Of a stretch of DNA of 64,000 nucleotides, positions 1 to 64,000 are shown piece by piece. The position numbers were made by a program, and so were the translations under genes. The DNA is taken from NCBI GenBank assembly GCA_023078555.1, contig CM041201.1, positions 4,533,713 through 4,597,712 of the forward strand. The letters run 5' to 3'. Under the pieces are notes generated by a model. The model did not search any database. It was not told the origin of the DNA and saw nothing but the letters and a program-made list of their open reading frames with translations. This DNA is from Ulva prolifera. Taxonomy: Eukaryota > Chlorophyta > Ulvophyceae > Ulvales > Ulvaceae. Within the stretch, counting starts at the first letter, position 1, and the number at the start of each line of letters is the position of its first letter.

Positions 1-1264
1 TAAGGGACTCAGGAGCCCAAAGCACACCCTCACATCTGCAGCCATCCCATATTCACTGCCTTTGCACGTTTCAGCAAGGCCACTCTGGAGCACTTGCCTC
101 TTAATCGCACAGCAAGACCTGTTGATCAGAGCCAGCATGAAAAGCATACACAGCAGAGGTCCAGGCTTGCCACCGAATGTGAAGTGACATGTCTGAGACC
201 TGCAAGCGGGTCAATTGCGGATTCTGGCAGCCTTTGCGGTCATCTGCCAATCCCAGGGACCAAGCGATTTTGAACCGAGATTGTAGAATGCTGATGTTTG
301 ATTGAAGGAGACAGCGCATGTGATGGTTGGAAGGCAGAGGCATGACCTCTTCAGTCATCTCAGCAACACGGTGCTGGTGAAGCCAGTAATCATCAGCATG
401 TAGCGGCTCCGTGACCCCTCTGAGAGAGGTTTTGGCATGGCCCTCATCGTGAAATTCATCAGCAACTTTCGTGTAACAAGGCTAGAAAGCGGCCACATGA
501 GCTATGTATGTAAAAGTCTTATCTATGCTCTGGTTCCGGTCATCGAGTGGTCAACATTTACAATCACAGTTCCAATTCAGAGCTATGTTCGGCCTGATTA
601 CAGGTTGATAATCTGACGCATGGATGCGAGATCTGAGCGAGCTCAGCTGCCCCAGCCCTGGTCCCAGAGCTGGGAACCACATGGGCTGCCTTCTTGTGTG
701 GCAGTAAGCGTTGTGGATCCACCACGGTTGGGAACAGTGAGAGTGCTCGAGAGTTGGCATTGCCGCTGTGATTGCAACACTCATACACCATTGCTTTAGT
801 TGAATACATACCGGGACAGACCTATGCAACCATGTCCAGACATGCCCAGCGCTGCTCAGTATGAGACACATGCACCCCTACAGTAAGCATTGTCCGCCGC
901 GATGCAAGGTCGTGGCGTGTTCGAGAGCAACGCTTGAAAAGTGTTACAGTCCAACTTGCAATGAGTCGGAATACACTGAACTGAAAACGAATGCGCATGA
1001 GGCCTGAACAAAAACTGCTCAGCCATCATGCTTTGGGTGGTCCTGACTACCTGCTGCACAAAAGCACTGCTGATATGGCAATGTTGATCGCCATGATGTG
1101 ATCCTAGCACTACTGACCCGCTCACTGCCAATGAACCTCCCTGCCGTTGCAACCTGGCTCAGAGTTCCAGCCTCAAGTTCCGATGCTCCTAGCCGCAAAC
1201 TAAGCCTGAACTCATATGCTGATATGCAGTCCCTCCAGTCAAGAAGTGAAAGACCTCCATGACT
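1..1264. other. intergenic, no gene seen
   Basis: Only short unsupported reading frames occur here, none with a recognisable motif or a convincing splice pattern. A TGTAA motif on the minus strand (944-948) lies 317 bases past the proposed stop of the minus-strand gene at 1265 and could be its polyadenylation signal, although that is somewhat far. Confidence 0.4.
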
Positions 1265-4200
1265 CTATGCTACTAAAACACGGCATCCACGGCGCTGCGT
1301 CCCAAGCCCAAGGACCCTGCCACCGGAAAAGCACCGCTTAGCACCCACGCGGCTCAGTAGTGCCCACTTCCTTTTCGGAATGCTGTGCCTGAGGCTTCAA
1401 GGCAACACGTCCGCACCTGGCACTGGCCAACACTTCAGGCAGCCCTACCTTACCTTGCGGGGCCGGCCTGGCCGAGCACCTCGATGGAGTCCGTCCAACC
1501 ATCAGGCGTCCAGTACCGGTCCTGCTGCTGCCAGCGCTCTGCAGCTGCCTCAGCTGCAGATTCACTGACCCTGCCGCCCTGTTCCGCACCAGAGCCCCAC
1601 TCCTCATGCTCCGGGCTCGGGTGCAGCACCCGAGCGCTGACTGGGGACGCCCCGGCTGCCCCACTGCTGCTGCTCGAGGGGGCCTGCAGCAGCGGCACGC
1701 GGTCTCCCGGCTCGCTGGGGCCCCCCGCGTGGACCTCTCTAGCACCCTGCGCTCCCCGGCACGCGTCAGCCTCAGCGTCAGCTGCCGCATGGACCTGAGC
1801 AAACGGATTCGTTCTGCTCCGCTGTGGCGCCGCGTGGACCCCTGCCCGCGGCCTGCCGCGCCTGCGCCGCGGCAGTCGGGGCTGCGGCACGCCTGCGCCC
1901 CGGCCGGTGTCTACCCAGCCCCGCAACCCCGACACCTCCGCACTGATGGCGGCTGCGTCTGCCTGACAGCCGAAGCTCTTGGTGCGCAGCACGGGCGCTG
2001 CCTCCTCCGGGCCAGGCTGTTGCTGCCTGAGCACCGCAACTGAGTGCGACGTAGGGGTGCCCCCGTCTCGCGCCGACGGCTCCGCAGCCGTGGGCGCACC
2101 GTGCGCCGTGAAGCTCTGACTCAGCTTCGTCTGTGAGAGCCAGTGCAGCGCGTAGTCACTCACGGTCGATGTGCGGGTGCGCCGCCGCTGTGCTTCAAGC
2201 ACAGGCATGGACGCATGGCGAAGCGGCTGCGCTGCCGCGGGCGGCTTCGCCGCCTGTGCGGCTGCTGTGGCGTTCCCTGTGCCGACGCTCAATGCCGCAC
2301 GCAACGCAGACGCGGTGTGTGACATCCCCGCCGAGCGGGACGCCGTGCGCACGGCAGCGCGCGTCCCGAAACTGCACACAACACCCCGGCTGGACTCTCA
2401 GGACAGCATCGCCGCGTGTGCGCCTTTCACAACAGCTGTGCCGCAACACGCACATGAGGCTGTGGCGCCCCTCCAGCGTCGGCCCCACGGTGCGCATGCA
2501 ATGCGCAGGACATGACCCAGCGAGGGTGGAGTGTACGCACCATGAGGGGTCCTTTGCGGCCTCCACCGCCCGGTCAGCGCGCAGGCTCATCTGCCTGCTG
2601 CTGTGTCGCAGGCCCGTCACCGACCGCTGCAGCATGCGGCTCTTGTTGAGCTGCGCAACGCCGGCCCTGCTTGCGTCACGGGATTCCTGCGGGCCATGCC
2701 GACGCCACGCCGCTGCTGCGTTCCGCGCAATCACCTCGATCTCTGCCGAGCTCAGGCCCGACCCCGTCTCCTGTCCATTCCCAGAGTTGTTATCTACCGT
2801 GCTGGACCCCGATGTCGCCGGCTGCGTGTGCCCAGTTAAGAACTCCCGCCGTGAAGTTCTCGCGCCGCCAACGGCACACCCGTCGTCTGCGCGCACTGCG
2901 CCTGCCTCCGGCGTTGGTTGGGGCACACCGGAGACGTTCTGATTCACCACAAGGGATCGCGAGACGTCGCGCATGGTGTACATGAAGTTAATCGACCCAT
3001 CGGACCCCGACTCCCTGCTTCTTTGGTTGTGCGGGGGGCGCGCGAGCCCGAATGCATGTGGCGGCCGACTCCTGGACTCCGGGACAGCAGGCTGCTCACC
3101 ACCACCTGAGCCCTGGACTGGCAGACATGCCGGGGGGTGAGACTCTGGCCGCGCACCGCCCTCCTGCTCCGCCATTGTAACGTTGCCGTTCCCAGAGCGG
3201 CTGCTCAGAAGACCAGAAAAGACGCTGTCAAACGGCTGCAGCGGGTCGGCAGGTAGCGGGTGGGCGGGCTGCAGCGGGTCGGCAGGTAGTGCCCCCGGAG
3301 CCGGGCTTGGGGGCACGGCAGGTAGCTGGTGCAGCGCGCTGCTGGCGCCCGCAGCGCCGGCCCGGCGCATCCCGATCCGCGGATCCGACGGCGCCGCCTG
3401 CGTAGAGCCGGTGGCGCTGGCTCGTGCGGGCGCAGCCACCACGAGCGCCGTGGATGCGGCCGAAGAGCCGTTGCGGGACTCCCCGGAACTTGAGGCTGCG
3501 CCGGAACGACGCGCTGCAGTGGAGGTCTCCGCAGCCCATGGCGCAGGCGCAGCGCCCGCGGCCCCGAAGTTGCGGTTCACATGGGTCGACCCAACAAATC
3601 GCAGTGGCGTAGCACCCACTGGCTCATGCTTCTTCACGATCGTCATCTCAGACGACGACGCGCGAGGCAGACGGCTGCCGGCGGCTCCAGATGCCGCGGC
3701 GCATGCATGTGGCGCTGCAGTGGCAGGCGCGCCGGTGGCTACGCTCTTGCGCAGCGACTGTGTGTGCGCGAGCTCGTCGGCGCCCTCCGGGAGCACGCTG
3801 AGCATGCGTGACAGCATACGGGCAGCTGCCGGCGACCGCGCGGCGCCGGGGGAGGAAGCCACGCCAGGCTGGGGCGCATCCGCGGCGGCGCCGGCGGCGG
3901 TTGCTGCCTCCCACCACGCGCCGCTGCTGCGTGCGCTGCCATCGCCGCTTCTGGCCGTGCAGAATGACGGGGCGGGGGACGAGGAGAGGAACTGTACGGA
4001 CCGTGAGGTGGGCATGTTGGGCCAGGAGGCGGACAGCGGCTCGTCGTCTAGGTTCAGCGGGGGCGGCAGCTTGTGCTTGAGGGCGCTGGGTTTGCTTGTG
4101 AGCTGTTTTGCGTACTGGGGAACGCTCCAGTACATCATCAAGTCGTCCTGGGGCCCCGCTTGGTACCTCTTCTGCATGCAGGAGGCCAATGAATTCATGG

Positions 4201-5220
4201 GGCGGCTTCATGTTGATTGCAGTGAGGAGGCAGGGGTGTACTGGCGCGCGTGTGTCGTCATGTCAGGTATTCGATCAGAGCAACCTGGTGGGTTTGAGAG
4301 CTGACAACTGTTGTGCAAGCTGAGTGCGCACCAGCAGGAACACTGTGCCTGCAACTGATGAGCAGCAGCACATGATGATACTGATGATGAACACCACGCT
4401 GAGCCCCAGGCGGCCCTGGCTGACAGGATCATCTGCTATTGAGTCCAGGAGGGTGCCGCCGCTTGGGGAAGGCTTGGGTGGAGCTGGTGGTGGTGGCTCG
4501 GAGGCAGGTGCAGGTGCTTCAGCTGTCTGGTTGTCTGCATCAGGTGCGGTAGTTGCGGAGCTACCCGGCGAACTGAGAGATGTTTGGCATGTTCGGGTTG
4601 GCCCGAAGGCAAGGGCGCACCGGAGCTGCTTGCCCCATCATGCTGCTGCGGAGGAGCAGGTAGGGAAGGAATGTCACTGCGCATGGGTGCCCATGCACTT
4701 GGTGCAATGACTGGTGATAGCAACTCTATTTGAGGTGCACTAGCGGACATCGAAGGCGCCACGGCGTCTGCTGGCATTCCGAGGGCACCACCCCGGCCAT
4801 GCAAAACAACCTGTGGAGCCAGAGCAGCTGCTTGAAACGTAGCAGGCCCAAAGCTAGACTGGCGCTGTAAGGCACGTCCAGCCGATCCTTCAGCAGCTGT
4901 GTTCAGCTTCTTTGACTTGTCATGCAGTGCGGCGAATGATTCCGCCGATAGCGTGTGCCAAACGTATTCCTGGCGCGCTGCAGATCACCGGATAGTTTCT
5001 GTACCGTAGGAATGCTTCTATGCTATTACCCTCAATACACCAAAAAAGAAGATTTAGATGATGCACCTTTCTGTTGAGTTGTACTCGATCCTAGCGCAAG
5101 TGTTTCCGTCTGAGCGCTGGTTCGGATTGCGTGGCAGCAAAGACTGTGCACCAGCACGGCGAACATCAAGACGTAAATTCGCATCATCATGGGTGCACCT
5201 ACATAGACAGATGCAGACAT
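1265..5220 (-). CDS. predicted type I membrane protein with long Ala/Ser-rich cytoplasmic tail
   Basis: I do not recognise the family. Exon 1 (5067-5220) starts at an ATG and carries a signal peptide (core MMMRIYVLMFAVLVHSLCC). It splices in phase (G|CG) over a 90-base intron to an exon starting at 4977 (ARQEYVWHTLSAESFAALHD). After a Pro-rich stretch comes one hydrophobic segment (SVVFIISIIMCCCSSVAG, about 4400-4340). Next is a donor at about 4273, then an exon from about 4171 (KRYQAGPQDDLMMYW) running in frame to 2541. It joins across the intron 2372-2540 (GTGCGTAC donor, TGTGCAG acceptor, phase 2) to an exon from 2371. That exon ends at an AAG|GTAAGG donor near 1452, and a final exon open to a TAG at 1265-1267 is compatible. 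The tail is rich in Ala, Ser, Pro and Arg and looks disordered. One junction between about 4750 and 4550 changes frame and was not resolved. A single-pass receptor-like or adhesion-like role is possible but not shown. Confidence 0.5.
3234..3289 (+). repeat. short direct repeat inside the tail exon
   Basis: A 23-bp unit at 3234-3256 recurs exactly at 3267-3289, a 33-bp (11-codon) period. On the minus strand both copies are read in the same frame and give the peptide LPADPLQP twice. This fits in-frame expansion of a disordered coding segment. Confidence 0.8.
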
Positions 5221-6231
5221 TATGTGAATGTATTGCTCTTGGCTGCGGCGCCGGGTGCCTTACTTTCATCAGGTGGTGGCCGCTAGTGTGTTACCCACGT
5301 CAACAGAGCACGTCCTCTGCAGCGTCACGGCGAATGTCGCCACCACCGACACAGTAATGGCACAATGTTCATCTGAGAGTCATGTACGTCACATTGTCGC
5401 GCCTCATGGAAGACAGAGCGTAACTGTAGCTCGTTCGAAAACAGGTGGCCGTAGTGCTACTTCCCAGGAGGCCGCTACTGCAGGCACGACTTCGTACCTT
5501 CGCACACAAATAGATGATACTACTCAGAACAATTTATTGCAGTGTGCCCTTTTGTAGCTTGATGCTGCTTGTGAGACTGCAACGAGGTCGTGCAACTTTT
5601 CAAATGGACCAACTTGACACCGGCTATACATAACGACGGGAGAAAGTCAGGCCCACAGTAACGTTTCAACATCATGTAATGACTCTCTGGGTCTTTCTGC
5701 GATGATAAAGCTCGCCGTATCTAATCATGGGTAGCTCGCGTTCGTATGCCACACTCAACTGGTACACCACTGACACGCATGTTGGCAAGGCGTACGTTGA
5801 TGCTCACTGAGGCTGTCAAATTTGTCAGGTCCACGCCTGAGATGCTCAAGCGGATGTATCGCTATGCACATTCGCATGCGTTGTCGAGCTGTTGCAACCA
5901 GGCCTAGATGACAGTGGCAGCGCGCATGCATGCGACCAACGCGTCCCAAATTGCACAGTAGGAAATACAGCACAGCTACGTGATCACATGCAGTTCTGTT
6001 GATGTATCAAAAATGCTGTATACGCAGCCAGCTGCATATGTCTACATACATTGCACTGTTTACACGGGTGTACGACCTGACTGAGCGCACGCAAAGCTTA
6101 ATCATCGACACCGCAACTCACACTCAAAAGGTATACCTTAGAGATGTGTAGATAAATGAAGTGTTTACGCTGACTCAGATCACTTATCACTGATCGTGAA
6201 TCGTGGCATCGTTTCGCGTGTCGCTGGCGTG
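5221..6231. promoter_or_regulatory. divergent intergenic region between two genes
   Basis: About 1 kb separates the start codon of the minus-strand membrane protein gene (5220) from that of the plus-strand SMC gene (6232). It must hold both promoters and 5' leaders. It is more AT-rich than the exons to either side. I see no convincing coding exon and no clear TATA box. Confidence 0.4.
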
Positions 6232-9200
6232 ATGACCGCCCTGCAGACTTGGTGCTACATGGATCCACAGCAGCTCTTCATCTGCAGTGTTGAAGTCGAA
6301 AATTTCAAGTCCGTTCGTGCGGCAACATTAAAGCTTTCGAGCCACGGGCGTTTGATCGCCATAGTCGGGGCGAATGGAGCGGGTACGCGTCAGTGACCAG
6401 AACAGCTTACCGGTGATCTGACTTGAAACGAATTTCTACAGCTGAAATGTTCCTCGTGGATTGTGACGTCTGGCGTGCACATTCTGTGTAGGGAAAACAG
6501 TCTGTCTAGAGGCAATTGCGTTCGCATGTGGAGCTCCTGCCGGGCACCTGCGGGTAGCTCATCTCGCTGACCTGGTACAAGGCTGCAAAGAACCCTCGGT
6601 CGTCGTGCGATGGCGATCATTGTCGGGAAAGGAACTTACTTTGGCGACAACGTTCAAGAAGACCAAAGAGCGGTGAGCAGCACATACGCAAAACGTGTTC
6701 ACCTGGCGTTGCAACAGCATGTTGCACATGTCATCTTGATGTAGACAAGCTGCTATGCTGGCACCGCTGACGCATGGCCATGCTGGCAGGATATACAGAA
6801 TGAATGGCAAGCTGGCCACCAAAGCGAGCATTCAGTGTACACTGTTGAAGGAGCATTTGTATGGGGAGATCTCATTCGTGCGACAAGCACAGGTGGCCAA
6901 CATTGTACAGAACAGCAGCGCAAATAATCTAGCTGAAGTGATCTATGGTACGTTTCAATACGTTGTGTGCATCGCCGGTTCGGATGAGCCACCATGCCCT
7001 TGTGATAACTGAACACTGTTTAAAGACAAGTGGCTAGTATATCCTGGCCGGTAACTGTCGAGTGGGCACTGAAAGCTACTGCTTGCCCCAGCTCATTCGT
7101 TAGACGGGCAACCAGCGCTACAGGGAAGATCGCCATGCTTCACAACTGCAGACACCACATGCAGAGGTCTCTGGAGGTGCTCACCAGCGTGAAGCTGCGA
7201 AACAAGCAGCAGCATGCCTGGCGTGGATGAAGGCCCAAATTCTGCAGATTCGCAAGACTTCTGCGCAGATCACCTCGCTTATATCAGACGGTGCAGGCGC
7301 TCTTGAGGCCGAAGAGTATCGAGCTAGTGCGGGGCGGGCACGGATCCTTGCTGCTCAGAAGCTCATCGCATCATGCACGGCTTACGCAGGCTCAATCGAT
7401 GACCAGGTTGGAGTCCATGAAGCAGACCTGGACGATGCACGAAAGTGCATGCAACTTGCAGAGCTGAAGCTCCAGTCCTTTAAGCAGGGGAGGGTTGCAG
7501 AAGACTCCATGGCTGTGGTACGGCGTCGTCTGCTGTAGAGGTGCACAATCTGTTCACATAGATCCGTGTGATCCCTTTGGGTGCTGCTGACTGGTGGCAT
7601 ATGCACAGTCCAATGCAGTGCCTGCTCCTTATTCCGCATGAGTGCTGCGCAATTGCATTTACGGAGTATTGACAGGGGCACGCGGCCCCGAATCTTGTCG
7701 CTGCTTGGTGACTTAATGATAGTCCTTGACAGCACCTACTACTTGCAGAGTATGGCGGACGATCTCAAGAACGCAGAGCGGAACCTGACTGCTGCTCAAT
7801 CAGCATTAGATTCATGCTCAGCTGAAGCTGATCAGGTCGGTCAGTTACAGACCAAGATGACTCACTGTGTCACTGAATGTTCGTCTCTAGCATGTGCTCT
7901 GACCAGTCTGGAGGGGCAGTGCGGGGCACAGAAGGCGCTGCACAGCAGCATCCAGAGTGCGCTGTTCTCAGGGCGAAAGCATGCCGCGCTGGCAGGCTTC
8001 CAACAAGATCTGTGCACGGCACGGCGGGCTGTGCGCAACCTGGATAAGGCGTTGATTTGCGCCGCACAGCGCGTTGCTTCGTCAGCTGACGCAGTTAGTG
8101 ATGTTAAACAGCGGTCAGAGGATCTCCTACATCAGCCCAAACCAAGGTAATACAGCTGATAGACCCCTGCTCATTGCTCTGGTAAACTCGGCACCGCAAA
8201 GCAGACAAGCATCTCGTTTGCTGAGGAGCAGCATTTGTAGTTCATCACTGCAGCAGATGAAGCAGGAGCAGCGCCGAAAAGCATCATGTGTCACGAAAGC
8301 CCGTGAGGACCTGCAGCTTTCACAGAGTACCCAACGCTCTGCAACCGCTAATCTCTTGTCAGGCTGTCCTCCAGTGCCTCCTACTCTGGCTTGCCCTCTT
8401 GCTGCATGCTTCTCGTTTAGACCAGACAAGATTGCAACTGTCCGTCAATGCAGCACTGCGATGTCATTGCTCATGGGCTCTATGATGAATGTGCTGCTAG
8501 TCCCCAAGATGGGCGATGTGCAAAGGTGTGACGGCAGTGATCGAGCACTCTTCCATCGTACACCTGTTCAGCCTGAATATGGAATCCAGCTTGGCAGGGA
8601 ATGCATCGCAGTATGAATGTGCATAATTTCATGTTCAAATCGAAGATATGCGGTGCCAACGCTTCTCAACATTGTTCCACAGAAGTAGCATGATTACGCC
8701 TGCTTTGACAAAAATTGTATCAATAGAGAGAGCATCACTCACTACGGCTACGATGCACGCCAGACTGCTGCACCTGAAGTCTGTTACAAGCTTTTTGTGT
8801 TCAGGCTTATCAAGGCAGATGGCAAGCGGTCCAGGCTTAGGGTGTGGCCGTTAGACAGCATCTCGTTCACTGATAGGTCAGCGCAGTGCCACAGTATATC
8901 CCAGGTATCTGTTCAACTTCCGCTTTCACCTCGCTACAGTGAGTGTACCTCGGTTCTTGGATATGCAAAAACCTGGTTGTATGAATGAGGTGCACGTATT
9001 CAATGGGGTGTTCATGACTTGGAGGACTTGTGATGACATTCCACACTGGTCTGGTTACACATGTCAAGATGATTTTGTGCAACTGTTTGTGCGTTCTTGC
9101 TTGAGAAAGCTTGAGAATGGCTCGGCTGGCTGGGCATATCCAATGACAAACCAGCTTTGGTGTTGTCATGTGACCCTTTCACACCACCCGCCTGTCTGTC

Positions 9201-12159
9201 TGCAGGAGTACCTCGAAGGAGCATTGGTTTACCCTGTTGACCTTGTTTCCTTTGAGCCGCAACATGGTCCAGCGGTGCACCGCATGTTGGGTCATTCACT
9301 GATCGCTTTGAACGACAGAGTGGCAGCAGAAGTTGTGAACAGGTGAGCAATCCGTCACGTGGTGGCAGAGGTACACTCTGAAATTGCAATCAGGACCTAT
9401 GCACTCTGTATGTATTCATGCAACCGTCTGAATGAATCATCGTTCATCTTGACCTGTACCTCCTGTGTCGGATGATGGCTCCGATGCTGCCTGTACCACT
9501 GTCCTGCTTTTCGTTGATACCATTCGTCTCGTGACTGGCCCATGCAACACCCGCATATCTTCTATGATTGTCTGCTTTCATTTCAGTTGCGACGCAGACT
9601 CTGGTGGGGAGAGCGCCGTGTTCCGGTAAAATGGTGGGACCATACAGTGCAGACATTGTACTTCAGAGTATGGTTTTGGGATTTGGTCGAGTATGCTACA
9701 AGCAGCACGGCTTCTGAGTCAGCAGAGCTCGAGGACCTGGCGAGGCGTTGTCATCACAATGAGTACACTGACCTGGTGTCACTCCACGAGAGGTCTCACG
9801 TGGCTAGATCTGCAGGCATGGCATCACATGTATCACGAGGAGTGGCACGAGGCACATGCGTGGTGCCTTGGAAGGCGGCTGGCGCCCGCCAGCGGCAACG
9901 TCCAGCTGCCAGCTGAAACTCTCTGCAGAGGAGGCAGACAGGGAGGTTCTGACTCGACAGAATCGACTACAGCAGTGCCAGGATGATGAGAGAGCTGTGA
10001 CTGCCCTGCTCCTGGAAGCAGAAGCAGAAGATACATGTCTGACAAGACTGCAACTGGAATTGGAAAATGCAGAGGCCACCTCCAGCATCCAGAGGAAAGA
10101 GCTACAGAGGCTCCAGCAAGAGAAAGCTGCAGCTATGCAGCGTGTTGTTGACCTTCAGGCGCTTGTGGCGGACAATGCTGACGTGCACAATTGTCCAACA
10201 GAATCCGACAACAATATGGATATTGGACGCCTGCAGAAATCGGAACGGATTGCCCAGACGAGGCTTCAGAAGATTAGTGAAGAAATGACAAGAGTAGAAG
10301 CAGCAAAGCAGGCATGTGTATTTTGTAGTCTTGTTGTGGCACTTCTCCTGGAATTCTGTTTGAAGCTGCAGATCATCAAATGTGACAGTCTCACTTGCAG
10401 CATGGTTGTCTGCAGGCAATGCAGGATCAGCAGCAGGAGCTACAGCTGCAGCTGGACTCCATAGACAGTGAAGCTGTTGAGGCCGCACGGGCAGCTGCTG
10501 AGACCCGTGTGGTTGAGTGCCAATCAGCTGTCATGGCATGCAAGAACCGTTTGGACGCCATCAATGCTGGCAAAGAGGAGCTGAACTGCGATCGCGCAAC
10601 TTTGGAGACAGAGATGAAGGTGCTATGCTGACATTGGCTCGAGCTGTATTCATGGGATCGTGGGTGGACTGCCACTGCTGGACTTCATCGCCAATGAATC
10701 AGAGTTTGGGCATCATGGCAATCACGGTGATGGTTGAGTTGGGTACTGGCTACTCGATGATTTAGGCACCGATGCATCGCCGCAACTGTTGCAGGACATG
10801 TCCGCCAAGATATCTCACAGTCTGGATCAGCTAAATACATTGAGGTTGGAAAAGGAAGAAGTTGAGCAAGCAACTAGCATGGGGCACAAGGCTGGCGGAG
10901 GCAGCTTGGAGGTGCAGCCTTCTGCAGAGCAAGGCATTGACAAAGCCCCTAGGGGAATTGATCAACTCAGAAAAGAGTGGCAAGATGACGTCCAGAGCTT
11001 CAATGAGGCTGAATCCCAATTTCTTGCAGCACGCAAGGCTGGGAAGAGCATGGAGGTGTCGCCGAAGCAGCGACAGGCTTTGCGAGAGAGACGAGAGTGC
11101 CTGGCAAGAACTCAGGAACAGTTGGAAATGCTCGAAAATGCAGCAGGTACTGAATTCATGCAACATGTGAACAGCTGTTGATGATATCTCTGCACTGTGA
11201 CCGGAAGTGCTCTGCATGCGCGCACGGACGTGCTGTGGTGGCTTTTTAGAAGCTTTCAGTGGAGCTGAAGCAAACAGCTGCGTGGTGCAGGCGTTCTGGC
11301 AGATGACGTAGAACAGTCAAGAGCATTTGCTGCCACTTTGGCAGGTCAGGTCTACCAGCGGACTGCAGCTGCATTCCGGCTGAGCATGACCGAGGCGATA
11401 CCACAGCTTGAGTTCGACTTGCGGTTGAGAGGGAGCTCGGTTGCTGATGGTATCGATGTGGTGTTCCGGGACAGCGTCTGCATCAAATCTAGCAGCCGGA
11501 TGCGTGCCAGAGGTGATGATGATGGTGAGAACCTGATGAGCATTGGCTGGATGATGCATTCGTCTGCAGCTGTAGCACTCCGGCTAATGGATAGCACAGC
11601 AGGGAAACGATGTACTGAGCATTTTGAACTATTTCAGAGACTGTCTGAACAGGCTGACCTCGATGGCTCCCATAACCTGGACAACGTAAAGCGTCGTGGA
11701 CCAGGAGTCCTGGTCATCCTGCTGTGTTGCTTAAAGCTCTACCAGCTTGGGCTATCCATGCCGGGCTTGCGAGCTGAGGACCTCACCTTACGTTGGCGTT
11801 GACATTCAGGTGACAAGCAGCGGGAATGGTCATCAAACCTGGAGGAGCTCAGCACTGGGCAGAGAAGCTTGTGCGCTTTGGCGTACCTGCTCGCAGCAGC
11901 AGGCTCAGGAGTCAAGCCGGCTATGCTGTTGGTTGACGAGGTTGACGCTGCTCTAGACGGCGTGAACCAGGGTCGTGCGGGGAAGCTGCTGCATCATGCC
12001 GGAACCGCTCTCAGCTGCCAAGTATGGGCAGTGTCTCATAGTGTGACATTTCACCAAAGCTGCGATACTTTTGTGCATGTTGCAAAAGATGAGGACGGCA
12101 CGACTGTGGCAGTGAAGGGTGGGGCAGATGGAAAAAATAAGAAGAGGAAGATTGCCTGA
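6232..12159 (+). CDS. divergent SMC-family ATPase
   Basis: SMC proteins are ABC-type ATPases with long coiled coils that organise chromosomes or DNA repair complexes. Exon 1 (6232-6382, ATG start) gives VENFKSVRAATLKL and the Walker A GANGAGKT, which is split by an intron. Exons 6492-6672 and 6790-6947 follow in phase, the latter with RIYRMNGKLATKAS, as in SMC head domains. An exon from 7165 (VSGGAHQREAAKQAA) begins the coiled coil. A possible hinge lies at about 8800-9350 (WPLDSISF, YPVDLVSFEP). The returning coiled coil occupies 9900-11150. The C-terminal head has the signature LSTGQRSLCALAYLLA and the Walker B with D-loop AMLLVDEVDAALD near 11830-11960, then AVSHSVTF as the H-motif region. 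The stop TGA at 12157-12159 is followed by TGTAA. The signature LSTGQ differs from the usual LSGGQ and the head does not clearly match SMC1-6, so subfamily is left open. The central exons are only approximate. Confidence 0.85.
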
Positions 12160-12263
12160 TCACCAGAGGACTTGTGCGCAGCTTTCAGTAGATGCAGAAC
12201 CTGAAGCGTCAGAATTGAGATAGCTGAAGTAGATGTGGTGCCCCTTCAATTGCATTTAAACAG

Positions 12264-12268
12264 TGTAA
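12264..12268 (+). terminator. TGTAA polyadenylation signal of the SMC gene
   Basis: TGTAA lies 105 bases past the stop codon. This is the usual chlorophyte poly(A) signal and a normal distance for it. Confidence 0.55.
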
Positions 12269-13769
12269 ATGCACATGCGGTACTGCTGGTTGATGGTGAC
12301 CATGGGAGCAGGAATGGGAATCATACTCACTTTGACTTTCTACTTTGTGGCCTTCGCAAGAACGGCATGATATTCTTGCAGAAAATAATAATACCTCAAC
12401 ACTACAGCGCTTTTTCGGTCCACAGTCAGCAAGCCATATGTGCATGACGCTAAGCTATATGCCGTTGGCAACTCTAACCTGCCAGTGCTTCAAATTGTGC
12501 AGGGTTCATGAGAGACCATCTGACGCCAGGCAGCCACAGCAATGTCAGCCACGGTCACAAGACTCTTACGGTTTGCATTCTTCGAGTGGTGTGAACGGGC
12601 TGTCACAGGAAGGAGGTGTCCGCCTGTGTGAAGCCCAGAGACGCCTTCTGCAGAGTCGCGAAAGCAGGACGAGCCTCAATACAGCATCCATTCTCCAATG
12701 CTCCAGCAGTCTAGACAGAGATGATGTCGCCATGCGTTGTCACAGCCGTGAATCTGCGAAGCAGCTGCTGTCAACAAGTAGCCTGCGATCGCTGCACCAT
12801 GGAGACAGCTAATCACACACACGTGTGGCACTGCAACCATGAATCGCCGACGCGCAGATGATGCAACCGCAGAGAAATTCTACCTTTACAAGCACGCACG
12901 ATGATCCGTCCGCGAATTATTTCCTGCTGCGGTTGCGTTAGCGCCAAGTCGCCTGAAACTGTGACGACCGCACACTGCCGTGCATTACCTACCGCGCAGC
13001 GTCGATCGTGCGGATTGACTTGCGTCCCGCAGCTGTGTCCTGCTATGCGCCATCACGGGCCACATGGCACGCATCACGCCAGGAGTATCATATTGCGGAC
13101 ATGACCTTGTGTCATGATGCTGGTGTCGAGACCAGTGCATGCTCAGGTCTCCCCTTCCGCACACCGATCAGCGCCCTGATGTTGACATTCTACCATGTGA
13201 ACCCTTCTTACTACTTGCATGGTCTCAGTATTGAGATTAAAGTCTCTCCTCACGCTGTCTAGACTCTAGATGTGCCGGGTCTTCACCCCGGCACGTGCAG
13301 TGTTGCGACACGGTAACAACATGCCATCCACGGCAGCACGTCTACGCATCGTACAGAACAAAACCGCTTGTGTGGCTTACGAATAGCTGCTCAAGAGTCA
13401 ATGGTGCACACCTCAATCGCAGTGCGCGTGCGGCCAGACCCAGGCAGGGCAACAAAATGCCCCGCTCCATTTCGAGGACTTGTACGCACCTTGCTCCCCA
13501 TCATGCCCGTCATGCACGCTTAAAAGTGGATGTATTCGGACACTGTGTCTGAGATCCATTCGCTAGATCTTATCCTTTTACAGTGCACGCGTGGCAGGAC
13601 GCCGTGTGCCCTCTGCAGACAGCATCTTCGCGAGGATGCCTACATGGGTACCCATTATCATCTGAATGTGATTTTACCTGTCAGTCTATCAAGCAGTAAT
13701 CTCACAGCGCTGGTTTAGACTTTTGCCATCTGAGAACTTGCTTTCAAGGTCCCAATTGTTGCTGTGCAG
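12269..13769. other. intergenic or unresolved 5' exons of the kinesin-like gene
   Basis: No confident exon is seen. An open stretch at 13008-13262 (starting VRIDLRPAAVSCYAP, ending at a TAG) could be an early exon or a small ORF, but it matches no family I know. An ATG at 12839 opens a 22-codon frame. The first exon of the kinesin-like gene should lie in this region. Confidence 0.3.
13272..13294 (+). other. perfect 8-bp stem hairpin
   Basis: GTGCCGGG at 13272-13279 pairs perfectly with CCCGGCAC at 13287-13294 across a 7-base loop. It begins 10 bases after the stop of the 85-codon open stretch ending at 13262. It does not match the histone 3' stem-loop consensus. Its function is unknown, and a short GC-rich palindrome may also be chance. 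Confidence 0.4.
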
Positions 13770-16700
13770 CCAATACAAGTGGAAGTTGATCAGATTCTGG
13801 AAGAAAGCTCGACCCAGGAGCATGTGTTTTCATCCTTTGCAGCAAACGCAATCGATGACATACTCCAGGTATGTTTTTCCCTGTCGTTGGTCGGGGCACA
13901 TCTGACATGTACTGCTCGCGCTGTGTCCATGCGTTCATTTCATCACGGCCATGCTGCTGGAGCCTGACTAGTGCAGACAGGCCTGCTTGTCGAAGCTTGC
14001 ACCTTTCTCTGCAGGGTAAAGATGCATCCATCGTTGTGTATGGTGCACCAGCATCAGGGAAAACGCACACGCTCGTCGGGCATGCGCACCTGACTTCATT
14101 TGCAGCAGGAATTGTGCCCCAGGCCGTGGAGGCGATACTATCACACCTCCGAATTGTGCCGCGGGACAAGTATCAGCTGCAGGCCACTCTAGCCGGTGTG
14201 CCTCTTCACTCGTTGATCAGTTATGCTGGCCTGTGGCACTGGTACACCCCCTGAGGTCGTAATTTCCCCGCATGCACATCTGAATCAATTGTCCAGGCTA
14301 TGAGCGTCTGCATCAAAGACCTGCTTACGCCACACTTCAGTCTGCACTGTATCCGACACCTCTGTAGCCACAGCGCAGCCATGCTGCAAAGCAATGGCAA
14401 CAGCGCCTCAACAAGTCGGCACTGAAATATACGGGTGTGTACATGCGGTGACTAGGCTAAGTACCACAACAGTGCGGACAGTGTCCATGTGCAGGGCTGA
14501 CCACCAGGCAGGAGGCTTGCATTGTCGACCTGCTGGACCCAGATGCGCCCTCCACTCCCCTCCGGGAGACGGGGGCTGCAGGCGCTGCTGCGAAACTATC
14601 AGTCATGCCCTTGGACAGCATGGACGACGCCCACGCATACCTGCGGCATGCACCGCCCTCCCAGCAGCAGGCCTCGTCGCGGCCGCCTTCAGCGCTTGCG
14701 CCATCAAGTCCCCGCCGCAAGCAGGCTCAGGAAGTGGGCCCCATGCACACCATGTACAATTTGGAGCTCATCACCCGCCCTAGGCAGCCAGATGAGCATG
14801 TTGCAACACTCTCCTTCGTGGAGTTGATCGGCCCCGAGACCAAGGTCTGTATACTATACGTGTTTAGTTTCCATGCTGATCTTGCACGTGTGATCATTCT
14901 GCGTCATCCTACAGTTCGTGTACACGCTGTGGTCCAGGCATGTTGCTCTGTCACGGCATGAGCTGTGGATTCGAGCGTCTGTCCGGCTCGATGCAGTACG
15001 TCTGCGTACCTCGTCTCAGTTGGCTGTGGTGTGCCAGCCACCAGCAGCTTGTTCATGTGTAACCGGCGGGTTGCAGGACACTTTTGGCCTGCAGACGCGC
15101 AAACCAGATGAGGCGCTGCAGCGGCAGCTCGCACGCTCCTACACAGCCCTGGCGTCCGTGCTGCTCGCGCTGCGGTCCGACAGCGATGTAGCGACACCCA
15201 CGACGCCCCACCGGCAGGTCCCAGACCTGCCTCACGTGCCGTGGCGCGACTCCCCGCTGACGAAGTGGCTCCGCCCGGTGCTCACCTCCATCCACAAGCT
15301 CAGCATCATCGCCACGGTCGACCCCAGTGCGGATGCAGCACAGGACACCCTCGCCACGCTGACATACGTCAGCCGCTTCCGCACGCCCGGCCCGGGAGTG
15401 CGCATCTCGGCGCCTCTACCTGGGCAGGTGGAGTGGGAGGCCCCCAGCCGGCCGGGGTCGACGCAGCCACCGGGGCGCCGCGGCGTGGCGGCCACCGGCG
15501 CGCGGCAGCCCCGCTCAGCCTCGGCAACACCACGGGTGTCTACCCCACCGCCTGGCGCTGGCGGACGGCCCGGTCACAGCGGCCCGTGCCAGGCGTCGCA
15601 GTCGCGCTGGCAGCACCCTGACCTCACGCCGCGCAGCCAGCCGCTCGCGCAGCCGATGGGGCCACGTCTCGCGTGCCACAGAAGTCAGCCATTGCGTGCC
15701 GAGATCGCTGGAAACACCGCTGCCAACTTTCCGGATGTGAGCTTCTGTGGAGGAGTGCCTGAGGTCTACGCGCCTCAATCGGGGGATGCGCAGCAGATAC
15801 CCGCATTTGCTGGCCGGCGTCTCGGGTTTGCCGAGCCGAGGAGCCCGGGGGGCGAGTCGGCGGAGTCCCCGCCACGCAAGGGGTCTCCGTCACGGAAGGG
15901 CCCATGCGCAACGCTCGCGTACGCGTATAGCGGCGTGGGGGCGCTTGAGCAAGACTGCAACATGCTGCAAGGCTCGCCGCCCCGGCAGAAGGGGGGGGCG
16001 GCGTGCGGCGGCCGGCCCGGGTCGGCCCTGGACGGCAGGGGCATGGAGCTGCTGGCGATGCTGCGGCGGCGAGGCGTGGGTGTGCGCGAGGAGGCTCTGC
16101 TGGAGCAGCTCCTGCAGGACTTTTGCACGGCCCGGGATGAGGTGCGCCCGGCCGCGGCCACCTGGATACCAGCTCTGGCCGACCGTTCTGAGGCCTGGGG
16201 ACACGGCCAACGGGCTCATAAGTCAAGCCGTCTGTTGAACGCCTTGCGGCACCAGCCTTCTCAGAGTTTCAGCATCTGCGTGTCTGTGTTGCTGTGAAGG
16301 ACCCGTGAAGGGTTGCTCTGTGCACACATGGTGGTGCAGCTGTGTGTCACACGATGGCGCTGCACAATTATGTGGGGGGTCTGGTGACATGCAGGCAGCG
16401 GGTGCTGTGGCATATCGTGAGCGAGCCGAGCGGCGAATACACAGCCTGGAGGCGGCGCTGGAGGACCAGGCCAAGGACCGAGCAGCTGCCGTGGTTGTCA
16501 TTGAGCAGCTGCAGAAGGAGTTGCGGGAGGCACGCTGCGAGTGCGTGGTGTTGACGGACCAGCGGCGGTACTTTGAGGAGCGTGCTGCCGCGGCTGGCGC
16601 CCCGCCGGGGTGCCCTGGGCACCGCGCCGGGGGCCGCAGCGACCCCGATGCCGGCCCGGGGCTGGTACCGGTGCAGGAGCTGATTGAGGCGCGCGCACAG

Positions 16701-19700
16701 GCGGCGGACGCGCGGTCGGAGGCATTTGCGGCGCGGCAGGAGGTGCAGACTGCCGAGGAGCTGGTGGCCGAGCTTGTGCGCCAGCTGCGCGAGCGGGTGC
16801 GAGCCTCCTCGCTGTGGATGCGGCCGCAGCCAACTCCGATAGATACTTTGCATGCATAGCTATGCTTGCCGCTTCCGCAAAAAGCCCGCCACGTTTGCGC
16901 ATCATGCCGACAGATCAGTGCGAACGTTGCTTAAACCGGCCGGGTCGCCTGCTGTTGAGGGGAGAGGTTGCACGCGAGCCTGAGTGTCAATGAACTGTGG
17001 CTGCTGGGAGCTCATGGTACAGAGGGCGCCTGCTGCAGATGCGATTTCTGGCGGGCAATCAAGAGGGCGAGTCAGGTGGACGGGACGGAGCTGTGGAGCC
17101 GGCATCGCCTGGGGTTGCGGTTGGGGGGGCTGACGACCGCGCCGGCCATTGGCAAGCCAAAGGCTGTGTGGCGATGCTGCAAGAAGCGCTCGGCACGATC
17201 CAGGCTCTCGCAGGCGTGCAGCAGCGAGTGGAGCAGATGGCCCGCAGCAAGGAGGAAGCCGTGCGGCAAGCCGAGGCCGTGCAGGTGTGTCTGAATCCCG
17301 GTCATAAGGGTCAGTAGCATTTCTGCTTGGCATGCTGCAGGGCAAGCTGTGTCACCCACAAATGAAACCCGTCATTGTGAACTTGTTGTGCAAGCTGCAA
17401 TGATGAGGTGCATGTCAAGGCTTGCACGTACGCAAGGTAGTGAAGATTTCAGTGTGCAACTCAGCAGGTGCCCACACACATCTGCCAACGAGCATGACAA
17501 CAGCCCATCTCCTGCACGTCCCCATGAGATCTGCACCATGTCCGAATCTTCCAATATTTGCAAGCCGCTAACAGCTGAGATAGGTTGGTAACCCTGCAGG
17601 CCGCCGGGGGCGCAAAGGCGGTGGCGTCAGCCGAGACCGCGGCGAATTCAGCCGCCGCAGAGGCGGCCCTGGAGCGTGCCAAGTCGAGGGACCTCGCAGC
17701 AAAGGTGGCGCAGCTGGAGCAGGAGTGCGCCACGGCCGCCGCCCGCAGCAGCGCGGCCGCAGAGGAGGCCGGCCGCTACCGCAGCACCGCAAGCGAGCTG
17801 CGGAAGCAGGCCAAGCAGCTCGGCGGACAGCTGGCGGCCGCAGAGGTGGAGCTGCAAGGGGCTCGCGAGCACGAGCGGCGCGCCCGGCAGGTGCGCCTGT
17901 GCACGCTTGTGCAAGCTCCTGCCTCTGTCCGTTGCCATTCCCGCAGAGCCACCACAGGCGGCCCCCACCAGTGTTGGCTGCCGCGCTGGGTAGCTGCTGA
18001 CACTCTGCTTTACTCAAAAAGCTGCTCCTGGGGATACTGATGCAGCATGCATGGTGCCACCTTCCATTGAGAGTTCTTGGATTTCCTGCGAGTGTCAGCG
18101 GGGTATGAGCCTGAGTTGTCTGCTTCAGAGACTCCTTTGCTGCAGCACCAGCATGACCACGGTAGACAATGTACATGTTCATGTCAAACAGGGACTGTAC
18201 ATTTTGGTGACAAACAGACCATTCAGCATCTGAGTAGCCCATGTATGCCTCTGGCCGCTTTCCACCGTGTCTGTTGGTCATAGGTGGATGCCGCAGAGGC
18301 AGAGCTACGGCTGGAGCGTGCGCGGCACTCTGACCTCGAGGTCCGAGCAGACGCAGCACAGAAGGATCTGTCCGAGACAAAGCAGCAGACTGCAGAGCTG
18401 CACGGCCTCAACGAGGCACTCAGCCGTGAGCTGGAGGGCGTGCAAGCTGAGCTGGCGATCTCGCAGCGCGCGCACGCGGACGCAGCGGACAGATGCGCGG
18501 CTGTGCGGCCCCACAGCCCTCCCCCACGATCCTCTCCCACCATGGCCGCCCTGCAGAACAGCAGGGCAAGAGCGCAGCCACTTGCATGGACTGTGGGGCG
18601 ACCCGCTGCGTAAGCGGCGGCTGGTTGCATTTTGCATGCTCAAGTCGGACTGCAATGCGTCTGACTTGAGTTACGATCGCCGTAGGCACCCACATGCTGT
18701 GACGAGGGTCGGCTGTGCAGGTGGAGACGCAACTGTTGGGGCTGCAGGATCGGGCGCTCGGCCTCGAGCGCGACTGTGCGGCTCTGCGGGAGGCGGACAG
18801 GCACCGCAGCGCACAGCTGCAGCAGGGCAGCGAGGCCGCAAGCGCGCTGCGTGCGCAGCGCGATAGCGTGCAGGAGCGGCTGGCGGAGGTGCAGGGGCAC
18901 CTCAGCCGCGCGGTGGCCGACGCTGACCGCTTCCGTGCTCAGGTGTGCTGTGGCCATTGATCGCTGGGGGACCTGCACCCTTCTGCGTGCTGTTCCTCTC
19001 GACATGCAGCCTGCGGTGGACACTGCTGCATTCGAATGTAGAGCGTCGAAATGCGCAGGCTCGGATCAGCTTTCTTTGTCCCTAATGCTGTGCGGCTAGA
19101 CACCTGTGTTTTTTCTCTCTTCATTCGAAGATCTTGCCTTACAGTATGTCAGCTCTTTCGCTCAGTGGCACCGTCGGCGTGCTGAAAGCCATAGCTGTGC
19201 AGGCATCGTCTCGAGACTCGCTCTTGAATCACATGTGGACGTTTGTCTCCTCAATGGACCAGCTCATGAAGGCGGCCAAGGATGCAGCAGACGATTCGGG
19301 CGTGCCTGCACAAAGCTCGCCGGGCAAGGCAGATGCTAAGACTGATCCCGAGCTGCCTGGCAGCTGGGACGATCCCAGTAACCAGGAGCGGCTGCTGTCC
19401 GCCACCGCCCAAGTCCGTGCAGCCGCTGCGCCTATGATGGTGCGCCTGCTGCTGTCCAGAGAGGCACTGCTTCCAGCAGCACAGCGCCCCAACATGCTTC
19501 GTCGTCAGTGCCGCACAACAGCCGCAAGCAGCAACAGCCTGCTGTGCCATGTTCCCCTGCTCACATGCATGATTAATCGTGTGGCACTGGCATGCGGAAG
19601 TGTCTAACAGACAAGCGTGCAAGTGAACTGGATGACTCCATTGGTATGAAAATGCAATCCAGTCGATATTCACTTCGCAAGGGCATCTGTGGCAGTCCCG

Positions 19701-21892
19701 GGATATGACCGCCCCGGATTGCCACAGCTTCAGCCACCACCCCCAGGCAGCAGACATGTCAGATGGACAAGGGCAAGCTAGTCCAAGGGGTACAAATGCC
19801 AAGCATGCTTGAGAACGGCCGCTGCGTGCAGAAAGAGCTACAGGAGGTGGTGCAGCTGCGGGCGGAGGCGGAGGAGCTGCAGCTGGCGCGCCGCACGTCT
19901 GCCGCATCCGAGCAGAGCCTGCAGGCGCACGTCGGGGAGCTCGAGGCGCAGCTGCACCACTGCCAGGCGCAGCTGCAGCAGGCGCAGCAGCAGCTGGGGG
20001 AGATCAAGCCGCGCCTCGCCGCAAGCACCAAGTGCGGCCCTCCCCTCCCGCATGCTCTGCGCTGTGGCAACCCTGTCGTGCGCTGTGCGACAGTGCCGTT
20101 GCAGACTCCGGCACATCATGCTGGTTGCAAGCTGGCTCTGAGGGGCGATGTGGATTGCTGCAGCCAGAGCATCTGGTATTGGGTCTGGCCAGAGCTGTGC
20201 ATTTGGCCTCAATCAGCGGCGCGATTGGATGCTGCGCTGCATGCATCGGTCTTGCGACCCGCTTGAGCAACGAGCGTCATGCAGGCGATGCGAAGAGGTG
20301 AGTGCGGCCGCCCAGGCGTCCGCTGAGCGCCTGCAGGAGCTGCAGCAGCAGCACAGCTCATCCGCGGCGCAACTCGCCGCTGCGCAGTCCGTGGCCGAGG
20401 CGGCCGCAGCAGACGCCGTTGCCGCCGCGCACGCCCGCGACGCCGTCAAGGACCTCACCGCGCGGCTGCAGGCGGCGGAGGGGGAGCTGGAGGTGCGGGA
20501 GGGGGAGATTGCGCAGCTGGTGGGTGAGCTGCAGGACGCAACGGCGCGGGCGGCAGAGGCGGAGGCGGTGGCGCGGGACGCCGACTCGCAGTCGCAGCAC
20601 CTCGGGATGAGCGCAGCCGCTGCACAGGAGGCTCTGGAGCGCATGCAGGCTGCCAACCAGGAGCTCATCGAGCGGTGCGCTATGACTGCAATGGCCAGAA
20701 GCACTGCGAGGCCACAGATTTCGTCTTCGCACATGTTGTACGCACAGGCATGCTGTCATGCATACGGGACTGTCTGGGTCACTTTGTAGCATGTGGCGCA
20801 GGTATGACCGCAAGGCCAGCGCAGCTGCGGCGGAGGAGGGCCGGCTGCAGGCCGAGGTGGAGGAGCACCGTGCCGAGGCCGCGCGGCTGCAGGCGCGGGC
20901 GCAGGAGGTTGATCGGCGCGCCCGAGACGGCGCCGCGGCCGCGCAGGAGTGCGATCGGCTGCGCGACGAGCTGGAGGCGGTCACGCAGGAGCGGCGGCAG
21001 GCCCTCGAGCAGCAGCGCACTGCGGAAGCCGACGCCCGGGACGCCCGGCACGAGGTCGAGCGGCTGCAGGAGGAGGTGCGCCTCCTGCCCCCAGCTCCCG
21101 CCACCGCGTGCTGACTTGTTGTACTGGGGTAGTACAATGGTTTACCAGCGAGGCCGCTGCAGCGGTGTGTAAGGGCTGGTACGTGCACATGCGTGAGTGG
21201 TGCCTGCAGCCGCGGCCCTCCCAGCCGTCCATGGCGGACACTGCGCTGACATAGCAATGGGCTTGTGGCCTCTGCTGGGTGGTGTGCACGAATCCTGAGC
21301 AGCCATTCCACCATGAAGCGCAATCTGTTTTGACCCTGAACGGTCGTGCATGTCACAGGTGCGGCGACTGGAGGGCGAGCGGCGAAGCGCAGCGGCAGAC
21401 GCAGAGCGGTTGCAGAAGGACCGCGCGGCCGCGGCGGAGACGAGGACGACCCTCGACGCCTCGTTTGAGCGGCTGGACCGTGCTCGCGAGCGCACCCGTG
21501 CTGCCCTGTCCTCCAGCCGCACCTCCCGCACCGGCTTCGCGGCCCCCGCTGTGGACGCAGCGGCCGCGCGCGGGATCAGCGCGGCGCGCTCCATCGGTTC
21601 GCGGAGTGCGCACGCGTGGTCAAATGCTGGGCTGCCTGGCCGGCTCGATGCCAGGCTGCAGGAGGGGGCCGCGCGCCGGCCGCAGAGCTCGGCGGGAGCC
21701 CTAGCGCTGACGGCAGGGCGCTGGCAGCATGCGGCACGGGAGGCCCCGGGGAGCGACCGGGACCCCTTCGCGAGTGCCGTGCCGGCGCGGGGAGGTGCGG
21801 GGAGCCAGGTTGCGTTTGTAGACCGGCTGAAGCCTGGCGTGGAGGCGCGCCTTGCCAGCCTGGACCCACTGGCAAAGTCGGACAGGTTGTGA
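13770..21892 (+). CDS. kinesin-like protein with degenerate motor domain and long coiled-coil tail
   Basis: Kinesins are microtubule motors. The first clear exon (13770 to about 13869) gives SSTQEHVFSSFAANAIDDIL, matching the conserved segment before the P-loop. The next exon (about 14016) gives VVYGAPASGKTHTLVG, the Walker A in kinesin context, then GIVPQAVEAILSHL. Further exons give IKDLLTP, LSVMPLDSMDDAHAYL, HTMYNLELI, LARSYTALASVLLAL, HVPWRDSPLTKWL, KLSIIATVDPS and DTLATLTYVSRF. All are in kinesin order, ending near 15390. Switch I (SSRSH) is replaced by QEVGPM just before HTMYNLEL, and switch II (DLAGSE) reads ELIGPE. From about 16400 to 21500 come Ala/Glu/Gln/Arg-rich heptad-like exons (for example ERAERRIHSLEAALEDQAKD), then a Ser/Ala-rich end to TGA at 21892. 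The 5' end is unresolved, and all tail exons are assumed to belong to one gene. It may bind microtubules without using ATP normally. Confidence 0.75.
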
Positions 21893-21969
21893 TTGGCAAG
21901 GAACAGAGCGATGCAGGCAACGGCTGCCAAACTGCAGAGTGTTGCTGCAGGCTGCCCCAACATGATGTG

Positions 21970-21974
21970 TGTAA
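21970..21974 (+). terminator. TGTAA polyadenylation signal of the kinesin-like gene
   Basis: TGTAA lies 78 bases past the stop at 21892, at the usual spacing for green algae. Confidence 0.5.
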
Positions 21975-23039
21975 GGCAAACTCATGTGTTTCAGCATCGT
22001 ATGCGAGATTTGTGGTGACAGGGGAGGTTTGAGAGCCGTAAAGCGTGTGCAAGCTTCAGGTGGATAGGCGCTGTGGCCCTGGTCTGCTGTGCATGAGCTG
22101 TGACAGTCTGGTCTGCATCGAGAGCGTACGGCAAGTTGCATGCACAGTACATGGTGGTACAGCATGGAGCTTCACAGCAGGACTGCATGATTTTTTGCAC
22201 TGACCGCACAGCTGGCTGGGTGTGTGTTTGAAGTAGCCTGCACTTTTCAATGGGTGTGCCCCGGCGAGTGCCATGGGGACCTTACATGGCAGTGCTTTGC
22301 CACATGAGATCGCAGGTAGCATGCATAACTTGTTGCAGTCTTGTGAATGGCTGTGTTTCTGAATAGTGAGCAGCTGATGACGTCACCAGAGGCAGCTTCT
22401 TGGGCAGCACTTTGCCCGGTTTACATTTGGCCATGTGACAGTGCAAACACTACATGGTACCCAAGCGGTATTGAACTGCCCCACAAATTCACCTGTAGGG
22501 TGGCCTTGTATGTGCGACAATATGACTTCGCGTTTGGCTATGCTGGTACGTGCAGCCATGACGTAGCCCTTCAGGTTAACACGCACATGAAGTTGCCCGA
22601 TGGGCCAGGAACACAGATAGGCTTTCCTGCCCACGACCGTCGCAAAGCCCAATTTATCACAATGGATCATAGCATACTGGTCCACTTGACACACAAGGCT
22701 TTTAATGCAGCATGAGAAGCCTGGTTATTGATGCCACTGACCCGCTGGGACCTTCCAGTAGTAGTGCAATGGGTCATGGCATGCAAAGCGTCCGAACATC
22801 AGTTTTAAAACGCCATGCAGCCTTCCCCTAGAGACAGTCTTGAGAAACGGCAACTTGACGGCGTGCAGTCACAAGTGGGGCAGGGCAGGGTAGTAATTTA
22901 GCTGGTGCGATTTTGCTCCTAATTTCCGCAAAAAAATCGTTCCACTTTGATTCAATGATGCACAACACTCTATGGTCTGTTCAACAACAACAGTAGCTCC
23001 TCGCATCTTCTGCTGGTTCACTACAAGGTCTCGACTCTA

Positions 23040-23044
23040 TTACA
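23040..23044 (-). terminator. TGTAA polyadenylation signal of the sulfurtransferase gene
   Basis: TTACA on the plus strand reads TGTAA on the coding strand, 71 bases past the stop codon at 23115-23117. Confidence 0.55.
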
Positions 23045-23114
23045 CGTGTCACCGCCCGCGCAGCGACTGCCTCTGAGTTTGCATCAACTCTAGGGTGGAA
23101 TAACCCCCTGGGCA

Positions 23115-25090
23115 TCACTTGGACGGCTGGCTGTCCTGAGGCGCTGGCTCTGGGATGATGTCTGTGCCAGGTGTCGATGCCCACTCCATCCAGGAGCCAT
23201 CATAGATGGGTTTCTGCAAGCGTGTCCACTCTCAGCCCCTGTGCACCAGCTGGCCAGCCGCAGTGCCATGCTGCATGCAATGCCGGCAAGGCAGCACAAG
23301 GCACACATACGACACAACGCACTGCCAGCTCCAACACAAATGCATAGCCGCTAGTCACGAGGGGCACAGCAAGCTCGGTCTCCATGGAGTTGTGCGCCGC
23401 ACCAGCTCGCCGGTGACGGCGTAGGCCGCCAGGGAGAGCACCGCCCCGGTGGCGCCGGAGCCGCAGGAGCAGATGACCGGCGCCTCGAGGTCCACGCCCG
23501 CCGCATCAAACACCGCCTTCATGTCGCCCACTGACTTGAACACCCCGGAGGGCGCGCCGCCCTCCAAGAGGTCGGTGAAGGGGACGTTGAGCGCCCCTGC
23601 ACCACACCACCAGTCCAGCACCATCCTGTTAGAGAGAACAGCCGCGACACGGCGCCAGCTGCGGCCTGGCCTGCCACCAGCGACAGCAACCTGCACGCTC
23701 TACGACTGGCAAGGTAGCACTTTTAGAACACGAGCGCATCACGTGTATATCATAGGCATCCACCACCTGCGCGTGGCACACACCGGGCATGTGGCCGGAC
23801 GGGAGGTCGGCCCGCGGCTCCGGTGCGGTGCCGTCGAAGCGGCCAGCACTGCGGGCGTCCACCACCTGCGCCTGCGCCGCCAGCGCAGCCTTCACCTCGT
23901 CGATCGACTTGACCATGGCCAGGTCGAGCTTCGCAGGGTATGCCGCCATGGCCGTCGCCGCCGCCGCAGCCGCCGCCGGCGCCGCGATGGCTTCATCTGT
24001 GACCTCCTCCTCCGACACCTGCCCACCCGCCTCCTTCCACGCGGGGAAGCCGCCGGTCATCACTGCGACCCTGCACGCCACGCATGCTGTGTGCTATGCA
24101 TGAGGAGCAGCTGCGCCGCCTCGCGAAGCTCACGCCGATCCTAAGCCGTCCTCTACCAACTATGCAGGACCCAGCATCCCGAACACGGGGCCTCGTCTGC
24201 GCCGTGGTCACACGGTACAGAATCCAGACGCCCAGGGGCCTGTTTTCCGTGGAGCACGTCCGTCAGACCTGAGTTATTCAGCCCTTCTAGCAGGAGGCAG
24301 GCACACGCACCTCTCGTGGCCGAAGATCTTCCAGGTCCACCATGCCCGGGGGCTTGAGAAGGTGCCGAGGCGGTCGTACACGACAATCGTGTCAGCGGCG
24401 TCGATGCCGAGGGCGGTGGCAGCGGCGGAGAAGGCGGCCTCGGAGGGCACCATGTGTGGCAGCGGCCGCGAGCGGTCCGCGACGCCGTCGATGTCGAAGA
24501 ACTGGCTGCCGGGGATGCGGGCCGCCTTGAACTCCTCTGCGCCGCTGCGCTCTGCACGGGTGCAGCATGTGGCCGGCAACAGCGCGGAAGTGGTCACTGT
24601 GCAGGACCTGGGTGTTGGCTGTGAGGAAAGCGGCGGATGCTTGGGCGACTGAACCGCTGCCACCCTGACTGATGATTTATCAGAAGTGGTCTAGCAAGAG
24701 GACGTCATGGTTCACAGGGCAGGTGCAGCACACTGTCGGATTCTCTAATACAGCGCATGCACGCTGTGGTGTGTTTTCGTTTGCTGCGGGACGTGTCTGC
24801 TCTCTGAGAGGAGCACAGCCATTCGTGAGTTCCAGCCTGGAGCCCTTTGACATGGCAGCACCCCGATCCTGAGGCACAATGGTTAAAACATTCCGCATTG
24901 TAATGTAGCTGTAAACGTTTGGAATTTCAGTGCCAGGCGTGCAGCTGCGCGTTTGATGTGGCAGTATCGGCAGGCGGGGCACACCCATCGATGGCAGAAA
25001 CCAAGATGCATCCAGGACCTTGACGCCGGGATCGCCCAGTCGCTCCTTGAGCCAGTCTACTGACACGATGGCAGGCGTGCTGTCCGCCAT
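23115..25090 (-). CDS. thiosulfate/3-mercaptopyruvate sulfurtransferase (two-domain rhodanese)
   Basis: This family moves sulfur from 3-mercaptopyruvate or thiosulfate to a thiol acceptor or cyanide through a persulfide on an active-site cysteine. Five exons join in phase: 24985-25090, 24311-24551, 23784-24070, 23403-23596 and 23115-23213, for 308 residues, close to family length. The N-terminal, normally inactive rhodanese domain shows SVDWLKERLGDPGVKVLDAS, ARIPGSQFFDID, VVYDRLGTFSSPRAWW and MTGGFPAWKEAGG. The C-terminal catalytic domain shows QVVDARSAGRFDG, GALNVPFTDLLEGG, the active-site loop CSCGSGATGAV (catalytic Cys in CGSG) and the closing IYDGSWMEWAS. A 17-residue Ala/Thr-rich linker joins the two. 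The ATG at 25090 gives a protein without an obvious transit peptide. An upstream ATG frame encoding a basic leader (25335-25099) could be an alternative targeting exon, but this is unproven. Confidence 0.93.
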
Positions 25091-26012
25091 GGCGCTCGTC
25101 ACAGTTGATCGCAGCCTGCCCAGAACTGCCTGCGATGTCGAGACCACATCACGCGTCTCGCGACGAAACCGGACAGGGAAGGCTTCGCCACGCGTGTTTG
25201 TGCGCACGGGTCAGCCTTGTTGCTCAGGTGCATGCAAGTTTCTGCAGAACTCGTACCCGGGATGTGCACGGCTTGGTCGGGGGCTTGTGCTGAGCAGGCA
25301 GTCACAACCTCATTTTGAATGACAGTGTGGCTCAACTACGAGTGACAGCAACGCATAATACGAATTCCCGCGCGCAATTCAATATTAGCCGGTATCAATC
25401 AGACGCCGGGCTGTTTCAAAGTGCCACGCACCCCAACGTATAATATAATCAACTAATTCCCCAGGAGCAGTCGGAGTTTGATGTATCGGGCAGGTGTGGA
25501 CTCCTCTCCCACGACAGGGCACCCGCTGCACTCAGATCGAACTGTCACGGGCAATCGCTGGGGAAGCCACGAGTCGATGGACCCGAATCAGCACACCCGC
25601 GACTGTATCACGGGTGCAGCCGTCCACCCGAGACACGTCACGGGTGCCGGTCGTTCTTGTAGTGCAGCATTGCGCAGGACACTCGACTGCACCGAGAGCC
25701 GCGTTCTCGGGACAATGGTTGAAGGAAGCTTGCAACGACTGATCGCTGTCCGTTGCACGCCCGCCATCACTTGAGCCTTTCACAGACCTCAGGACTGGAT
25801 GGAGGAGGTCGTCATGTGCACTGCGTGTCTACAAGTGTCCACAGCTGACCATGAAATCTGGGGAACCTGACTGGAAAACATCGCGACTGTTCGAGCGACA
25901 ACATGCGGCACCAGCAGCATTTCACAGCGTCGCTTTGCAGTGCAGTGACATGGCTGCTGAGGCGTGGCCAAAGCAGGAGCTTGCATGGGAGCGTGTTGTG
26001 CCACGATCATGC
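25091..26012. other. intergenic, sulfurtransferase promoter side
   Basis: This is the upstream flank of the sulfurtransferase gene up to the left inverted repeat of the transposon-like element. Reading frames of 60-98 codons overlap on both strands, with no motif and no splice support. It is more AT-rich around 25320-25460. Confidence 0.4.
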
Positions 26013-26040
26013 CACAGGCAGCTTCGACAAATGGGTGAAC
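26013..26040 (+). repeat. left 28-bp terminal inverted repeat
   Basis: It is an exact reverse complement of 29877-29904 and reads CACAGGCAGCTTCGAC inward. A 15-bp palindrome (GGTAAACCGTTTACC) follows at 26056-26070. Confidence 0.85.
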
Positions 26041-26512
26041 GGGCGGTAGCATGATGGTAAACCGTTTACCGATGACACTACCGGCTTGTGCTTGCTACCT
26101 CGGAGCCGCGGTACATGGACCTGCCAGGCGACCACGGTGGCCTTTACTGACGAGGGACCACTTTACGACGACGTACCAACGCATGCCTGCGCAGGTAAAA
26201 GCGCAAAGCAGGCAATGCCCGCTGCACTGCCCCTATGACCACCCACATTGTGTTGTTGTTACAAATAACTTTATGGCATGCCAAATGGCTGTCTGTGTGG
26301 CCATTTAGCCAAGTGCTGACCAGCTTGTGTACGGCAGCGTACCGCTCGGTACGCATGTGCACCACCAGCCCGCCCGACCGGCCTGATCACCGCTACGCCT
26401 GCTGTCGGGATCATGCGCACCAGGATAATGTATACTATATGCCATCAGCTACGTGGTAGCGCCTGCAGCGCTGTCCTAGACGTGGTATGTATTGCACGTC
26501 TGTTGTGTACTT

Positions 26513-26544
26513 ATGACGCCAGGCTCGAATGACGCCAAGCTCGA
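26513..26544 (+). repeat. 16-bp tandem duplication
   Basis: TGACGCCAGGCTCGAA at 26513-26528 is followed directly by TGACGCCAAGCTCGAC at 26529-26544, with 14 of 16 positions identical. It lies 3' of the element-internal gene. Confidence 0.7.
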
Positions 26545-26638
26545 CTTCAACGTAGAGATGGATGAATGTTTTTACCGAGGTGCGGCTGGGAGGCAGTAGT
26601 GCTCCATGAAGCTTGCTGGACTGGTGCAGCCGGAGCTG

Positions 26639-29059
26639 CTACACCTCTGGCCCACCAGCAGATCGGCCCTGACGCCGTTTGATGTCCGCAATGAGCTTGT
26701 CTTCTTCTTCAGGAGATAGGTTTACACCATTCACACAAGCCTGCAATTTGGCTAGTTTGGTGTCTCGTCCACCAACCTGCGTACACAGCGCCTGATTTGA
26801 CATGTCAAGCAGAAGGCAATGCTCCATTGACCATCGCTGCGATTTGACTGGACAGAAGTGAGCCAGGTCAGCATGACCAAATGTCGGAACTGGAACTGTA
26901 CCTTTGCATGTTCATTGGTGTCTGCTGCATGCTCTGAATTCCTGTGCCCTTTGCTCACTCTGCCCTGAAGAGCACCGGCGTCTCAGATCACAATCGTGCT
27001 GAGTTCCCAGTCAAAATGTACTCATGTCATGCAGCCAAGCGATTCGCTTGTCATGGTGGCATACCTGCTGTGCAGGTACCCGCCGAGCCTTGACAAGCTG
27101 CAAGGGCTTTGTCGTTGCCTTGGAGTTGGCCACGGCAGGCGGAGTTGACCGTTTCTGTCTGATGCCGTCGCTACTCTGAGCCTGTGGAGCTTTCTGGTTC
27201 GGGAGCGAGAGGTCATCAGGCGCAGTTTGCTTGATGATACGACCACATCTTGACCGGGAAGGCTTGCTAGGCTGCAAGGGGAGATCGGCGGCTCTCTTCT
27301 TCCCGCTGATGTCGCTGTTGTTGGCCTAGAGATCTTTTTTGTGTTGCAGCGGGAGGTCAGTGGGCACATGATGCCTCGGCTTGATGATGCAGACTGGTCG
27401 GGCATTGGGAGCCTTGTTGGGCTGCAGAGCGGGTGGTGGGCAGCGCTCGGGTGAAGGAGCTGGTTGGTGATGGAGCGGGTGTTCCTCTTGAGACGGAGGA
27501 TTCTCGTCTTGGGACAGATCGCGCTCCTCTTGGGACTGGGCTCTCCCAATGAGGGCTTCAAACTGAGTGTTCTCAATGAGCGGTTGTGAATACTGTTGTG
27601 ATGGTAGGCCCACCTCTTGGGACTGTGTGTCCGAGTCTTGTGTGTCAACTGGACGCACTGGAGATTCTTCGTTCAAACCATGTGCTGGTGGCGGTGCTGT
27701 GAGCCCAAGCTATGCCAGCAGCTTTGGATCGAATTTGGCCTGCCAAGCATCATTCATGTAAGGATACAGAGCTTGCAGCAGCGGCTGTACACTGAACTTC
27801 ACCCATGCCGCATTGCAGCGCAGTAGTGGTTTGTCAACCAGGTTGTCTTTGTAGTTTCGTTTCACGTCATTGGCCCTGTTCTTAAAATTGTTCTGCACTC
27901 GTGGCCAGGTCAGCCAGCATAAGGCGCATGACAGCCTCACCAGGACAAATCCATGTGATGACAAACCTGAACTTCTTCTTGTGGCAATGCTGGGCAGTTT
28001 TGTTCCTTGAAGTAAATATTTGCCGTTTCGATTGCATTCTCTGACCATTTTACATGCAGATCTGTCAGCGAATCGGGCTGGTACGCAAGATCAAGAGAAT
28101 ATTCGTCCAAGGTCTCCCGGACCATTTCTTTCGATAGGAATTTGAACAGATGTACTGTGGAGCAAAAAATCAGCGGTGGGCAGTCCCTTGCTGCATCCAT
28201 TATTGCTTCCTCCTGCTGGCTCGGTGTGACGGACCGGTCGCATGTCAACTGTCCAACGTAGATGAGCGTCTCCATGAAGGCTGATGTTGCCCCGTTTTCC
28301 TCATCAAATTCCACTGCATATATTTCATTTTGCAGTGGCAATGCCCATCAATCACATCAGGTCTCATACCAGATCCAATTCAGTAACATACATGGATGCC
28401 TCATGTAAATTCTGGCCTGTGCGTCGACCACAATGGATCTCTGCTTCCGCTGTATCGTTTTTGAATCCTGTAGGTGGTGAGGAGGCCCGGGGTCACTGGG
28501 TGCAATTTGTTGATCCATAACCATTCCTGTGGGGGTGAGTCCATATGAAAATCCAGTGCACGACGCAGTAACATTTTCGTTCATCATGTGGGTCTCCATT
28601 GCCGTGAATCTGCCAGCTGGGTCTTTCTTCATACGTGCTATGAACATGTGATCAGGGACGACATCCTGCAACCAACACTGTTCGGCACGAACCAATATTC
28701 CAACTTTACGTCGATTTAGCAGACACCAAGCATACATCGTCCTTCACAAAGGCTGCCAGCTTCCTGATCACTTTGCGTATGGACCAGTTTGACCTGTCTC
28801 CGATTGCCTCCGCCTCCTTCTTCGTCGGATTACGCCAGGTGTTTTGTACAGAGCTGGAGACCACCCAGGTAGATTTGCACGACCACCCCAGTGCATCGCG
28901 ACATGTTGTCAGGTTGATTTCTGCCACTAATCGATCGACGTCCTCGTCCGCGTCAATTTCTATGCGGCGAGCCGACTGTTCAACAGAGTACACAGCAGAC
29001 TTATTGTCAGAACTGCGAGTCAGTGGATACAGACACAATAGCGCCTTTCTCAAAGTCAT
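26639..29059 (-). CDS. multi-exon gene of unknown family inside the inverted-repeat element
   Basis: I do not recognise this protein. It starts at ATG 29059 (MTLRKALLCLYPLTR). Exons 28736-29059, 28392-28665 and 27967-28313 join in phase over introns of 70, 78 and 74 bases with GTATGC, GTATGT and GTTTGT donors. An exon from 27892 continues (NNFKNRANDVKRNYKDN). Readable segments include DDDVVPDHMFIARMKKDP, SIVVDAQARIYMRHP, EFDEENGATSAFMETL, CPPLIFCSTVHLFKFL and LTDLHVKWSENAIETANIYF. The C-terminal third is Gln/Ser/Pro-rich and basic, with a degenerate internal repeat (KAPNARPVCIIK ... SRSRCGRIIK), and ends with SPEEEDKLIADIKRRQGR and a TAG at 26639. Two further in-frame TAGs, at about 27710 and 27326, can be removed by introns whose length is a multiple of three (81 and 69 or 42 bases); otherwise they are nonsense mutations. 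Its place between inverted repeats makes a transposase or accessory transposon protein the leading guess. I see no clear DDE triad. Confidence 0.6.
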
Positions 29060-29876
29060 CGTCGAGAGCTCAATTTTGACCTGACCCAACCAACATTGTC
29101 ACCAGCGGAACATGCACAACCAGAAAGTCAACGTGCGACATTGTTAGATGTGTGTCAAGATTGTGCCTCTGGTGGTGGCTGAGTCTGTGATCGCGCCTTG
29201 TTGCAGTCAGATTTTGTGCATTCGCGTCTCACAGGCAGCCTGTGGACACTCCCACTGCAGTGGCAGCATGCAATGCGCGCATCGACAGCTGTCAATGGCT
29301 GCCCCAATATGATTTGATATTGAAATTATGTAATTCGTAGTAGAAGCTGGACATTCGCCTCCGCCCCGGCAACAAAATGTTCCATCGTGCTGGCCACGAA
29401 ATCAATCACAGACGCCATTCACACAACAATAGAGCCAACAGCCAGTGGCTCTTGTTTTAAAGCTGCCCGATTGGGCCGGCAGGAGACATGCTCGAGCTCT
29501 ACCGACGCAAACCAGTGGTAAATGCTGGTAACCGGACGCGCTTGCAAGAGTACGCCAGAGAAAATCATGGCTCTTCTTGCAATGCAATCAACGTAGTTGT
29601 GCTCCTTAAAGCAACGGCAGTCCATATCGACTGACCTCACAACGAGCAGCGGAGCTTTCAAACTCTCCGCTGTACTCGAACGGTGTTGCGCGGTAGCACG
29701 GTGTAAAGCTGTGCGTTCCTTGACAGAGAAATACATCTAGCTACGCGCATAGGCATCATCTGAAGACGCAAAAAACACAGTCGTGCATCACTCAACACAA
29801 GCAACAGAATGCACGTGCTTTTTGTGCAATTCCAAGTTTGGCCAAATTTACCGATACCACCACCGCTATACAGCGA

Positions 29877-29904
29877 GTTCACCCATTTGTCGAAGCTGCC
29901 TGTG
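29877..29904 (-). repeat. right 28-bp terminal inverted repeat
   Basis: It is an exact reverse complement of 26013-26040. It ends 232 bases before the tentative SBNO start codon at 30137. Confidence 0.85.
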
Positions 29905-30136
29905 ATCCACTCGGGAGTGGATGTGCACGACTTGCGCTGTCGATCACAACCGCTGCAGCATCGCCTCCATTACACAACGCGCGCCAAGCAGACATTGGGC
30001 ACATATCATTTGCAGGCATGGGCTACGTTCAAGGTCAGTTCTCGGGAACAGCAGCCTTGGACAGTGTCTCCAGTTTTCAACAATGGACCCGAAACGCGCT
30101 CCTGGACGCATGACGCGGCTGCACACAGTTGAGATC

Positions 30137-33100
30137 ATGGCGAGTGTGCCAGAACGTCCATCACGCAGGTTTATCTACCTACAGAACTGGAAGCATGCAC
30201 AGCCCGATGTTTCCCCCCGGTGTCGCTACGGCTGCCGTCGACTTACTCGCGGTCTTGCGCTATCAAGATGGGTCATACACAGGCGCAGCCTTAGAGATCA
30301 TGCGGTCTCTGAGCCTACGGAAGCGAGATTCAAAGGCACTCAGCAATTTGAGTGCATCGTTACCAGATCCGCCATACCCATAGCTTCATCCAGGATCACA
30401 GCGTTTGAAAATGGCCTGCAATGCACCCAGCCCTGTGCCGCGCGGGATCCCAGACAGCTAGAGCTAAAAGACAGTACTATATCTTCTCGGTTGCTGAAAC
30501 GCTGTAGGCTGGCGATTGGTTTCAGACAGTCCGGCTCGCCGTCCACAAGACGATGTCTATGCAAGGTGTTCCGCCTACTCAGAAGCGCTAGGCTCGCCTT
30601 TGTGCAACCGCTTCTTGCTCAAGCTCGTATCTGTGTGAATGTGCTGCAGATGTCCCCCGGCGCATCCGGAATGCTGTTCTGTTGCATTTTCAGCACGCAG
30701 ATGATCATCAACACAATCAAGACATGCTGCAAGCCCATCGAGCTGCACAGCAGGAAGAAAGGGTAAATGATCTCATGATGAATGCCTGCCGTACCCGTAG
30801 AATAGGAGAGGGATATGCTGCACAGATACATGTTGTGCTTGACATTTCTGTGCAGCGCACCTGATGGCCTTCCCAGACGTAGCACCTTGTGCCATTGACA
30901 CGAGGTCAAACGTTGAGGCATTTGCATGCTACTCAAGGCTCCGAGGCGTGGAGACGATCTAGGATAGTGTATATTGCAGACTGCTGAACCGGTGACAATG
31001 TGCAGAAACGCCAGAAACGAAACAGGAAAGCTGCTGTCGCAGCCATGGGACAGCCTCCAGCTGCTGAACATGAGACCAAAGAGCAGGTAAGCTCCACCAG
31101 CGTTCCATCATGAACGGAGCCGGCGGTGCAACAAAGTCAGGAAATCATTGTGCATTTTGCATCCGCTTGACTTCCCCGACAGGCATCTCAACCTTCTGGC
31201 TCTGCTTGCACTGCACAGCTGATACCTGCACGCCAATCGCCAAAACGAACACCTGCATCGATTGCGCTCCCAATGAATGACAAGCTTCATGCGCAGGCTG
31301 AGGCACACGAGGCGGACGACGCCCGCTACCAGCAGTACCGACCCCAGCACCTCCAGCTCGGCTTTCCTCATCCAGACTGCATCGTGGAGTCCACGTCCCT
31401 CGCAGCAGTCCGTGCGCCAAGGATCTACACCGACGTCTCCGCCCTCCAGGTGGGCCTCCACCCCCTGCTCCGCGGCCCCCCTGCCGCAGCACCTGCGATC
31501 GTGACTCAGACATGCTGCGCCAGTGCAGGCGGACTGGGAGGCGCGGGCGCTCAGCAACGCGCAGCTCGAGACCGTCGCGTACGCAGTGCAGCGGTTTGCG
31601 GGCAAGCGGCTGCCTGATGGCGCACGTCCCGCGTTCTTCCTCGGGGACGGCGCCGGCGTCGGCAAGGGCCGCCAGATCGCCGCGCTGACGAAGCTGATGT
31701 GGCGCCGCGGCACGCGCCGCGTGCTGTGGCTGTCCCACTGCAACGACCTCCGGGAGGACGCGCGCCGGGACATGGTGGACATGGGCATCCGGGTGCCGGG
31801 CTGTGCGAGGCGGCCCGCCGCGGCCGCGGCCCCGGCCGCTGGCGCAGCCGGGGCGAAGCCCCCGGTGATTGACGTGTGGCCGGAGGGGAACATGACGCCG
31901 CCACAGGCCGACCTCGAGGCGGAGCTCGCGAAGGGGGTCCTGTTTGCGACGTACCATCTGCTGATTGCCGGTACGAGTGGTGTGGTGAAGCAGATTCATG
32001 AGCTGAAGAAGGTGGAGAAGCTGGAGTGCGCTGCCCTCCACGCTCCAGTGAATATTTCACTGCGGCAGCCTGCATCTGGCTATGACGCCTCTTGAGAGCT
32101 TACCTGCTTGATCCTGGCGGCGTGTCAACGGACGTGCTGCAGCGGCCTGCAACTGGGCCATCTGCAGCACAAGTGAGGGGCAAGGGGGTTGTGTTTGTGG
32201 TGTCTGCGGGTGAGAGATGCTGTGTGCGTGTGGTTTGAAGACCACGGAGGCGACACCCCGGGTGCCTGTGCAGCGAAGCTACAGAGACCGGCAAGAGCTC
32301 GCTGGAGATCGATCCCTACATCGCATCGGTGTACACCAGGGCGCTGGAGGCCGCACACTCGAGGTTCCATGCCATTGTGGAATGGCTCAAGGTGTGCTCA
32401 CCTGCATGCTCTGTGCGGCCTGGGCCGCACCTCTCAGATCGCTATCCCCAAGCAAATGTGGTGAAGTCTGCGGTGATGGATCCTGCTCTTGCGCCGGCCG
32501 CTGTTGCATCCCACAGCGCAGGCTGTTGTTGGATATCTCATCGTCCATCGTCACCCAGCCGCCCAATCAGGTGTGATGTGTGTGCAGGGCGACACGAGCG
32601 ACAGCGGCCCGCTGATCATCCTGGACGAATGTCACAAGGCAAAGAACTTGCTCAGCGATGCCGGGACACCCACGCTTGTGGGCTTTGCAGTGATGCACAT
32701 GCAGAAGCTCCTGCCGCAGGCGTGTGTGCTGTACAGCAGCGCCACTGGCATCTCTGAGCCCCGCAACATGGCGTATATGACCCGCCTGGGCACCTGCGGG
32801 TTCAGCTCCATGGCAACTCTGATCAGCCGCCTCACCAAGTCCGGACTCGGGGCGTCTGAGCTCTTCTCCTGCAGCCTCAAGGCGTCTGGGGCTTACCTGG
32901 GCAGGTGTGCGTCGGCTCTGTAAGCACTTGTGCGAGGCTGCCTGTTTGAGGAGTGTGATCTTCGTCTGTCCCTGCCCTGTCACACGCACATGTACTTTGA
33001 ATGTAGACGTGCTCTTTAGCGTGCCCATATTTCCGCATAACCTTTGCAATTGCATGTACAAGGATGGTGTGACGATAGTGTTGCCGTTGATGCGTGTGTC

Positions 33101-36100
33101 ACAGAAAGCCTGCAACGCCTGGAGGTACCAGATACCTCACAGTGCAGCGCATGTCGTGCAGGCAGCTGTCTTACAAGGGCGCAGAGTTCCAGCTGAAGAT
33201 GATCAGCCTCGAGGCGCAGCTGCAGGTGCAGTATGCGCGTGCGGCAGCCCTGTGGCAGCTGCTGGCGATGATCGTGCACAAGCAGGGCGTCTTCGGCTGC
33301 AAGAACCGCCAGGTGCTGCGCAAGATCTTCTGGGCAGACCACCAGCGCTTCTTCAAGGCGATGCTCATGGCCGCCAAGGTGCCCGCCGTCGCCCGGGAGG
33401 CCCGCAGCGCGCTCCGCGACGGCTTCAGCGTCATCATCGGCCTGCAGTCGACGGGCGCTGCGAACCTCGAGTCGGAGCGGGACAAGCACGGTGCGCCCGC
33501 CTCCTGCCACCTGTCGCTGACGTGCACCTCCTGGGCAGCGCTGCCGCTGCCTTGCGCATGCAGGCATGCGATCCAGATGCAAAAGGCAAGAGCGTCTCCC
33601 TGTCGTGTCCACGCTTTTGGGATGCGGAGTCACTGTCAGCTGACGACATCCAAAGTCAATACGCTCTGTGTTTTTCTGATGAGGCGGAGCTTATGTCTTG
33701 CCTATACTCATACGGCAAACGAGCCCTACACTTCGCATGAGCCCTACACTTCGCACAGCCTGTGCGCGCCGTGCTGCAGGGGAGGCTGCAGATGAGATCT
33801 TCTCGTCGCCAAAGGTCCAGATGTTGCGCATCACAGACAAGTACCTCACGAACGCTCCCCTCGAGGAACCGGCCGTCATCCTGCGGGAGATGCCACAGGT
33901 CGTCGGCGCCGTCTGCTGCTTCGCTGACTACCTCTGCGCCGACGGCACGGCCGCCGAGGCCGCGGAGCGGCTGTGCGCCGATGCCGCCCGCGCCGCCGCC
34001 GCAGCGCGGCAGCGTGCCGCCGCAGAGCGCAAGGAGAAGCGCGCGCGGGCGCGCGAGCGCGCTGAGCTGCGCGCAGCCGGCGCCGTCATCGTCTGTGACA
34101 ACGGCTCGGACCTCGAGGACGATGTGGACGAGGACGGCAATGAGGTGATGGAGGTACCCCTGGAGGGCGCGGAGGCGGAGGCCGTGGAGGGGGAGGAGGC
34201 GGGGCAGATGCTGAGCTGCGTGTCGCTAGCAAAGGTGGTGGACATGTACGTGCAGGCCCAGCCATTCGCGCCGCAGGCGCAGGCGGTGGCGACGCTGCTG
34301 AAGTTTGACGACACGGCAAATTCAGGGCGGAAGGAGCTGGATGGCGCGAAGGAGGAGGTCACGTCTGTACGCATGTCGCAGGTGTGCTCGCGTGCTCGGC
34401 GTTGGCGTGGCGTGCTGCATGGGCAGGCGGGGCCCTGTCTGCACCACACTGCCTGCAGTCGTGTCACTGGCAAGTCTCTACTCGGATGTCGGCGCCGCAA
34501 AGCCGCCGCGCGAGCCACGGTGTTGACGCACGCTGTCCAGTTCGAGAAGAGCGGGTCAGTTACATCGAAAGCCGGGGTGTTGCTGCAGGAGGCGATGGAG
34601 ACGTGCCTGATCCAGGCTCACCGGCAGCTGGAGGCGGAGGCGCAGCGCCGGCGGGCCATCCAGCGCGACCTGCGCTTTTTGCGGGACAGCGAGTCGCTGC
34701 AGCGTTGGGAGCGCACCCGCGCTGCGGCCGCCGGCGCGGTGCAGGGCTTGGAGGCCGCGCTCCCAAAGCAGCAGGCGCGGCTGCACAAGCTGCGTAAGCA
34801 CGCCCAGCGAGCTGCCCAGCCGCCTGTCAAGGAGGAGCCTGCGCCAGCAGACAGTGTCGAGCTGTTGCTACAGGTCAAGCAAGAGCCTGCACGCGTGGAC
34901 GGTGTGCGGTCACTTCAGGCCTCATGGCTGCCTTCCTTGGTGCCGGCCGACACTGTGCCTCAGCAGAGCACCTGTTGACCTCATGCAATTTGCAGGCGAC
35001 AGAGTGCCCTTGGACCCACTGGATGTCGAGGGAATGCAGCTCGACGCAATCAAACCGGATCCTGAAGCGCAGCCGTTCCAGCCTGCGATGGCCGCGGCTG
35101 CGGCTGGCACTCCCTTGCCACTGCCACATCACCAGGTTGGCACGCCGCCCACTGCAGCCCTCCTCTCCCAAGCAACTCCCAGTGGAGACACGCGCGCAGG
35201 CCGGCACCCCACGTTTCTGGAGCCGTCGCTCAACACCGCCGCAGCGTGCGCCACAAACAGACGTGCGCCGCTCGATGCATGCGCCGCTGAGCTGGATCCG
35301 CTGGCCACGCCTGCCACGCCCGCTCAGCGCGCTGACCATGCGTCCAACACCACACACACATTGCCGCGCGGTGCGGCAGCAACTCCCGGCAGCGCTGCGT
35401 GTCCCCTGGTCGTCGCGTCAGATACAGACGGCAGCTCGGCAGCGCTGGGTGGGGTCCCAGAGGAGCCATCAGTGGAGTGTGTGAAGGCAGAGCCCCCCGG
35501 GTGCCCTGAAGCCACTCCCGATGCACTGCGGCCCACGCCAGCAGCGCGTGCCACGAGTGCTGCGAGTGAGGTGGCTGTCGTGGCGCCCAGCGCACGCAGC
35601 GCACACAGCGCGAGCGCCGTGTTTGCGTCCGCGCGTGCCTCCGGGCCTGGCCGCAAGAGGTCGCTGGTGGACGCGGCGAGGCGGGCACCCAGCGGCAAGC
35701 GACCCTGCGCTGCTTCCCATGCCTCTGCGGCCATGGCCAGGAGCAGCAGCCCTGCTGTGTTACAGGGCAGGGGGGACGAGGGTGTCATGGCAGGGCGCGT
35801 GAAGGAGGAGGGCCATGGCGCAAACGGCCCCGCAGCAGCCGCAGATGCGGTGGCCGCATGTGAGGTGGAGGTCGCTCAGATGGAGCAGGAGCTCGTAGCT
35901 GCTAGGCAGAGTCTGCGGGACGTCCAGGCAGAGTGGCCCGCTGTCCACCGTGCCCTCGAGGTTGAGCTGGTGCGGCCGCTGCTCATGCCTTGCTCAGTCA
36001 CATTGGAAATGGCCCTGTGCGAACCTGCAATTGTCGCATCTGCAATCGGTGCCGCACCTTGGGCCGCAGGTGCCTGGCCACACGTGAGCATCAGTGGCAT

Positions 36101-39100
36101 CAGCGGGAAGCCCTCCCCCTCACCTGCGGCACCTTGCAGGCGGACCATCTCAGGACTCACGGAGAACCGGACAGCCCGCCGCAGCCTGCCGGCGCCGGCG
36201 GGGACCGGGCTGGCAGGCCGCGCCCCAAGTGTGCCCCCGCCTCGCCGTCTGCAGCAGGCCTGCCATGCCCTCCGCGGCACACAGCCGGCACCCCCACAGC
36301 CACATGCGCCCGCCATGCCCTCCGCTGCACACAGCCGGCACCCCCACAGCCACATGCGCGTGCCATGCCCTCCGCTGCATACAGCCGGCCCCACCACAGC
36401 CACATGCGCGTGCCAGCCCTGTGTCGCCAAGCCCAACCACACACAGCACCCACGTGATTTTCCAGCACGTCGTCCCGTTCTGATCCTGAGGGCACAGCCG
36501 CGCCGATGCGCCAGGTCGTGAGGCAGCCCGGGGTGTTGGTGCAGGCCCGGCAGCTGGGACATGACGTGCCACGACCAGCCGATGGAGGTGAGTGCGCAGC
36601 CGTACGACTACTCCGACGTCATCCACGACCCGCAGAATCTCAGGGCGCAGCCGCAGCGGCCGCCGCACCCGGTGACGATGATGATCAAGCGCGTCCTCAT
36701 GGCCGCCGTTGACCTGCTCGAGCTGCCGCCCAACCCGCTGGACCAGCTGACGCACCTGTGCGGCGGCCGCGAAGCCGTCGCCGAGATGACGGGCCGCACC
36801 GACATGATGGAGTGCCAGCCGGACGGCACCTTCCTCGCCGTGAAGCGCGCCCGCGGCGTCAACCAGCAGGAGCTCAACATCACCGTGCGACACCCCCGCC
36901 CGCCCGCCCGCCTGCCGCTGCTCTGGCGCGCCATGCCCACAGACTGTTACACCCGATCATGGTCTGCACCCGGTGGTGCGCAATTATATGGTCATAGTAG
37001 CACACTGAGCCAAGAAGGGGCTTTGGGTGGTGGTCGAACCGCGTGAGGTTGGGATGTGCCTTGCGCACGCACCTGTATTGCCGTGCGCGTGCTGGTGTGC
37101 ACGCATGAGCCTCCACAGAGAGGTGCCGGCTGTGTACAGGTCTAGCCCAGTGTGCGCATGAACACGCATCCGTGCCTGCCGTGGCAGTGGCCACAGGAGG
37201 CGATCGAGGCGACCACACGGCGGTCTGCTAGCGCCTGTGCTGCTGATGGCGCTTGTCCCGCCCGTTGACTCGCATGCCAGCTTCGCCATGTTGCCGCCAG
37301 GATCCCCCCTGCGGCGCTGCGCCCCACCCCCAAGCCGCCCCGCATGCATGCAGGAGCGCAACCGCTTCATGAGCGGCACCAAGCGCATCGCCGTCATCAG
37401 CGACGCCGCCTCCACGGGCATCTCGCTCCAGGCCGACCTCAACCGCGCCAACCAGACGCGCCGCGTCCACCTCACGCTCGAGCTCCCCTGGTCCGCCGAC
37501 AAGGCGATCCAGCAGTTTGGGCGCAGCCACCGCTCGAACCAGGCGAGCGCGCCAGTGTACAAGATGCTGATGACCCCCGCCGCGGGCGAGTTCCGGTTCG
37601 CGTCGAGCGCCGCAAAGCGCCTGCAGAGCCTCGGCGCGATCCTCAAGGGCAACCGCGAGGCCCTCGGCGCGGGGCAGTCGCTGAAGAACTACGACATTGA
37701 CAACGAGTACGGCCAGGCCGCGCTGTGGCAGCTCATACACGAGCTCATGGGCGACCGGCGGCCGCACGGTGACATGCAGAATGGCAAGCACGTCGCGACC
37801 ATCGCCGTGCCAGAGGTGCGGCAGCCGTTCTTTTACCTACGTTTTGCCCGGGGGGTTCCTCACCGTTGGTGCACGAGGTTGGCTTTGTCCACGTCACGAT
37901 ACGTTGCGAGGAGGGCGCTCGCACGATCGGTAGAACCACCATGCATGCACGCGAACCAGCAGGCTGTTGCAGACATGCCCTTCGGGCCGTGTGTTGATCT
38001 GGTGTGCGGTGCTGCTGCGATCGATGCCCCTGGCCTCTCTGAGCCTTCAGCGATCGCAGAACAATGGACTCGTGCACATGGGCAAGGTGTTGTGAAGCAG
38101 CTGGGGGGTGCATGCCGGCACCAGGCCGTGCCTCGTTTTCCGGCATTGTGGATTAACCACCACGGCAGGTGATTCAGTGGTGCCAAGGCGAGCACTGTGG
38201 TTAGTGGGTCTACTTGCTTCCGGTTGGCCCCAGGGCGGACCAACAAAGTTCGGCTGCTGCCTCTTCACCGACATGTGTCCATGTGCTGCACAGATTCCAC
38301 AGCACCTCGAGTGCCCCGAGGAGCCGCTGCCGCCAGCATTCCGGTGCTACAGTGCGTTACACAGGCGCTTCTACCGCTGTGCGAGGACATGGCTCTGTCA
38401 GGCTGGTATTCTGGACAAGCGGTACATCGAGTCGGGACGGAAGGGAACGCCCAAACACGCCAAGACGGTGCCAACCTTTCTCAACCGAGTGCTTGGCATG
38501 AATCTGCAGCAGCAGCAATTGGTGTTCGAGTGCGCCCCAATCCCCATCCGACTGCCGCCAGGATCTCAGTGGTGGGAGCCTGTACAGCGCTTCGCGATGC
38601 TAATCTGGCCATCGTGCGGCTCAGCAGACAGCAGCAGGGGGAGCTCTCGTGAACGGCAACGCTGTTTCGCAAGATTCTTGGCATAGCATGCGTCGCCAAC
38701 GCTAGCAAGCCGCCAGTGATGGTCACCCTGAGGTTTTATGCGTGACCGATCATGCCGGGGCTGCAACAGTTTGTTGACCAGCCACCCTGGGGGCCAGATG
38801 GGCCGCTGCCCAACCAGCACCTCATCACAGAGATGGCAGCTCTTCTTGCAGGTACTATCAGCGGCTGGTGGACATGCAAATCGAGCTTGCCAAGTCCCGT
38901 GGTTCCTATGACAAGGGCGTGATGTTCCTGGATCGGGGCGTCACTGAAGTCCGGACGGACGTTGTGTGGCGGCATCCGCAGCCAGAGGGTGGTGAGGTGA
39001 GTCTGCCACCACGCAGCTGCGCTGTGCCTGCAGTTTCTGTGAGCTGGCCCTTTGCTCACCTGTCTCCACTATGGCTGTCTGAAGCCCAGATGTCTGTGTG

Positions 39101-41141
39101 GCGAGCGCATGGAGTTGTGCGTGAGCAGCCTCCGTGGTGCGTGGTCATTGTATTCTGGCTCCATGTCGTATGGCCTGTGCTGCAGATGTCCCTGACAACA
39201 TTGGAAGCCGACCTGGGGTTGACGTACGAGGAGGCTTGCGATTTGCTGGGCAAGAACAAGGATCAGATTGAGCGGTATGGCTCGAGGCTGTCCAAGTCCA
39301 AGGTTGGCTTCTATGCGCGGCGCAATCCCGAGAACCGCCTGGGAACTGGCAGAGACCACATCATGCTCGTGACCGGGGGCATCAAGAGGGTGTCAGATAA
39401 CTGGCACCAGCCGCTGTCCGCGTTCGTCCGCTACCCGTGGTCATACAAGTGCGATCTTGCCTCTCCGCGATCCAGCCTCCCGCGCACTGCCCACATGTGG
39501 ATGCATGCACACACATATGGGCTCACACGAGTGCTCAGACTGCAAAGGTTGTGCGCCAAACACACACTCTGCGCCAGTTTCCAAGTGAGCAGCAATTCTA
39601 ACGGTAGGGCTGGAGTGTGTATGCTTGCCTCTCTCGCGGTGTCCGTCTGGGGGCTGACGGCTCGTCATCACATGCAGGGTCGAGCAGATTCAACTCGTCG
39701 ATCTGGATCAGGAATGGCGACCCGTGCTGCGCGCTGCGGAGTCTGAGGACTGCTGGCAGTTCTGGCACGCGTGCGCCCCACAGCCGACGGCCGTGCACTG
39801 CCGCCCCGCTGCCACATGCATCTACAGTTCTGGCACCAGCCCCACAGTACCCTCCCCTGTCCGACTCAGCACGCACATTGCCGATGGCGCCCAGGAGCCC
39901 ATCGCTGTTCACATGTGTATCCCCTGGCCACTGCTGCCTCGCATGTTCTCGTAGGACCATGCTCGTGCTCGTCACACGGTGTCCCACCACACGGTCATGC
40001 CCACAGCTGCCCCAGAGGCCTGCCCCGACAGCTGCCGCGTGGCTGCAGGTTCACGGAAAGTCGCTGCCAGCACGAGGAGCAGCCGTGCCCGGTCACGGCG
40101 GAGGGCGGACACTGTGGCTTCCAGTGCCGCATGCAGCACATGACCGCACTGCACGGCTCGCTGCTGCACGCATGGGGTCCTATCCTCTCGGTGTCGGCGC
40201 TCTCGGGCGTGCGCAGGCGGCGCAACGCCCTGGGCGGCTTCGGGGCGGCGGTGGGGGAGGGGGAGGAGCTGATGGAGATCGAGTGGACTGACGAGACGGG
40301 GATACTGGACGCCGAAGGCGCGATGCATGCGGACGTGGAGGAGCTGCTGGAGCTGGCCAACTGCGGCGCAGGGCCCCAGGAGGCGCGGTGCGGCCCCCGC
40401 GCTGAAGCACGACGATGCATGCGATCTGCATGTGCGCTGACAGCGTCGGGAGTCGTGTGGGCTGCCCTTGACGAGCAGTCACCTGGTCACCTGCGTTCGA
40501 CTGTCAGCGCTTGTCGCTGGGGATTTTTTTTGGGGGGAGGAGCATGTATGCCTCGACTGGCTCATGCATGGGAGGTGGCGGTGGACACCTGGACCCGAAT
40601 GCACATTGCTGGAGCGAGAGACCGTGACGGTTTGGGCCGACTGCGGTAGACTCGACTGGGGCCATTATCTAGCCTCCTCATCGCCTGCTGATCGGGGTTT
40701 GAACTGCATGCTCCAGAGTGCGAGGACCCCAGCAAGCTACATTGATCTTGCACTTGCTGATCTGCGGCCCATCAGTGATCCATCAGTGATCGCAACCGCA
40801 GCCCGAGGCTGTCAAGAGCGCGCCGTGAGGGCAGGCTGGATTGCAGGAGCCAGCTGGCGGAGTGGATCAATGTGGCGGCGCGGGGGTTCCGCCGCAAGCT
40901 CAGCATGGTGTCTGCGACGTGCCGCGGCGGGCAGCACATGACGGGCGTGCTGGTGCCGCGCTTCGCGGACACCGCGGTGCGCAGCGTCCTGCGCATCCAC
41001 GAGGAGCGGCTGCGGCGGCAGCTTGCGGAGGAGGCCGGCGCCGCAGCGCAGCAGGCCGGCGGCGGGCCTGCCCAGCCAGAGCTAGCACAGGCGCTCATTA
41101 AAGGTGTGCTCGGGGCTGCAGATGCTGGGGCTGTGGTGTAG
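30137..41141 (+). CDS. SBNO: strawberry notch (SBNO) family DExH-box helicase
   Basis: SBNO proteins are nuclear superfamily 2 helicase-like regulators of transcription. Exon 30650-30762 joins in phase to one at 31006 (basic KRQKRNRK, a likely nuclear signal) and on to [14 protein letters not shown], as in the family. From 31529 come [19 protein letters not shown] and the Walker [14 protein letters not shown]. Near 32610 comes motif [13 protein letters not shown], with [19 protein letters not shown] (motif III region) after it. The C-terminal helicase half has [15 protein letters not shown] and VAEMTGR (36725-36800), [20 protein letters not shown] and motif [12 protein letters not shown] (37390-37540). 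SBNO C-terminal blocks follow: [51 protein letters not shown]. Between the two halves, at about 34000-36000, lies an insertion with a coiled coil and several VKEE/VKQE/VKAE motifs. The start at 30137 is tentative. The gene has more than 15 exons, many only approximate. Confidence 0.92.
33721..33756 (+). repeat. 18-bp tandem duplication in the SBNO gene
   Basis: GAGCCCTACACTTCGCAT is repeated directly, with 17 of 18 positions identical. It lies just upstream of the exon encoding [20 protein letters not shown] and is probably intronic. Confidence 0.75.
36261..36410 (+). repeat. minisatellite, three 50-bp units
   Basis: Units at 36261-36310, 36311-36360 and 36361-36410 each begin (T/C)GCCATGCCCTCCGC and differ at only a few positions. 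Since 50 is not a multiple of three, each copy would be read in a different frame if translated. The array therefore most likely sits in an intron of SBNO, between a donor near 35970 and the exon resuming near 36560. Confidence 0.9.
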
Positions 41142-41514
41142 ATGCTAGTGGCTGTGGGCCCGGCAGGCGATGCTACTGTGCACATCGACTTCGCCATTTT
41201 GAAATGTTTTTTGTGCGCCCTTCTGAGGTATGGCGGAGTGTTTGGTTGAAGTTCGGGATTGCTACGTGGTGGCCTGTAGCAGGTGGCAGGCTGTGATGTC
41301 TACTTCAACGCACCATAGCGAGACGGTCTGCTGACCACCCTGACAATCGAGTTATCAGACTACTGTAGGACTTGCTAGCAATGCACTTTGGTCGGCGGTA
41401 GCGTGGGCTCCGTGTTCCGCATGTGGTGCTCAGCTTGTAGCCGCTTGATCTCCCAGCTGCGACAAAGAGGCGAATCCCAGCTTGAACTGCCAACATCCAT
41501 TCGTGCATCCTGGC

Positions 41515-42003
41515 ATGCCGCTGAGTATGACCGTTGGGCATGCAGAGTTTGAAGAGAACAAGTATGACGTGAAGTTTGACATGAAACCGGATATGAAGCA
41601 TGAGTGGCCGCTGGCAGTCGCTCGGCCCAGAGATGACCATGCTGCTGGGCGAGATCTGCATATGAAGCATGAGGTTAAGGACGATCCGAAGGTCAAGCTT
41701 GAATTTGCGCCTGCTGATGCTGTCACAGACCTGACCACTCCGCTGCCTGCGGGTTTGCTTCCTGTGAACCAGCCTGGCCGTCAATCCGCATCGTCTCCAG
41801 ATGATGATATGATGTTCATGTCAAACCCAAATGTCGCCCGTGCTGGGCGTGAGAATAAAGACATCAAGCCCAAGCTGGAGGACCTGGCAGGCGATGCAGA
41901 CAGACATGCCATGGCGTTGTCTGATGCTGACGCCGTGAAGCGAGCAAAGCTGTTAGAAAGGCTCCGCAGGCGCAAGGCCATGAAACAGGAAGCGGGACTG
42001 TAA
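41515..42003 (+). CDS. ORF with repeated Psi-K-x-E motifs, possible last exon of SBNO
   Basis: This frame is open from before 41482, with a first ATG at 41515 (MPLSMTVGHAEFEENKYDVK), and ends with TAA at 42001-42003. It is strongly charged, with MKHEWP, MKHEVKDD, VKLEFA, IKPKLED and MKQEAG, then a short basic helix (KRAKLLERLRRRKAMKQ). The same Psi-K-x-E (SUMO consensus-like) motifs are clustered in the SBNO insertion. No TGTAA signal lies between the apparent SBNO stop (41141) and this ORF, whereas one follows at 42206. A donor at AAAG|GTGTGC (about 41101) is phase-compatible with an acceptor near 41468. It may therefore be a 3' exon of SBNO rather than a separate gene of 163 codons. No known domain is seen. 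Confidence 0.5.
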   Translation: MPLSMTVGHAEFEENKYDVKFDMKPDMKHEWPLAVARPRDDHAAGRDLHMKHEVKDDPKVKLEFAPADAVTDLTTPLPAGLLPVNQPGRQSASSPDDDMMFMSNPNVARAGRENKDIKPKLEDLAGDADRHAMALSDADAVKRAKLLERLRRRKAMKQEAGL

Positions 42004-42205
42004 GGTCCTCAATGGCTGACACGTAGATGTGCAGACCATAGTTCACAGAACAGCATGCTGGTTCAGGAAGCCTCAGGCTGGTGCATGCCTGCTATCCTAT
42101 CACCTGGACAGCCAGATTGAACGTGCCTGCGATTCCAGGCTGTATTCAAGATCCATTCCGAAGCTGTATACTACGTGAGGTGTGTGTTGCCTGATTGTCC
42201 TTGTA

Positions 42206-42210
42206 TGTAA
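42206..42210 (+). terminator. TGTAA polyadenylation signal
   Basis: It lies 203 bases past the stop at 42003 and is the first TGTAA after the SBNO stop at 41141, apart from the one formed by the CTG-TAA stop itself. Confidence 0.45.
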
Positions 42211-42850
42211 CGACGTGTTCAGCTTGTCGATGGTGACCAGACATGTCTTGCGTTCGTGGCTACGACGCCATGCATGGAGCATTCTGACTCAGTGCGAACT
42301 TGCTGATCTGCATGAAAGCATCGGATTTTCTGTAGCTGCATGATGATTACAGCATCGAGTTCAGATCTGAGCACGCGGTTCACCAAGAGCTGGGCAGAAT
42401 GTAGAGTTCCTCCGCTTCTGTATACGATATGTCCGGGTCAAGGCGTTGTTGTGGATTCGGCGTTAACGGCGCGTGCAATTCATGCTGTTGACGTGTGAAC
42501 AGTTTCAGTACAATTATGCATTGATTGATCAATATCGTCTGGTTGTTCGATTTGAGGTGGACGTGGAACTCGCAAACGTGGACTACGTCTGATGCCTGAA
42601 GGCCCCAGCATCGACAAAGCTAATCACGACCATGCTTAATCGGAGCAGAAGCAGTATGTGATCGTCAGATCTGGCCTTGGCTTTTCCTGTATGATCTCGT
42701 CGCGTGCTGAAGCCAATCGAGCGGGCTCTTGGTGCCAATATGCAGCGCGCCTGGTAGTGAGGTGTGCAAACCATTCACCACGCGACACCGACACATGTAA
42801 ATTGAATAACATATCATACGTTGAGCAGCGGTGATGCCCTCCGCTAGGGA
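42211..42850. promoter_or_regulatory. intergenic region upstream of the RND gene
   Basis: This is an AT-richer stretch without supported exons, lying between the poly(A) site of the upstream gene and the ATG at 42851. It should contain the promoter and 5' leader of the RND-type gene. No specific element was identified. Confidence 0.35.
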
Positions 42851-45800
42851 ATGCGTTGTCGGACGTTCTACGTTCCACATGCTCATGATGAGACAGAGCG
42901 CTGCAGCGTCCGGCTGGTTCGCAATCGCCATGATGGTGTTGTTCTGCGATTCAGGTGGCCATGGCTTGTTATCCTTGCATGCTACATTCCTACGCTGCTC
43001 AGTATCGCAGTTCTTCCATTCTGGCCTCTGTACGTGGACACAGGCGTCAACGCGGTCTATGCTCGGAAAACGCCGATCTCCAACCGAATAAACTCAGGCA
43101 CTCTGCTGCACGAGGTCCTACCGTCAATCCCTTCTAATGTTTCTGGAGTTCCCTTCGAGCCTGCAGTCCAGGCCCTTGTTGGTGATGGCACCGCTGGCAG
43201 TTCTGACTCGAGCACAGTGTTCGGTGCCCAGGTGATTCCCCCACCCTTCACGCTCAGCCGCTGCAGAAACTCACTACTGAGGCCGCTGAAAGGCTGTGTA
43301 CTGCATCGCTGAATCCTGAAACGGTTGATGTGCAGTACCATGCGTCTGAGCTGCACATAATAGTGCATGCTCCAGGAGGCGATGTCCTGCAGCCTTCCAT
43401 CATGCGTATGGCATGTGAGTTGACCCAAGACATTTTTGAAGAGCAGCAGCGGACACGTACCTGCATCACGTTGCCCGCCGTGTCTGCAAACCAATCCTCA
43501 CAAGCCCAGCACCCGGTGCCAACTTCCGCTGCAGCGCCTGCTCCAGAAGAAACAATGCAATTCAGTCAACAGCCTGTATCAGCCAGTGCACCTGTCGTTG
43601 ATATCGCATCATCTCCCAGCTCGTCACCCGTGACGAGCCCTGAATCGGCGGAAGAAGGGGAGTGCATACCACCATTCTCCATTCTCTCCATCTGGCCCAC
43701 GGTCCGCGCATATGGCTATGGCGCAATCGTTGATATGCTTGGCACGTTCACTCCCAAGACTGCTACCATGGCGCTCATAGCTGCCAAGTCCATCTGCTCG
43801 CTTCCTCCTGACAGCCGCGGTGAGGCGCTCTGCTCCATGGACAACCTGCCTTGTGCCCTGGGCCCATGTTCCCCCGATCCCCCAGCCAACTCGACCTGCA
43901 TCATCGGCGGGTTTGAGCCATGCGACCTTCTATCTGCCGTCGACCCCACCCCCGCTGAGATCCAGACGCTTGTCAGAATGCCTCGTGCGCCGCTTGACAA
44001 GGACGGCTGTGATGCAATCGACTCTGCGGGCCTGCAAGCCACCGCCGACGCCTTTCGCGTCCTCCGCGCCTGGGCCCATCGCGCCCCGGCCTTCGCCTTC
44101 CTCAGCCTCCCCGTCGACGCCCTCCTCTCTGCCGACTTCGCCGCCGCACCTGCCTTCACCAACACCTCCGCGGTCACCCGCCTCGTCTTTGCGGTGCCCG
44201 ACACACAGTCCTCCGCTGTGACAGACCTCGCAGCATATGCCGCCGCCGCAGCCGACCGCAAGACCTCCTCGTCCGCAAGCTTCATCTGGAGGCAGTGGGC
44301 GTACTTTGACGTGTACGCAAGCCATGCGCTCATTCGGGACGTTGCCTTTTCCGCCGGCAGCCTTGCATTCCTGTTGCTGTACACTCTCACGCAGATCGGC
44401 TCCCTCGTTCTCACGCTCGCGGTCGTCGGCAGCATCCTCTGCACGCTGCCGCTCGCGCTCGCGGTGTACGCTGTCGTCCTCGGCGTGCGCTGGATCGGCG
44501 TGCTCCACTTCCTCGGCATCTTTGTGATCCTTGGCATTGGCGCGGACGACGTATTTGTCGTGCTGGAGCACTGGGTGGTGCGCCCCCGCCCTGACCGAGA
44601 TCTCCTCTCTGCTCGAGCCATCCTCCCTCACCTGCCAACTGCTGCAAGATTCTTTATGTGGTCACCCACCACCAGCAGGCTGAGAGCATCGTGCCATGTG
44701 CCAGTTCTTGTATTATTCTGGCAAAGACTGTTGGATTGTAGCGCCAGTATCATTGTCAAGTCATGATCATGGTAAGAAGGATCATTACAATCACTCTGTG
44801 CAGCATTCAGCGGAGCACGCGAGGCCATCGCTGCCTGGGCATCCTCCCACAGTAATTGACCGCATGGCGTGGACGATCGAGCACAGCGTGGTGAGTGTGA
44901 CGGCGACCTCTGCGACGACCGTCGCCGCGTTTGCCGCCAACATGGCGTCCTCCATCACCCCTGTCCGCCTGTTCGGCCTCTTCATGGTCATCCTCGTCGT
45001 GGTGAACTACTTCCTCGTGCTCACACTGCTGCTGGCGTTCCTCGCGCTGCGAGAGCGTAGCCCCGAGCGCGCCGCAGCGGCGGCTGCTGCAGCTGCAGCG
45101 GCGCTGGAGCTTGTGCCGCTCGCGCAGGGCCGCAGTGTGCCCACGTTGACCCCGCAGCTGCGGCAGCCGGGCACACGCCGGGAGGTGGTTGCGACTGCAC
45201 TCACGCTGTCGCATCCCAGCGAGGCTCCGCAGTCGCCGGGGCACCAGACGCGGACCCTGCGCGGGCTGCCCCTGTTCCCCTCGGCCAATTTAGACCGAGA
45301 AACCTGCCTATTCGCAGTCCCCCTGGCCTCGTATCGGGAGCACAGCGTTGACACCGCGGAGATGTCACCTCTGACCACTCCCCGCAGCATTGGAGGCCCC
45401 CTCACCCCGCCCTCCCCGCTCCCCCCGCCGACAACCTCGGCCCCCAACCCCGCAGCTGCAGCAGGGCCACCTTCCTTAGACCGGGAGCGCACACTCACGG
45501 ACTCAATCATGGAATGCGTGTGCCACAGCGGCCAGAAAGAGCCGAGCCGCATTGGCGCCGGGGCGGCGCCAACGCGCGTTCACGCGTTTCTCGGCGGCCC
45601 GTATGCGCGCACGGTGTACAGCTTGCGGCAGTGGATTCTGCTGTTCGCGGCAATCGCAGTAGCGTTTTTCTCGTGGCGCGCATCGCTGCTGACTCTCCCG
45701 CACTCGCGGCCGACGGTGTGGAGGCGCGGTTCCAACATTAGGCAGTACTTTGATCTGGTGCGCTCCGCTCGCCCGTGCCAAGGTCTCCCACCGCATCAGG

Positions 45801-48568
45801 CTAACAGAAACATTATAGAGCCGCCTTCAGGAGCAAGCGTTTTAGCCCCTCGAAGTTTCTGTCCTGACCTCCGTATGACATACTTTTTCGTGGCAACTTT
45901 GTTGACTCAAGTGGCCCCAGGCATTGCTTTGCCCTTCAGGTGGCTCAATCATTTGATGGCCTTCCCCACCTGGGCTTGCCTCAACTTGAACGGGCCACAT
46001 TTTGCTTGCAGGGCACTGGACATATCACATTGTTGTGTGCCTTCGGACGTCACGCTGCTGTACCATGCAATGTGATTATGAAGCCCACGGTAAGGACGGA
46101 GGCGTTGCAGGAGATGGAGTTTTCGTTCGGGAGGGCCCTCCAGCGCATCCCGCTGACGCTCATGTGGGGCCTTGCGCCGCAGGACCGCGGCTCGCTGAGC
46201 GCCGTGTACGAGCACACCGACGCCGTGCTCGCCCCCGCCACCGACTTCACCTCGCCCGACGCGCAGCTCTGGCTCGACCACACCTGCAGCAGACTGGAGG
46301 AGTGGTCGCAGCAGCCCGAGAGCCCCATCGTGACCGGCTCTGTGATGTGCCCAATGAAGCTGCTCAAGGAGATTGCCCAGCTGCGCTCGCTGCCCTTCCC
46401 CATGCCGGCAGAGGTGAGTGCCCGCGATCTTGTCGGCTGCATCAGGCCTTCCGAGCGTTTCTGTCTGCAGCCCTGGGGCTGAGGCGTTTATCTCGCTGCA
46501 AAAGCGTGCTTCAGCTCACTTACGAATGCCCGGTTGCAGCAATTCAAGGAGCAGCTGCGCACCTACGCCGCCCTCACCGCCAGCCACTCCGGCCAAGCCC
46601 GGGTGCACTTTGCCACAGCCGGGATCGCGGCGTCAGAATCCGGCTTTGTCGCCAGCGCCCACACCTTCAAGGTGCACCCAGATATCGACCCAGCGTCCTT
46701 CGGCGGGCCATCGTTGAACACAGCGGACATTGTGCCGATGGAGTGGACCGTCGGCCCGACTGCCGGGCAGTATTCGCGCTCGCTTTGGCGCCGCGTGGAT
46801 AGACTAAGCGCGAACTTCACAGAGCCCGTGACGCTGGAGGTATATTTCACCCTGAAGGACTCCTGGGCGCAGTCATTCACACACACGCAGGAGGTGTGGG
46901 AGGGGTGGGAGTACTGGGTGCGCCGGCAGCTGCAAGAAGCGCCGGAGGGGATGCGCCAGGGCTTCCAGACAGCCGACGTGCGCCCCCCAGTGGATCATCA
47001 TGTGTTCAGACACCCATGCATATTCCACATTGATCAATGTCGTGAGCTGTGCATGCCCATCATGCAAGTGGACGGACACCGGTATCCAACCGCAGACATG
47101 AATAGGCCTGTGCAAAGCCGCTGCGGCCTCATGACGAGACATCACTGGCTGTGATGTATCTTCTAGCCAGGTTCCCTTGCCCGCATGACAGCCAGGCTGC
47201 GGTGCAGTCGTGGCGCATCATGGAGCAGCAGGCGGTGATGTTCCGCTCGGGGCAGGTGTCGTTGGCGCTGTCACTGGTGCTGGCGTGCGCCGCGCTGGCC
47301 GTTGTGACGGGAAACGCCGTGCTGGCGCTGCTGGCCAGCACCTGCATGTGCGCCGTCGTCATCGTGTTCCTTGGCGCCATGCAGCTCTTCGGCTGGTCCC
47401 TCGGTGCGCCCCCCCCCCCCCCCCCCCCCCCTCGCAGCAGCCCTGACGCAAGCCCCGGCGGCAGCTCGACAACAGCAGTTTTCCCAGTCATTTGTGTGTG
47501 ACAAGGTTGCAGACAGGCGCGGTCAGTCCATGCTGGCTGTGCAACACCTGCGTATGCATTGGGCATGCAGTATCACAGAGCACAAGCTCCACACGCCAGT
47601 GAAGATGACTACAGCGCCATCCTGGCAGCACTTGTATGATGATGTACCTCGTGCAGAGCCACACACATGGAGATGCCCGGTGGTGGGCTATTGTTACAAG
47701 GCATGAACACTCCATATGAGTGTATCCCATGCGGAAGCCTCGGGACAGATTGGCAATCGTGCACGTGTGTCTGCGGTGTCTCAGACCGGGAGCATGGCCA
47801 TGTGTGCACTGCATGAGGTAGGATCCCACGTTGGTGGTGCTGCGCAGGCGTGGTGGAGTGTGTGGGGATCGCTATCATGGTGGGCTTGGCGGTGGACTAC
47901 ATCGTGCACATGGCCGCGTGCGTGGCACACTGCCCGGCACACGGCCGCGAGGGTGTCACATTCGCGCTGCGCACGATGGCCATGTCGGTGATGTCGGGCG
48001 CCGTAACGACGATTGGGGCCGCCCTCTTCCTCTTGCCCTGCGAGATGGCTGCATTCCAGCAGTTTGGTGCGCTCCCGCTGCTGGCTTGTGATCAGAGGCT
48101 CTCCCTGTCACTGTTGGGCTAGCTGCCCTGTGAGTCCAGATGCAAGCACGGCCGTGCATCATGAGGCGGTTTTTTGCCGCATGACCTGTCAAGCAGGCCA
48201 TCCCTTATGCCAAGAGGTAATTTGCAGGTACCATGGTGGTAGTGACACTCTCCACTGCGCTTGTGTTCTCCCTTGTTGTGTTCCCCGCGCTGTGCTATAC
48301 AGTGGACCTAAAGGACCCTGATATGGGCAGCGTCGCTGCTTTGATCAGGGGAGACTGGCGACAATTCTTGGGGTGGACTTCTGGCACCAGTGGTTTCACT
48401 GTGCTGCCAGACCTCCCAGAGGATGAGCAAGAATTTGATGTTGAGAGTGGGGCTCCAGCAGAACTTGTGACAGATGCTGACGAAGGGAGCAGTAGCTGTA
48501 GTCATGGCTTCAGTGGAAGTATGCAGAAGGACGTCCCAGAACTCGATGTCACCACTGACCAGCAATAG
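42851..48568 (+). CDS. Dispatched/Patched-like RND membrane protein with sterol-sensing-type domain
   Basis: Proteins of this family are about 12-TM transporters of the RND superfamily that move lipids or lipid-modified cargo using cation gradients. From ATG 42851 a short basic cytosolic end leads to TM1 (WPWLVILACYIPTLLSIAVL). A large extracytosolic loop follows, with Asn-X-Ser/Thr sites and paired cysteines. TM2-TM6 are VAFSAGSLAFLLLYTL, GSLVLTLAVVGSILCTLPLA, GVLHFLGIFVILGIGADDVF, RLFGLFMVILVVVNYF and a following helix. GADD in TM4 is the conserved acidic relay. TM7 is WILLFAAIAVAFFSW. A second loop contains FSFGRALQRIPLTLMWGL and DPASFGGPSLNTADIV. The second TM cluster includes VSLALSLVLACAALAVVTG and VECVGIAIMVGLAVDYIVHM (GxxxD in TM10), and the last is VVVTLSTALVFSLVVFPALC. 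An acidic tail ends at TAG 48568. The GADD motif resembles Dispatched more than NPC1, but the cargo is unknown. Several internal exon ends are approximate. Confidence 0.87.
47409..47431 (+). repeat. 23-base poly-C tract
   Basis: An uninterrupted run of 23 C lies just after a likely donor (CTCG|GTGCGC) in the RND gene, in an intron whose acceptor is near 47849. Length variation or sequencing error is likely at such a tract. Confidence 0.9.
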
Positions 48569-48760
48569 AGAAGGGATGAAGAGTGTTTTCAGGTCGAGTC
48601 CGCGTTGCGCTGCTCTTTTCGGTTCAGCCAGTTGTGACGCAGTAGTCAATGATGATGTGATGCAGCTATATTTGACATTGTGCGTAATTGGTGCACACAG
48701 AGTTTCGACACAGGACCGTTCCCTTAGCGTTGGAACTACTTGCAGTGGGCTCTTTTCTGT

Positions 48761-48765
48761 TGTAA
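48761..48765 (+). terminator. TGTAA polyadenylation signal of the RND gene
   Basis: It lies 193 bases past the stop at 48568 and only 63 bases before the CACTA element. The transposon thus sits just beyond the transcript end. Confidence 0.5.
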
Positions 48766-48827
48766 ACATGAACGTCATGCCTATCTCCACGACGATGTGG
48801 TCCGGGCCTTGTCGTCGGGCCGCTCAC

Positions 48828-48881
48828 CACTAGCAGCATTGACAAATCTGGCGCTGTCATGGACTGTGGTGGTGGAGGGTG
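48828..48881 (+). repeat. left terminal inverted repeat of the CACTA element
   Basis: This 54-bp repeat starts CACTAGCAGC and ends with the subterminal motif GTGGTGGAGGGTG at 48869-48881. Confidence 0.9.
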
Positions 48882-49175
48882 GTGGCGTGGTGGCGACTTC
48901 CAGAAAAGCTCGAATCGCAAGACAAACAGGATACAGAGATGTGCAGAGTTATTGTTGTTGTTTTGCTTCTAACCGGAGCTTCATCTGATACGTGTACGAG
49001 CCACAGCTGTATTTTCCCGGCACGGGTGTTGTGGCGTCACACGACGCATTGCCGTGACATGGAACCACGGACGCGGCGAGAGCAGCACGTGGGACATCGC
49101 GCGCTCAAACTTGGCTATGCAACGCACCGCGCAATGCATGCACGAAAGTGGACCTTCACCAACGCCACCGCGGTG

Positions 49176-49209
49176 CACCCTCCACCACCACTGCGCCACC
49201 CTCCATCAC
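49176..49209 (-). repeat. subterminal repeats of the CACTA element
   Basis: There are two inverted copies of GTGGTGGAGGGTG: exact at 49176-49188 and with one mismatch at 49197-49209. CACTA elements typically carry such short subterminal motifs as transposase binding sites. Confidence 0.75.
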
Positions 49210-50667
49210 CCCAGGCAATTTCCTACAGTGCAGTCGTGGACAAATGGCCAGCCTTGACGACCGCGATCATTGAGTTTTAGCAGTATACGCCATTATCTTG
49301 AATTCGAAGTTGGTATCCCTTGGCATCGACTCGCTGTGCTGAAGGCGTTGGCTGTCCGCCAGGTTGACGCCGCTTCGTGTCAGCCCCGCGTCACGTTTGT
49401 TAAATGGCCAGCAACCATGCATGATGCTTGCCGTGTTGTGGTGATTGCGGAGCACCAGCAAACGGCTGCAGGCATGTTACACGGCCTCGCCGAAGTCAAG
49501 CGTTGACCATGCAAGCAGAGTATGTGATACATGCCAAAGCTGTAGTGACGTTGATAGCTCTGTAGCTACAGGTTCCGCCGGAACATCGCGAACGTAATTG
49601 CTCCTTGCTATTGCGACAGCATTTCGCGTGGGCATGCAAAGTTATATCAAAGCTTCACACTGCAGCTAATGATTGAATAGTCAAGTTGCTGTTGTTTGTC
49701 AGTTGTTTCCGCTACGGGCGCCAACGTGGGGCTGGCCGAGCGTGTAGTGGCAACTCGGCGCAACCAAACTGCCTTGAAGGCCGCTTTATGCACTGCACGC
49801 TGACTCATTAAGAGACATCACCGATGTTTATGTCTTTGTTAACGTGCTCCGAGGCACATGCCGTGATCTACAACCGCGCGATGGCTGTGCAGCCGAATTC
49901 AGATGCAGGCCCGGATACTCAGCTCGTCCACCAGGACGAATGGAACTACCAAAACTCGGGTACTGTTTTTGATAGCTGTTTCTCGTTGACTGCGATGTCC
50001 TCTTGCGACTCATGAGGCAGATGCAGTGGCTGTCTCCTCATGCTGCCACAACATGTCAACAGAGCCTTGTGCCACCTCTATCCTGATGTTGTGCGTTTAT
50101 ACAAGGCCTCTGATTATATATTACTTGTGTACTTTAGTGAATAACCCGTGGACAGTGTGATGTGTCAGCGCAGTCCGTTCAACACAAAGTCACTTGCACA
50201 GCACCACTGTCTTGCCATGCAGCCTTGCTGCCTCGCTGTACAGCACCATGCCACTGCTGAGGGGCCTCATAGAGTCGTCAACGTACGTATGTGATCCCTT
50301 GGCAGTTCTGTCAAGATATTGTTCAGCATTGGCTATGTAGATGTGCTGCACTGGGATGTGTCAGGTGCACATGCCAGTGTCAAGACATGATGAATGCTAA
50401 CACCACCCCTGTGGTGAGAGCAGTGCACTGCTGGGTGCAAACCAGACCTTGCATGTGCTTCACATTGCTGTGGCATGCCCCTTTCTGTCACACTTGGCGT
50501 GCAGTCACGTTGTGCGCCGTGTGCCTTAGCTGCATTCAGCTGGACAAGGCACGAGGCCTCGGGATAATCATGTTGCAATGATCAGCTCGGACTTCGCAAG
50601 AGCACATGCATATGTGATGACGGCGTTCATAAGATCGAGGACGCTCGTCGCGAAGGTGGCCAATGTG

Positions 50668-50680
50668 GTGGTGGAGGGTG
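50668..50680 (+). repeat. subterminal repeat of the CACTA element
   Basis: This is an exact copy of GTGGTGGAGGGTG in direct orientation, about 340 bases inside the right end. Confidence 0.75.
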
Positions 50681-50966
50681 GCAGCGAGGTGATCACAGCA
50701 CAGCCTACCGGGACGCAACTGCGCCTATTTCCCTGCTCACGCTGGAACTCGCGACGAAACTTGTACTGCATGAAGAACACATCAATAGCTATCGATACAT
50801 CATTGTGTTGCGGCAATCGGGGCTGTGTGCGATGAGTTCGTTCTGACCCATGTCCTGTTGGCGGACCGAATGGCGGAGGGTGACAGGAGGGTGGAAACTA
50901 GTTGACTACCGCGCGGGAAGGTGGTACACCCACACGACCACCGATCACCCGGCCACCATGGTGCAA

Positions 50967-51020
50967 CACCCTCCACCACCACAGTTCACGACAACACCAG
51001 ATGTGTCAATGCTGCTAGTG
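50967..51020 (-). repeat. right terminal inverted repeat of the CACTA element
   Basis: This is the inverse partner of 48828-48881, with 49 of 54 positions matching. It includes CACCCTCCACCAC at 50967-50979 and is followed by the CAC target duplication. Confidence 0.9.
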
Positions 51021-51023
51021 CAC

Positions 51024-52161
51024 GGAGTTCGGCGCACGGCAACGCAACACGCACGTGGATACCAGTCCCACGAGTGACCCTCTTTCACTGCCTCTGGCTG
51101 CCTTTGCCCATTCACAATTGCAATCGGTCGCACGAATGGCATCGTGCACACCCAGCTAGCTGTCCAGCCCGCAGAGCATTGACCGGTGGCTCCGACGAGT
51201 CAGCTGCAAACACGGACCAGACAATCGCTTCCGCATGTTTCATAGGATGCGTTCGCACTGCAGCTGCTGTTGGCGGGACTTGCAGCATCAGCATGTAACA
51301 ACTGTCGGTTCGAGGCCATCCCTTTCGGTTGTCAGCATGCCGTTCCCGCGACGTCTTCATAGCTCGTGTGATCACCACGATCATCCACACGCAAGGCACC
51401 GTGCAAAATAAGCTTCGAGCCCGAATGCGCTCTCCACGCCGATCAACACACACGACGCGAGCGCGTGACTCAGATGATGTAACCAGTAACCTACATCACG
51501 AATTACACTGGCGACATGGGTGAACCAAAATCACGCAAGCACACCGTCAGCGTTCGGGAGAGGGGTCCAAGACGTGGGTGCCCGCGCCGATACACCGTGC
51601 TTGACGTTGACCAGATACGTTCATCCTCGAGAAACGCATATTGTTGAAGGATGCATTTGGCCTGTGAAAATCGTTGGAGCAGAGCTCGTGCTGGCAGACC
51701 TCACGTGCGGTTTGGCGATCCATCGCGATGTCGCAATAGGTTGCTCAGCTCAGCTTGAAACACTGCATGCATCATATCCGCCAGGCTGTTACTCTGCTGA
51801 TCGAATCATGCATCAAATGCCCTTAGACCCAGCCATCGTACTGTTGTGCTTGTTGATATCACGTACGCATACAGGGAGACTCTGCTTGTCCTCTTGCGCT
51901 GCGGGGTCTTGGTCGCATCTCATTTCTTGCTTCAGTGCACAACACCCCGCGGGTGTGTAGGCATATTGCTGTAAAGTCACATATTTTCATTGTATCGAGG
52001 GTATTGCTGTCGCCTGTGTCCGGGCTTGGTGACAGGCAAGCGCAACCGCCGACGAGCAAGTCTCTGGCTGAGCGCCGGCTCACTGTCGCTCCATGGATGC
52101 ATAGAGTACTTCTAGGGCGTGTCTGACTCGTTCTAGCTGCCATTCGAGCATTTATATCGCG
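51024..52161. promoter_or_regulatory. upstream region of the CK2 beta gene
   Basis: This intergenic DNA lies between the CACTA element and the CK2 beta start codon. One open stretch (51520-51960, plus) lacks an ATG start and resembles nothing I know. A TTTATAT motif lies about 10 bases before the CK2 ATG, too close to act as its TATA box unless the start is elsewhere. Confidence 0.35.
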
Positions 52162-52881
52162 ATGCACCCATCCAACGATTACAGCGGGAGCGGGGAGACA
52201 GAAGAGAGTGGAGACTCCGAGGTCACAGACGACGTCACGCCATGGATCCAATGGTTCTGTGGTCTGAAAGGAAACGAATTTTTCTGCGAGGTGGACGAGG
52301 ATTTCATTGCAGATGAATTCAACTGTGCTGGCCTGAGCTCCCAGGTGCCATATTATGATTATGCACTGAGCCTGATGCTCGATGCAGACTCTCCAAACGC
52401 AGAGCTGTCTCCCGAACAGAGTGAGTATGTTGAAAGCGCAGCTGAGCTTCTTTATGGTCTTGTGCACCAACGCTTCATCTTGACTGCGAAGGGTTTGGCA
52501 CAGATGCTGGACAAGTTTCGCAGCCATGACTTTGGCCGATGCCCTAGGGTGGGCTGTAACGGGCAGGCATGCCTACCAGTTGGCACATCCGACCAGCCTC
52601 GTGTGAGCACAGTGAAAGTTTTCTGTCCGAGATGTGAGGACCTATATTATCCGCGCAGTTACTACCAGGGCAACCTTGATGGGGCATTTTTTGGGACCAC
52701 GTTCCCTCACTTGTTGCTGCTCACGTATCCAGCTTACCGTCCACAGAAGTGTTTGCCTGATTACAAGCCACGTATTTTCGGCTTCAGAGTCCACCCGACT
52801 GCGTATGGGGATGACCCTCTGCGCAACCCGACTAAGACATCTTTGATAGAGGAGGAGATTGACACAGACCATATGCGGTGA
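52162..52881 (+). CDS. CKB: casein kinase 2 regulatory (beta) subunit
   Basis: CK2 beta dimerises through a zinc-binding domain and holds two catalytic alpha subunits in the CK2 holoenzyme, a pleiotropic acidophilic Ser/Thr kinase of nucleus and cytosol. The single uninterrupted frame gives 239 residues. An acidic Ser-rich leader (residues 1-25) precedes the family start [20 protein letters not shown]. It continues with [20 protein letters not shown] (residues 93-112), the zinc ligands Cys127 and Cys132 (CPRVGC) and Cys155 and Cys158 (CPRC), then [18 protein letters not shown] and the alpha-contact tail [11 protein letters not shown]. The acidic loop after residue 72 is less acidic than in animals. 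Length and motif order are typical. It has no introns, unlike every neighbour. TGTAA follows 135 bases past the TGA stop. Confidence 0.97.
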
Positions 52882-53015
52882 CTTGACATTGCGCCGATGG
52901 GGCATTTTTTTCTGGGGAGGCCAGTGCCAGCCAGGATCCGGAGGCGAGTCAACATCCGGTTGAATCCTGTTGGGCTGCTGTATGATAATCATCAAGCCAA
53001 ATTGCTCTAGGGACC

Positions 53016-53020
53016 TGTAA
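53016..53020 (+). terminator. TGTAA polyadenylation signal of the CK2 beta gene
   Basis: It lies 135 bases past the stop at 52881 and is the only good candidate nearby. Confidence 0.55.
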
Positions 53021-54231
53021 ATTCGATGCCTACGTCACAGTCCTCACCATCACTTGCGGCGTTGCTGCATCGGTCGCACTGGTGTGCAGGCAACTATTGT
53101 CATGGCTAGTCTGTAGTTGCTGTATTGCAATATCCCGCTTCTGGGCTGTTTCATTCACACAGTCACCGGTGACACGGCTGCATTTACTTGGGTAGATGCC
53201 AATCAGCAGTGGCATCACAGATATATGTGCCGCTCGCACTATGTTGAGTGACAGTGGTGTAGGTGATTACACAGGAGGAATTTGTACTGCGTTGCCCCGA
53301 GACTAGTGTGTGTGCTATGACATCGGTGGTATCACACGTCAGTGGGATTGTTTCTGCTGTAATTGGTCTCTTAAAGATCCTCCTACGTATTACACAGTGT
53401 CAGCCACATCACTCGTCGTGTGACATGCTCACGCAGGTGGGGCCAACTGAAGCGTTCATGCATTGATACTTGGTCCCTTTGAAGGCATGCAACATGGCAG
53501 CTGGTGTGTGTGCCTGGCACATGTTGTGATATTTTGTTGAGATTGGAGGTTTGTTACTGGTCCACACGATGCTTCAGGTGCAGCGTCTGCTGTTGTAAGC
53601 GGCAAGGTCCTGGTCAATGTGCAATGGTTTGTCCCACCTCTGCGTGCTAAGCTGCACAGCCCGGCCGAAAGTATGTATGTAAACGATCACTTTTTTGCAA
53701 ATAATTATGTGGTGTCACACATTTTCCATATTTCCCTGTGTCATCACGACGCAATGCGGGAAACAACTCAACTTGTGGATGCAGCTTGGTGTACTTGTGA
53801 TCAATTGGAATGTTGTGCAATCACATACCTATTCACATAAAGGTCAGTCCCCAATGCTGGCATAAAAAAACATATTGATGTGTTGATGATACAGTGAGAG
53901 TAGACTGTAAGTGGTTCTGGTCAGATGCAGATGCATGCACAGTATGCACCCCTCATACACAGCTGCAGAGACCATTACAAAAGCCTGCCATTCATCCCAT
54001 TATGATACATACATACCGTAACCATATAAACGGTCACCGAGCTATGCTGCGTGCCTCCTGTCACGTGCAGGACATGTGGCGGACACCACACCATCCCCTT
54101 TGCACTGTGCCCGAGGCATCACCAACAGGCGGCACCCCCACGGTCTGCTCCCCTGTCTCTGACAAGACCACTGCACCACCCCAGCAGGTGCGGCAGCATT
54201 GCCAGCCCCAACCGGCCTCACGTTCGGCTGC
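53021..54231. other. convergent intergenic region, AT-rich
   Basis: This lies between the 3' ends of CK2 beta (plus) and POR (minus). No exon is supported. The minus-strand TGTAA for POR is at 53975-53979. The stretch 53500-54010 is clearly more AT-rich than the window average. Confidence 0.5.
53975..53979 (-). terminator. TGTAA polyadenylation signal of the POR gene
   Basis: TTACA on the plus strand reads TGTAA on the coding strand, 253 bases past the POR stop at 54232. It is the nearest such motif found. Confidence 0.4.
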
Positions 54232-56404
<2,173 letters not shown>

Positions 56405-58719
56405 CTGTGATGCACATCAAGCCCAGTAGTGTGAGTGACTGGTTTGTGTGAAGCATGGAACATGACTGCGGGAGGTCAATGTCACTGGGCCAGCTTGTTG
56501 GCAAGTAGCACAGTCCCAATGGCCCCATGCCATGGCAATGATGGTACTGTATACCATTGATTCAGGTTTGTGTGGGGGTTCTGGCGCTTCCTGCCACGCC
56601 GTCGTTGTCTCTGCAGCGCTGTGAAAGCACATACAGGATGGCGGATGGTGCTGTACGCTCTCAACAACCGAACGAGTGCGCATGGTGCAGATGCGTGGCC
56701 ATGGGTCGACATACATCATCGTTGCGGATGAGACTCCAGACCAAGCAGACTGATGTGTGCTGCATGCCACACCGCGACTCGTCGGTGTGGTTGCCGTGAA
56801 ACCATCGGTGGCCTGAGTCAAAAGATTAGCCGGCCACATCGGGAAGCTAAAGCAAAGATAAAGACGACAATACTTAGAGAAACTGACTGCAAACGAAATG
56901 GTCGAGCGTGGTCTTGCAGCGATGCATAAGGAAACAGCTGTGGCGTCGCGAGGAGATGCTCAGATTTGGTCACACGCGCGCCGCAAGCAACATTCAGACA
57001 GCGAGAGACATCGTACCACGTACAGGCCGAGTCTGCATCAGATGGACGCTGGAGATCTTCGACTCCGCCTTCAGAGCGGGACGGGCAGATGGGGCCTGCA
57101 TACGTTCCGAGATGTCACACGTGCCAGCGGACTGAGGGTAGCCTCGGAACGGGACGCAGAAAACGTCCCGCAAGCTCCGCACTATCAATTTGATTTGCCA
57201 TCACACTTCTCGTCTACTAGCATTGATGATAGTCCAATATACATCGCACGCTGACCGCACAGCGACAGATACACTGCGGAGCATATCTCACGACAGGCAC
57301 TCAGCTACGTGCCACCAGCACACTGAAAGAGCACGCAGCTCAATTAGGACATTTATGACCTTATCTAGGCTTGAAAAAGCCGGATTGAGCATGGCGACAC
57401 GAAGCTAGCGCTCTGTACGGGGGACAGCACTATCTTTCAACCTACGACCACTTGCCCCTGGCAGTAGGCGCGGAGCTACGAGGCAGCACGCAGCCCCCTC
57501 ATTGAAGTGGGATTTCGTGAGTTAGTCTGGGGCGCACCCTGCCAAAGGCTTTGCGGGCGGGGCAGGATGCCTGCTTCATGGACATAGATGCCTTCATCGT
57601 GCCGAATGAGTTCGTTCGGAGGGAGGGGAACGTGCTGCTGTGCTACTCTCAGCTTCGTGAGATCCAGGGATGTCTACCTCACAGGCTTGTTGCGTGGGCT
57701 TAATAAAGTGAAAGACGCATTGTTCTGTCGGCGCCCAGTTGCTGTCTTTCCGGAAAGCGCTGGAACAACGCGGTTTCAGATCTGGGCTGTGATACGCCGC
57801 CAGGAACGCCGCCAACCTTGATGAAACGGGATAAGAGCGTGGATTGTTGAGAGCCGGGGCTTTCAACAGTTCTTGCTGTGCAGAAGTGGTGCCTGTGATG
57901 AGCCACTTGTCGAGATGTCCACTATTTCCTGTCAATGATGTGTACTCTGACATAAAGTCACCGATGACCGGAAATGCGTCACCCACGAATCTAGTGGCGT
58001 CCAGATGCAGATCTACCAGTGGATGTGAAAACGTTGGCATGCATTGTGGTTTATAAACCCGCGCTGCGCACGCCTCGACGGCACGGCCAAGCAGTTGCAA
58101 GCGGCTCTGCTGGGAGCGCTCTGCCAGCAGTACGACGCAGCTTTGCGAGTGCTTGTCAACATGTCAAGGGCTCGGTGAGGTGGCAGATCGATACCTGGAG
58201 TGAATGTAACGCCTGGCTGGCATGTCCCAATTATGAAGTATGCAAAAATAAAAGCGGGCCGCTATTTGTCGAGCAGCGCATGCCAGAGTCAGCAGCACAG
58301 CTAGGATGTCTTGGAGCATTTTCGGTGCTGTGACCCCGTAGGATCAAACACGGACACAAGGCTGCCTTATTTGCTAGAGCTTGAAATGGCTTTTCCTTCT
58401 GTTCAGCTCTGACATGATGACTGGGTGCCCTGACGGGTGCGTTCGAACGTACGTAACGCCATCCCATCCTCCCATGACCAGCGTTCAGAATTCCAGAGCA
58501 TCAGTCAGTATGAGCGATTGTGTACACGTTTGAAGAGCGCATGTTGTGCTAACTGCGGTGCAGCCTCGATGGATCTGCTATCAAACGGAGCGGCATCTGC
58601 AGCAACGCCCGCTCTACCCCGGTCGCGGCGTTGCACCAGTCGGAGTCACACAGCAGACCTTAGAATTTACATCTGAGCATCTGTGCGCTTGGTGAATACG
58701 CTTTGACAAAACTCGAAGA
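56405..58719. other. divergent region upstream of POR and of the next plus-strand gene
   Basis: This should contain the first POR exon with its transit peptide, probably within 56417-56900 on the minus strand, where Ser/Thr-rich frames are open, and both promoters. A minus-strand ORF from an ATG near 58040 to 57594 (start MPTFSHPLVDLHLDATRFVG, about 148 codons) has no introns and no motif I recognise. It could be a small gene or chance. Nothing else is supported. Confidence 0.35.
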
Positions 58720-61700
58720 ATGACAACGGCTGTCACCACAAATGGCCTGGCTGACCCCGAGCCATCCGATGCACCAACTCTGCCGCCGCAGCTCGATATT
58801 CCTGCGGCGAAATTCTCAACCACAACAACATCTGAGCCCGATTTCGCACACATCTTGTCTCCTGTGCTGGCGTCCTCCTCTCTGCCAGTCTCCAGGCAGC
58901 CATCCCATTCGTCTCTGGGCGCCTCGCTGTTCAAGCCAGATGCTCACATAACTGCATCAGACCGCCACGGCAGCGTCGCCCTGTCTCAGGTGTCATTGGG
59001 CTCATGTGAGCGATCCCCACTCCCAGATGGTGACTTCCCTGTGCCCCTGGTTGCTCCTCCCGCACCTTCGGATGCTGACTATCCAGACCGAACTGAGTCA
59101 CCAAGGCTGCCACCAGCTGCGACCGACCCCGGCCTGGCCGGTCTGGCCCAGGCCTTTGCATCTTCCGCAGGTCCGTGTACTCTCCCTTCTTGGCGCTCCC
59201 TAACGCTGCATGCAAGCTTTTTCCTCTCTCACTCACGGCCAAGCCCTGTGCTGCAAGAATACAGTTCAATCCTGCTGCATGCACCCCCGCACTATGTCAC
59301 AGACTGTCATGTTGCACGCATTCAAGTCATCTTGCAGTACAAGGGCAAAATCAACTTGTGGACATGCTCCCAGCAGCTCCCCCGCAAGCTTGCCCGTGCC
59401 CAGGTAGCAGACCCAGCTGCCACTCCACAGCTGCCATTGCACGGCCATAGTCATGAACAACAAAGTGCAAGCTTGCAACTCTCAGCCCTAGAAATCCACG
59501 CAGCACAGGTGCTCATTCCCCCACATATCTGCTCCTTGGGCAGCAGCTGTGGCCCATCACCTCGTACAGCGCCCTTGTGTCAGCCAAACACCACCAAACA
59601 GCTCATGCACCCCTGCTGCTGCGCCCACGAGAGTGCAGCACCTACCCACAGTCACCCACGCCGGCGGGTGCAGGGTCTCCTCCGACTTACGGCCCGGCCG
59701 TGCTGCGCCAGGCCCCGCCGCAGCTGAGCGCTGCCGCCTACTGCCACCTGCTGCAGGCGCTGCTGCTGCGCTGGGCGCCGGGCAGCCCTGCCGGCCTCCA
59801 GGGCCGCCTGCAGCTCTGCCGCCACGTGCAGCGCCTCCTGCAGGTGCGCCCCCCCATCCCTCCCCCAGCATGCTTCCCCAAAACACAGGGCATCGCCGTG
59901 AACGTGCCACCTGCCTCTGCCGTGGCAGCACCAGTCCCCATGCCCATCAATGCAAGTGCTGCAGTCATGCCGGCGTCTGTGCGGCGGCGGGCGGCGATCC
60001 TGGAGCTGCTGCATCCATGTATGGCGGTGCTACCGGCCCCAAGCGCGAGACTGCGTTCTCCGCGCGACGGGCACAGCTGATTCTTGCCTGCATTCAAGGC
60101 TGCCCTGGGGTGTAGGTGTCGGACGGCGCCCATGAGGAGGCGCTGGGCACCGCGCTCGCGCTAAACGCGCGGGTCGTGCCGCTGCTGCAGAGCCGCCTGC
60201 AGGCCCTCCTGGCGGCCAAGGAGAGCGGCGCGGGCGCCCCCGCCTCGGTCCGCGCCCCCGCGGCGCCGCTGCAGCAGCTGCTGCTGGGGACGGAGCAATT
60301 TGCGGGCGCAGCACACAGCACGTGGCTGCAGCGCGAGGCTGCCCGCGTGCAGCGCCACATCGCGCTGCAGCAGCAGATGCCGGCCTTCCAGGCGGTGCTG
60401 CTGGTGGAGGGCGTGGCGGTGAAGGGGCTGCGGGCCGTCCTGCGCCGGCGCGGCAAGGTGTCGCGGCTGCTGTGCTGTGCGGCGCCACAGGCCGCTGTAC
60501 AACTGGACGGCCTCTTCCTGAAGATCTGGGCCGTGGGGACGGCCGCAGGGGCGGCGGCAAAGCAGTGTGGCCCTCGCTGCTGCCACCCTCTGCCACCTGC
60601 CATCTGTGTGCCGCAGACATTGCTGCTTGTGTGACAGCTGCAGTGCTGGGTCAAGGGGGTATGGCCGGCCGTGGACGTGCTGTGTGAAGGGCATGCTGTG
60701 CTACCATACATGGCAGGAGCCGCAGCGCTAGCGCTGTCAGGGCAGGTCTGGGATTGTGCTCTCCGTACGGCGTGGCGGACATGCACGTGCTTGAGGGCGG
60801 GGCACGTGCAGGGCGGTGTACACCCAGGACGTGGACGCCAGCGGCGAGCCCGCGAAGGGGCGGGTGGCGTGGCCGGGCCCGCGGCACGAGTTCACCGCCG
60901 GCAGCGCCGCGGCCACGCTGTGCTTCGAGCTGCGCAGCCTGCGGGACCGCTCCGACGCCGCCCGCAGCCAGCTCGGCAAGCCCGGCAGCCGCTACCTCTT
61001 TGCCTCCCTCGGCTCGGTGCGCCCCGCACCGCAGCCCTCACCATGCCGTGCCTCCGCAGCTCACCCACGGATACCCGGCGCACCACGCCCCGGCTGCTCG
61101 TCCATGCATATCCATGCGCACATGCAGTGACTGGCTCCTGCGCATGTGAGATGTGCCGAGTGTGAGCGGCTCATGCATGCGCGTGCGGGTCGCGGGCGCA
61201 ACATCGCCGCGGCCACGGAGCAACGTCCCCCCCCCCCCCCCCCCCTCACAGTGCAGTACCTTCAACGGTGATCGAGATGCTTCTGGTGTGCTTGCTGCGG
61301 CAGCGGGCGCTGGTCATGGCTTGCCGCGGTGCGCGCGCGCGGCGGCGTGATGGCGCCGCAGTGCTGCAGGTGGCGGTCAGGCTGGCGGACCTCGAGGGTG
61401 CGGGGCCGGGCAAGCACCGCTGCAAGGTCACGCTGCTGCAAGGCGGCTCCGCGGCTGTGCCGGCGTCAGCCGCGCACCCCAGCATCACCCACGACGTGCT
61501 GCCCTCCCCCTCCCCCGAGCCAGGCAGCCCACGGCCGCTGCCGGGCAGCCGCCGGGAGGAGCGTCGCAGGGTTGTCGGCACGCTGGAGTTTGTGTTCCAG
61601 GTGCTCGCCGACAAGCGGATCGGTGCGGGGACCCCGGCCGTCAACGGCGGCGCAAAGGCCGGCGGCAACACCGTCGACGGCCTGCGCGGCCATGATGACA

Positions 61701-64000
61701 CGACCCACACGGTGACTGGGTTCCCCAGCCTCGATGACGCGGCAGAGTCCAGCGGTGCGACCCCACCCTGCTGAATCAACCTCCCTGCCTCCATGCTGCG
61801 AGGGCGTGTGGACTGCACCTTGCAGAAAGAGTAGCATTTCATACGGCAGTAGCACTGCCCAAACACGGAGGCCACGATTAGGCTGGCTCCGAAGCACCGT
61901 AGCATGAGGCTGCTCAGCGTTGGGGAGCCCCTACGCTGAGAAGCATGGGTGGCACTGGCCCGGTGCTGACTGCGGCAGTAGCGGATGCTGTAGGTTTTCC
62001 AGGGCCTGACCCTGTCACAATGACTCCCCGAATTCGCAAGTCCGCTCAAGGGGGCCCACCGCAGCATGGCGCCGCAGCACGCCCGAGCGACGCTCCGGGG
62101 GCCCCCGGGGCAGCGCTGCCGCAGTCCGACGTTCCAGAGTCCCGCCAGATCTTCCGGCGGTCTGCGCGCTCCCTGCGAGGGTCGTTCCGGCGGCGCATGG
62201 TGCCCCCGCTGAAGCCGGCGCCCGGCCTGCTGACTCCCGCGGCCGCAAGCGAAATTCTCACCGAGGTTTTCCGGCACCTTCTGGACGCCATAAAGCGTCA
62301 AGGCGGGGCTGATCTCGACGGGAGCCTTGACAAAACACCGGCGGAGGCAGAGGGGGGCCAGCGTGCAGAGCAGGCTGGCTTCGACAGCCTCACGAGCTTG
62401 TTGAAGGGCTGCCTGGAGGAGATCTCTGGTGTGCTGCTGTTTGCCTGGGCAGCGGCGCACCGCATGGCCATTCGCATCATCGCGGTATTGGTGTAATGCT
62501 GATGGTGTGATCCTGCAGGTCTCCTGACGCCCAGCGACTGCACTGAAGCGGTCATGCAGCTGTGCACGGACCCCAAGCCACATATGCCGCCGCCGTGGTC
62601 GCTCACGCTGCTGGCGCTCATGGCCACGACCCTGCACATCCGCCCGCCGCAGATCCTCCTGCTCGTCGCCTGCGCCTGCTCCTCCTGCCCGCCGCTCTCC
62701 GCCACCGATGCAGCCTTCCCCAGCCGTCTCGACGCATTCAACACTGCCGTCGCGCCGCTCGCTGCGGCCCGGGGCGCCGGCGAGCTCACCACCGGCGAGG
62801 CCGCAGCGCTCTGCCGCGCGGCCGCGCCGCTCCTCTCAGAGGCCGCGTGGGCGCTCGACCGGCTGCACGGCGCAGTCCTCGCGCAGCACGCGCAGCACGG
62901 CGGCGCCGTGCTGCGCACCCTGCTCACCGCGGTGTCGCTGGCGGTGCCGGCGGACGCGGCGGAGGGCGGCGGGGCGCGGCTGGTCGCGCCGCACATGCGG
63001 GAGGCCGTCGAGCGGCGCATGCTGCCGCACCTCGACCTGCTCACCGTGGCCACGCCGTTCGACGCCGTGCCGGTGCTCGTTGAGGCGCTCGGCACCATCC
63101 TGCACGACCTGCCGCTGGAGGCCTCTGCGGCGGCGGCCCTCCCGCCCGAGCTCCAGCTCGTGCAGGTGTGCTGTGAGCTGTGTACTTTGCGGCTGTGAAG
63201 AGGCCTTCCCCGTGCGGTGTGGCCGTCGCTCGGCGGAGGCATCGCGCCTGCTGCGGGTTGAGCCTGCACACATCCGCAGCGCACAGGGACGTGGCTCAAC
63301 AGGCACCGGCGTGGCATGCAGGTGTCCGCGCACATCCGCTACGGCATGATCACGGACTGCCTGGAGCGGCTGTGGGGCACCCCGGAGCGCCCCACCGGCG
63401 GCGACGGCGGTGACGCGCTGCTGTACGACGGCCTGCTGCAGCAGCTCGAGGGCCGCCTGCTGCGCCTGCACCGCCTCATGCTCGACCTCGGCCTCTCCTC
63501 GCTGCCCCCCAGCAGCGCGGACCCCGGCACCACCAGCCCGTCCACCCTCGGCCGGGTCACGTACCTGCCCTGCCAGGTCCGCACTCCCCCCGCCTCGACT
63601 ATGTACACCATTTCAGACTGCCTCATTGGCTTGTGTGGACACCAGATGCACTGCCAGCGTGATTCCCAACGAACGCGGCCGTCATTCAAGCAGCCCTCGC
63701 TGAATCTCAGAGCCTCGAGGGCTCAGCCGCACGTTCAAATGGCAACTGCGCAGCAGTCTCCAGGGCATTCCGCTGGTGGACGTGCCGCGCATGCTGGCGC
63801 CGGCGATGCTCTCGTGGGTGTCGGTCGTTGGAGTGAAGCTCGAGGCCGTCGCCGCGTCGTACGTCGCCGCGGACGCCCAGGCCCCCCCGCCGCGTTCGTG
63901 GGCCCCCGTCTCACGCGTCCGCGGCTTCCTCTGCTCCGCGTCCCTCGTGGACACCTTTCACGCAGTCGGCACCAGCGTGGACGCGATCGCCGTGCAGGCC
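58720..64000 (+). CDS. large unrecognised multi-exon gene, 5' part only
   Basis: ATG 58720 opens a Pro/Ser-rich first exon to about 59170 (MTTAVTTNGLADPEPSDAPT). Splice-bounded exons then follow: about 59653-59842 (AAYCHLLQALLLRWAP), 60118 to about 60560 (HEEALGTALALNARVVPLLQ; ACFQAVLLVEGVAVKGLR-like helix) and about 60814-61017. The next is about 61369-61774 (VAVRLADLEGAGPGKHRCKV and VGTLEFVFQVLADKR, faintly C2-like). Further exons lie at about 61945-62497 and 62519-63165 (LLTPSDCTEAVMQLC, LLPHLDL-type helices), at about 63319-63577 (HIRYGMITDCLERLWG) and at about 63717 to the window end (GIPLVDVPRMLAPAMLSWVS). The protein would be mostly helical and Ala/Leu-rich. Beta-like segments followed by long helices could suggest a C2/MUN-type trafficking protein, but that is a weak guess. 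Several joins are unverified, and some frames end in stops that must be intronic. Confidence 0.5.
61227..61245 (+). repeat. 19-base poly-C tract before a splice acceptor
   Basis: A run of 19 C is followed by TCACAG, so it may serve as the polypyrimidine tract of an acceptor at 61251 in the terminal gene. It is the second long C run in the window. Confidence 0.85.

Follow-up and report, generated by a model that had tools for sequence, protein, structure and literature searches.

A probably non-autonomous CACTA-like DNA transposon of Ulva prolifera and a candidate transposase gene in a larger relative

The window analysed is a stretch of 64,000 nucleotides from the Ulva prolifera genome (C6:4533713-4597712, in an assembly of 88.9 Mb and 44 contigs). 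At 26013-29904 it holds an element of 3,892 bp enclosed by perfect inverted repeats of 28 bp, located at 26013-26040 and 29877-29904 as an earlier note on this DNA had described. Inside lies a gene on the minus strand, starting at 29059, with at least four phase-consistent exons. The features of the element are as follows.

26013-26040, plus strand: left terminal inverted repeat, 28 bp and perfect; a 36-bp form (26013-26048) matches at 92%
26013-26393 (element 1-381), plus strand: left terminal region, common to internally different copies; sibling families match it at 67-71%
26639-26911, minus strand: possible last exon, ending ...GRSAGGPEV and a stop; its likeness to the homologue was seen by eye only
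27710-27892, minus strand: exon 4, up to a TAG at 27712-27710
27967-28313, minus strand: exon 3 (model), from the splice model and a match to the homologue
28392-28665, minus strand: exon 2 (model), from GT-AG and phase, with a weak homologue match (31% over 55 aa)
28736-29059, minus strand: exon 1, 108 codons, MTLRKALL...
29066-29449, no strand: presumed site of loss, where a related element on C7 has about 5 kb with a candidate transposase gene
29450-29904 (element 3438-3892), plus strand: right terminal region, common to internally different copies
29877-29904, minus strand: right terminal inverted repeat, 28 bp and perfect; the 36-bp form is 29869-29904

Elsewhere in the window, an open frame at 52162-52881 looks by eye like a casein kinase II beta subunit. 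Scanning the window for Rfam families and tRNAs gave no hits. Blocks with a GC content of 0.48-0.57 lie at about 5-15, 26-31 and 48-54 kb, much of the remainder being at 0.60-0.72; only the block at about 26-31 kb overlaps the transposon.

Under a crude uniform-base model, about 6e-8 perfect repeat pairs of this kind are expected in 64 kb, which makes the pair very unlikely as a product of chance. A 20-base piece of the repeat, with up to three mismatches allowed, was found nowhere else in the window. The termini of the family read CACAGGCAGC...GCTGCCTGTG. Short subterminal repeats in arrays are common in plant CACTA elements. Within the left 488 bp of the window element there were no subterminal direct repeats, and the right 505 bp contained two families of two copies each; one motif is present once at each end of the element, and no repeat array was found in either region.

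A search of the genome with the 28-bp repeat gave 18 places at up to three mismatches, 13 of them perfect, and none for the reversed-pattern control, so the repeats are not single-copy. CACAG forms the first bases at 16 of the 18 places, AACAG and GACAG at one each. With the whole element (3,892 bp) as DNA query, at least 58 match rows were obtained, a lower bound for which 40 of 43 first-look candidates were scored. A second complete copy was found at C3:7324223-7328127, 98.9% identical (3,865 of 3,907 aligned positions) and differing by an insertion of 15 bp and a deletion of 2 bp. Together with the window element it makes two full-length copies free of other inserts. A third copy, C7:3689088-3699908, is in two halves, split within the third gene intron by a copia retrotransposon of 6.9 kb with an open frame of 1,717 aa and GCGCC on both sides. 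This copy of 10.8 kb was considered as a fuller element and rejected, the extra 6.9 kb being the copia insertion. Four further stretches are 98.7-99.3% identical to the window element, namely both halves of this third copy, a half copy at C7:3611904 and another at C5:5912807. Among the other results of the whole-element search are incomplete copies on C5 and C7 and numerous places where nothing but the terminal 350-450 bp, in part or in full, is preserved. The near-identity among copies, read from sequence comparison, fits recent movement.

Some of these copies have peculiarities of their own. The break in the half copy at C7:3611904 falls at the element position where copia sits in C7:3689088-3699908; should this half copy hold copia as well, copia inserted first and the copying, through transposition or segmental duplication, followed. 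A copy of 16.6 kb at C6:5530466-5547126 has diverged ends, a repetitive stretch at around 0.7-1.6 kb and a copia element that reads as two long frames. A span of about 190 bp at C6:2850331-2850522 matches both element ends and may be a miniature (MITE-like) derivative.

The flanks of six copies with both ends were read for target duplications.

C3:7324223-7328127, second complete copy: ATG
C2:11877827-11881032: CAT
C7:3689088-3699908, copia-split copy: TTC
C7:3993435-3996528, sibling-family element: TTA
Window copy: no duplication (flanks TGC / ATC)
C6:5530466-5547126: no duplication (flanks GAC / CGA)

Four of the six, one of them the sibling family, thus have a 3-bp duplication. The ATG and TTC copies permit 3 bp only; coincidence of the adjoining bases lets the TTA junction be read as a duplication of 3 to 5 bp, and the CAT junction has a similar ambiguity. 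The earlier note had reported no clear target duplication, which is correct for the window copy but does not extend to the family: with 3 bp in four of six copies, the missing duplication is a trait of the window copy. Swapped ends were considered as its cause and rejected, no partner flank being found by eye among the single-ended copies.

Insert-free sites were sought with joined flanks. Those of the TTA sibling matched C7:4691492-4691930 at 80% (query 1-400) and C2:7896690-7897060 at 84% (query 26-381), and two more rows matched the left flank only. Read directly, the C2 junction is identical at 71 of 75 positions, has no gap and contains a single TTA. This precise empty site fixes the termini and the duplication of the sibling. 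For the window and C3 copies the same search gave no empty site in this genome, their flanks being unique. The dispersed copies and the sibling's empty site bear out the earlier note's proposal of a DNA transposon that carries a multi-exon gene of its own.

Duplications are of 8 bp in hAT, of 9-11 bp in Mutator and of 3 bp of the TWA type in PIF-Harbinger elements. None of these groups is matched by ATG, CAT, TTC and TTA, of which only TTA fits TWA. The note had excluded CACTA too. That exclusion rested on a single copy without duplication and on the CACAG start, but the other copies show 3-bp duplications and CAC..GTG ends, the pattern used for EnSpm/CACTA in PMC12730594.

The gene in the element was modelled with three introns (70, 78 and 74 nt) that keep the phase and have GT-AG borders throughout, the splice sites being set by consensus without transcripts. 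In exon 4 the window copy has a TAG (27712-27710) where the C3 and C7:3689088 copies have CAG; beyond it the frame continues to a stop at 27328-27326 found in all three copies. The window copy of the gene itself carries an early stop. A diverged homologue is carried by a larger related element on C7. Against this homologue, exon 1 showed 56% amino acid identity over 107 codons (dS 1.65, dN 0.35), a further exon 40% over 62 codons (dS 1.69, dN 0.58) and another 37% over 57 codons (dS 2.60, dN 0.43), with dS near saturation. Since dN lies far under dS in each exon, the gene encodes, or did until recently, a selected protein. Judged by this codon comparison, the gene is real and under purifying selection against its homologue, and the phase-consistent multi-exon gene of the earlier note is upheld.

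All eight genome match rows of exon 1 (six places) and all six of exon 3 lie inside family members. Pfam searches with eight pieces of the gene strand and the spliced part, and NCBIfam searches with five pieces, gave only matches far below cut-off; PDB searches were empty, with nothing credible for the gene, and an IMG/VR scan gave four pattern matches and no relative. By eye, no DDE pattern was recognised in the gene. A fold predicted from exon 1 alone was worthless (pLDDT 36). The introns and the want of a recognised transposase domain would suit a host gene captured by a deletion derivative, as in Pack-type CACTA elements. This origin is highly improbable, however, as every match row of the gene falls inside family members and a diverged version occupies the same place and orientation in the related element. 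The gene is most likely a companion gene and not the transposase.

The larger related element has its left repeat at C7:4013767, and the window-gene homologue lies on its minus strand. Beyond this homologue, from about C7:4018093, a plus-strand gene follows in pieces. Its 3' part, to about C7:4021459, is uncertain; the exons were joined with guessed splice points, and the later ones are doubtful. After this gene comes right-terminal sequence, in two stretches that match positions 3453-3660 and 3647-3740 of the window element. Positions 2803-3050 and 3453-3660 of the window element match 24510-24757 and 29711-29917 of the C7 stretch, respectively. In the window element a mere 400 bp or so (29066-29449) separates these two matches, and the transposase gene was most likely lost there. 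No right repeat was recognised in the larger element, so the candidate transposase was not observed between two intact ends, and a TAG within the exon-3 match indicates that this companion copy may be damaged too.

The plus-strand gene is a candidate transposase. Its conserved blocks are CPCCGEPRW, then MMCLEIASDGG...LLIVPGPRAPKDSGVYW, then ADWMERFKTFKML followed by cysteines; among the motifs are ASDGG...IVPGPRAPKD and ADWMER. Three other loci in the genome hold relatives of the first exon (38-43% identity), and exons of the gene recur on C1, C2 and C9 (at C1:1706804, C2:3756370 and C9:2410882) with 38-55% identity in the longer matches. The exon with the D-G and PGP blocks gave 22 genome match rows at E<=1, comprising itself, the C1, C2 and C9 loci and weak rows, most of the latter at E 0.003 to 0.04; one weak relative, C2:498118, shows 34% over 53 aa. 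Eight places match this exon with equal scores (E 0.039, 33%, open frame of 157 aa): C1:135803, C1:9415456, C2:3417186, C2:10727416, C2:10739757, C3:5486241, C3:6986629 and C6:5688529. Going by these shared scores, they possibly represent a second, multicopy CACTA-like family.

Domain searches with the candidate transposase were negative. Pfam gave no match at E<=10 for the joined exons or for exon B alone. A CxC2 match (E 0.013) in one of six unspliced pieces was below cut-off, in a frame that overlaps a real exon, and was rejected as chance. A genome search with PF02992 (Transposase_21) returned one place below cut-off, C1:7017852 (18.9 bits), and no control genome matched either; this place is without significant same-frame similarity to the candidate transposase, looks like chance and was rejected as a relative. 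With PF18758 (KDZ) neither this genome nor any control genome matched. PF18759 (Plavaka) had no match here at E<=1, its sole control match being in Thermotoga maritima, below cut-off.

Could the window gene itself be the transposase of a new superfamily, on an element autonomous now or recently, with the C7 plus-strand gene belonging to another, nested element? The window gene is without credible database relatives and is conserved across two element families; two full-length copies exist without other inserts, and the element at C7:4013767 has no right repeat. Yet within a single element the plus-strand gene is flanked by the companion gene on one side and by the right-terminal homologue on the other, it has relatives elsewhere in the genome and TNP2-like D-G and PGP blocks, and no DDE pattern was recognised by eye in the window gene. 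We regard this explanation as unlikely.

A separate question is how far from known groups the candidate transposase stands. It could mark a new superfamily that is distinct from EnSpm but belongs to the CMCT clade (EnSpm-Mirage-Chapaev-Transib and allies) or stands next to it, having a separate transposase lineage while sharing CA..TG ends and short duplications. The ends read CACAG instead of CACTA, Pfam gives no credible match, and weak forms of the transposase block occur at further genome places. However, the CAC..GTG ends, the 3-bp duplications and the presence of two genes resemble EnSpm as described in PMC12730594 and PMC4158355, and the failure of Pfam may stem from divergence and from intron-split fragments joined by hand; such a superfamily is quite improbable. 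Stated more broadly, a distinct undescribed superfamily or deep CMCT lineage, with CACAG ends, 3-bp duplications, a transposase beyond Pfam, a divergently transcribed companion without known relative and further multicopy families in this genome sharing the block, is doubtful, a minority possibility.

The window element probably belongs to a CACTA-like (EnSpm-type) family of cut-and-paste transposons and is probably non-autonomous, having seemingly lost its transposase and kept the companion gene. With companion, candidate transposase and shared right-terminal sequence all present in the element at C7:4013767, the window copy is most likely a non-autonomous derivative without transposase. What has been demonstrated of movement is past insertion. 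In plant CACTA elements, TNPA binds the element ends. By analogy, a DDE transposase supplied by a fuller relative would bind the inverted repeats, excise the element and insert it at a target cut with a 3-bp stagger. The companion protein may act as a helper that binds the ends in the manner of TNPA. It would then take the role of the ORF2 of plant CACTA elements, which helps in excision (PMC4158355). An internal deletion would have removed the transposase gene where 29066-29449 now lies.

An element that was formerly unplaceable is thereby largely placed, with mapped ends, a precise empty site in a sibling and a candidate transposase. In other respects the window element is unremarkable, a crippled copy of a transposon whose kind is largely familiar. 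Of the unassigned, little-described lineage envisaged in the earlier note, the greater part gives way to CACTA-like traits; the idea is partly alive in a candidate transposase without a credible Pfam match. The findings point to CACTA-like transposases in this genome that escape the standard profile, so counts of these elements in related genomes may be too low. In the literature searched, part of it in excerpt, no description of this family was found, which is weak evidence.

CACTA elements are known from algae according to a passage of PMC4158355; a search for the term 'CACTA' in the Chlamydomonas genome paper PMC8226300 found none. From Chlamydomonas and its relatives, Zisupton and Kyakuja are reported in an extract of PMC8226300. 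The KDZ group (Kyakuja, Dileera, Zisupton) resembles the present family in being DNA transposons of green algae, with CA..TG ends in Kyakuja, but the Kyakuja families described in the sections of PMC12730594 at hand make 7-bp duplications and are without inverted repeats. The same sections give most CMCT lineages CA..TG ends and duplications of 2-5 bp, and in these traits Plavaka, ESTA, Mirage, Chapaev, Transib and Lanisha are mostly alike with the window family. Plavaka differs in its TGT..ACA or CATCA..TGATG ends and ESTA in duplicating TA (PMC12730594, in part). The clade is further marked there by C(2)C and H(3-4)H between the second D and E; cysteines follow the second D block of the candidate transposase, with a C(2)C spacing that is not clean.

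From EnSpm/CACTA itself the family differs in several respects. Its ends begin CACAG, and the strict plant definition in the part of PMC4158355 seen requires CACTA as the first five bases. The candidate transposase is not recognised by Transposase_21 (PF02992), companion and candidate transposase genes are divergently transcribed, and no subterminal repeat array was found. CACTA transposase motif I, which an excerpt of PMC1636069 gives as a hydrophobic-rich stretch followed by D-G and W-P, is only partly present (no W-P); motif II is given as a conserved G followed by P. Because of the CACAG ends and the want of a credible Transposase_21, Plavaka or KDZ match, the family is filed as CACTA-like and divergent, a designation that, with no credible Pfam match for the candidate transposase, goes as far as the evidence does.

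CAC..GTG ends with a 3-bp duplication are taken as consistent with EnSpm/CACTA on the partial text of PMC12730594, and internally shortened copies are a further shared trait. A full-length CACTA element, as set out in the available portion of PMC4158355, consists of two inverted repeats, a transposase, ORF2 and a 3-bp duplication, with ORF2 supporting excision and transposition in particular CACTA families. A second, ORF2-like gene adjoins the candidate transposase in the element at C7:4013767, for which the right repeat was not found. The D-G and PGP blocks of the candidate transposase are TNP2-like, in a comparison made by eye with the motif wording in part of PMC1636069 and with TNP2 sequences.
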